Source of the DNA: Hydractinia symbiolongicarpus
Taxonomy: Eukaryota > Cnidaria > Hydrozoa > Anthoathecata > Hydractiniidae
NCBI RefSeq assembly: GCF_029227915.1
Contig: NC_079878.1
Span: forward strand, 11,782,001 to 11,846,000
Reading direction: 5' to 3'
DNA length: 64,000 nt
Shown here: positions 1 through 64,000 of the stretch, in pieces
Layout of the letters: each line of letters opens with the position of its first letter
Numbering within the stretch: the stretch's first letter is position 1
Made by a program: the position numbers and the translations under genes
The notes under the pieces: generated by a model
The model's input: the letters and a program-made list of their open reading frames with translations, nothing else
The model's database searches: none
What the model was told of the DNA's origin: nothing

Positions 1-2969
1 ACACTACTGCGTTACCTAAATTAGACCAAAGCTAAGTTGTTTATTTTTGAGCTTCAAAGATTATCTTTAATTTTGTAAACTTTGGGACGACAATATTTCT
101 AATTGGGAATTTTTAACATCGATATGCGTGTGGCGTGGTGGAATGCAGAGGCAAGGGGGGATTGCGGGATTCCTACAATTTCGTATCCTGATACTATAAT
201 ATGCACTAATCATTGCTCCCCATGTTAGGATATATATAACTTGCTTCAGAGGTCCTGCAGTGTTTAATACTGGCTCTAATATTCCTTGACGGTGTTCTTG
301 TAAGTCGAAATATCGAAGTTTTTTTCGTGCATTCTTATCACCCTAATTTTTTAAAAAATGTTGCAGATTAAAACAAAATAATACCAATACACCAATTCAT
401 AACAAAACAATTACATTTCCCGTTGTAAAAACCGGCGTATAAAAAAAAATTCCGACGAAATAGAATCTCTTTAGAAAATTTTTAGGCGATGTTTTATAGA
501 ACTGGAGTGTTGCACTAACTAATCGTTTATAATCTACACTTTGTGCTAAAAATGCATGAAGTATAAACTAGTATATAAATAACTAGCTCTATTATACTTC
601 GTTTAGAAAGCGTTATACTATTTGACAGCCTGAGCGCTAATGAGAGGGTGGAAGGGAAGCGGAAAAGAAAATGAGATAAAAGACGTGCTGAATTACCTCC
701 TTTTTTTTACTGCGTTATATTAAAATAGCAAGTGGTAACAAACTATAAAATGTCGTGCTTCTTTGTTTTGTTTAATAACTTTTTGTGTCTAGTAGCATGA
801 TTCGGACAAATACGTTTTTAAGCGTTTTAATAAATGTAGTTTACATCTTATGTAATTTTGGAGATATCGTAGATATATATTACGTTAATTATGCTGAACC
901 TTATTAAGTGCACAATTTGTCAAGGCTGTTATTGGTCGAAAAACAAAAAGGACATATATAAAATCACTGTTTTGTCTAGAAAGTGTTTAAAATTTAGAAC
1001 GATATCTTTTTTATTTGAACTTACTTTTGTTTTGTAGTGTTGAAGTGTTTTATTTTCTTTCTATTTTGCTTATTTACAAAGGTTTATTATTTTTTTTATT
1101 TTACTAAACATTTTTTACAATTACTTGGCAGAAATATTTCACAGTCCTAAAGGTTCTGGACTGATATGTAGCTCTGCCAAAATTGTGTAAAAGCACAATG
1201 TATATATGTTAGAAATCAGATTATATTTGTATCAGTTATTTTTCTGTTTATGTCTTTCTCCATGAAGTATTAACGAAAGTTCAAGAGACTCGAGAAAGTG
1301 ATTTGATAAAATGAATGCTGGAGTTATCAACTGTATTGTTAACAGGCCCCAGAATAATCTGAGGCGTTTTGTACGTTAAATGACTTGGGACTGGGTGAAT
1401 TTTAGCAAAAAATGGGAAAATAAAAATATCTTTTTCTCTCAGTACTTTCAGAAATGTTAACAGCGTGTATGAGCTGGTCCTACCTACACCATATTTTATA
1501 ACCAAAAACGTCGCCCAAGATTGTAGGTTTGGCATAGTCATGACTATTGATTGAGCGTTGTTCAAGTCAGTTCAGCCAGTTTTAATATCAATTCTCTAGT
1601 TAACTGACGTCAAAGATTAAATCTTTTTAAAACAAAATTAAGCCTGCAAAGGAATAGCGGCGGAGTGGATTATTTCAATGCTAAGAAAGCAGAAAGGTTT
1701 AAAGCCAGTCAACTTTCAGAAACAAAAAATTTTAAAAACAAAATAATTAGCAGATATTTAATCAAATTTCAGTATTTTTATTGCTTTTTTTCGATTTGTT
1801 TGATTTTAAGTGGAAATCCACCTTAACGGAAATGGTTTTTATATTCTTATGTGGTTAAGTTTTTCTGTGATTGGTTAATGTGCAGAAAATATACTACGGA
1901 AAAACGAGTGTCAGTTGCACCTATTTTTCAATGCCATACTCCAGAAAGGTTACACTTTATAATTTGCTGAATATCGAGCAAAATGACAATTTGTAGAGAA
2001 ATTCATTCCAAAATTATTTACTCAAAACATTATTTTTATAAAACAGACAAACGTTCGCGGTAATGGGAAACAAAGGTCAAACTTTTTTTTTTATTTTCTT
2101 CACTTAAAATGAAGTATGATGTGACATGACAGACATGTTTTTATTATTTATTTTTACTCTAATGTTGACTAGAAGCAATTTAAAGTTTCAATGGTTATGA
2201 TGTCATAGTTGCGTTAGGCTATACTCATAGTTAGTATGTAGGTCAGATCAAACAAAATTCAGTAAACCTAACAGATTATTGGAAACTTTGATATCTTACC
2301 CTGAGGCATATTTATACATAATAAATTGCTAACATACATGTAACAGTAGAAACCTCTGTTCTCCTATAAAGAGCCTTTGAGACTCCTATAGTGAGATTTT
2401 TTAGTTCACAAAGAAACACATTAAAAGAGACCTACGTTTATCAAGATCTATGTTTAGATTCAGGATCTTTTTCAGACCATTCGCGTTTTTCTTCTCCCTT
2501 TTTATTAACTTATTTTTAGGGGATTACCGTAACATAGCCCATCATCAATCCCGCGCACACGATCCCCGAAATGTAAAGGAATGTCAAGAACCGTAATAAT
2601 TTAATATTTGGATTGAAACATTTAATAACTTATGAAATATTTATAGCCATTTTTTGCTAAGGGCTGGCTTTCTTTTAGGGCTCATTTTGAGAGCGCGCTA
2701 CAATGAAATTGATTACCCTTAGTAAATAATTAACGTATAGCGTCAGAAAGATTTTACACAAACAGAAAAACCTCTTCAAAATTTGTTATTGTTAACCTGA
2801 CATATCCAACTTCAAGAAATAACCAGGAAGGAGATCTGGAAATAAAAAAGAAAAGTTGTTTTTTCTAAAAATACTAAATTAGAGTTTTTAACTCTAAATT
2901 TAAGTTTTTAATTTTAATACCTTTTTTAATTGCGATAGCGCGATGGTTTGGTTTCGGCTCAGCCCTACG
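1..2969. other. AT-rich non-coding stretch, nothing recognised
   Basis: I see no exon with convincing splice sites or a recognisable protein on either strand. Open frames here are short (at most about 95 codons) and of low-complexity composition. The stretch may be intergenic or lie in an intron of a gene outside the window. Confidence 0.5.
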
Positions 2970-3120
2970 GCATTCCAAAGTCACATTAATAAAGTTATTT
3001 TAAGATAACAAGTGCTATCTTAAGATAACTCTATTAATGTGATTTCGGAATGCGTGTATATTCACATAAATGTCTTGATTGTAAGATAACTCGAGTTATT
3101 TTAAGATAACATAAATGTGA
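2970..3120. repeat. Two adjacent hairpins (foldback MITE-like)
   Basis: The first hairpin spans 2970-3053. It opens with GCATTCC and closes with GGAATGC, and its arms continue as TCACATTAATA against TATTAATGTGA and as blocks of TTTTAAGATAAC/TATCTTAAGATA. The second spans 3062-3120; TCACATAAATGT pairs with ACATAAATGTGA around a core containing AACTCGAGTTA. The shared TAAGATAAC motif suggests one foldback element or a nested pair. No coding capacity is seen. Confidence 0.65.
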
Positions 3121-4008
3121 TAATTCTATCTTTTCTAATGCGCATATGTGTAAATGAACGTTGCTTAGGGTGCGGATACGTAAAGTAGCTCACAAAACAA
3201 CAGCCTACATGAATTTCCGGCCGTATTGACATTTATTTTGATACGTCATTTGTATTGTCCTTGTGGTGTCGCGTATGTGCTCTGCTGTAGAGTTCGCTCT
3301 GCGGTGGAGAACAAGATGCATTTTGTTAGTTTTGTGTTGTGATGTATTGTCCCGTGTTAATTATGTAAAGAGAATAATTGTAATTTTGGTACTATTTTTA
3401 GTTAAATTTTCTGCACATCTTGCACATCTTTTTTCTGCGCATTCAGTCTTCAACATGTAATGACAGAGTCGAACATACATTTTTGTATTAAATTTGCTGT
3501 TGAGTGAAATTTTTCTTTCATACATTACAGGAGTTGTCCTGTATCTCAGCATCTGTTTTAGTTGTTTTCTCTCACATGTAGTTGGCTTGGCTTACGCCAC
3601 TATATATCTAGTAAGTGTTTATTTCTTATTATATTTTATGTCATCTTACATGTGTAATTTGTTGCTTAAATTTCGTCTTGTAATTTTGTCGTTTAGCGAG
3701 TAAAAATAGTTAACTCAGTTAAAATCGTGTAAGCACCTACACTAGTCGATAAGGCCCGCAGAAAAATCTACTTAGTGAATACACAAAAAAAAAAATTTCC
3801 CCGTGTTTCCCCGTCGCCTTTATTGAGTAGAGCTTAAAACGCTGCTGAAAATAAATGTATACATTATTCTCTTCAATTAGCGGACACTTAATTAACGGAC
3901 ACTCGAGCGGACAAATTTTTTTGCACGAAATGGCAACTATAGGCTTTTTTTCTCTCCAATTAGCGTACAATCCAAAAAATTAGAGATAAGCATTTAATTT
4001 TAAAATAT

Positions 4009-4430
4009 CTATTTTAAACACTTTAAAACTTTACAGGAAATGTCTGCTTTTACAGTCTCAATCTTCTTCGCAAACCAGTCAATCAATTTTTCTTGTCCAT
4101 AAAACCTATACACAACTGGTATTTCCAGACCATATCCATCTCTACGATTAACTCTCTTTCCACAAACCTAAGCTGTAATCGAAGTGTTCGAGACTTTCAA
4201 GAACATGAAAAATATTTTTGATATGTTTTGTGGCATGTGTACAACAATGCTTTCGTTTTGTAAAGAATCAGTTCTTATTATTGCTATTGCATTTCCGTCC
4301 ACTTCGTTAGATGGCTCATGCCTGAATTGTAACAGCTCCCTGTAATAGTACTCATTCCAATCCTTTTCGATGAGTATGGGTATGTTGACCTCAATATCTA
4401 TGTTAAACGACAGTTTGAGCGTTAAATTCA
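4009..4430 (-). pseudogene. HIRAN-like domain relic
   Basis: On the minus strand one frame stays open from about 4430 to 4009 except for a single TAG near 4171. The predicted peptide has the pattern FRHEPSNEVDGNAIAIIR, then IVVHMPQNISKIFF, then GKRVNRRDGYGLEIPVVYRF. This resembles HIRAN domains (REP-N-x-D-x-NAI followed by a GH(I/M)P block), a DNA-end-binding fold. There is no start codon, the frame is interrupted, and no linked exons were found. It is most likely a decayed copy of a multicopy or transposon-borne gene. The family call rests on pattern recognition only. Confidence 0.45.
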
Positions 4431-4440
4431 GTTAAACCCT

Positions 4441-7014
4441 GCCATTCATCTAGTGATTAGTGCAGATATACGTTATACTAAAACTCTGTTGAGTTGTTAT
4501 AGAAAGAAGTTTTCTGCAAGTGCGATTCAAATAAAATTGAGTTATTTATAAGACATTAAATGCCAGTTGGATCACTTAAACCGTCACACATCATGGCGGA
4601 GTGCTTTATTCAGATGTACTGTACCCCCTACCTGAACATATATTTTAAAATCTCACAAGTAGCGGTGAAAAAAGCACGAAATAACTACACCATATTAAAA
4701 CCTTTTCCAGCAGGATTAGCCACCAAACATTTTCTATTTTGCAAAACGTTGTCACGATGGCTCAAGACACATAAAAACTAGTCCGTTAACTATAAACCCA
4801 ACATACATTTTAAAAATCAGGGAACATTTTTTTGTTTTTTTTAAGAAAAAATACAGAATTTATGTCAATATTTCTTTGTGTATCAAAGCTACATTGGCCA
4901 AACATGCGTTTCCTACTGATCACAGTGTTTGTATTCCGTGAATTATGTTTAGCATGGGTAAAATTCATGGTATTGTTGTTTAAAAAAATTGTCAAATTAA
5001 GTCCACTTGAGATATTTGAACTAAGTCTGTCTACAAAAAACAGTTATTCACATTAATTAATCAGCTCAAAAAATATCTGCAAACTAATTACAGACGATGT
5101 GGCATCCACAAAAAAAAATAGTCCACATGGAATTTAATTCATGTGAAACATAATTCAGTGGTTCTATATTGTTATCCATTAACATCTTAGCTTTAACTGA
5201 TTAACTGTACAGAGTCAAGCATGGTATTCCAATATTCCCGCATATACTTAATGAAAATCATACTATATATCACAAAACTTTGTTAAAATTTAATTGAAAT
5301 GGAGTTCTTTAATAGTCTGGATGTAATACAATTTTCTCAATGAATGTGTAGTCTACGAAGTCTGTTATTTCTATTTGTCTTTTTGTGACCATGTCAACAG
5401 AATTGAAAACATTGTTTGGATTTTTATAAAGCAATAAGGAAAAAAGAATCAACAAGCATTGCAGTTAGTGAGTGACATACATCGCTACTTTTTGGCCACA
5501 ATGGACCAGTGTCAGTGTTGCAAGTGTTTGATTGTGCGTCAAAACCAATACATATGTGTTCAGGCTGAAAATATAATCAACAAGTCACCAAGCCCAAAAA
5601 ATACCGTCAATGAAGAAACTTTATGAAATTCCTGAAACTTGTACTTGAAAAGAGCAATTGGCTTTTAAAAATTGATTCTGGACCTATTTGTATTCATGAA
5701 AACGGCACACAGTTATAACCTATGGTATAAAGCCAATAGCACTAGTGGAACAAATACTCCACATAAATGTTTTTCTTTTTGATTCAGCCTAAAAAACAGC
5801 AAAAATGCAATGTGTACCAACTAGGATTTTTCTATATAAAAAATTTTTTTCAATTAAGAACAACGAGTTTCCATTCATTACTATCTGCATGCATGAATAG
5901 ATGGGTTTGTTTATTTATATATTTCCAGCATTAAAAAATAATTATTTGAGGAAACTTCTTAAATGTTTCCATTCATTACTATTTGCATATATATAAATGT
6001 TTTTATATTTCTTATTTTTGCAACGTTAAAAATAATTATTTGAGGAAATTTCTTAAATGTTTGTTAAACTTTCACACAACTGTTTAAAAAGTTATGCAGA
6101 CTTTTACTTTGGACTAAAACGTTCTTTTACTTTATTTTTTTATTGTACATGAAGCAGAGACCAGTGTCCTTCTAGGGTTATTAAGAAATATTTACGTTTT
6201 ATTTAGGTTAAATCTTGGCATTCATTTTTTTGCTTTGCTAAATTGTATTTTTGGTAATATAGAACAGACAGCCAATTACTGATATGAAAAATCGTAAGAA
6301 TAATATTAAACGAAGATCCATACAATGTAAATGTAAGTCCTTGCTTTTTTATTGCTTTAGACTCCTCAAATAGAAATATGTGAACACATCTTTTAGAGTA
6401 CTATTAGACCTCTATGTATTGTCTGCAAATTCCGGAGAATTGCTTCAATATTTTATTGTTTTGTGTTTTGTTTTCTAGTGGAGAAACTGATTACATTACA
6501 ACGAACGAGTGAATGATCAGTGAAAAACAATCTAAGAAATGTATGGATGCTGAGTCGTTTACAACACATGTAAAAAAGTGCGCCAAATATAATTTTTTTA
6601 AAAAAATCTGCCGAATTTATGGATACTGTGTCGTTGATAGCAAGCACAAACTGTGTATTTGCTTTCCCCTCTTGAAAATTTTAGCGAATGTGTGCATGAG
6701 AGTTCTGTAACCATGGAACCAATATACGTCTTATGTGCTTTTAACAGAACACTGTGTGGTGAAAATCAATATAAGAATTGCGTCAATGCTGTGGCGGTTT
6801 CACGCGCTGTTAGTAAAAGTATGGATGCTGTTTCTAACAAAACATTATAATCAATGCAAAATGTTATTTTTACATTTGTTAATGCTCGGGAACTGCAATC
6901 TTTCTAAAAAGAGTATGAATGTCATGTCAAGCAAAAAAGGTGTACTAAGCTATGTTGTGGAAATCATTGCAGCAAATATAAGGTCGTGTTCCCATAAGTT
7001 CTTAAAAAGATGAT
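4441..7014. other. AT-rich stretch without recognisable genes
   Basis: Only short open frames, none resembling a known family. A local duplication is visible at 5870-6062, where a block with CATTCATTACTAT, then AATTATTTGAGGAAA and TTCTTAAATGTTT occurs twice. Confidence 0.45.
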
Positions 7015-7017
7015 GGA

Positions 7018-7100
7018 TTTAGTGCAGCTCTGTCGGTAGAGCGTTTGAATCATCTCCTCTACTTGAGATTATAAGTTCAATGTCCCCCCATTGTCTAGTT
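7018..7100 (+). repeat. tRNA-like sequence, probable SINE head
   Basis: AGCTCTGTCGGTAGAGCG matches the D-arm/A-box region of a tRNA, and about 40 bases downstream AAGTTCAATGTCCC resembles the T-arm/B-box. The anticodon-arm region is not convincingly paired and there is no intact acceptor stem. I therefore read it as a tRNA-derived SINE promoter rather than a functional tRNA. The 3' body probably continues to about 7200, but its limit is unclear. Confidence 0.45.
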
Positions 7101-7783
7101 AGTTTGTCATTTCATAAAGATTTTTGTAGCAATGGGAGCTAAACACTGGAAACCTGGTCCATCCTGAAATCCATTGAGCACAGACCACATTAAATATAAA
7201 TCACCATCAGTGGTTTGAGGCAGAATTGTAAGAGAATTTACATACTGGATGGTTCTTTTGTTATGAAAGTTTTTTTGCAGTAACTTTAATGACTAAGGTG
7301 TCTTTTTATGCCACTACCTGTACACATGATAGAGCTTAAAAGTACTGCCAAACTCTTTTTCCATGTATTGGAATAAAATGTTAGTGTTGATCATGTTGTT
7401 GTTATTTGTTTCTTTACAATACATATTATGACTGCTAGGTGATATATTTCTCTGTTTGCTATTACTTTTCCTAAAATTCATAGTTTCCAAATTAATTGTA
7501 TTCATTTCCAAAGTTTTTTCGTGTAACATTTCTGTGATCTAATAGCAAGATTCTTAAAGATTAATTGTTTTTTAGTGAAGAAACTGATTATTGAAATCCA
7601 CTAGCTGTTACTGTTTTGCCAATTTATATAACCAAAAATTGCAGCAAGCTCAACTGACATCCAGTTATACAATGGCAAGTGCCTTAGCACAAGCAGATCG
7701 ATATTAACAAATATGTTCTTGCTTAATTAGTCTTATATATTAATTCGGTATATAACTTCACAATAAAAATAAATACGAGAAGT

Positions 7784-7984
7784 TTGATTGATGATGACAT
7801 TTTTTATTTTATTTTAACGGATATTTCGTCTTGTTACTACAAGACAATTATCAACGTAAATTGTTACAATTATCTCAAAAGTTTTTTAAATATAATTTTC
7901 AACAACTACGCAATACACAGAGGACGTATAAAACAATACTTAACGAAACATATAACACATAACGGCATACCCAAAGGTATATAA
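7784..7984 (+). pseudogene. Possible TERT-type reverse transcriptase fragment
   Basis: The frame reads FILTDISSCYYKTI, then about 35 residues, then HITHNGIPKGI and a stop. This resembles the order of RT motif A (D-x-x-x-x-Y-D-x-I) and motif B (G-I-P-Q-G-S) in telomerase reverse transcriptase. The second motif-A position is altered, the motif-B GIPQGS is GIPKGI, and a stop follows at once. There is no ATG in context and no upstream TERT domain. It lies just beyond the 3' end of a Penelope-like element on the other strand, a family related to TERT. This is a weak assignment from motifs alone. Confidence 0.3.
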
Positions 7985-8014
7985 ACTATATACCGTTGGT
8001 GAGGGTAACGTCCA

Positions 8015-9600
8015 CCGCGCGGTGCACAAATGCACTCCTCCCCTTGTTGACTATAAATAATATTTATCTTAAAACAATTTTAATGGAACAGATAATCCCT
8101 GTACATTAAGCGTGGGACTGTTATCACAAATATAGATGGCCTCAGCTATTTTTTTCTTTTTAAAGTGGTGAACATTATCTATCAAAATACTGAAGTTCTT
8201 TTGTTCACCAAGTTGGTAATTCTCAATGACTGAATGTTTTAGGATGTGAGAGTTCTTATCGCGTTTTTGGCGGTCTATCTTTCATTAAGCCTCCTGGCTG
8301 TTTCACCAATGTATGTAGCATCGCACTATTCCACCGGACAAGTATATTTGTACACAACACCATGTTGTGTTCATCCTTGGTTCTATTTCACAGAAAATAG
8401 CAAACATAACATTTTACATTGATCAGCAATGCGTGGCTTGACATTGGCTGATAGAAACTGTTTAAAAGTGTTAGACGCTTTACTAAGCAGTTACCATTAT
8501 TTTCTAATTCGCTTTTCTTAAACGAAATTAACCTTATTTATTTTCCCGTAGCCAGACTTGACAGAATAAAAACCATGAAAGGTGTTATTGGAGATTCATT
8601 GGTGTCTTCTTCAGAAACAGTGTCGGCATTTTGAATGTTGAAATTTCGCTGTGTGTTATTAATTACATTAGATACAACTGCTTCGGGATAAGTTTTTTAT
8701 AAACACATTTTTTAAGTGATTTAGTTCGTATTTCAGATCTTGTGATTAAGAGCATATATTAAACGCTCTCAACACCAACCATTTAACCGTTTCAACTTTC
8801 CATTGGCGTGATGCAGATGAATTCTAGTGCATTTATATGTCAGTGTTCGTGTCTTTTCGATAAATAGATGTGTTTTTACATCAAGAAAGGCTATGTAGTT
8901 ATCGTTTTTAACTTCATATGTTCACTGGATATTCGAATGGTAACTATTAAGTGTGATCAGCACATTGTTTATCTGGTTTTCATTACCAGTGTCATCTACA
9001 TATTTCTTCCAAAATTTTACTGAATTTTTTAATTTTGGGACTATTTCATTCTCCAACTCAACCATGAAGATATGCTAGGACTGGTCCTAGAGGCGAGCCC
9101 ATTGCTACACCATCTACCTGAATATAAGTTGGTTGTTAAAACTGAAATGTACATGTTTTGTACATGAGATTAATAGATGTTTCATTTCCTCTCGCTTAAT
9201 TTTTGTTTCTATAACTTTTTCAGCATATATCTTTTGCAATATTATGTCTATCTTTTGTTCCAACGGAACGTTGGTGAATAAACTAGTGACGTCAAAAGGT
9301 ACTAGTTTGTAATTATGAGGTATCTTTTCTCCTTTCAATGATAATATAAAATCTAAAGAGCTTTCAGTAGTATATGTTGACTTTGTCAGCGGTGTTAAAG
9401 ATATCGCGAGGTAGTTTGATGTGTTGTAAGTAGCAGATCCAATATTCGATATGATGGGTCGTGATGGTAAATCGTCAGCTACTGTAGAATTAGGTGGTAT
9501 CTTGTGAACCTTGGCGGTACCATAAAACTGAGCAGGGCTGGAACCTTGTGGATACAACTTTTTGTATTCGTTTTCTGTGCTCTCTGAACTTGATTAATTT
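8015..9600 (-). pseudogene. Penelope-like retroelement (RT plus GIY-YIG), broken
   Basis: The best frame (9557-9114) contains GSSPAQFYGTAKVHK, RPIISNIGSATYNTSNYLA and FDVTSLFTNVPLEQK, typical of the Penelope-like RT fingers and motif A. The reading continues toward lower coordinates with DGVAMGSPLGPVLA (about 9100-9060) and the catalytic YVDD (8991-9002). Further on, around 8380-8230, come degraded remnants of the GIY-YIG nuclease (a cysteine-containing block, then a KQPGGLMKDR-like segment). Several stops and frameshifts break the frame, so the copy is dead. The 5' part is missing or unrecognisable, consistent with 5' truncation. Confidence 0.75.
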
Positions 9601-9839
9601 GTTTTCTTATTGACATTTGGTGTTATATACATAGTGGTTGTATTATAAGATGGAGCGTAAATATCTACGCAAATGTTTATCGTCGTCTTGTGTTTAATCC
9701 CCTTTTAAACTGCCTTATCCCAAAAGAGCCAAAGCTCTTTTGTTAAAATTATTCTTCTATTTGATTTTTAATATTAATTGTTAATCAACCGCATTTGATG
9801 TGGTACTTTAATATCAGATTTTTATTTCCTTAAAGGGCG

Positions 9840-10420
9840 GAAGAAATTTACATCTGTAAGGCTTTAACAAAAAAGTTAGGAAAGAATTGGCAAGTCAGGA
9901 GCAATCCATACACATAAAGTTGGCTAACATTTGCGAAATTGCCTTCACAAAATATTCAGGTGAGAATTCCCGATTTTAAAAGCAATCCATACATAACACA
10001 TTCGGTTATGTTGGTAAATCGAGCCTCTGATAAGTAAGAGATACAGTTATTTCCGCAAATTAGACCTTTGATAATCATTCAGGAAAGAGCTCCTGTTTCT
10101 AGAAGCAATCCATACATCACAGATTCAGTTGTTTCGGTGGATTGGCCCATTGTTAAGCATTCACGAAAAAGCTTCTGTTTCTAGAAGCAATTCATACATC
10201 ACAGATTCGGTTATTTCGGTAAATTGAGCCATTGGTAAACATTCAGAAAAAGGATCCTGTTTCTAAAAGGAATCCGTACATAATAGATTTGATTGTTTCG
10301 GTGAGCTAGGTCGTTGAAAAAAAATTTAGGAAAATGGTCCTGTTTCTAGAAGCAATCCATACATAGCAGGTTCCGTTGTTTTGGTGAATTGGGCCTTTCA
10401 TAACACCGAAGTCGGCACTT
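9840..10420. repeat. Diverged tandem array, period about 80 bp
   Basis: The motif GCAATCCATACATCACAGA or variants occurs near 9901, 9982, 10105, 10197, 10270 and 10352. Each is followed by a variant of TCGGTTGTTTCGGTGAATT and, before the next unit, by CAGGAAAGAGCTCCTGTTTCT. Units differ by substitutions and small indels. No coding meaning is evident. Confidence 0.65.
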
Positions 10421-10639
10421 GTCTATGGCATTATCAGTTAAGCCCTGCAGATTTCTCTCGTTTCGCTTAATTTTGGCCGGAAATGAATTGTGTCTAATGT
10501 ATTATCACATATACGAACTCTACTTGTCTTGTTTCGATGAATTGAGGCCTGAATACTTTTGTATATAGCGATTATCTCTTGGTTGAACGAAACCTTTTTT
10601 TGTTTCACAACATTAAAACTTGTTAACATATACTGGAAT

Positions 10640-11910
10640 AAACTTTAGGCAAACGTGTATCACGTCGTCTTCGTTACGGATTAATCTGTTATGCTTTCGA
10701 ATATAGAAGAATCCGTTTTTTTTGTGAAACAATTGTTAATATATATTGAACGATTGTAGTTTGTAGTTGTAGTTTCTTGATGAAATGTGTTTGTGTATTT
10801 CATAGACTGAAGTTATAAATTATACTTTCAGGTTTATTGAATGGTTTTATGATGGTTCTCATAATGTATATAAATGTACTGACAGTAACTCAATTTTTCT
10901 TTGTAGTTTCCTCAAATAATTATTTTTTTCAAAAAATTAGCATCTGTGGCATCACAGAATGTTTCACAAGAAGATTACTACTTCTTTATATATTGCTTTT
11001 TGTTAATATAGAAAGTTTTTTATGTGATTACTTCAAAAAAAATATGATCAAGCTTGTGGCCATCCTTTTTAATATATTACATAGCATGCCCGGAATGATA
11101 TTTTGAAACATTCACTTTCTGTTTGATAGCCCATTGTGATTGATTTCAATTTATTTCCACAAATGAATATATATAATACAGTGCCACGTATGAGGTGAGC
11201 TAGTTTTACGTATACTATACATCTCGTATTATTATAAGAAGCAAATAAGTACTTGTTAAAAAAATATATTCTACAAATAGTTGAAATAGTATACAGCTAA
11301 TAGTTTTGATTGAAGTAGAATGAAATGAATGCGGGCTAAAAGACTTTGGAACAAACTCAATTTCTTTATTCCCTTTATAGTTCAGAAACATATTTTAATG
11401 ACTTGACACAAGTTGATAATATAAATTGATTACAAACAATAGAACATGCTGCGTGGAGTGAGTGAGGAGGAGAAGAAGAAAACTGTTTTGAACATAAACG
11501 ATGAAGATCCGTCTCGGAGATGGAGACCCGTCACGTCACATTAATTTTAATTGGGTTTTTATAGTTTTTTCGCGCACTTTCACATTGTCTTCTAATCTCC
11601 GTACGAATAGGACAAGCGTGTGGTAAAAGTGAGAATCGAAAATATCGTAGTTCTTGATTGAAATCTTAACGTAAAGAGTTTCTTCAAGCAGCAAAAAGGA
11701 AGCAAGTAGCTAGACATTTCTTTTTTGAGTATGCCGACTTCTTCTTCACATCTTTTCAACAGCTCTAATTCAATCAGAACAACTCTTTTAAATTTCATCG
11801 ACAATCCTTTAAAAAATACGATGTAGTATATATTGGGAGATATTTTTGTGTAACAATATTTTCGTTGTTGCCACTATTTTTTGAGCCCTACAGTACCTCT
11901 ATCCGAATGT
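10640..11910. other. Non-coding stretch, one weak exon-like frame
   Basis: Nothing firm. On the minus strand at 11592-11804 there is a frame with an ELELLKRCEEEVGILKKEM segment that looks like a short coiled coil. It has no clear splice sites and I cannot place it in a family. Confidence 0.3.
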
Positions 11911-11979
11911 TTTCACAATAAATGTAAAATCGTGATATACGAAGTGTCAAGAAATGTAACAACAATTCTACTTACCATC

Positions 11980-12099
11980 AATTCCGGTATTTTCCATCCA
12001 TTGGGATGACACTTCATGAAGTCTACCCATAGTTGAGAACTGTTTTGTGATGGCGGCATTGTAGCCAATAAATCCAATGCTAATTGAATGTGTTCCTTC
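11980..12099 (-). CDS. Exon-like segment, unknown protein
   Basis: On the minus strand a pyrimidine-rich tract precedes an AG at about 12100, and a strong donor (GTAAGTAG) follows GGAATTGATG near 11980. Two frames are open across the interval. One contains GYNAAITKQFSTMGRLHEVS followed by SQWMENTGID, the other ALDLLATMPPSQNSSQLW. I do not recognise either. It may be an exon of a multicopy or transposon-derived gene whose other exons I could not link. Confidence 0.3.
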
Positions 12100-12199
12100 A
12101 AATATGAAAAAGTAGAAAATAAAGTATGATGACACAACATGTATCAACAAAAATGTATTTGAGTTTGTTTCACTATCCAAAATTCAAAACAACAGACAA

Positions 12200-14090
12200 A
12201 ATGTTTTTGAATATCAAGCCAAAAAAATCTGTATATTTTGAGATAAAAATATAGTATGTTCCCTAATTCTAATAACCATATCCTAATACTGTATATATTT
12301 AGAAATAAAAACACATTGAGCAAAATATTTCAGCATCAAGCATTCGTTGTAAAATTTAAAAACTTTAAAAATTGTAAAATTTAAACCCTCTACTTCTATT
12401 TTATACATAAACAGTATTGGCTCTCAAGTTTTACTACCATACAATATAATTTTCAACATTTATAATTTTTATCAGAGTCTCCACAGATTTACATACTATG
12501 TAATTCAATTCTCCTTTTATTATCTGCCTTCTTTGTTTCTTGTTTGTCCTTATATGCATTGCTTCTGCCCATGAAATAAGGTGTCGTTGTCCTTTTCGCT
12601 AGCTGTTGTTATTTTTAAATTTTTCACGGAGCAACTTTCCCATTTTGCTAGATCTTTTTCAGAGAGAAGATATATTCAGATGATAGAATATATCTTACCT
12701 ACTTTAATCATAGAAACTTTGCAAGATTGAATTGAATTGAAGAAGAATTTTGAAAAGTGAAATTAAATTTCGTGAGATAAATTTTTGCCATGGCACCATT
12801 ATGCGATTGTTTCATGAAAAGTACATACACATTTTCAATGTGTTTATTGAAATTTCAACACGTTCTTGTTTCAATTATTCCTTTTGAAATTCACTATATT
12901 GGTCAGGAAGGAATCATTTTTAGCTCGAAATATAATTTTTCTGCACTTCACTCACAAGCTACCTAGATATACAACCACCTTCAATCTACATTCGCTCGGC
13001 GTTCATTTTTTTAAATAATGAAACAATATTCAGCAACCTTTCCCAACAAACTATCTGATGCTGATTAATTAAGTCTCAAATGATCCTCCATTATAGAAAA
13101 CTTCATAGATTGTTATTAAACAATTGATATTTTATACTCTTAGCCTTTTACTTTGTGTTTAGTACTCTACTGTGAGTTCCTGTGTTATGATAGTTATCCT
13201 TTTTAAGCAATTTAGTTTGGTGCGGTTGTCTATACCATGGCAAACAACTCTGTTTGTGAGTGACCACGGTAAAATATACAGTATGAATTAATGGCCCCTT
13301 AACTCACCGCTGGAGGCAAAAAAGAAGGTGAGATAACTCTTGTACACGCCTAACTGGCTGGCCATCTCCAAAGGCTTTCAGTCTGTCTAGCCATAAATTT
13401 GGCCAGAAGACCCAGCGTTGTCCCTTCAAACCACCCTTATAATCATTTTTTCTTTCTCTATAAAAGAAAGCTTAAATAACTAGGCCAGCCATAAATTATA
13501 ATATGAAATGTTGTGGAAGGTTGAGCTGGGTATCCTGGCTACAGCCTCTGCTGTCTAGTGTAAGTGGCGGCTTCTCAAGTTTGTAGATACCGATGATGGC
13601 GTAAATAAATAAATCTTAGTGTTATATTTCCTTGTCTGAAAACAGGGTAGAGGGTGGGGAACAAGGATGCAGTAGTCCGTAAACCGCGGAGCGCCCTGCA
13701 GTGCAGCGGATAGACGCAGAAGCGATGCGCTCCGCCCTGACATGGTCACCAGGTCTCTACATTATATGGATTCTTGGATCTCCTGAAAAAATCATCATTA
13801 TATCCATTTTTTATACATATGGTCAATATATCAATATTTAGAAGCCCGTTCATTCCAGTGCATATGGACATAATATCCATTCTACATTATCGATATATTG
13901 TCCGTTTTTTATAGTGAGGATGTTGTAAAAACAAAGCCCTTAGAAGTCAAAAAAGTCATAACGAGGACATTTTAAACCTTGTCAAAACCCAACCCAACAA
14001 CTTTACTATTTAAATCTGACTGTTCAAATCTTCGTTGTCGAACCATTAACTTTTGATTAATCACGATAGAAAATTCGAAGAGCTTAAATT
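12200..14090. other. Stretch without recognised genes
   Basis: No supported gene. The segment 13230-13760 is more GC-rich than its surroundings (for example around CCGCGGAGCGCCCTGCAGTGCAG at about 13683) and may be an old insertion, but no ends or repeats were identified. Confidence 0.35.
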
Positions 14091-14101
14091 TCTGATTTGT
14101 T

Positions 14102-15212
14102 GAATTTCCGCGCCCGAAGGCGTAGGAAATTCTTTAAAACCGTCGTTTTTTCTTTTGGAGCATTTTTTGAGAAAAAATCGACCCTGGGATTTCACGTTCC
14201 TCTGATTTTTTGTTACCTAAATGTCATTTTAGGCCAAAATTGGTCCAAAAATTAAAACCACTTTGTTTTCCAAAAAATTGACACAGTTAACAAAAAAAGT
14301 ATGCTGAACATGATTGTGACATCAAAATTTCGATTTTTGGCCACCTTAAATGTCATTTTAGGCCAAAATTGGTCCAAAAATTAAAACTACTTTATTTTTC
14401 ACAATATTTGGCTCAGTTAACAAAAAAAGTATGCTGAACATGATGGTGACATCAAAATTTCGATTTTTGGCCACTTTAAATGTCATTTTAGGCCAAAATT
14501 GGTCCAAAAATTAAAACTACTTTATTTTTCACAAAATTTGGCACAGCTAACAAAAAAAGTATACTGAACATGATGGTGACATCAAAATTTCGATTTTTGC
14601 CCACCTAAATGTCATTTTAGGCAAAAATTGGTCCAAAAATTAAAACTACTTTATTTTCGACAAAATTTCGCACAGATCACAAAAAAATATGCTGAACATG
14701 ATGGTGACATCAAAATTTTGATTTTTGGCCACCTGAAATGTCATTTTAGGCCAAAATTGGTCCAAAAATTTAAACCACTTTATTTTCGACAAAATTTGGC
14801 ACAGTTAATAAAAAAAGTATGCTGAACATGATGGTGGTATCAAAATTTTGATTTTTTGCCACCTGAAATGTCATTTTAGGCCAAAATTGGCCCAAAAATT
14901 TAAACTACTTTATTTTCGACAAATTTTGGCACAGTTAATAAAAAAGTATGCTGAACATGATGGTGGCATCAAAATTTCTTTTTTCTCAACTAAATGCCGT
15001 TTAAAACCATAAACGTTTCAATCGGAAGACTTTCAACCATGAATGATAGGCTATAATTTTTGTTCGCAGTTTCTTTTAAAGTGTGTGTTTATTATGACAC
15101 GTTTCGTTTTGTTTGCGTTTGTTGTAAGATGTAATGTCACTTGTCAATTAGCAGGTTGTCATCAAATATTTTGGTAGCGAGCGGAAATTCTTATAGCACC
15201 CAGGGCTTCTTG
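14102..15212 (-). mobile_element. HINE/Helentron-like element, copy 1
   Basis: This matches 35158-36061 in inverted orientation from end to end. One end is a perfect nested palindrome (GAATTTCC, CGCCCGAAGGCG, GGAAATTC) at 14102-14132. The other end carries GCGGAAATTC about 25 bases before a conserved GGGCTTCTTG terminus. Inside are about six tandem units of roughly 120 bp (14215-14990), each with GGCCAAAATTGGTCCAAAAA and GTATGCTGAACATGATGGTG. Internal minisatellite repeats, short subterminal inverted repeats and a terminal hairpin are features of Helentron-associated non-autonomous elements. I assigned strand so that the hairpin lies at the 3' end. No protein is encoded. Confidence 0.6.
14215..14990. 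repeat. About 120-bp tandem repeat, six units
   Basis: Each unit contains AAATGTCATTTTAGGCCAAA, a stretch with ACTACTTTATTTTCGACAAA, GGCACAGTTAACAAAAAAAG and TATGCTGAACATGATGGTGA. Units are mostly 80-95 percent alike by eye. The same unit is repeated about four times in the inverted copy at 35450-35940. Confidence 0.8.
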
Positions 15213-16360
15213 TTTCCATTTTAAAAAAGCTGCAAAAGATAAATAAGAATTTCATGCATATCGTTACTTATCGGTACTGGCATGGATAGAACTTGATGAT
15301 GTGGTTACAAAAGATTGCGTAACAAAGCGTACGGCGGTTCTTATTATTAATGGCAATTAAAAATAATTAAAATACCCCGATATCGAATTGAACCTTCGAT
15401 TTTTTTGTAGATTAATGGAGCTTATTCTGTTCACCGCAATTTTGCACACAAAGAGACGGAAAAAAGGTATAACTGTATGAATTTTAAATTTTGAATTGAT
15501 TTGGATTATTGTTTGTTGCAGTATGAAACTAATTACTGCACACCATGTTGTTCTTCCATTTGAACTACCACCTTCAAAGATGGATTGGATTCGAACCAAT
15601 AACTTTCATGGTTTCACAACAATAGACATTTGCTTGGAATTCACAAAATTCAATGTCACTTCAAATAAAAACACATCATAAAGCTTGTTGTTACAAAATT
15701 AATTGTGAGTTAAAAACCCTAGCTAAGTATTACAGGTTTATTGAAACTGTTGTCTCCTTGAATTAACAAACTTTAGACTTCGCCAAAGTTTTTATTAAAG
15801 TAAAGGGTGTAGCCAGCTATTTGAAAACTTTTGTTGCAGCCAACTGGTATTCGGCTATTTTTGCTTTTTAGGCAAATTTTTTAAAAAATTCACGTTAATT
15901 TAAATACAACCTAGACCCGGGACGACGTTGTACTTATGAAACATAATACAAGTTAACCTGGAAAGAGGTCAGGGAAGGGCAACAAAAAGTTAGTATGTAT
16001 CACCATGCTCGACAGCATGACTACATGTATTAATGTAACTGTTTCTCTTTTATTACTTGCAGAGTAATGAATTACCCAATGGGTTATAGCATATGCTTGC
16101 CATTTATAAAACAACGCCTCCATCCATGATCGTACGCATTTAATATTTTGCAACGTGAAATTCATCCTTGAACAAAATTTAAAATTTTAGGCCTACTAAA
16201 TATCTTGAATTAACATTTAAGGTCGATTTTGATCACATGAAACGTGTACAACTGTTCTAAATTTTAACGAGCTTGTTCGAAAACGCATGCTGTACAAAAA
16301 AGCAAGGGGAAACTTCATTCTAGTCAATACACAAGCAAGCGAACTGAATTAAGTAATAGG
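15213..16360. other. No recognised gene
   Basis: Short open frames only on both strands, none with a recognisable family signature or paired splice sites. Confidence 0.4.
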
Positions 16361-16369
16361 GGAAGATGT

Positions 16370-17645
16370 TCTATTAGGGTAAATATTTAGGCAAGTAGCC
16401 AGGCCCATCCATACCTACACATACAATACTAAAAACAAAATTTAGGAAACTATTCCCGCAATAAATACGATATTGAATGTATTGTGAAGCTAAACAAGGA
16501 AAAGCTTATTCTGATTAAAAAACAATTAGACAAGTAGCGAAACCTATCAATTCATCATTAAAAAAGTATCTTGGGGAATAACCTTACGCAATATAAAAAA
16601 AGAACAGAATAAAAAAACGTCAAACGATCACTTTTTTCTATTCAAAAATCGAAAGGGCGAGTAGCACACGCGTGCGTATATCATTGCATGTGCATACATC
16701 AAAGATTTTGTTAAAGCTCTCTCGCACCAAATGAAATGTTCAATGTTCTAGTAAGCAAATAAAAAAACCTTTCTTCTACTCTGTAAACAGGCAAGGGAGC
16801 AAAAGATCCTGCAATACAACCTAACAAAGAGATCTGATAAAAACGACATCGCGAAAGGTGAAGTATTAAATCTCTTGGTCGGCCAATTCGAGACTTTATT
16901 TCACTCAGAAAACAGGCACGAGAGTGTGAGACCCATCCATACATCATTTAAAATGAGAATTTTGGAAGTTGCTTTTCACGCTGAATAAAAAGTTAGATAT
17001 CCATCCATACACTACTAAAAAGGAGATTTAGATAATATCAGATGTCCTAACATGTGAATTCACAGGAAGACTTTATCCCACTCAGTAAGAAGCAGGAACG
17101 GGGGAGACTGATTCATACCACCATACAATATTAAAAAGATATTTTGCAAAACCTTCCTTCAGGCGGAAAAAACATACAGCATGTCGTAGCAGACCTGTGT
17201 ATACAACATTAGTTCTCCTCAGTAAACAACCAAGAAAATGAGAGATCCATCCATACCTTATAAAAATAGAGATTCTATCGATATACATGCATCATTTAAA
17301 AAACGCATTTTTTTAATTTACCCTTCTCGCGAATTAAAATATTCAGCACGCCAACCTGGTAGAAAGCTTTATGCTAGACACTAAACAAGGAGTGATGTTT
17401 GATGCCCATCGATACACCACTAAGAAGGAGATTTTGGAAAAAAGTCGCAAATACGCTTGTACGAAATAATAAATTAGATGTTCTAACAGCTCAATTCATG
17501 GAATACTTTATTTTTTATCTTAACACAGTAAGTTTGCTGGAATGTGGGACACCTATACATACATTTATCAAAGGAGAGATATTAAAACAAACAGTAGATT
17601 TGGATAACTATCCATACACAAATAAAAACGATATTTTAGAAAAAT
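16370..17645. repeat. Diverged repeats with CCATCCATAC core
   Basis: Variants of CCATCCATACATCACTAAAA followed by AGGAGATTTTGGAAA recur near 16407, 16930, 17000, 17112, 17243, 17404, 17551 and 17609, at irregular spacing of roughly 60-160 bp. The ATCCATAC core is shared with the array at 9.8-10.4 kb, although flanking bases differ. An 81-codon frame (ATG at 17402) lies in the last units and looks like a by-product of the repeat. Confidence 0.5.
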
Positions 17646-18469
17646 AATTGTGTGTCATGTTTTTTTTGCTGTTTATAGGAAGCAGTGTAATTTGATTTTG
17701 AACTTTTAATATTTTTAAAACTAAAACCTCATGACAACAATGATAAAAAAGTATATGGACTTTTTTTGTTCGTAGCTGTTAGAAAAACTAATATTGCTAA
17801 TATTTATAGGACACATTTTAATAGCAGACGATGTTTTATACTGTATAAATATTCATTATAAATAAATGAATGAATAAAAAATGAATAAATAAATAAATAA
17901 ACTATTCGGAGGAACATAGTTATTAATATAGTGTAACTAGCTATATAAAATTGAGTTATGACTGCATCTTTCACGTTTTACCGGCAATGTTAATTGTCTA
18001 CATTTATAACGACGATATGGTTGCTACGAAGTTAAGTTATATTGCGCTGTACAAGACCCGTTCTTAAAGCTCTCTAGCCATTGAACGCTACGACTTTCTC
18101 ATAACCGGTTGAAAATAGCTATTAGTTAATAATAGGGTAAATAGAATTTGATTTAGCTAATATTGCGTGTATTTCGACTCCTAAAAAGAAATAGTACTGT
18201 AGCATTTTTTTTGCAAAACAGGAAAATTTGTTGAGTTATTTCTAAAAGGTTTTTTAGTAACACTAATTGACCAAGGCAGTTCACAAGATAGCCCATAGAG
18301 ATACGGTAACAGGTTCAGTCGCAGATTTTAGGAATAGAGTCATGAGTCATTTTAATTGCAAATAATTTTTATTATTTTGATATTTTTATAATTTTGTTTC
18401 TCGGTGTATGTTTGACCCTTGATTCGTCTACTTAAACACTCCTATCTTTGAGTCTTTCAAGAGTGGTAT
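16968..18469. repeat. Direct tandem duplication, left copy (1,502 bp)
   Basis: This sequence is repeated immediately at 18470-19914. Reading both side by side I found no substitutions, only one 57-bp deletion in the right copy. The junction is GAGTGGTAT directly followed by the second GTTGCTTTTCACG. The near identity implies a recent event, or an assembly artefact such as unmerged haplotypes. Confidence 0.9.
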
Positions 18470-19914
18470 GTTGCTTTTCACGCTGAATAAAAAGTTAGAT
18501 ATCCATCCATACACTACTAAAAAGGAGATTTAGATAATATCAGATGTCCTAACATGTGAATTCACAGGAAGACTTTATCCCACTCAGTAAGAAGCAGGAA
18601 CGGGGGAGACTGATTCATACCACCATACAATATTAAAAAGATATTTTGCAAAACCTTCCTTCAGGCGGAAAAAACATACAGCATGTCGTAGCAGACCTGT
18701 GTATACAAAAATAGAGATTCTATCGATATACATGCATCATTTAAAAAACGCATTTTTTTAATTTACCCTTCTCGCGAATTAAAATATTCAGCACGCCAAC
18801 CTGGTAGAAAGCTTTATGCTAGACACTAAACAAGGAGTGATGTTTGATGCCCATCGATACACCACTAAGAAGGAGATTTTGGAAAAAAGTCGCAAATACG
18901 CTTGTACGAAATAATAAATTAGATGTTCTAACAGCTCAATTCATGGAATACTTTATTTTTTATCTTAACACAGTAAGTTTGCTGGAATGTGGGACACCTA
19001 TACATACATTTATCAAAGGAGAGATATTAAAACAAACAGTAGATTTGGATAACTATCCATACACAAATAAAAACGATATTTTAGAAAAATAATTGTGTGT
19101 CATGTTTTTTTTGCTGTTTATAGGAAGCAGTGTAATTTGATTTTGAACTTTTAATATTTTTAAAACTAAAACCTCATGACAACAATGATAAAAAAGTATA
19201 TGGACTTTTTTTGTTCGTAGCTGTTAGAAAAACTAATATTGCTAATATTTATAGGACACATTTTAATAGCAGACGATGTTTTATACTGTATAAATATTCA
19301 TTATAAATAAATGAATGAATAAAAAATGAATAAATAAATAAATAAACTATTCGGAGGAACATAGTTATTAATATAGTGTAACTAGCTATATAAAATTGAG
19401 TTATGACTGCATCTTTCACGTTTTACCGGCAATGTTAATTGTCTACATTTATAACGACGATATGGTTGCTACGAAGTTAAGTTATATTGCGCTGTACAAG
19501 ACCCGTTCTTAAAGCTCTCTAGCCATTGAACGCTACGACTTTCTCATAACCGGTTGAAAATAGCTATTAGTTAATAATAGGGTAAATAGAATTTGATTTA
19601 GCTAATATTGCGTGTATTTCGACTCCTAAAAAGAAATAGTACTGTAGCATTTTTTTTGCAAAACAGGAAAATTTGTTGAGTTATTTCTAAAAGGTTTTTT
19701 AGTAACACTAATTGACCAAGGCAGTTCACAAGATAGCCCATAGAGATACGGTAACAGGTTCAGTCGCAGATTTTAGGAATAGAGTCATGAGTCATTTTAA
19801 TTGCAAATAATTTTTATTATTTTGATATTTTTATAATTTTGTTTCTCGGTGTATGTTTGACCCTTGATTCGTCTACTTAAACACTCCTATCTTTGAGTCT
19901 TTCAAGAGTGGTAT
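18470..19914. repeat. Direct tandem duplication, right copy (1,445 bp)
   Basis: Second copy of 16968-18469. It lacks the 57 bases that in the left copy lie at about 17208-17265 (beginning CATTAGTTCTCCTCAG). The flanks at the deletion share ACA/ATA-rich microhomology. Confidence 0.9.
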
Positions 19915-22862
19915 TAGAAAGAATACCTGTCTTTCTTCCCTGCTTTCGCTATTGCCCTATAATTTTTTTGTACGCTTCTCTTATTGAAAAATATCAAAAA
20001 GGGAGAAATGAGTTTAGTTTACAGACTAAAGTGTTATTCAATTTTTTGTTTTTCTATGTTATTTGTTTCAGTCACAATGTATATTTTACATGATTTTTTG
20101 TTATATATACGTATGTCTTTGTCGGTTTCTTTATCAGAACACGCAATTATAGCAGTAACTTATTACTAAAGTGTAAATCTTTATGATAAATAAATAAATT
20201 ACTCTGTGAAGCTTGTTTGAATTATTGGCATAATAAGTTCCATAGCAGAAAAAGCTATTAATTATTAATATGAGGGGTGGTAATAAATTGAAATGGGTCA
20301 TAAAATTTTTCGAAATTTGGTGTTGCTTGTTCAATTTCTCAACACAAGTCAATAATAAAAAAAGGTAGGAAATTAGCTCACTGAAGAGAGAGGGGTATTT
20401 CAACTGGCAATATTACCTGTACATATAATGTGACCCTCCTGAAAGTCAATATACTGAATAAAAAATTGACTACTTATTTGAATAATTATGGTATCAAGTT
20501 AGCAATATCTCTACACTGTCTCAACTTAACAAGGATTGTCCAGATTTCAGACATTTCTAGCCTAGTTAACTAAGTTTTCTTCGAGATATTAAAATTGATT
20601 TTCTTATTTAATAATTTTCCAGTGCAAAACCGAATTAAAATCAACCAATAAACATAAAGCCAGCATGACCACATCTAACATTAAAGATTTCTCAATACTG
20701 ATCACGTGAGCAAAAAACAATAGAATTTCTTGCCTTAAAGTATTCACAAATTTCTTTCATAAAAGACAAAAAATATCTTCTGAGCAATTGTATTTCAATT
20801 GGCATAACTGGTATTTTATTTAATAAAGCATGTTAACATCAAAGATAAATGTATCATAAATGTAAAAAACAACTTTTTAGGACAAAGCATTCTTACTACT
20901 AAGTGAGCACACTACACTATTCTTCTTGCTTTAAAAAATAAGATTAAAATAATTCGTTAACAAAATTCAATCTAGCTCAGGCTACAAAAAGTTAATTATA
21001 TGCTTAACTCAGATATCTTTGAAAAGATGCCATACACTGCCTCTTTTTTCAACAATAAATGCAAATGCACTAGCTCTTTTGGAACATGTATTCAGTATGG
21101 AATTAGCTACCTTTCATGTTGATAGAAAATATATTTAAAAAAAGTATTCTGTTTATATAAAAAATCAACTCTGGCCTACTTTTCACCACATCAGATTTTA
21201 AAAACTAACGTTTTTCTCAAAAAAATATTTTAATTTTTTTATAAAATTATTATTCAACAGATAACCGAAAAAAACATATCAATTTAAACTTTTTAATAGC
21301 AAATTTCCAGAGTTAATGTATACTATTAATAGCATGGCTTTATTACGTATTATGACGTTTAACAGTTAAAAATTTATTGTTGCCAGAAATTGTATCCTGG
21401 AAGAATTAATTTTTATATGAAAATTATACCAATAATCATAATTTTCCTCAAAAAGTTACTTTTTGGTCTTATAACAGCAGATCACTGAGAATTTACACAA
21501 CTAAAAATCTTGTGGTAACATTTTTAAAATTAAAAATCTTGATTTTGTAAACATTATATGCACAAATTCTAAAAAATTATATAAAAAAAATAAAAGTAAT
21601 TGGAAATATCATCTTTTTTAAAACATCTATGGACACGCTGCGTACAAAAAAAGAATTGTATGGAGCAAAAGATCGAAATGGAACTGAAGTTTAAAAAAAA
21701 TGTCTTTTAGTAAAAAACACAATCGTTACGGAGAAAATATCACTTGCCGTAAAAATATAGTCTGCGGCCATGTGGAGGGGCGGATGGACATAGCAAACAA
21801 AATAGTAGATGATCGCAGTGAATACAACATGGTATGACATAGCCCTCCCTTTGTCATGTATTCCTGCAGTATATATTTGCTATAGGTTACTTCTAACGAC
21901 AAAGCAATGTGTTTCGTTAATATATTAACACTTTTAAACCACTCCATAAGTGAATAATAAAAAATAAAAAATTGCATGTGCAAATTAACAAATATAGGTT
22001 CATTCGTGTTGTTTTTTTCATGGAATTCCTGGTACAATGTGCATATGTTATACAGTGACAGTCTTATCTCTAGTTCTGATTCACTGGTGGGACTGTCAAG
22101 ATTGAGGCCCCAGACGCCTCTTTAGTTTTGATCTTTAATAAATCCCAGTTAAATGAGATGTTCCAAGGGTACAATCTTAACGGCCCCATCACTGCTTCTC
22201 TGCTATCGTAATAACTCCAGTTTAAAATGGTGCCAGGAGTAATTCTTGTAAGTAGATGTTTTTTATCTTCTCTTTTTTTCTTATTTTCTGTGATCGCTTT
22301 TACTTTCGATTTTTTGTCGATTTATTATTTGTTACTTTTTCTGTTTAAAGTGTAAATGATACAGTTTCCCTGTAGTGTGTGTGGAAAACCAGTTAAAAAC
22401 AACAGACATGCAATTTTAAGCAATTATTGTGATAAGTGGTCCCACTGTAATTGCAATGAAATCTATACTTTTGAATACCTATTTCATTAAACAAGGTCCA
22501 ATGATCCTTGGCTATGCCTAAGTTATGTAAATCATGCCATGCCCTTTTTTTATTCCTCAGATACAAATGTTGTAAAAATATGGACAATGCTCCCACTTCC
22601 GTAATAACTAAAACAGGTAACGACTAGTCTCCGTAGAACAACCAGAGAACCGGCAGTACTATGACAGAACGAGTGTTCTTGGTTGAGAACCACCAGAAAA
22701 TGTTGATGAGAAAAAACAATAGCTGACGGAATCATCAGAATAGCGATCGCTGTAAATGCTCCATGCCTTATAAAAAAAAAAAAAAAAAAACTGCAAAATT
22801 TCGGTAGAATTTACTATCCCGCCCCTTATTTCCGGGAATATTGAGAATAAATTAGTAGTATA
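19915..22862. other. AT-rich stretch without recognised genes
   Basis: No supported exon. Positions 20557-20720 share blocks with 40390-40600 (TCTAGCCTAGTTAACTAAG, then TTCTTCGAG, and later TGATCACGTGAGCAAA), so an interspersed repeat lies here. A run of A at 22771-22790 may mark the tail of an old retrotransposed insertion. Confidence 0.45.
22858..22862. repeat. Copia target-site duplication, left
   Basis: GTATA directly precedes the 5' LTR and is repeated exactly after the 3' LTR at 28524-28528. A 5-bp duplication is standard for Copia integration. Confidence 0.9.
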
Positions 22863-22939
22863 TGTCATTATGTTCATTATATCTTTTAGGTTTATATGTA
22901 CGGCTTTATGCCATAATTAAGAATAAAGATCTATTCACA
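22863..22939 (+). mobile_element. Copia 5' LTR (77 bp)
   Basis: Begins TGTCATTATG and ends TCTATTCACA, the expected TG...CA. It matches the 3' LTR at 28447-28523 over the full length with four substitutions and no gaps. At 77 bp it is very short for a Copia LTR, though some animal Copia lineages (GalEa type) are known for short LTRs. AATTAAGAATAAAG may serve as the polyadenylation region. Confidence 0.92.
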
Positions 22940-22942
22940 TTC

Positions 22943-22954
22943 TGGTAGCAGAGG
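22943..22954 (+). promoter_or_regulatory. Primer binding site, initiator Met-tRNA
   Basis: TGGTAGCAGAGG begins three bases after the LTR. It is complementary to the 3' end of animal initiator Met-tRNA, a primer commonly used by LTR elements. Confidence 0.85.
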
Positions 22955-22966
22955 CTAGTTAAGAAG

Positions 22967-25900
22967 ATGGCAACTGGAACAATCATGATGGCACAAAAGT
23001 ATGGATTGCCCCAATTTTCTGAAGATGGGGATTTTATGGGAAGTAGTTACAGAACTTCCAAAGAAGAAACAAGGACCAGTTGTTTATTTGAGTTTAAATT
23101 CAGAAGTACGTCAGCCTTAACGAAAGAAGAATTGAATGAAGAAGATGGTTTAAATAAACTTGTTAATAAAATAAAAGAACTATATGGCATTACTGAAGAT
23201 CAAGCAATGTTCAATGTTTACGAAAAATTTGAGACCTTTCACCGTTCCAAGACAATGTCGATTGGTGATTATGTAAATGAATTTGAACAGTTGAATCAAA
23301 AACTTAAGAGTTTTAAAATTGAGTTACCAACTGCAGTTCTTGCATATCAACTACTAAAAAATGCACATGTACCGAAAGCTACACGTGAACTAACACGTGC
23401 TACGGTTCCTTCCCTCACATACGACTCTATAAAAAAACAGATAAAAGCCATTTATGATCAATGTGCTTAAAGTGAAAGTAGTAGAGACAGTAATGATATT
23501 GGTGTTGAGCAAGAAGTATTATATGGTCAAAAGTTTGACAGACGACGTTTTAACAATTGGAACACTCGTGGACGTGGCAGAGGTGGTAAATAGTTCAGTG
23601 CTAAAAGAAGCCAGTACAACCCTAATGGTCCTGATGGACATCCATTGCAATGTCCCCATTGCAAATCTATAATGCATTTCATGAATGACTGTCCTGATAA
23701 GAATAAAGGAAGCAAAGGGCAGGATAAAGTACATGTGCAGTTTTTCGCAAAGGGTGTGGAACAATGCTTTATGGAGCAAGTTGTGTCTGAGTCTTTGAAT
23801 TGTGCTTTACTAAACTCAGGATGTTCATCGACAGTTTGTGGTAAAAATTGGCTTGACTGTTACATAGACACTATGCCAGAAGGGACAGCTTTAGCTGAAA
23901 GTAAGAGTAACAAGTCCTCTAAATTTGGGCCAGGTGGAAGCTTCCCCTCAGTTAAAAAAGTTAACATCTCTGTTAATATGGCTGGAATGCAAGCCCATAT
24001 TCTTACTGATGTTGTCGATTGTGAATTACCATTATTGTTATCAAAAAAGAGTCTGAAAGCAGCTAATAGCCAACTTGATTTTGTTAATGATAAAGTCACT
24101 ATGTTTGGAAGAGACATTCCTTTACAACACACGTCAAATGGCCATTACTGTATACCTCTTACACCTAAGCAAGTTGCTGTTAACAAAACATCTCCGGGCG
24201 TAAATGCCACCAGAGTTATATTCACAGTCAACGATCTCACTGTAAAATCACCTGAAGAAAAATGCAAAATAGCTACAAAGCTTCACAAACAGTTTGGACA
24301 TCCCATAGACAGCAGCAAACTGAAAACTCTTCTCCAAGATGAAAATGTTGAAGATAAAGAGTTATTTCAGCAAATTGACAATGTTACAAACTCTTGTGAC
24401 ACATGCAATAGATATATATGAAGGCTCGATCAAGGGCCAATTGTCTCACTACCAATGGCCTCAGATGTCAATGAATGCCTTGCCATGGACCTAAAATTCC
24501 TGACAGTTAATCATAAAAAGTTAACCATACTTCATATGATTGATGTGTTCTGTAGATACAGTGCATCAACAATTATCAAATCCAAGAATAAGGAAATTAT
24601 CGTAGACACAATTCTCAAGCACTGGGTTGCTATTTTTGGCACACCAAACTCGATTTTTTCAGACAACGGAGGGGAGTTCAACAACGAGCTCTTAAAGGGG
24701 CACTCCAGTGAAAAAAAATATTTGAAAAAAATGTTATTTTAAGAAGACAATACATAAATATGTCAGAATAAACCTTTTACAATCGTTAAAAATCTTTATT
24801 TATACCTTAATGGGGTCTGTAAACATCTTCAATTTTAAATAAATTTGCAAGGTTGCGTAAAGTTGAGAGGACTAGGTCCGAATAAATAGGCATACGTCAC
24901 ATCGTGCAGACAGTCCGTGAGCTCAGCAGCACACCTTCTAAAAGTTTGTTTACTTAGTGTTTATATTGTTCGTTGATAAAACGTCTTGTAGTAATGACGA
25001 AGATTTTAACTTAGAAAACATAGAATAGGATAATTAGGATAAACATAGAATAGGATAATCTCTTCATGAAAAAGACTTTACAAAGCTACAGCCACACGAC
25101 TTCGAACCTCTTGTGTCTCACAAGGGAGAAATTAATAATGATGCAAAGTGACAAGGTGTCTTCTACTAACTCAAAACAACGTTCTGAGCAAAATATTTTT
25201 TAAAGAAATAGAAAATATATTTAATTGGCTTTTTTTTAACATTCTTTCCATCACAAAAACTTTATCATTTGTTTCAGTAAAAAAACTTTCTTACTTACAA
25301 GCCAATTTATTTTTATTTCACAATTCAGCAATATTTTTCATCCGCACATGCTTTTTTGCACACAAATGCAAACAAATTTTATGTAACGTTGAAATTTTCA
25401 CCATGATGGAGGACCATTCAAATGCGTGATCGAAAGATCGAATAATGTTCGGGTCGTGATAAGTTGGTAAAACATGAGTATTAATATTGTACAAATAAAA
25501 ATCATTCTTATGATTATGGTAGGTCATAAATGCGTTGCAGAAGCTACTGACTTATAAGTAGTTGTTTTGACAAAGCTGTTTTAGAAACTGCATTATCAGC
25601 ATCACATGCAGCCTTAAACATCACAAAGATTGAAGAAAATGAGTACATTTACCCCCTGAAAATATTCGGCATGTCCTTCCATAAAAAAAGCTTCTTTTTT
25701 GAAAAACAAAGAATAGAAACTTGATCGCTACGAAAGATGTGTAACTACTTTCTGAGTACGTATATAGCAAAAAAGAAAAAAGTGATTTTTACTGGAGTTC
25801 CCCTTTAAGAGATGTAGCAGAACTGTTAAACACAAGAGTGTATACAACAGCAGCAGAATCTCCATGGTCAAATGGTGTATGTGAGCATCATAATTTCATC

Positions 25901-28302
25901 CTGGAAAATATGATTATGAAAATTGTTGACAACACTAGTTGTTCTGTTGAAAATGCACTTACATGGGCCAATTGTGCCAAGAATGCGTTGCATAATAACC
26001 GTGGATTCAGTCTCAATCAGCTTGTATTTGGACGCAATCCAAATCTCCCATCTGTGCTTACAGCCAAGCCTCCTGTTCTTCGAACAGTTACACCCAGTCA
26101 ATTAATTGCGAATCATCTGAATGCCCTGCATGTTGCTCGCAAAGCATTCATTGAAAGTGAATCTTAAAACAGCACTCAGTCATCAAACAAAGATTTTTAT
26201 AATGGTGAATTGGTATACTATAAGCGACGTGGAGAGAAAGAGTGGAGAGGACCTGGTGTAGTCCTTGGCATTGATGGAAAACAGGTCCTTGTTAAACATG
26301 GAGGAACTTACGTTCGAGTGTCACTTGCAATCAGTGAAGGGACACCGTAGTTGTCAGGAAAGCACAAGTGGAAACCCTCAAGTGAAGAATACTACAACCA
26401 AAGAAGAAGATTGCTTTGATGAGATTTCAAACAGCGTAGCGAATGGGTTGCTTGAAAGCGTAAACGATTTTGATATCAACACATCGTCAGAAGTTGTACT
26501 TGATGACATTCCTAGTGATCATGCCGTAAATACAAATGAGATCCCTGCTATTTCCCATGCTCAGGTTGAAACAACACATCAATCAAGCATTGAGCAAGAA
26601 GTTTCTAACACACCTCGCAATGAACAGTCATTGACAGTGACCCTTCCAAAAGTCAGGGAGAGGGTTAGGTTTATTGATCCTGATACTAATAAACTTGCTG
26701 AATTTATGGTTGTTCGTCGTGCTGGTAAAGTAGGAAAATCTGGAGTTGGAGCATATAAGAATTGGTTGAATGTCAAAGATGTTAAAACCAAAGCCATGAA
26801 ATCAATTGACTTTGAAAACATTTTGGATTGGGAAAAGGTAAACACAGAGTCAGTATATAATGTAGAAACGTCATGTGATGTTAGTGAAGCTCAACATAAA
26901 GAATTAACTAAATGGCGTGATTACAATGTTTATGATGAAGTTGAAGACAAAGGGCAAGACATAACCACAACCCACTGGGCGATATCTGAGAAAAGTCATG
27001 ATGGTAAAACAGAAATTAAAGCACGATTAGTGGCACAAGGTTTTGAGGAGGACACTATTGGTATACGAACAGACTCGCCAACTGTAAACAAGGAGAACTT
27101 TCGTCTTGTGTGTAATATTGGTGCAACCCATGGATGGAAAATTTTACAGTCTTGATATTAAAGCTGGGTTTCTTCAAGGTGCCAAGATTGATAGAGTCGT
27201 ACATCTTCTTCCACCACCAGAAGCTAACACAGACAAGTTGTGGAAACTAAAAACACCTGTTTATGGCTTGTGCGACGCTTCACGCGCTTGGTATGAGACA
27301 TTATCTAACGAATTCGATAAAGTTGGAGCTACAAGAAGCATTTATGACAATGCATTATTTTTCTGAAGAAAAGAAACTCTCAAAGGTGTAATTTGCTGTC
27401 ATGTTGACAATTGCTTCTTCGTTGGAAGTGATTTGTTTCATGACACTATCATTGCACATTTACGCAAGACATTCTCACTTAGTAAAGAGAATTCAAAGTC
27501 GTTTAACTTTTTGGGATTAGAAATTGAACAAGAGTGTGGTGCACTAATTATTCATCAGCATAATTACATTAGTAACATTTCACCAATTAATTTGACCAAT
27601 AGTACGTCTACAATTCCACTTACAAAATATGAAGCACGTCAAATTCAATGGGCAGCAAAACAAACTAGACCTGATGCTGCTTACGTTGCCTGTGATTTAA
27701 GCACTCGCATAAGACATGGAACAGTTGCTGATGCTCGTAGAGCTAACAAGCAGCTGAAACATCTGCAGCAAACTGAAGTAAAGATTGTTATTTCAAACAC
27801 TGGAGATGTTAAAGCATCATCGCTCATACTTTTCAGTGATGCATCACATGGAAATTTAATTAATGGCGGCTCACAAGGTGGATTTGTTCTGCTACTGCAT
27901 GGTGAAAGCAAAATTCTGCCAATTATTTGGAGATCTCACAAGTTAAAATGGGCTGTTAAAAGCGCCATGGGTGCGGAAACCATGGCTCTCTTAGAAGGTG
28001 CGGAACATGCTATGTTGATTAGATCCCTAATTAAAGAGATTTTTTCAGTTGATATACCAATTATCTGTATATCAGAAAATAAATCACTTGAGGAAGCAGT
28101 CAAAAATACCAACGTCATAGAAGATAAACGATTGTATATTGATATTTGTGCACTTCGTGAGATGGTCGAAAAAGGAGAAATGGGGGAACTCATTCTTACG
28201 AAATCAAGTGATCAGGTTGCTGACTGTCTTACGAAAGGCACTGCTTCAGCTGAAAACCTGCTACGTATACTATCCGGTAGAGAACAGTTGAAATACCGTT
28301 AA
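22967..28302 (+). pseudogene. Copia Gag-Pol polyprotein remnant
   Basis: Gag runs from the ATG at 22967 to an in-frame stop at 23468, and a second stop lies near 23588. The same frame resumes with a CX2CX4HX4C zinc knuckle (about 23645-23690). The protease motif reads LLNSG instead of LLDSG (about 23806), so the catalytic Asp is lost. The integrase has the HX3H...CX2C zinc site (24280-24415), a TGA at 24419, then the catalytic core to 24695. The core resumes after the inserted element at 25805 and includes the late Glu region. The frame shifts around 26300-26345 and again near 27110. RT has LDIKAGFLQG, but the catalytic box is HVDN rather than H/YVDD. RNase H (27830-28240) ends at 28302. It cannot encode an active enzyme set. 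Confidence 0.92.
24696..25804. mobile_element. TTAA-flanked non-autonomous DNA transposon (piggyBac-type MITE)
   Basis: Inserted in the Copia integrase. TTAA occurs at both edges (24692-24695 and 25805-25808). The ends are inverted repeats: AGGGGCACTCCAGTGAAAA on the left against the complement of an AGGGGAACTCCAGTAAAAA end on the right. Element plus one TTAA is 1,113 bp, a multiple of three, and the integrase frame is continuous when the insert is removed conceptually. TTAA duplication is the hallmark of piggyBac. No transposase frame is present inside. Confidence 0.88.
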
Positions 28303-28446
28303 GTTTTGGTTAATTAAAACAAATATAACAGTATGCCAAATGACACTTTAAAAGCATTCTTACATTGTGTTCCTGCGTCTTGCAGTTTCTTTTCTTGAAC
28401 ATACTTTATGATTTTGTTTTATTGAGAGAGAATGTAGTGGCAAGAT

Positions 28447-28523
28447 TGTCATTATGTTCATTATATCTTTTAGGTTTAGATGTATGGCTTTATGCCATAA
28501 TAAAGAATACAGATCTATTCACA
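28447..28523 (+). mobile_element. Copia 3' LTR (77 bp)
   Basis: Starts TGTCATTATG and ends TCTATTCACA. It is preceded by a purine-rich stretch (GAGAGAGAATGTAGTGGCAA) that probably holds the polypurine tract, and followed by the GTATA target duplication. It differs from the 5' LTR at four positions. Confidence 0.92.
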
Positions 28524-28876
28524 GTATACACTATATTAGTGAAATATTATCCAAATTATACCGTTCTGGGATTAAAAAATCAAGACTCATTCTGTTTCCT
28601 TGCAATTTACTCTTCAACGCAATAAATAACAAACCAACATTTCAATCTTTTTCAGTAATTTCAATCAGGAATGCTAATGATTACCATGATAACAACAATA
28701 ATTGGGCACAGTATGGGTAGGCGGAATAAAGGGAAAAAATTGCGCAAAGCATCAACATTGCCATTACAGCAAAACCGAAAGGAGAATGGCAGCTGAAGTT
28801 GTGTCAGTAACAGTTGAGGGCAATATTTGTGTTCTTGTGGCCGAAATACAATCAGAGTTTCCTAATTGAGCCCTAA

Positions 28877-29191
28877 GGGGCCTTCAAAAATTTTTTGGGG
28901 CCCTGTTAGCGGGATATTGGCGGGGGGGTTCAAGTTTAAAAAAAGAATCCGCGAACGATTGAGAAATTTCAAAAATTTGTTTGTGGCCTGAAAATTCTTC
29001 GTTCGCGAGCATAATGTCTCATGTCATCAATTCCGATAACTTTTATCTACAAAACACGCCCCTGAGCCTTCTAAGATTTATCCAAATGTATGTATTTCAC
29101 GGACAGAAATCTGCTAAAAGAGGGGGGAGGGGGTCCAAATCTTAGCGGCGATATCCCGCTAACGGGGACTAAAAATTTTTTTGAAGGCCCC
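28877..29191. mobile_element. MITE, 315 bp, TAA target duplication
   Basis: Inverted ends of about 45 bp: GGGGCCTTCAAAAATTTTTT then GTTAGCGGGATAT on the left, and the complement (ATATCCCGCTAACGGGG ... TTTGAAGGCCCC) on the right. TAA flanks both ends (28874-28876 and 29192-29194), which fits PIF/Harbinger-type 3-bp duplications. There is no coding sequence. It is distinctly more GC-rich than its surroundings. Confidence 0.75.
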
Positions 29192-29645
29192 TAATTTTGT
29201 CTCTAGGGAATTGCACTGGATTGCTTTTAAATCTAACTTTATCAAAATTTAAGGTTACAGACTTAGCTTTACTCTTTCTCGCAGCCAAAGTTTTGTTTTA
29301 AAGGAACATTTTTTAAGCTTTTTTGTTGTAGTTGTCAGAGGGATTTTCTCCTCCTGGAGGTCAAAGTTATTGCACATGCTCCAAGGTCTGACAAATGGCT
29401 TTGTATTTTACAGGGCAGGATCAAAACCAGTCAGTAGCCATTTTATTACCTGGATTCTATTCTCGTCTTAAAGCAATAATCAAATTTTGCACATGATAGA
29501 ATACCAATGACAAATTTCCCTCCACAACTACTTAAATTAGAATATACAGTTCGAATTTCGAAGGAAAAAAAAACATTCGAAATTACATAAGAAACGAACC
29601 AACCAAATAAGGGTATTTGTTTCATTTATTTTGAACCGACTTACC

Positions 29646-29892
29646 CTTCCAAACATTCCAAGTCAGCGCATCGTCTGATTCAAATGTCTTTTCGCATGTT
29701 ACGCAGAAGCAAATTGTATATTCAGCAGTGGCTTTTACTTTTACTTTTTGCTCATGAGCAATCAGAGCTCTTGCAGTATTGAAGTTTGTACAATTTTTTT
29801 TGCATAGGGTCCTACTCGCATCTTTTAACTGGCCTTCGGGTTGTTTTGAGAGGTCCCCTGCTGGTTGTGATAGTTTGTTAATACTTCCTTGT
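29646..29892 (-). CDS. Exon-like segment with cysteine motifs, unknown
   Basis: On the minus strand the frame is open for about 80 codons. It contains LSQPAGDLSKQPEGQLKDAS, then CKKNCTNFNTARALIAHEQK, then YTICFCVTCEKTFESDDALT, and ends WNVWKG at a good donor (GTAAGTCGG, donor at 29645). The Cys pattern (C-x3-C, C-x-C-x2-C) could be a metal-binding module. I could not join it in phase to another exon, although a second open stretch on the same strand lies at 29265-29400. It may be a piece of a multicopy gene. Confidence 0.35.
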
Positions 29893-30047
29893 ATTTATTC
29901 AGTTCAATTTTTGTAAACTTTCATTCCCAGAAAAGATTATCTGTATCTGTATCTATATCTGTATCTGCAGCCAACGTTCCATGTGATATGTGAACCAGCC
30001 CACGCTGGGAAGAAAAAATATCCAGAATGCTTTGCGCAACCGTCAAA

Positions 30048-33000
30048 GATCTATTACATGTATTACAGTATATTACTAAGTATTACAGTGTATTACCAAA
30101 TACTACAAAATATTACAGTTAGATGTTACAAGTACTACAGTGTATTACCGAATACTACAAGGTATTACAGTGTATTACTGAATACTACAAAATATTACAG
30201 TATATTACTAAGTACTACAGTGTATTACTGAATACTACAAAGTATTACAGTGTATTACCGAATACTACAAGGTATTACAGTATATTACTAAGTATTACAG
30301 TGTATTACTAAATACTACAAAATATTGCAGTATATTACTAAGTACTACAGTGTATTACTGAATACTACAAAGTATTACAGTGTATTACTGAATACTACAA
30401 GGTATTACAGTGTATTACTGAATACTACAAGGTATTACAGTGTATTACTGAATACTACAAAGTATTACAGTGTATTACTGAATACTACAAAGTATTACAG
30501 TGTATTACTGAATACTACAAGGTATTACAGTGTATTACTAAATACTACAAGGTATTACAGTATACTACCGAATATTACAAGGTATTACAGTGTACTACAA
30601 GGTATTACAGTGTATTACCGAATACTACAAGGTATTACAGTGTATTACTGAATACTAAAGGGATACTACAAAGTATTACAGTGTATTACTGAACACTACA
30701 AGGTATTACAGTGTATTACTAAATACTACAAGGTATTACAGTATACTACCGAATATTACAAGGTATTACAGTGTACTACAAGGTAATACAGTGTATTACC
30801 GAATACTACAAGGTATTACAGTGTATTACTGAATACTACAAGGTATTACAGTGTATTACTGAATACTACAAAGTATTACAGTATACTACCGAATATTACA
30901 AGGTATTACAGTGTACTACAAGGTATTGCAGTGTATTACCGAATACTACAAGGTATTACAGTGTATTACTGAATACTACAAGGTATTACAGTGTATTACC
31001 GAATACTACAAGGTATTACAGTATATTACCGAATACTACAAAGTATTACAGTGTATTACTAAATACTACAAGGTATTACAGTGTATTACTGTATACTACA
31101 CAATATTACAGTATATTACTAAGTACTACAGTGTATTACTGAATACTACAAGGTATTACAGTGTATTACCGAATACTACAAAGTATTACAGTATACTACC
31201 GAATATTACAAGGTATTACAGTGTACTACAAGGTATTACAGTGTATTACCGAATACTACAAGGTATTACAGTGTATTACTGAATACTACAAGGTATTACA
31301 GTGTATTACCGAATACTACAAGGTATTACAGTATATTACCGAATACTACAAAGTATTACAGTGTATTACTAAATACTACAAGGTATTACAGTGTATTACT
31401 GTATACTACACAATATTACAGTATATTACTAAGTACTACAGTGTATTACTGAATACTACAAGGTATTACAGTGTATTACCGAATACTACAAGGCATTACA
31501 GTATATTACCGAATACTAAAGGGATACTACAAAGTATTACAGTGTATTACTGAACACTACAAGGTATTACAGTGTATTACTAAATACTACAAGGTATTAC
31601 AGTATACTACCGAATATTACAAGGTATTACAGTGTACTACAAGGTAATACAGTGTATTAGCGAATACTACAAGGTATTACAGTGTATTACTGAATACTAC
31701 AAGGTATTACAGTGTATTACTGAATACTACAAAGTATTACAGTATACTACCGAATATTACAAGGTATTACAGTGTACTACAAGGTATTACAGTGTATTAC
31801 CGAATACTACAAGGTATTACAGTGTATTACTGAATACTACAAGGTATTACAGTGTATTACCGAATACTACAAGGTATTACAGTATATTACCGAATACTAC
31901 AAAGTATTACAGTGTATTACTAAATACTACAAGGTATTACAGTGTATTACTGTATACTACACAATATTACAGTATATTACTAAGTACTACAGTGTATTAC
32001 TGAATACTACAAGGTATTACAGTGTATTACCGAATACTACAAAGTATTACAGTATAATACCGAATATTACAAGGTATTACAGTGTATTACTGAATACTAC
32101 AAGGTATTACAGTGTATTACTGAATACTACAAAGTATTACAGTATACTACCGAATATTACAAGGTATTACAGTGTACTACAAGGTATTACAGTGTATTAC
32201 CGAATACTACAAGGTATTACAGTGTATTACTGAATACTACAAGGTATTACAGTGTATTACCGAATACTACAAGGTATTACAGTATATTACCGAATACTAC
32301 AAAGTATTACAGTGTATTACTAAATACTACAAGGTATTACAGTGTATTACTGTATACTACACAATATTACAGTATATTACTAAGTACTACAGTGTATTAC
32401 TGAATACTACAAGGTATTACAGTGTATTACCGAATACTACAAAGTATTACAGTATAATACCGAATATTACAAGGTATTACAGTGTACTACAAGGTATTAC
32501 AGTGTATTACCGAATACTACAAGGTATTACAGTGTATTACTGAATACTACAAGGTATTACAGTGTATTACCGAATACTACAAGGTATTACAGTATATTAC
32601 CGAATACTACAAAGTATTACAGTGTATTACTAAATACTACAAGGTATTACAGTGTATTACTGTATACTACACAATATTACAGTATATTACTAAGTACTAC
32701 AGTGTATTACTGAATACTACAAGGTATTACAGTGTATTACCGAATACTACAAGGCATTACAGTATATTACCGAATACTACAAGGTATTACAGTGTATTAC
32801 TGAATACTACAAGGTATTACAGTGTATTACTGAATACTACAAGGTATTACAGTGTATTACCGAATACTACAAGGTATTACAGTGTATTACTGAATACTAC
32901 AAAGTATTACAGTGTATTACTGAATACTACAAAGTATTACAGTGTATTACTGAACACTACAAGGTATTACAGTGTATTACTAAATACTACAAGGTATTAC

Positions 33001-33480
33001 AGTATACTACCGAATATTACAAGGTATTACAGTGTACTACAAGGTATTACAGTGTATTACCGAATACTACAAGGTATTACAGTGTATTACCGAATACTAC
33101 AAGGCATTACAGTATATTACCGAATACTACAAGGTATTACAGTATATTACCGAATACTACAAAGTATTACAGTATATTACTGAATACTACAAGGCATTAC
33201 AGTATATTACCGAATACTACAAGGTATTACAGTGTACTACTGAATACTACAAGGTATTACAGTGTATTACCGAATACTACAAGGTATTACAGTGTATTAC
33301 TGAATACTACAAGGTATTACAGTATATTACCGAATACTACAAAGTATTACAGTATATTACTGAATACTACAAGGTATTACAGTGTATTTCTGAATATACT
33401 ACATAGTAATACAGTGTAAAATACGGGATATTACTATGTACTACACTGTATTACTGTATATTACAAAGATATTATGCTAG
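30048..33480. repeat. 3.4-kb minisatellite, 10/30-bp periodicity with higher-order units
   Basis: The array is built from a 30-bp unit that is itself three related 10-mers (TATTACAGTG, TATTACTGAA, TACTACAAGG and variants), about 110 units in all. Most indels are multiples of 10. A distinctive block starting GTGTACTACAAGG recurs at 30911, 31221, 31772, 32172, 32482 and 33032, that is at spacings of 310, 551, 400, 310 and 550 bp, so there is higher-order duplication. Because 30 is divisible by three, frames stay open by default and encode a decapeptide repeat such as YYSVLLNTTR; none has a gene-like start or context. From 33400 the motif degrades and partly inverts. Confidence 0.95.
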
Positions 33481-33975
33481 GCACTAGTATGTATACTAGG
33501 CAGTATTATGTGTTAACAACATTACGACGTTGATAAATTGCTTAACGTCGTGTGTCGGATGTCGTTGGAAGAATACGACAATGTCGGATACGACATATTC
33601 ACAGACTAAATGGATCCTTCCATGAAGTGCTTCCCCTTCTGTCAGGATCAGCGAAGTGCTGTGAAGGCTATGTACCGCTGCTTCTTTGCAGTGCTCATGT
33701 TATAGAAAATAGTCCCAGGATGAAAATTTACAAATAAGCAAATTTTAATGTCACTTTTTTTGCAGGTGTGCACAATTTATGAAAACAAAGGAAAGTATAC
33801 AAACTGGTATTTCACACTATCGCATGACCCTTGCAATCGGACAGGTGTCATTTGATGTTGTTGTGACACATTCCTTTGTAAGTAATGTGAACAGGTGGTT
33901 TCACTGTTTACTAAACAATGCAACCCTTAATGATTGGTTGCAAAACTGCTGACTTAGGTCATTGTCTCATACGCG

Positions 33976-33982
33976 TATAAAT
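33976..33982 (+). promoter_or_regulatory. TATA box of the secreted-peptide gene
   Basis: TATAAAT lies 96 bases upstream of the start codon at 34078, predicting transcription start near 34005. No other gene start follows it. Confidence 0.55.
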
Positions 33983-34077
33983 GCACATCCCCACGATTAT
34001 GTGAATCACAAATTCTTACGTCTTGAACGCAGTCACTTAGCACAGTGTTTATCCGATTTTCAAGGCAATCACTAGAG

Positions 34078-34377
34078 ATGTTGAAGTCGTGTTTACTGCT
34101 TGCTGCTGCATTGGCATTCGTACTGGCTATTCCTCCTCCTAAACCAGAATCCTCGGAGGCAAATCTACCCTGGTGGTGTGGTGGAGCTCAGGATACCTAT
34201 ATCAATCAACACAAAATGGAAAGTCTTTGCTATGAAGAGCGAAGACAGGTTTGTACGGTGAAGAAGTTGCTAATGTTTCGAAAAGTTCTTTGCAAGTTCG
34301 TCCCGTACAAAAAATGCTTTAATGCCAAGAAGATGATCAGCGCTCATTTGAAAAAAGGTCGAGGAAGTAGAACATGA
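34078..34377 (+). CDS. Small secreted basic peptide with five cysteines
   Basis: The ATG at 34078 opens a 99-residue frame. Residues 1 to about 17 (MLKSCLLLAAALAFVLA) are a textbook signal peptide with a likely cleavage after Ala17. The mature part starts IPPPKPESSEANLPWWCGG and has Cys residues in WWC, SLC, QVC, VLC and KKC contexts, with a strongly Lys/Arg-rich C-terminus ending GRGSRT. Upstream GTG codons in the same frame are not starts in a nuclear gene. The stop at 34375 is followed by a donor (after 34386), and an acceptor stands at 34568-34569, so a 3'UTR intron is likely. I do not recognise the family. An antimicrobial or other secreted role is possible, but the odd number of cysteines suggests a dimer or a missing partner. 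Nothing shows toxicity. Confidence 0.7.
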   Translation: MLKSCLLLAAALAFVLAIPPPKPESSEANLPWWCGGAQDTYINQHKMESLCYEERRQVCTVKKLLMFRKVLCKFVPYKKCFNAKKMISAHLKKGRGSRT

Positions 34378-34386
34378 ACGAGCAAG

Positions 34387-34569
34387 GTAAGATTATGAAG
34401 TATTGTATTGTGAAGGGAAGCTGTATACTTAAACTGCGTGCTTTTTCGCTGAATATAACGGGAACAGACCACTAGACGTATCGCTTTTCGATCTGTTGCG
34501 AGTTTGAAGTTTCCTTGAATTATTTGTTTTTTTTTTTGTATGTGTATTAATTTTTTCTGTCGTTTTTAG
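34387..34569 (+). other. Probable 3'UTR intron of the secreted-peptide gene
   Basis: GTAAGATT donor nine bases after the stop codon and a TTTTTAG acceptor after a pyrimidine-rich tract at 34540-34567. Exon 2, from 34570, shows no continuing frame. Confidence 0.45.
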
Positions 34570-35157
34570 GCACGTACACGGCAAATACGTGGTTCATTGG
34601 TCATGTTTTGTTGCACCGCGTTTGAAGATTTTGGTTGAAATGCTGGGCATTTTAAAATCGTTTTTTACATTTTGTTGATAGCTATTTTGTTTATAAGATG
34701 TAACTATGTTTATAGCTATTTTTTATATTTGTTTATAGGCACTGTTTTTCATAAGTTGTTATCATAGCCCATTGTTTTATAAAAAGTGATTTTGTATTTA
34801 AAGTTTGTATTAGCCCACTGTTCATATTGTCATAAAAAAGTTGTTTTCTATAAAAACTAGTTTTGTTTTAATGGATAATATAAAGTTTGTAAGGACAAAA
34901 AATCAGACTACGCAGAAATGTTTTTTTTTCTTGCAGAGCGTTGGGCAACATTTTTTTCCATTCAGCGGTGCCATCTATACCTCCAAAGAAAGACATTTTT
35001 TGTACACGTAATTTTTTCTGAACTTTTCCCATCAAGCGAAAATTGCATTTAATTCAACTTTTCCGATATTTTCCAAAGGAAGTAGAAACCAATCAAGTTC
35101 ATTAAACATTAGATTTGGGATTTTTTCTTAAGTCAAGATTATTTTTTTAAAGAAAAT

Positions 35158-36061
35158 CAAGAAGCCCTGGGGGCTCTAAGAATTTCCGCTCGCTACCAAA
35201 ATATTTGATTACAACCTGCTAATTCGTTGTTATCGTGCCAAACATTCGAAGAGGTTTGGTGCTTAAAGCTCTGAAGATAAAACACACAAGTGACATTACA
35301 TCTTACAACAAACGCAAACAAAACGAAACGTGTCAAAATAAACTCACACTTTAAAAGAAATTGCGAACAAAAATTATAGCCTATCATTCATGGTTGAAAG
35401 TCTTCCGATTGAAACGTTTATGGTCTTAAACGGCATTTAGTTGACAAAAAAACAAGATTTTGATGCCACCATCATGTTCAGCATACTTTTTTTGTTAACT
35501 GCCAAATTTTGTCGAAAATAAAGTAGTTTAAATTTTTGGCCAAAAATGACATTTCAGGTGGCAAAAAATCAAAACTTTGATGCCACCATCATGTTCAGCA
35601 TACTTTTTCTATTAACTGTGCCAAATTTTGTGGAAAATAAAGTAGTTTAAATTTTTGGACCAATTTTGGCCTAAAATGACATTTCAGGTGGCAAAAAATC
35701 AAAATTTTGATGTCACCATCATGTTCAGCATATTTTTTTTGTGATCTGTGCCAAATATTGTGGAAAATAAAGTAGTTTTAATTTTTGGACAAATTTTGGC
35801 CTAAAATGACATTTAAGGGGGCCAAAAAATCGAAATTTTGATGTCACCATCATGTTCAGTATACTTTTTTGTTAACTGTGCCAAATATTGTGGAAAATAA
35901 AGTAGTTTTAATTTTTGAACCAATTTTGGCGTAAATTGACATTTAGGTTACAAAAAATCAGAGGAACGTGAAATCCCAGGATCGATTTTTTCTCAAAAAA
36001 TGCTCCAAAAGAAAAAACGACGGTTTCAAAGAATTTCCTACGCCTTCGGGCGCGGAAATTC
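35158..36061 (+). mobile_element. HINE/Helentron-like element, copy 2
   Basis: Inverted relative to the copy at 14102-15212. It begins CAAGAAGCCCTGG, has GAATTTCCGCTCGC just inside, about four ~120-bp tandem units (35450-35940), and ends in the hairpin GAATTTCC, CGCCTTCGGGCG, GGAAATTC at 36031-36061. It is 904 bp against 1,111 bp because it carries fewer internal repeats. Confidence 0.6.
35450..35940. repeat. About 120-bp tandem repeat, four units (inverted copy)
   Basis: Each unit has the complement of the 14.2-15.0 kb unit: CACCATCATGTTCAGCATAC, TTTTGTTAACTGTGCCAAAT, AAATAAAGTAGTTTAAATTT and TTGGCCTAAAATGACATTT. Confidence 0.8.
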
Positions 36062-38376
36062 AATAAAAACACAGCGCCTAATACGCAGGGATTTGACCCT
36101 CGACTTTTTCTCAAACGTCAATTTTTCTCCGTGAAAACCACGAGTATTTTCACAATGTATAAGGATGCTAGATCTGACCTAAGGCCGACTCATTTTCCTC
36201 GCTTTCTCAATCATTTGTTTTCAGCAGTAAAATGCACGCTTCAAATTCTTTTTTTTTCTTATTTACAGAGAATGTTAAATTAAAGCTCCCCTGAATTTAT
36301 ATAAGAAAAATTGATGTTGCACTAATTAATGCAGCTTTATTTGTTCAATAGCAAGAGAAAGGAAATCCGCAAGCAATCATATTAGTAGCTTAGGGGAAAT
36401 TTGTAGTAAGAACTCGCATGCTCTGGTGTTTTTATCATATGGTAAAATAAGACTCGTGTTGTTGTTAGTTACAAGTCATAATGATTTGAGTTTATCCGTC
36501 AAGTAAGCGCTACGGCTTTGACATAGGGCAACAAACCCTGGGGACCAGGATGGTATTTTATATCAAAGATGTACCAGAACATACAAATTCGTCTTCGCTG
36601 CCGTGACAATGAGTTAGAAAAAATTAACACAAGATGAATGGATACATCACAACAAGTGTTTCCAATGGGTTATTTGAGACAAAAAATTTTCCCGTAGCGA
36701 AAAAATTGACGATGATACGTAGCTTTCAGTGGAAACTCACTTTTAAAGCTGTAAAAGCAAAAATAGCAAGGTCTATAAATATCCATCATAATATATTGAC
36801 CATCTATACCATTTTCCAAAAGACCAAATTGTTGACAATTTGCATATAATTTAACAATCCCTGAAATTTCGTCTATAATCTCAGTTCTTGAGATTCCTGA
36901 CAGGTGTCCACCACCCTTAATGTGTCCGACTGGCTTTTCCAACAACGCAACAAAGAAGTTTGGTAGAAATTCCCGCTTTAAATCTCAAACATATAGTAAC
37001 AAACCACAATTTTGCATTTTTTCCTTCGTGCAAACATCTTTTTATTTGAAATTTTTTAACAAACGATTGTTCAACAAAAAAATAGTTTGATTTGCAAGGC
37101 GCGTTTTTTTTATTTTATTGTTCCAAATTCAAAGAGGATATATTTCAACATGACGCACGTCGATTTCAACATGACGCACGTCGATTTCGCAAAAGTTCAG
37201 TTGAGGAAAAAAACAAAGAAAAAATAAAAAAACCGAAACCATATAAACCATATATAAACCATATAAATAAATACAAACCAAAACAAACAAATAGAAAAAG
37301 TAGTAAAAAAATATAATATATATGTAAAGTATAAAATATAATAAATAATATACTCTCCTGTCACCATTAAATAAAAGTTTAGTTTTAGATAAATAAAAAA
37401 TTAAGTAAAACCCTGTTCTTTATAATTCTTTACAAAAATTATTAAATTTTTCTGATAAAAAAAAAGTAACCCTCTGTCCATTAAAATAAAGTTAAAAAAT
37501 ATTTCTTTCACCATAAATAATTTCCGTACCATTTGTTTGGTAAAAATCCAAGTATGTACATAAATATTGTTGTACTTAGTAATAATTAAAGAACAAAAAC
37601 AAAAATTACTACGACGAAAAATTGAAGACGACAGTAAGAACATTGACACTCGATAATGACGACAAAATCGACGTCGTAATAATGAAAACGATAGAACAAC
37701 AAGGACGACAAAAGGCGTCGTCAGAGATAATGACGACGACAAAACACAACCACTAAAGTGACATTGCGACATTAATAACAATATTGACGACGATAAAATG
37801 CGCAAAAATTAATGGCGAACAAGAAAACGGCAACACTAACTCAAACAAAAGTGGTCGAGTCAATTAGACATTTTTTGTTCTTTTTGTAAAACATTAAACT
37901 TTGCAGATTTATTTGGTATGAGTGCCTTTTTTTGTCCACTGCACCCATGTCACTACCGCGGGAGTGCTTCCACATGGGAAGAAACGCAGTGTTGTGCACA
38001 CCAAACACAAGCGGAGGAGTAAAGTGGCTTTTCCACGGTAAAAAAATTCTTGGAGAATTAAATTATATTTATTTTAAAATTTTTGGGCGGAAAAAAATTT
38101 AATTAGAAGAGAAGTTAAATAAAAGGCCTCTAAATAAAATCAACGCCCACGCCAGCAGCGAATAATCTCCTATAAACACATTTAATTTTATTGTTATTTG
38201 GGAAAAATGTCTATGCACTAAAAACCAATGTCCACTTCGATCTTCAACTCAGAACGCGAAGCAAAGCACTTTCGCATTAAGAACTGCGCTGACTATTTTG
38301 AAAGTAAAACTGAAGTCAAAATGTTAACTAAAATTGCCGTGCGCCGAGCTTTTCAGCCTGAAGCAGACTCTCGCAT
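36062..38376. other. Downstream of AKT; simple repeats only
   Basis: No gene supported. A 21-bp direct repeat (ATTTCAACATGACGCACGTCG) is duplicated at 37141-37185, and 37610-37800 is rich in GACGAC/CGTCGT runs. The 3'UTR of the minus-strand AKT gene must extend into the upper end of this stretch. Confidence 0.45.
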
Positions 38377-48559
<10,183 letters not shown>

Positions 48560-48585
48560 GTTGCCACATCTAATATTTTTAGTTT

Positions 48586-49920
48586 CTGCAAAGACAATAG
48601 AAAAACCATTATCTGTGCCCTTTTTAAAAAGACATAATGTCCTTCTAAAATCAGTAAAATCGATCGAGAATATCATAGATATACATTTGAGCTGTGGTAG
48701 TTAGTGCATTCTAATGAAGGATGCCTTGACCCTTGAATACAAAGTATAAGAAATAATTAACAGAATTTGGCTGTTAAATTATCTAAATATTTCAGTATTC
48801 ATTATATCTTTAAATCATATGGAAAAAACAATACAAGAAGTGGGGCAACAAGTTGTGGTAACACATGCAAAAATCTAATTTTATTTTTTTAAAGAATAAA
48901 AAAAACCCAGATAAATGCTGTAATGTATATTTTTATATTTCCCTAGTGGGATTACAGTGTAGGCCAAATGCAAGCTTCCATGTATGACAAAAAGTTGACC
49001 AATATATTGTCTTTTGTTTACTGTAATTAAGAAAAGTTTTAAAAACACATGTTAAAATTTTATTTTTAATTTATAAAGTAGCACGAAGCTTTTCGTAACT
49101 GAGTTACATTTTCAAGTGATAAAAATATCCAAAGCTAAAAACCTTTATACAAAATATCTACAATAAAATAATTAAATGATTTAATTAAAATGTTCTACCC
49201 AATGGAATACAAGTAAAAATCATGGACAAGCGAAACAAAAGAAAGAAAATGTGCAAAATCACCATGTGTAAAAATAAAATAAAAGAAACAAAAACTAATA
49301 TCCCACGGGAATAGAGAATAAAAACAGGTGATTGTGTAGATAAAAAGCTATGTAACTCCATTCCTAAATAACAAAAGTGATTTTTGATCTTTTTGTTCAT
49401 TCAAGAGGACCTTATGGGAACAAATGAAAAATGCCTCCAAAATCTTTCTTTTTCTAGTGTCTCTTGGCGCCTTAGACAAGATGGACCAATTAAAGGCGTT
49501 TTTAACATGTGTTTTTAAAACTTTTCTTATTTATTTGTTGGCTGATTTATCATAATGAAGATTTTACTGTAATTGTTTTAATGATCTTTGTAAGAGATTT
49601 GTTGTGAGTGAGTTAACAAAAGCTCTATTGTTAATGAAACAATAGAGAAACACACAGATGATACTTAAACACACATGGATACTTAAAGAGATTGTTGGTC
49701 TCATGGACAGCTTTAAAATCCAAAGTGATTTAAATATAATATTTAAGTGGACAAATGATAATAACATAAAATTAAATGGGTGAAGTTTGAGTGCCAGTTA
49801 TGGGAAGGCAGAGTCTTTGAAACCACTCTTGTATATTTAACCAACATGTCGGAGTTGATTAGCACACAAAACAAGGACGTGAAGGACTTTGGTATATAAT
49901 AATGACTGCAAATTTAACCT
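48586..49920. other. 5' region of AKT, no coding exon seen
   Basis: A 5'UTR acceptor (TTTGCAG at 48586-48592, minus strand) implies a non-coding AKT exon and promoter further upstream, somewhere above 48600. I could not place its donor with confidence. Confidence 0.4.
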
Positions 49921-49929
49921 TAAGTCTTC

Positions 49930-50240
49930 AAAATGCTATCAAAAGGAAATACAACGAATATTTGTGATTGGAGAAAAACCTTTATGCTGACTCTCAGGAA
50001 ATCAATAGTAATTTCTAATCTAGACTATTGTTCCCAGTTATGGTCTCCACTACTGAAAGGACACATACAGGACTTGGAAATGCTCCTAAGAAACGTTACC
50101 AGAAAAATCACTTGAACTCATGGTTTTCATACTGAAATGTACTAAAACAATAAAACTGTATTTTCTGGAAAGAAGAAGAGAGTAATGCTAATCAAAGTTG
50201 GATTGCTTTCTTTCTAATGCTTTTGATGAGCCACTAATAC
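49930..50240 (+). pseudogene. LINE reverse-transcriptase C-terminal remnant (CR1/jockey-like)
   Basis: The frame carries LRKSIVISNLDYCSQLWSPL, then LEMLLRNVTRKIT, then after a break YFLERRRE in another frame. This order (YCSQLWSP, LE-x-x-x-R-x-x-TRKI, then LERRRERY) is characteristic of the segment after the RT thumb in non-LTR elements. There is no endonuclease or catalytic RT core here; it is a truncated fossil. Confidence 0.7.
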
Positions 50241-51880
50241 CAATTTTTTCAGTGTGGAAAGGCTAACACGATCAGCATTGAAATAACGAGCATTGGACTC
50301 GTCCAGTTGGATGCATGAAGATCACAGATCACAGAATCTACTTCAAAATATTTAAATAAAGTTACTAAATTTTTTTCATATAGTTAGTAGTTTCATTGTT
50401 AAAACCTCCTAAAATCTTAGTAAGATGTGAAAGACTATACAATAATAAATTTTGCATAAAACTATTATTGTTAAAAAAGTTCTGAGCTTCTGTTTTGTTT
50501 ATCCTTTTTACATTTAAGGACATTTTCATATTTTTCCAAAGAAACTCAAAATTTTTGAAGTGATTTTAAAAGTAATAAGCCATGAGCATCTCTATCCAAA
50601 AACATGCAACAGGTTAAAAAATTGAATGAAATTTAAGGAGAAATTGTTAAAAAAAAAGATTTTTCAAAATTGAGAATTGAGGAGCTTTGAGAATTCATAT
50701 GAAAAGAAATTGGCTAACAGAAATACAAGTTGCTTAACAAAGTAAAAATGAAGAGTATTTTTTTAATTCCATAGTCAGCATAATACCTTGGATTTAAATT
50801 TCCACAAGAACATGTCTTCGAAGGAGGAGGAGAGGACATGCTCATTTTAAGCTATTTAGACTCAATTAAGGTTCACACTTTCCCATTTCCTTCACAAGAT
50901 TTGGGTTGATCTGGGGCTATGGTAACATTCACTTGCCTATATTGAATTTCTAGTAAGGGGAAAAAGAGTATAAATGAATATAAATGTTGCATGTTGTAGC
51001 CTCTCTTAGCCTTTCTGTTGTGGCATCATAAACTTTAAAACATGTTTTTAAAAAACTTGCTTTATATTTGACACATGGTTAATGTGACTTTGTGACCTAC
51101 CGTTTCATTTTATGTCATGCTACTTTAACAATGATGGCAAAAGATGTCAAACAGAACATGCATTCGTTTTGTAGTTATGCAATTTGCGTTTGTTGTATAT
51201 GATAGCTATTTATAGCTATATATACACTGTATATACCCTGTATATGTGATGCAGTTGGACATGCACAGTACAGTTTGGCAAAATATATGCAATGCACAGT
51301 CTGGCGAAACACCAATTATATGCATCAAAAAATGTGTATTTTTGACTGATTGTTGATCCTGAAATTCAGAAAAATTCATGTTGGCAGCTATTGCTGACGT
51401 AATGAAGATCACATAGGCAAAAACTGTTTTTACATTGACAATTTTGGAATTCGTTATTGCACTTACATGCCTTTTTTCTTGTTTTGAATTATTAAAATAA
51501 CTAGCAGTCAAGGTGAAAAGATAAAAATATTGCATGCTCAAAAACTTGCTTTAAAAGTTATGCAACAAGAAGTTTTCCAGTTCTGTTTTGAAGGTTATAC
51601 AGAATATACATGTGTTGTTTGGAAAGTCATACAGAAAGTTATATACTTGTGCTGTCTGGTATTTTTATAAAGCAAGTTATGCTTCTTCCACTTATAAGCA
51701 TTATTTTTTATTAAAAATTTCAATGTTCTTTTAATCTTTTTCACGCCTATAAGGAAATCTAAACCTAATTGCAAAAACTTTTACAACAGTAAAATTATTT
51801 AGAATTTATAAACATATTTTTGTCATAAATAAATATTGTACAAATTATTTAGATGTTTAATTCTTTTCATTTGTGAAAAT
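50241..51880. other. No recognised gene
   Basis: AT-rich, only short frames without family signatures. Confidence 0.4.
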
Positions 51881-51890
51881 TTATTTAAAG

Positions 51891-51995
51891 GCCTGTAATC
51901 ACCCTAAGGACATGTACAAAAATGTCTTGCGTGGATGTAACAGGCCAGACTTTGCTCCAGAATGTTCCAGAAACATCTTTCTTCTTCCAATTAAG
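51891..51995 (+). CDS. Exon-like segment, unknown
   Basis: TTATTTAAAG before and GTAAAATT after a 105-bp stretch that is open in two frames, one giving ACNHPKDMYKNVLRGCNRPD and on to FLLPIK. It is more GC-rich than its flanks. No other exon could be linked and the family is not recognised. Confidence 0.25.
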
Positions 51996-51999
51996 GTAA

Positions 52000-53960
52000 A
52001 ATTAATACTTTAGTTTCTTTTCTATATTTGTCTTGACTCTTTTTTCTCCCTTTAAACATACTTTGGCCCAAAAAAAGGTACAACATTTTTATATGGCTTT
52101 GTAAGAACAATGGAGATGATTTTGTCACAAAATGTTACTTTTTCATCTATCTATTCTTTGCAATAGAAATAATTGGAACTTTACATGATATTGTGACCAC
52201 ACCATCCAAGATATGACTTGACTAAATTTCAAGTCTTTACGAGCATTTATATTTGAATGAGAGATAACAAGAGATTTTTCTGATTTTTGAAATGTCAGCA
52301 TTACGTACAACATTTTTGAACATGTCCCTAATGGAAATTAACACATTTTTCGATTTATCTCTAAATCCAGGACTTGTTATGATTATCCTGAAAATTTAAA
52401 GATCTAAAAGTTACTAGAAGTGGAAATAATGGTACTTTATAATTTCTTGTTTTTTTCCAGTTGCCATATTTAACAATTTTCTTGGATCACTCATTCCCAG
52501 CAAAGAAACAGGCCATCACAAAATAATCTGTTAGGGTTGTATAGGTATAATTAGACAGCCTTGCCTTTTATGAGCACTGCCGTGAAGTTTGTAAAATTGC
52601 TTTTGGAAATCAATAAATCAGGGGCAAAACAAAAAAAATAAAAAGAAATTGTAGGTACATCTCTTTGCTAATCCACTGATTGTGATAATTATAATGTTCA
52701 TCCTGTGCTCTTCCATTTATTAAAAGGTATGGCAAGGGTTGTTGCATAATTTTTGTCAAATCTTAAACAGGGGAAAGCAAGATATAAAGATAAATAATTT
52801 TAAAACGTAAAAAAGGTTTCACCATAAGAAACTAAATAAATGTTTGAACAAATAACCACCATCAAAAAGTAAGGCAAAAGCGAGGTGAAGCTGTCTTAAA
52901 AAACAACAACATCAACAACATGTGTTGCACAAAAGCCTGATTGCAGTAAGTTAAAATGTTTAGTTTCTGGAAAAAAACACAGACACTTAGTTTTATCATA
53001 GTCGAAACTTTGCAGCTAGCTACACATGTTCTCTCTTATATTAGGATTTTGGGTGATGTCATGTATACAGCACGCACATGGTCAATTTTGCCGTCCCTTT
53101 ATGATTGTGTGAATCATGGAATAAATTGCAATGTAGGCAGAGTTTTTTGTCAAAAATGTTTGTAGCTTTGTCTCAAATGTGTTCGTATTTCTTACTTGTA
53201 GATTATGCACCTTTAATCATGCCGGCAATTTTTTTGTCAATTTGATTGAAAAATGTTTTAAACATGTTGGAAATTGCATCAACAGAGAACTTCGGAGGTT
53301 GCTGTTCTCAAAAAGACATGAAAAAACAGCCAGGCTGGGCTTAAGGACTCACAAGGTTTTAGTTAGCTAGCTAGCTAGCTACAAAGAAATGAAAAAAAAA
53401 AAAAAAAAAAACAGAAACAATATTTATGTTTCTCAGTTTTGAATTTAGACATAAAGACTAACATACAGCAACACAAATACACCCGATAAACCCCCCCAAA
53501 AAAGAAGAATTTTTTTTGAATTTTTAAAGAAAGCGCCAGGGAAAGAGTATAAAATATTGTCATTTGATTTTGAAAGAAAATCATGATGTCATCGCTATTT
53601 TCTAGCCTAATTATTTCAACGAAAAGGCTATTTGAGACAGCTTCACCAAGAGCGGGTAGTAACACAAAGTGCGCTAATGATATCAGAAAAATATTACTAC
53701 AATATATTACTACTTCTTTGGATTGGAAAACTCTAATAACAAGTGCCAGGTCGGAGGTTCATAAAAAACAATATTTTGGACGAGTTTTCGCGAGTTGTTC
53801 CGAATATCTAAACAAACTATGCCCGTACGGCTTGAACACCCACGCGGAATGGAATAAAACACTTTCGTTCGTTTTTTTTTTTTTCTTAAGAGATAAGATA
53901 AATTTACAACAAAGACTTAACACTTTTACACATTTTGCAATACCAATTCTTGTTGGTTGG
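52000..53960. other. No recognised gene on plus strand
   Basis: A 128-codon plus frame at 53583-53969 has a poly-Phe run and no family signature, and its end runs antisense into the PHD gene. GCTAGCTAGCTAGCTA at 53364 and an A-run at 53390 are simple repeats. Confidence 0.4.
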
Positions 53961-53966
53961 ACTTCT

Positions 53967-55972
53967 TAAAAACGCTGTTTGGTATGTTTTCACACATTCC
54001 GTGAAACCATTTTTTGCACTTGTCACACTGCGCCATCCTTTCATTTCCAAAAATACCACAACACACGGTTAGCATATGGTTGTTGATAATTTTGTCCATT
54101 TCAAAGTCAACAATTCTTTTTCACTCAGTAACTGGCCCGGGACAACGTCTGTTTTTCCTGTTTTCTCGGGTGAGGTCAAATTAATGACAGGTGGAGATTG
54201 AGGCGGAGTTACAGTATTACAATCTATCACATTGTCGATGAACTCCTCTACAATAAGAAATTTTGATCGATCTATGATAAACGTAACTTTGTTGTGCTTA
54301 TGTACATGTGGTTTGTGATGTCACGTCGTGTAGGAAAAAATGTTCTGTTTGTTGGTGAAGGAACCATTTTATCACAAAACAACTTGTTTTGAACATATAT
54401 CTTTATGTGTCTTTCCATCTCTTTTACTTGCCTTATTCCTTGACCATCGAGTTCGTGAATTTTCGTTATTATTCTTGAATCGACTTGTTGACTGATAACA
54501 CCGCGCTGAAACGATTTCAAGTTTAATATAATTGCAACAGCGTACTTAGTGTATTTATACGTTACACTATATTATATTGACAATACCTCCCCTTACAAAT
54601 GGTCTGCGTGGCAATCTAATATTTTTATCCAAATTTCTCTGTTGGTCTTCACTTGAGATTTATTAGCTGCCCATTCATTTTTCAACTTTTTGGCGCAGTT
54701 TTTCTTCCGTTCAGTTAACTTGTCTATCTAAATAAACAATAAAATAATATTAGGACGGTGTTATCCTATAGCATTTACGGGTAATCTTGAATGGAAAAAT
54801 ATTATTTCACCCTGTTATCTGGAAAGGAAACAATATCTCGAAGGATAATTTTCGCTCTAGCTTATTTTCTTTTCATTCTTTCTTGTGAGAAGCGTTCCTA
54901 TCAGTACCATGGGCTTTTTGTTCCAACAACTATAAACGGTATCCCGTCGAACATTATTTGAGAAATGGAAGATTTTTTGTCTTCAAACAAAATGCATTTT
55001 CCTTTTAATTCAAAAATTTATTTGGATAACTTATTTCCACGCTTAAATTAAAATTTAATTTAAATCACATTTTATGTAGCTATATTCTATTAAATATTTA
55101 GTCAAAACTTACTGTCTGCACCGAAAGCTACATCCTTAAAGTATTATTGAAGATATTATTTCGGTTTGTCTGTTCAGTATTCATGTCATGTTATTCATGT
55201 TATGTTATTCATCCTTAAAGTAGTTAGAATACGATGTTCCGGTTTCTATTTCATGTTGCTGAATTATTTCTTTAGCTTCTCGTAAGGAGTCGACACATTC
55301 TGTCTAACTTTCTAAAGCAGTATAGTTTCATTGATTAGGAGAAATGTCTACGACGGTATAACATACACGTTTTTGTAAAGACAACGAAATGATGTTAAAA
55401 CGTCATTAAGAAAACCTTGTTCTAAGTTTGTGACCAAATCGTAGCTAATGCAAACAAGTAAAAGTTGTTAGCAAAATAATACGTTTTCTTTGCGCTTTTT
55501 CTACGATCTCTGGGTTTTTTCCACTTCCATGTCAGATTTACTTTTATGTTTTTGCTCCACTATTATTTTAACAAAAGGATTATTGCAATTAAAACATCAT
55601 GAATAATTAATTTATTGTATAGATTTACCAAGTTTTCTTTTACGAGATTGCGCATGATTTTTTTGTATTTTTAAAATTTTATCTTTATAATAAATAAATA
55701 AAATGCGCGCTATTATAGCTACTGTAGAAGAATTTTAATAATGTATAAACACAAAAATAAAAAATATATTTCTTTACATCGCATCAGATTTAAAGAACGA
55801 ATCATCTTCTTCGTCACTTGAAAATAGTCATTCTCCATCATATTCTACAACACGAGTATATCAAAAATGACTATTTTTCACGATAAACAGAGATAAAAAT
55901 AAAATAAAAAAAACAGTGAATTCACCTATTTTTAAAATCGGTTGAATCAATCTTTGCTTGGTCTTTTTCCAT
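53967..55972 (-). pseudogene. CaRF-like domain plus PHD finger, gene or recent pseudogene
   Basis: Likely exons on the minus strand: 55926-55972 (ATG; MEKDQAKIDSTDFKNR), 55778-55816 (acidic, DEEDDSFFK), about 55210-55310 (ECVDSLREAKEIIQQHEIET), 54597-54651 (RNLDKNIRLPRRPF), and 54505 down to about 54280 with the core IHELDGQGIRQVKEMERHIK and NRTFFPTRRDITNHMY. That core resembles the calcium-responsive transcription factor (CaRF) family. Around 54240-53970 follow a Pro-rich linker and a PHD-like finger (CCG...CDKCKKWFHGMC). Joining the linker to the finger needs a one-base frameshift near 54117, and exon phases at 55.2 kb do not close in my model. It may be a decaying gene, or there may be sequence errors or exons I misplaced. 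Confidence 0.5.
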
Positions 55973-55979
55973 GATAATA

Positions 55980-57780
55980 GATCATAGATTAAAAATTATA
56001 ACGCAAACCAAGAGAAACCGAATCTCGTGTGCGCAGTTTTCGCGCGTCTCATGAATCACCGAGACAAGAATGACCTCCATATGTCAGCTACTCGAATTTC
56101 TTAAGTTAGTCGCCGAGCAAAATAGGCCCTCCAACCTGGCACTTGTTATTAGAGTTTTCCCTTTGGATTGGGTCGGAACACATCATTATGCGCCATTATA
56201 ATTGTTTTGAAAGTACTGCTGATTCAGCACAACAGAGACTTTTAGACGGGTTAACATATCAAAATTGCTGAGTGTGAAATCATTTTCACGAAATTGTTTG
56301 GCTCATTTAATTATTAATGAGTTAAGGGCCAATACTTTTGCAAAAACGTACATAGATAAATAAGTATATTTCCCTGCTTTTAATATGACATTCTCAAATA
56401 TTCCAATAATGCCTCGCAGTCTAGTGAAACAATTAGGCATTTTGCCGGAAGCCGGCTAATGAATACCAAAGGAGGACGCAGCCATTTTAGAAATGACGGA
56501 TTGATCTCTATCACTGACTCTCTCTGCTCCAACACCAAGTCCAAGAGGACATTATACAGACCATATTATTGCCTTTTTGACGAAATTTTATTTTTAGTTT
56601 AAACTTACAAAGTGTGTTCCTTTATAACGGTAGCTAGCTAAAGGGTGAACCGTTTTTTGAGCATTTTTTTAAACTATATATAAATTTATGCTGTCATTTT
56701 TGTTTTAAAAATTAGTACAGTCAGGGTAAACGTGTGTAGTTATTAATCAGTAGCTAACTCATTAGTTAGAAGCTATCTTATTTGGGTGTAACATTTGGGG
56801 AAAAATATTTAATTTTTATAATTCTGCCTCTTTTCTGTGCTATACAATGTGAAAAAGATGGTAAATTGTGTTAGATCTCTGTCTGTTTCTGTTGCTTTGT
56901 TTTAACACTAAATGCTTTATTCTCTCCTCCCTAATGACCAATTTGCTGTTAATAATACTAAGTTTTGATGGCACCTATAAAGTGACTTCAAGTAAAGGAA
57001 ACCAAATTAAGGTTAAGAAATTTCCTTCCTTGGGTGTGGTGGCAAACATGTAGCTAGAGCGTATACCGTCCTTACATGAATATCTAGGCGGACGACACAA
57101 ATGTCTGGTGTTAGAGTGATTCAAGCACCAAAAATAGAGTTGGTCGGTCGTCCGGCAAATGATAACTTAAAAATTCGAAAAATTGTATCCAGCCATCATG
57201 GCGCCAATAAATGCAGCCATCAACGCGCGCCATTAAATCGTCGATATTTAATGAAAACTTTAGAACCTTGTTTAAATAGAGTTTCCATGCTCCGTTTTTA
57301 ACTAGTTCTCAGAACCTTTTTCGCATTTTAAAGTGACACACAACAACGATGGTGGGTAATGGGTGTGGGGAGACAACAACCGTATAATATTTTTTTGTCA
57401 TTCTAGTTTTTCCGACTCAGTATATCAAAAATTTTGATCAAATATTAGGGTCGGGCGGGTGACTAACCAAATATTTGTGACGTCTGCTTAAACAAACAGC
57501 TCTAGTGACGATTAGGCAACTCAGCTCGCTTTATAACTTTAAAATTATAAAACAAGTTTGCAAAAATGCCAGTGAACAGAGCAGATGTTTGTGCAGGGTT
57601 GAGCAAAAAATAAATTGCCTAAAATATGGCCTAAAATGTTTGATTTAGCTGAGGCAGTCTGATTGAGCTGAGGCAGTCTAAGGTTTATCATTTTTTGTTT
57701 CTTTTTTGTTCTAGTGGCCCCCAGTGGAAACAATCCACTAACTATAGGTTTTTGTGATTTTCTGGGCTAGCCACTTTAAA

Positions 57781-57874
<94 letters not shown>

Positions 57875-59440
57875 ATAAATTGTGATCTATATCTCAATTC
57901 TGTGATGTTATTATTTCCAAAGCCTATTTTATATATGATTAAAACAATATTTGGCCACTTGTCTTACATGTAACTATTGGCTGCTTGAAACATTGCCATG
58001 CATCTTTCTTTAATGCTCAAAAAGCAGATGCAATATTAGGAAAACTTAGGGAAGCTAATTAGCAAAGAGGAGAGCAAGAAGATCAAAATATTTTTGTTAA
58101 AATATTCTCCAGCCTATCTAATTATATAATAATTCTTTTGTATTTGGTTAATGGTTATATATAAAGATAACAATAGATTATAATGCCATACCCCCACTGT
58201 TCAAAATTTTTGTCATTGGTGAGCAACCCCAGTGATGTGAAGTTGGTAAAATGCTAGATTCTATGTTAACAGAGAACTTTAGCAAGGAAATTGAAATCAC
58301 ATAATTTGAACATTTAGGTAATACAGACAGTATACACTAGCTATATATATATTCTAAATTTAAACCAAATTCAAATTGTCTCCACTAGCAACATTTAGAA
58401 TGTTTTGAAGCATTACTATACATGCATTTTTCCGCCTGTTGATCTGTAAGAGGAGTTTGAGAACATAAAACACCACCTTATCACAAAATTAATCTCTACA
58501 TTTATAACCAGTACAGCATCAGATAAACTTACCCGATTAAGAGAGCCTTCAAAATTCCTAAACATTTTCTGTTCCGACATTGGTAAAAAGTGCATTTCAA
58601 TGCTTTACACATAACCACACTTGAACTTCACGCAAATTTAGCAGTCAAAAAGTTTTTTTAACATTTCAGCAATGTCGATGGTCACTCTATTTGTATTGTC
58701 AACATGGTGTATACCCTGCTTCTTGCTTGTACTTTCTAGACGCTAACTAAAGTGATCAGTTGACAACGGTTATAATCTTCATATTTCCTTTTTCACACAA
58801 CTCTCTTGCAAAAACACTAAACTTCAAAAGTGAGTGTTATGGGGTACATTTAGAGTGTTTAAGTTAAACTAACTGCAATTTTACCTTTTATTTATTCGAT
58901 AAAAAAAGTTAATAACATTTCATAAAGAATATTAAACTTCAGATATGCTTGTCTACATTACTTATACAAAGCTTAACTAGAATTTGGTGGAAAAAGGTAA
59001 ATAATGGAGTAACAGGGTGTAATCCAGCTTTCTCAGTAACCATTAAATGGCTTATTTGCATCTTCTGACATTTAAATTTATTTAAGACAAACCACCATAT
59101 TACCCATAAAGAAGTACATTTTTTGTGGTGATCCTCTGCAAAACTTTTAACGAAATGTCTGTGTTTTTTGTATGGAATTCAAGTTATTTGTCACTATGAT
59201 GCGTTCATGTTGTGCGTTTAAAAATAACAAATCTGATTACTTTACAATATTTTCTATATCTGCAATATTTTTGATTTTATACTGGCTATTTTAAATTCTC
59301 AGCAGTTACTGTGACTGTCATTTACTGTACTTTATTTTCCCTAGATTGAAACTCTGTGTCAAATTATTGTGTTTCTGGTAAATAAACCATACTGAATATT
59401 CTTAGTGTTTAGAGCAACAAAACAATACAAAATATATGTA
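55980..59440. other. Intergenic stretch before second AKT gene
   Basis: No supported gene; includes a (TTA)n microsatellite. It probably contains the promoter and a non-coding first exon of the plus-strand AKT gene, whose position I cannot fix. Confidence 0.4.
57784..57871. repeat. (TTA)n microsatellite
   Basis: About 29 uninterrupted trinucleotide units. Confidence 0.97.
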
Positions 59441-59468
59441 CTCCTGCAGGTAACAAAATTTTTTTGCC

Positions 59469-62400
59469 ATGTCAACCGAACTATACACTGTCAAAGAGGG
59501 CTGGTTGATGAAAAGAGGTATTTTTGTTAAAACTATTTAAATGTATCTTGCTTTATTATATGTCTCTGAATATGTATACAGGATAGTTTTTATTTAAAAA
59601 ATCTATTGTAAAGTCCTGCATGGTGATAATTATAAACTAGTTTCGTATTTTTTACACCTTTTTCTAAGGTGTATACTAATGCTTATTGCACTGGGTACAA
59701 TGTGATAAAGAAGAACGGATAAGTTTTTCAACAACTTAAATTCCTTTCGTTTTCATAAAAACATGCCCTCGTCTTCATTTGCCTGGTTTATCTTTGCTCT
59801 ATGTCAAATATAAAAATTTTTTTCTAATATTACAATTTCTTATTATTTTGAATACAAACCATGCCAGAACATTTTTTTACTGATTTTAAAATGTGCTTAA
59901 AGCCATTTTATTTTATATCATTACTGCTCTTTTAGCCAAAGTTGTATTTTCCAGTTAACTGCATTATAGAAAGTTCACCTAATGTATTTTAGGTAAATAC
60001 ATCAAGAATTGGAGGCCAAGGTATTTTGTTCTTCGCAGTGATGGTTCATTCCTGGGATTTAAAGATAAGCCAAGAGCAGAAATTAATTCTGTTGATCCGT
60101 TAAACAACTTTTCTGTTGAGCGTACGTTAATTAAACTTTTTATTTCACATGTAGTATTTGCTTAAATGAGCACAATGCTCATTTTACTTACTTAAAAGTT
60201 AGTAGATGTTTTTTAATTCACGATTTCTTTTAGATAAAAGTTGGAGTCAGGAAGTCTCTTGATTATTATTATTTTTAATTTTAGGTTGCCTGATTATTAA
60301 AAAAAGTAAACCTAAACCAAATGGATTTATCATCAGGTATACAGCCAAATAAATTCTCACTGTACTGTATATGATTTTGTTATGTGTTAGCCTCCCTAAT
60401 TAGGGAAAAAAGCATGGCAGCAGAAGAAAGTGTTGTAAATTATTAACAATATAACATTGACTGCTGTTGTTATGCTTTTGTAGAATATTATTTACGGCTG
60501 CAATTAGGCCAGTTATTCTGAAAGATAAATATTCCTTTTTTGCATGATAACATAATAAGTATTACTATAATTGCATAATACGTTCAAGGGAATAAAAACT
60601 AAAGATTTCTTATACATGTGTCAAACAAGAGCAAAACAGTGCTGTTACTTCAGAACTTGTAGGGCTTTGAATGTAGGCCTTCACAATGCAAATATTTATC
60701 CAGATTAACACATACGGAAAAATCAGTAAGAAAGTCTAACAAGTGTTCTAATTACGAGGAAAGTGTGGTTAAGATATGTTACAAAATTGTAAAAAATGTT
60801 GCCCCGTGTGGTTAGGCCACAAATAAGTTTGGCCCTGAAACAGCCTTTTTTTAAAAAAATAGTTTTTGGCAAAAAAAAAGTGGAGGGGGCAAGGTCCCCC
60901 AGTGCTACGAACCATACACAATGATAAGAACAAAGTAAAACAATTTTGAGCTTCACCAAATTTTCTATTTTTTTGAGTAAGTTATTATTGGTCCATTGTT
61001 GGCATTACATCTCAGGGTGTCTTTTAAAATTATAAAAAACAACTAGTGTGAACTTTGTCACATATACAGTGATATGGAAGCGGGACCTCTGAATTTCCTT
61101 ATCTCGCAATTGAAGCAAGATTTTGGCTATTTTATTTGTAGTCAAAACGACAGCATTTTAGCTATCTACACTAAAACAAAAGGTGAAAAATTGAAAGAAA
61201 TGTGTTTGAATCAACTTTCATCCGACAAAACTTCCGATAGATTTCCATCTTAAACGGACACTCCCATTTGCTTAGATCTCAGATTTATTGAATAGTCCTG
61301 GTCCTTTTAATGCAGGAGTAAGCCTATTCATAGCCAACCTGACCATCCTAGCTAATTCACCGACTCTTGACTTAGTTAAAAGAACTACATAGACATGAAT
61401 CTCTATTGCCTAGCCCCTTCATTGTTGGTAACCAGGTCTTACACAAGAAATCCAGCCATGCGGTTGGTTCTTAACTAATACAGAGGTGAACGCCGACGGA
61501 ATATGGATGAAGCAAGTCTGCAAAACTGCACTTACACGCAGATCAGACACACATAATTTTTTTCAAGCACAAGTGACTTTACAAATAATAATAATAATAA
61601 TAATGCAAACTTAAAAACTTATTTTGTTTTATATGTTTTAAGTTTTCTTTAGCAACATTTTTGCAATTGAATTGGCTTATGAATAAAATACGCAGCCTTA
61701 CTTTGTGTTTTAACGGCGCCTGACACATTTATTACTTGTGGTAAGTGTGATCATGATTATGAAACTTCCATGATGGCACATGGCGTATAAAAACAAAACG
61801 AAATAGATGACGAACGAAGGTTGATTAAGAGAGACAGATTATATTTGAATTATCTCGTTATTTTGCATGTTTCGATTTTTAATTTTTGAAGTTATAATAG
61901 GGGAGATGTAGGTACAGAAACGTGCTTATTTGTTTTATATGTTAAAGGCTTTTGCAGTCTCCAGTGTTTGGGGTTCAATGGTCAAATCGTCCCACCTTTT
62001 ATAAACATGCCAAAATACTTTCTAGGTGTGCGATCATACGCATGCGAAAAACAATAATGGCATGTGCGGAGGCGTCATTCCTGTCCAAGCCTGATGATTA
62101 ATATCTTCTTTGTGCTTCATACCTTGGTTACTGTTGGTTACTTGCAATGATATAAGCTACAAAGGTCCTATTGAAATATGACTTCTTATTTTAGATGTTT
62201 TCAACTTACAAAATTTGTTAATAGGACTTTCGCTGTCGATTCCTCTTCTGACAGGTAATTTTTTTCCTTTGATTTTGATTTAGTACTGTTGTTTGCTGTT
62301 TTACCTTGTTAAATCTTTGTATTAGGGAAGATTGGATAAATGCCATTGAAGATGTTTCTAATCGAATGAAGAAAGAAGAGAAAGCCAGAGATGGTGCTAT

Positions 62401-62575
62401 ATCCTCCACCCATGATAGCTATGATTCTTCAAAGATGGTAATAACGCAAGACTTGGTGTACATTAGTAGCGTTATAACGGACTTTTTGCTTTAGTTTGTT
62501 TTATTTTTATTTAAATTTTAGACTTTGGAAGATTTTGAAATCCTGAAGGTTTTAGGAAAAGGCACTTTTGCCAAA
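59469..62575 (+). CDS. AKT: Second AKT/PKB gene, 5' part (PH domain and start of kinase domain), runs off window
   Basis: Exons: 59469-59517, 59993-60121, 60285-60336, 62195-62254, 62326-62437, 62522-62575, all GT-AG, 456 nt or 152 residues. Exon lengths match the minus-strand AKT (49, 123/129, 52, 60, 115/112, 54) with identical phases, so the two are paralogs. The PH domain has [20 protein letters not shown] with the PIP3-binding Lys15, Arg24, Arg26 and Arg87. Residue 18 is Lys where AKT proteins normally have Glu (human Glu17). The linker is rich in Lys/Glu and Ser. The kinase domain begins [18 protein letters not shown], where the third glycine of the loop is Ala151. An acceptor at 59448-59449 shows a 5'UTR intron. 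The next exon (beginning at the beta-2 Val) must lie beyond the window. Confidence 0.95.
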
Positions 62576-64000
62576 GTAAGTAGTGCCACTGTATCTTGCC
62601 TATATATATTATATTTAATCCATTCTCCAATCATATCTAGCCCACTTACTAAGAGACATACTTCACTAGCTTTGCACAAGGCCTGTACCTTCTTTGGTTG
62701 ATTTTTACATATTGACCTCTCAAAAAATATGCATGTAAGAAGACAACAAACATCCTTTTCAGAAACATAAATTTAGAATATCAATTTTCAAAAGAGTGCA
62801 GTACTTTTTATTTTAAAAGGAGTTTGATGAGCAAAATTGTGAGACATTTTAATGCAGCCAATGTAAATAAGAGGTACCTTGTTCAATTGCATGTTTAATT
62901 TTAGGGTGTGGATAATTGGAGGAATACTGTAGCTATGTTCTTTAAAATTGAAGTAGACTTTTTTTTCCTAGATATAATTATCCAGTGCAGTTTAAGCAAA
63001 ACTAGTATTTTAAATATATTTGGCTATGGACAAGTTCATAAATATCAGACACTAATTTGGACATTGCAAAAACGCAAAAATCAAAATTTCTTCATAATTC
63101 GTTTATAAATCCGTCTGGTTTGCTAAGATTTTCAGGGATGCTGCGTATGCTTGTTCTTCAAAAGCTAAGTTGGTCAAAGTACCAAAACTACCTGCTGTGG
63201 TATATGATTTTGTTAAAAAAGTAACATTGTTAGTAATTTATCATTTTTTTGGTTATCTTTGTGTTTTCAATCTGCTTATCCTATTTAAAGCACTCTTAAA
63301 TGGTATATTTACTAAAAAAAAATTCAGGACACAAATTTATCAGAGTATTTGAACAATATACTGATAAATTTTTAACAAACGAAAATTATTGAAGTGTCAT
63401 AATGATACTCATTTTTCAATTTGATAATGTCCTGTATTTTGTAAAGAGCATTAAAATCATATCAAGTCTTTAATAATACCTAAAAACAATTTTAGGGGTA
63501 ATAAAATGATAAAATCTTAACAATTTGCATAACCAAACTGTACTATATTTTTGCCTTTTTAAGTTTTTTTAGACTGTTATGTTAAACGCATTGAGTATTG
63601 AGTAAATGGTTACTACCACATATTTTTAACAATGTTTACTATGTATGAATGGATTGTGTGTTTATTCATTTCTGTTCATTCATTTTTATTTTCTTCTTTT
63701 TCTTCTTTTCCCTTTATAGTAAAAATGTAATGTTTCTTATTTTTGAATACTATTTTGTAGTTCATTCATTAGTCAGTATGGTATGTGTGCAGTATGTATA
63801 CAGTGGTGATTAGGAATACAGAATGGATTCTCAATTTTTACAGATTTTATTTAATTAATTAGCAATATAAAGTAAATACTAGTTGTTGTTTTTTAAGATG
63901 AATAAAGATGAGTGAAAAATTGTATACTTGCAAGAATCTTGATTGCGGGGAACGTTTTACAAAAAAAATATTCTGATTCAGATTTGTTAAGAAATTATCA
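62576..64000 (+). other. Intron of second AKT gene
   Basis: After the donor GTAAGTAGTG at 62576 I find no exon encoding the expected catalytic-Lys segment, so the window ends within this intron. The short frames here are non-coding. Confidence 0.7.

Follow-up and report, generated by a model that had tools for sequence, protein, structure and literature searches.

The window analysed here, 64,000 nucleotides of DNA from Hydractinia symbiolongicarpus, contains a divergent AKT gene on the reverse strand (gene 1), the first six exons of a second AKT gene on the forward strand (gene 2), and several repeats and open reading frames (Table 1). A third AKT gene (gene 3) lies in the flanking DNA, of which 235 kb was scanned (100 kb on the upstream side of the window, 135 kb on the downstream side).

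Table 1. Features in and beside the window, in window numbering.
Feature	Position	Strand	Remarks
Array of a 130-base unit	14204-14978		Similar unit to that of the array at 35534-35960, opposite orientation
Run of long ORFs	22949-28302	+	Copia-type retroelement-like by eye
Tandem array	30052-33474		30-base unit, ~119 copies
ORF	34027-34377	+	99-aa protein, several Cys, start resembling a signal peptide; Pfam gave no match up to E 0.01
Array of a 130-base unit	35534-35960		Opposite orientation to the array at 14204-14978
Gene 1, divergent AKT paralog	38377-48559	-	16 exons, 513 aa, Glu17, lacks canonical C-terminal hydrophobic motif
Gene 2 upstream flank	56185-59468	+	Blocks 88-93% identical to gene 3 upstream flank
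TTA repeat	57784-57870		Perfect, 29 units, 5' of gene 2
Gene 2 (K17 AKT) exon 1	59469-59517	+	Start codon to split Gly codon; gene 3 boundary identical
Gene 2 exon 2	59993-60121	+	Lys codon AAA at 59995-59997 (AKT1 residue 17); GAA in gene 3
Gene 2 exon 3	60285-60336	+	PH domain
Gene 2 exon 4	62195-62254	+	PH domain; T82K and E85N (AKT1 numbering)
Gene 2 exon 5	62326-62437	+	End of PH domain, linker
Gene 2 exon 6	62522-62575	+	Glycine loop GKGTFA, G162A
Gene 2 exons 7-16 (ten)	Past window end, to 71834	+	Flanking DNA
Gene 3, third AKT, Glu17	108526-117979	+	~37 kb downstream of gene 2, outside window

Gene 2 has 16 exons with 469 codons and a stop codon (71832-71834 in window numbering), and its reconstructed 469-residue product is identical at every residue to the NCBI protein P0001, annotated as 'RAC-beta serine/threonine-protein kinase-like [Hydractinia symbiolongicarpus]'. 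Exons 1-6 (to 62575) form a single open frame with GT-AG borders. Exon 1 ends in AAAAGAG and is followed by gtattt; intron 1 ends in tattttag, after which exon 2 begins GTAAATAC. The spliced codons AGA GGT AAA TAC read Arg-Gly-Lys-Tyr, with Lys as residue 18 of the protein and the counterpart of AKT1 residue 17. The exon borders and the identity with P0001 thus bear out the same splice reading in a preliminary description of this DNA, which had placed Lys at AKT1 position 17. The junction is shared by gene 3, whose exon 2 nevertheless begins GTGAATAC and encodes Glu, so the Glu/Lys difference comes down to one base, GAA versus AAA, at 59995. The preliminary description had also raised the possibility that gene 2 decays into a pseudogene downstream. 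Its ten further exons are intact to the stop codon, and the 469-codon frame with its 15 GT-AG introns shows no internal stops, frameshifts or broken splice sites.

As a single assembly was examined, the A at 59995 might have arisen by misassembly or be an allele that is rare and private to the sequenced clone. Such an origin is very improbable, given 44 further replacements in gene 2 and the reported PacBio HiFi coverage of 66x, which makes a base error unlikely provided that the window stems from the published assembly or from its successor (PMC10411563, available portions). P0001 apparently comes from the same assembly and therefore provides no independent check of Lys17. For the charge reversal to be called 'fixed', as it had been, one assembly gives no support.

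The base change could also act on the RNA. Removal of intron 1 rebuilds a strong donor, GAG/GTAAAT, where exon 2 (129 nt, in frame) begins, an arrangement that would permit recursive splicing or exon skipping. The rebuilt site scores 10.1, a value exceeded by 16 of the 45 donors of the three genes; it improves on the GAG/GTGAAT of gene 3 (7.8) and on the real exon 1 donor (8.6), and exon 2 could be removed with loss of the PH domain. However, the layout recurs in gene 3, where the score is moderate, and annotated P0001 retains exon 2. A splicing effect is a far-fetched account of the Lys codon.

Gene 2 is predicted to encode a complete, intact AKT/PKB kinase. An N-terminal PH domain (Pfam, 62.7 bits) is followed by an AGC-type kinase domain (Pkinase, 241.6; Pkinase_C, 28.4). 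The product keeps the catalytic Lys, HRD, DFG, T308 loop and turn motif, and its hydrophobic motif, FSSFSF, fits FxxF[S/T][F/Y]. The PIP3-site residues named in PMC8379990 (K14, R23, R25, N53 and R86) are all unchanged. In a tree of 46 hand-picked rows, P0001 is sister to P0002 (100/98) within a 14-row clade that includes the Hydra vulgaris AKT (100/99).

To judge from gene structure and flanking DNA, gene 2 is a young tandem duplicate of gene 3, the canonical Hydractinia AKT. Both genes have 16 exons, equal in length save the last, and similarity between their flanks begins ~3.3 kb before the ATG (counting blocks of more than 100 bases at the expected offset). Equal exon lengths and matching flanks point to a tandem segmental duplication. 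A whole-genome search, in which 91 of 327 candidates were scored, placed exons with at least 70% identity to P0002 only in this single cluster, on contig C4; elsewhere in the genome the highest identity listed is 59%. P0002 had been considered as an other-species ortholog of the K17 gene, an assignment dropped with the finding of gene 3, which differs from P0002 at 3 residues. Three residues common to genes 2 and 3 and absent from P0002 hint that the duplication may have followed the divergence from the lineage that P0002 comes from. The two genes differ at 45 amino acids over 466 aligned codons: gene 3 has Glu17 and Asp325, whereas gene 2 has Lys17 and His325.

Gene 1 had been taken as the sister gene in the preliminary description. 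Its Glu17 was read correctly, but the comparator was wrong, as the closest relative of gene 2 is gene 3, outside the window. With a branch of ~1.1 changes per site in the tree and no canonical hydrophobic motif, gene 1 is unsuitable for comparison and was set aside. Gene 1 and P0023, which are 98.1% identical, represent an AKT paralog from the gene 2 cluster that differs from gene 2 in having Glu17 and no canonical hydrophobic motif. In place of the canonical S473-region motif, gene 1 ends in a basic tail, and a near-identical tail is present in the cDNA-like P0023.

P0001 is the sole match to gene 2 among the listed proteins. The source contigs of P0002 (at most 2798 bases) and P0023 (at most 1766 bases) are shorter than the 9-10 kb spanned by genes 3 and 1, and so look like cDNA. 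For gene 2, protein searches, which have limited sensitivity, listed no transcript-like copy among either the full-length matches or the fragments of 84-266 aa; this weakly suggests that gene 2 expression may be low or narrow.

Loss of E17 in AKT drives human overgrowth and cancer. Among 223 different proteins, position 17 is Glu in 222 and Lys in one, P0001; these are best matches rather than a random sample, pooled with overlaps from the best 120 of 133, 15 more, and the best 120 of 6250. In the alignment used for site counts, which holds 205 of 224 rows (19 rows under 400 residues were left out; the 224 include the reconstructed gene 1 model), E17 occupies 204 of 205 rows. The titles and abstract openings surveyed, including those on AKT in Hydractinia or Hydra and on duplicated cnidarian AKT, contain no report of a natural K17 AKT. 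Gene 2 resembles human AKT1 E17K, the mutant of cancer and Proteus syndrome (structures such as 8uvy and 8uw2; the 8uvy chain was aligned over the PH segment), in having Lys at this site with PIP3 contacts kept. Unlike in the human mutant, Lys17 in gene 2 belongs to the reference sequence of the gene, and the diverged gene 2 also has D325H, E85N, T82K, G162A and other changes.

Where a column is conserved at 90% or more, gene 2 departs by E17K, Q61L, T82K, E85N, G162A, Y229C, E234D, R249W, D325H and I361V (AKT1 numbering, assigned via P0182); a further three departures at such columns are common to P0002 and gene 2. G162A and I361V, like E17K, strike columns invariant in the other 204 aligned AKTs. 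The net charge of the gene 2 PH domain is +9, the highest of 205 AKTs, versus +4 in P0002. On the kinase side of the autoinhibitory clamp, the acid D325 is replaced by His in gene 2. Gene 2 has Gln at E298, where P0002 already has Gln, and retains Tyr18.

Published work on AKT1 bears on several of these sites. In autoinhibited Akt1, according to the available text of PMC8379990, E17 bridges R86, and D323-D325 contact K14, R23, R25, N53 and Q79; mutation of both D323 and D325 yields PIP3-independent activity. Excerpts of PMC9417420 describe an about fivefold rise in the PIP2 affinity of human E17K with unchanged affinity for soluble PIP3, higher activity when the tail is unphosphorylated, and a gain that comes partly through Tyr18. 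In the human mutant, K17 pairs with E298, and a simulation study holds that E17K itself hardly relieves autoinhibition (PMC12724016, portions available). The D325H of gene 2 falls in the same APE-alphaF loop as the D323/D325 double mutant and D323H (PMC8379990 and PMC12724016, in the parts accessible). The published double mutant changes both acids (PMC8379990, same excerpts), whereas gene 2 keeps D323. A further source, PMC9018718, contains no mention of E85, D325 or four other sites. D323 and D325 are called invariant in the accessible part of PMC8379990, yet both vary naturally: 11 of the 205 aligned rows have N, K or R in place of D323.

In the reading preferred here, with a probability of roughly 0.4, gene 2 would serve as a low-threshold AKT beside the normal gene 3, with a PH domain predicted to be released more easily. 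Absence of the E17-R86 salt bridge and a weaker polar clamp would free the PH domain of gene 2 more readily; the freed domain would bind PIP2/PIP3 membranes at lower PI3K activity, and gene 2 would thereby respond at a lower threshold than its normal neighbour. Because Lys17 sits in an intact AKT with unchanged PIP3 contacts, raised membrane binding is a fair prediction, and a lowered PI3K dependence of gene 2 is plausible from its sequence. The lowered threshold itself is a reasoned prediction only. Against it count the Gln at E298, the claim that E17K itself does little for autoinhibition, the unchanged affinity of human E17K for soluble PIP3, kinase-domain changes that may lower activity, and the result that protein searches listed no transcript-like copy of gene 2. 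The PH charge rise of 5 over gene 3 (simulated P 0.02) is a pattern noticed before testing. D325 is variable: 13 of 205 AKTs, gene 2 among them, have Q, N, K, L or H there, so that its loss is tolerated in the 12 others. Concentration of the changes at the PH-kinase interface is not significant: interface residues are changed at 3 of 17 (P 0.22) and polar ones at 3 of 10 (P 0.06), with residue sets picked after the changes were known, and changes are spread over the protein. A stronger proposal, in which Hydractinia has a naturally de-repressed AKT with both clamp faces altered (E17K, E85N and T82K in the PH domain, D325H in the kinase) and raised PH charge, serving as a low-PI3K-threshold copy beside the conventional one, is unlikely. 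Adjoining E17 and K17 copies in a stem-cell and regeneration model would make it possible to examine directly the way in which an E17K-like AKT is tolerated, or put to use, by an animal. Should gene 2 prove inert, it would show a dangerous change buffered by other changes.

As its substitution pattern indicates, gene 2 is kept in frame yet evolving much faster than gene 3. Genes 2 and 3 are separated by dS 0.111 and dN 0.045, and their pairwise dN/dS of 0.40 (bootstrap 0.26-0.65) led to rejection of positive selection, as it permits no claim of a ratio above 1. In the 46-row tree the terminal branches of P0001 and P0002 are 0.16 and ~0, and relative-rate counts for P0001:P0002 with six outgroups range from 35:2 to 17:5. 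The intron distance, 0.058 over 6038 aligned bases, is below the dS of 0.11; introns were not used as a neutral clock because the count covers just the parts that could be aligned, and a local match is lacking for two short introns. Introns show 103 gap openings per 7101 locally aligned bases, a rate that predicts ~20 coding gap openings in both copies together, or ~10 on gene 2 if shared equally. A single coding length difference is found, 9 bases in frame. Of the 45 replacements, 6 hit columns with conservation of 95% or more, fewer than the 31.7% expected (P 0.004). The chance of zero stops after 40-60 random changes is 0.17-0.08, which is weak alone. Few indels and avoidance of conserved columns imply that the gene 2 protein is still under selection, and this sequence evidence speaks against gene 2 being a neutral relic.

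Relaxed constraint explains much of the pattern in gene 2; such drift after a recent duplication has nearly the same likelihood as the low-threshold reading. Gene 2 would then be a redundant copy in which K17 is one of ~40 replacements without selected effect, with any membrane gain offset by other changes. Consistent with this, 36 of the 45 differences from gene 3 map to the gene 2 branch and none to gene 3 (9 are not assignable), the relative-rate count reaches 35:2 with outgroup P0006, and the dN/dS of gene 2 itself is ~0.65-0.8 if synonymous change is split equally. Other non-varying columns were also struck, as by G162A and I361V. Moreover, 60 random substitutions in gene 3 would include exactly E17K with a chance of ~0.018; with many comparable sites, and in a copy that evolves so fast, Lys17 does not stand out statistically. 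On the other hand, the scarce indels and spared conserved columns show that selection persists, and the PH charge changes are all positive (4 of 4), a feature chosen post hoc.

In the kinase half of gene 2, G162A, E234D and R249W may lower its kinase activity. A basic PH domain that grips lipids, joined to a kinase weakened by these changes and K307Q, could compete with gene 3 as a membrane decoy and damp AKT signalling. The opposite shifts in net charge relative to gene 3 (+5 in the PH domain, -5 in the kinase domain) are in keeping with such a role, as are odd residues at the third P-loop Gly and at the Glu of GGELFFH, which presumably reads the P-3 Arg as in PKA. Retention of the catalytic Lys, HRD, DFG, T-loop, turn and hydrophobic motifs argues against it, and a decoy is improbable. 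Apart from these changes, AKT1 Trp80 corresponds to Leu in all three Hydractinia AKTs, and 24 of 205 rows in total have Leu there.
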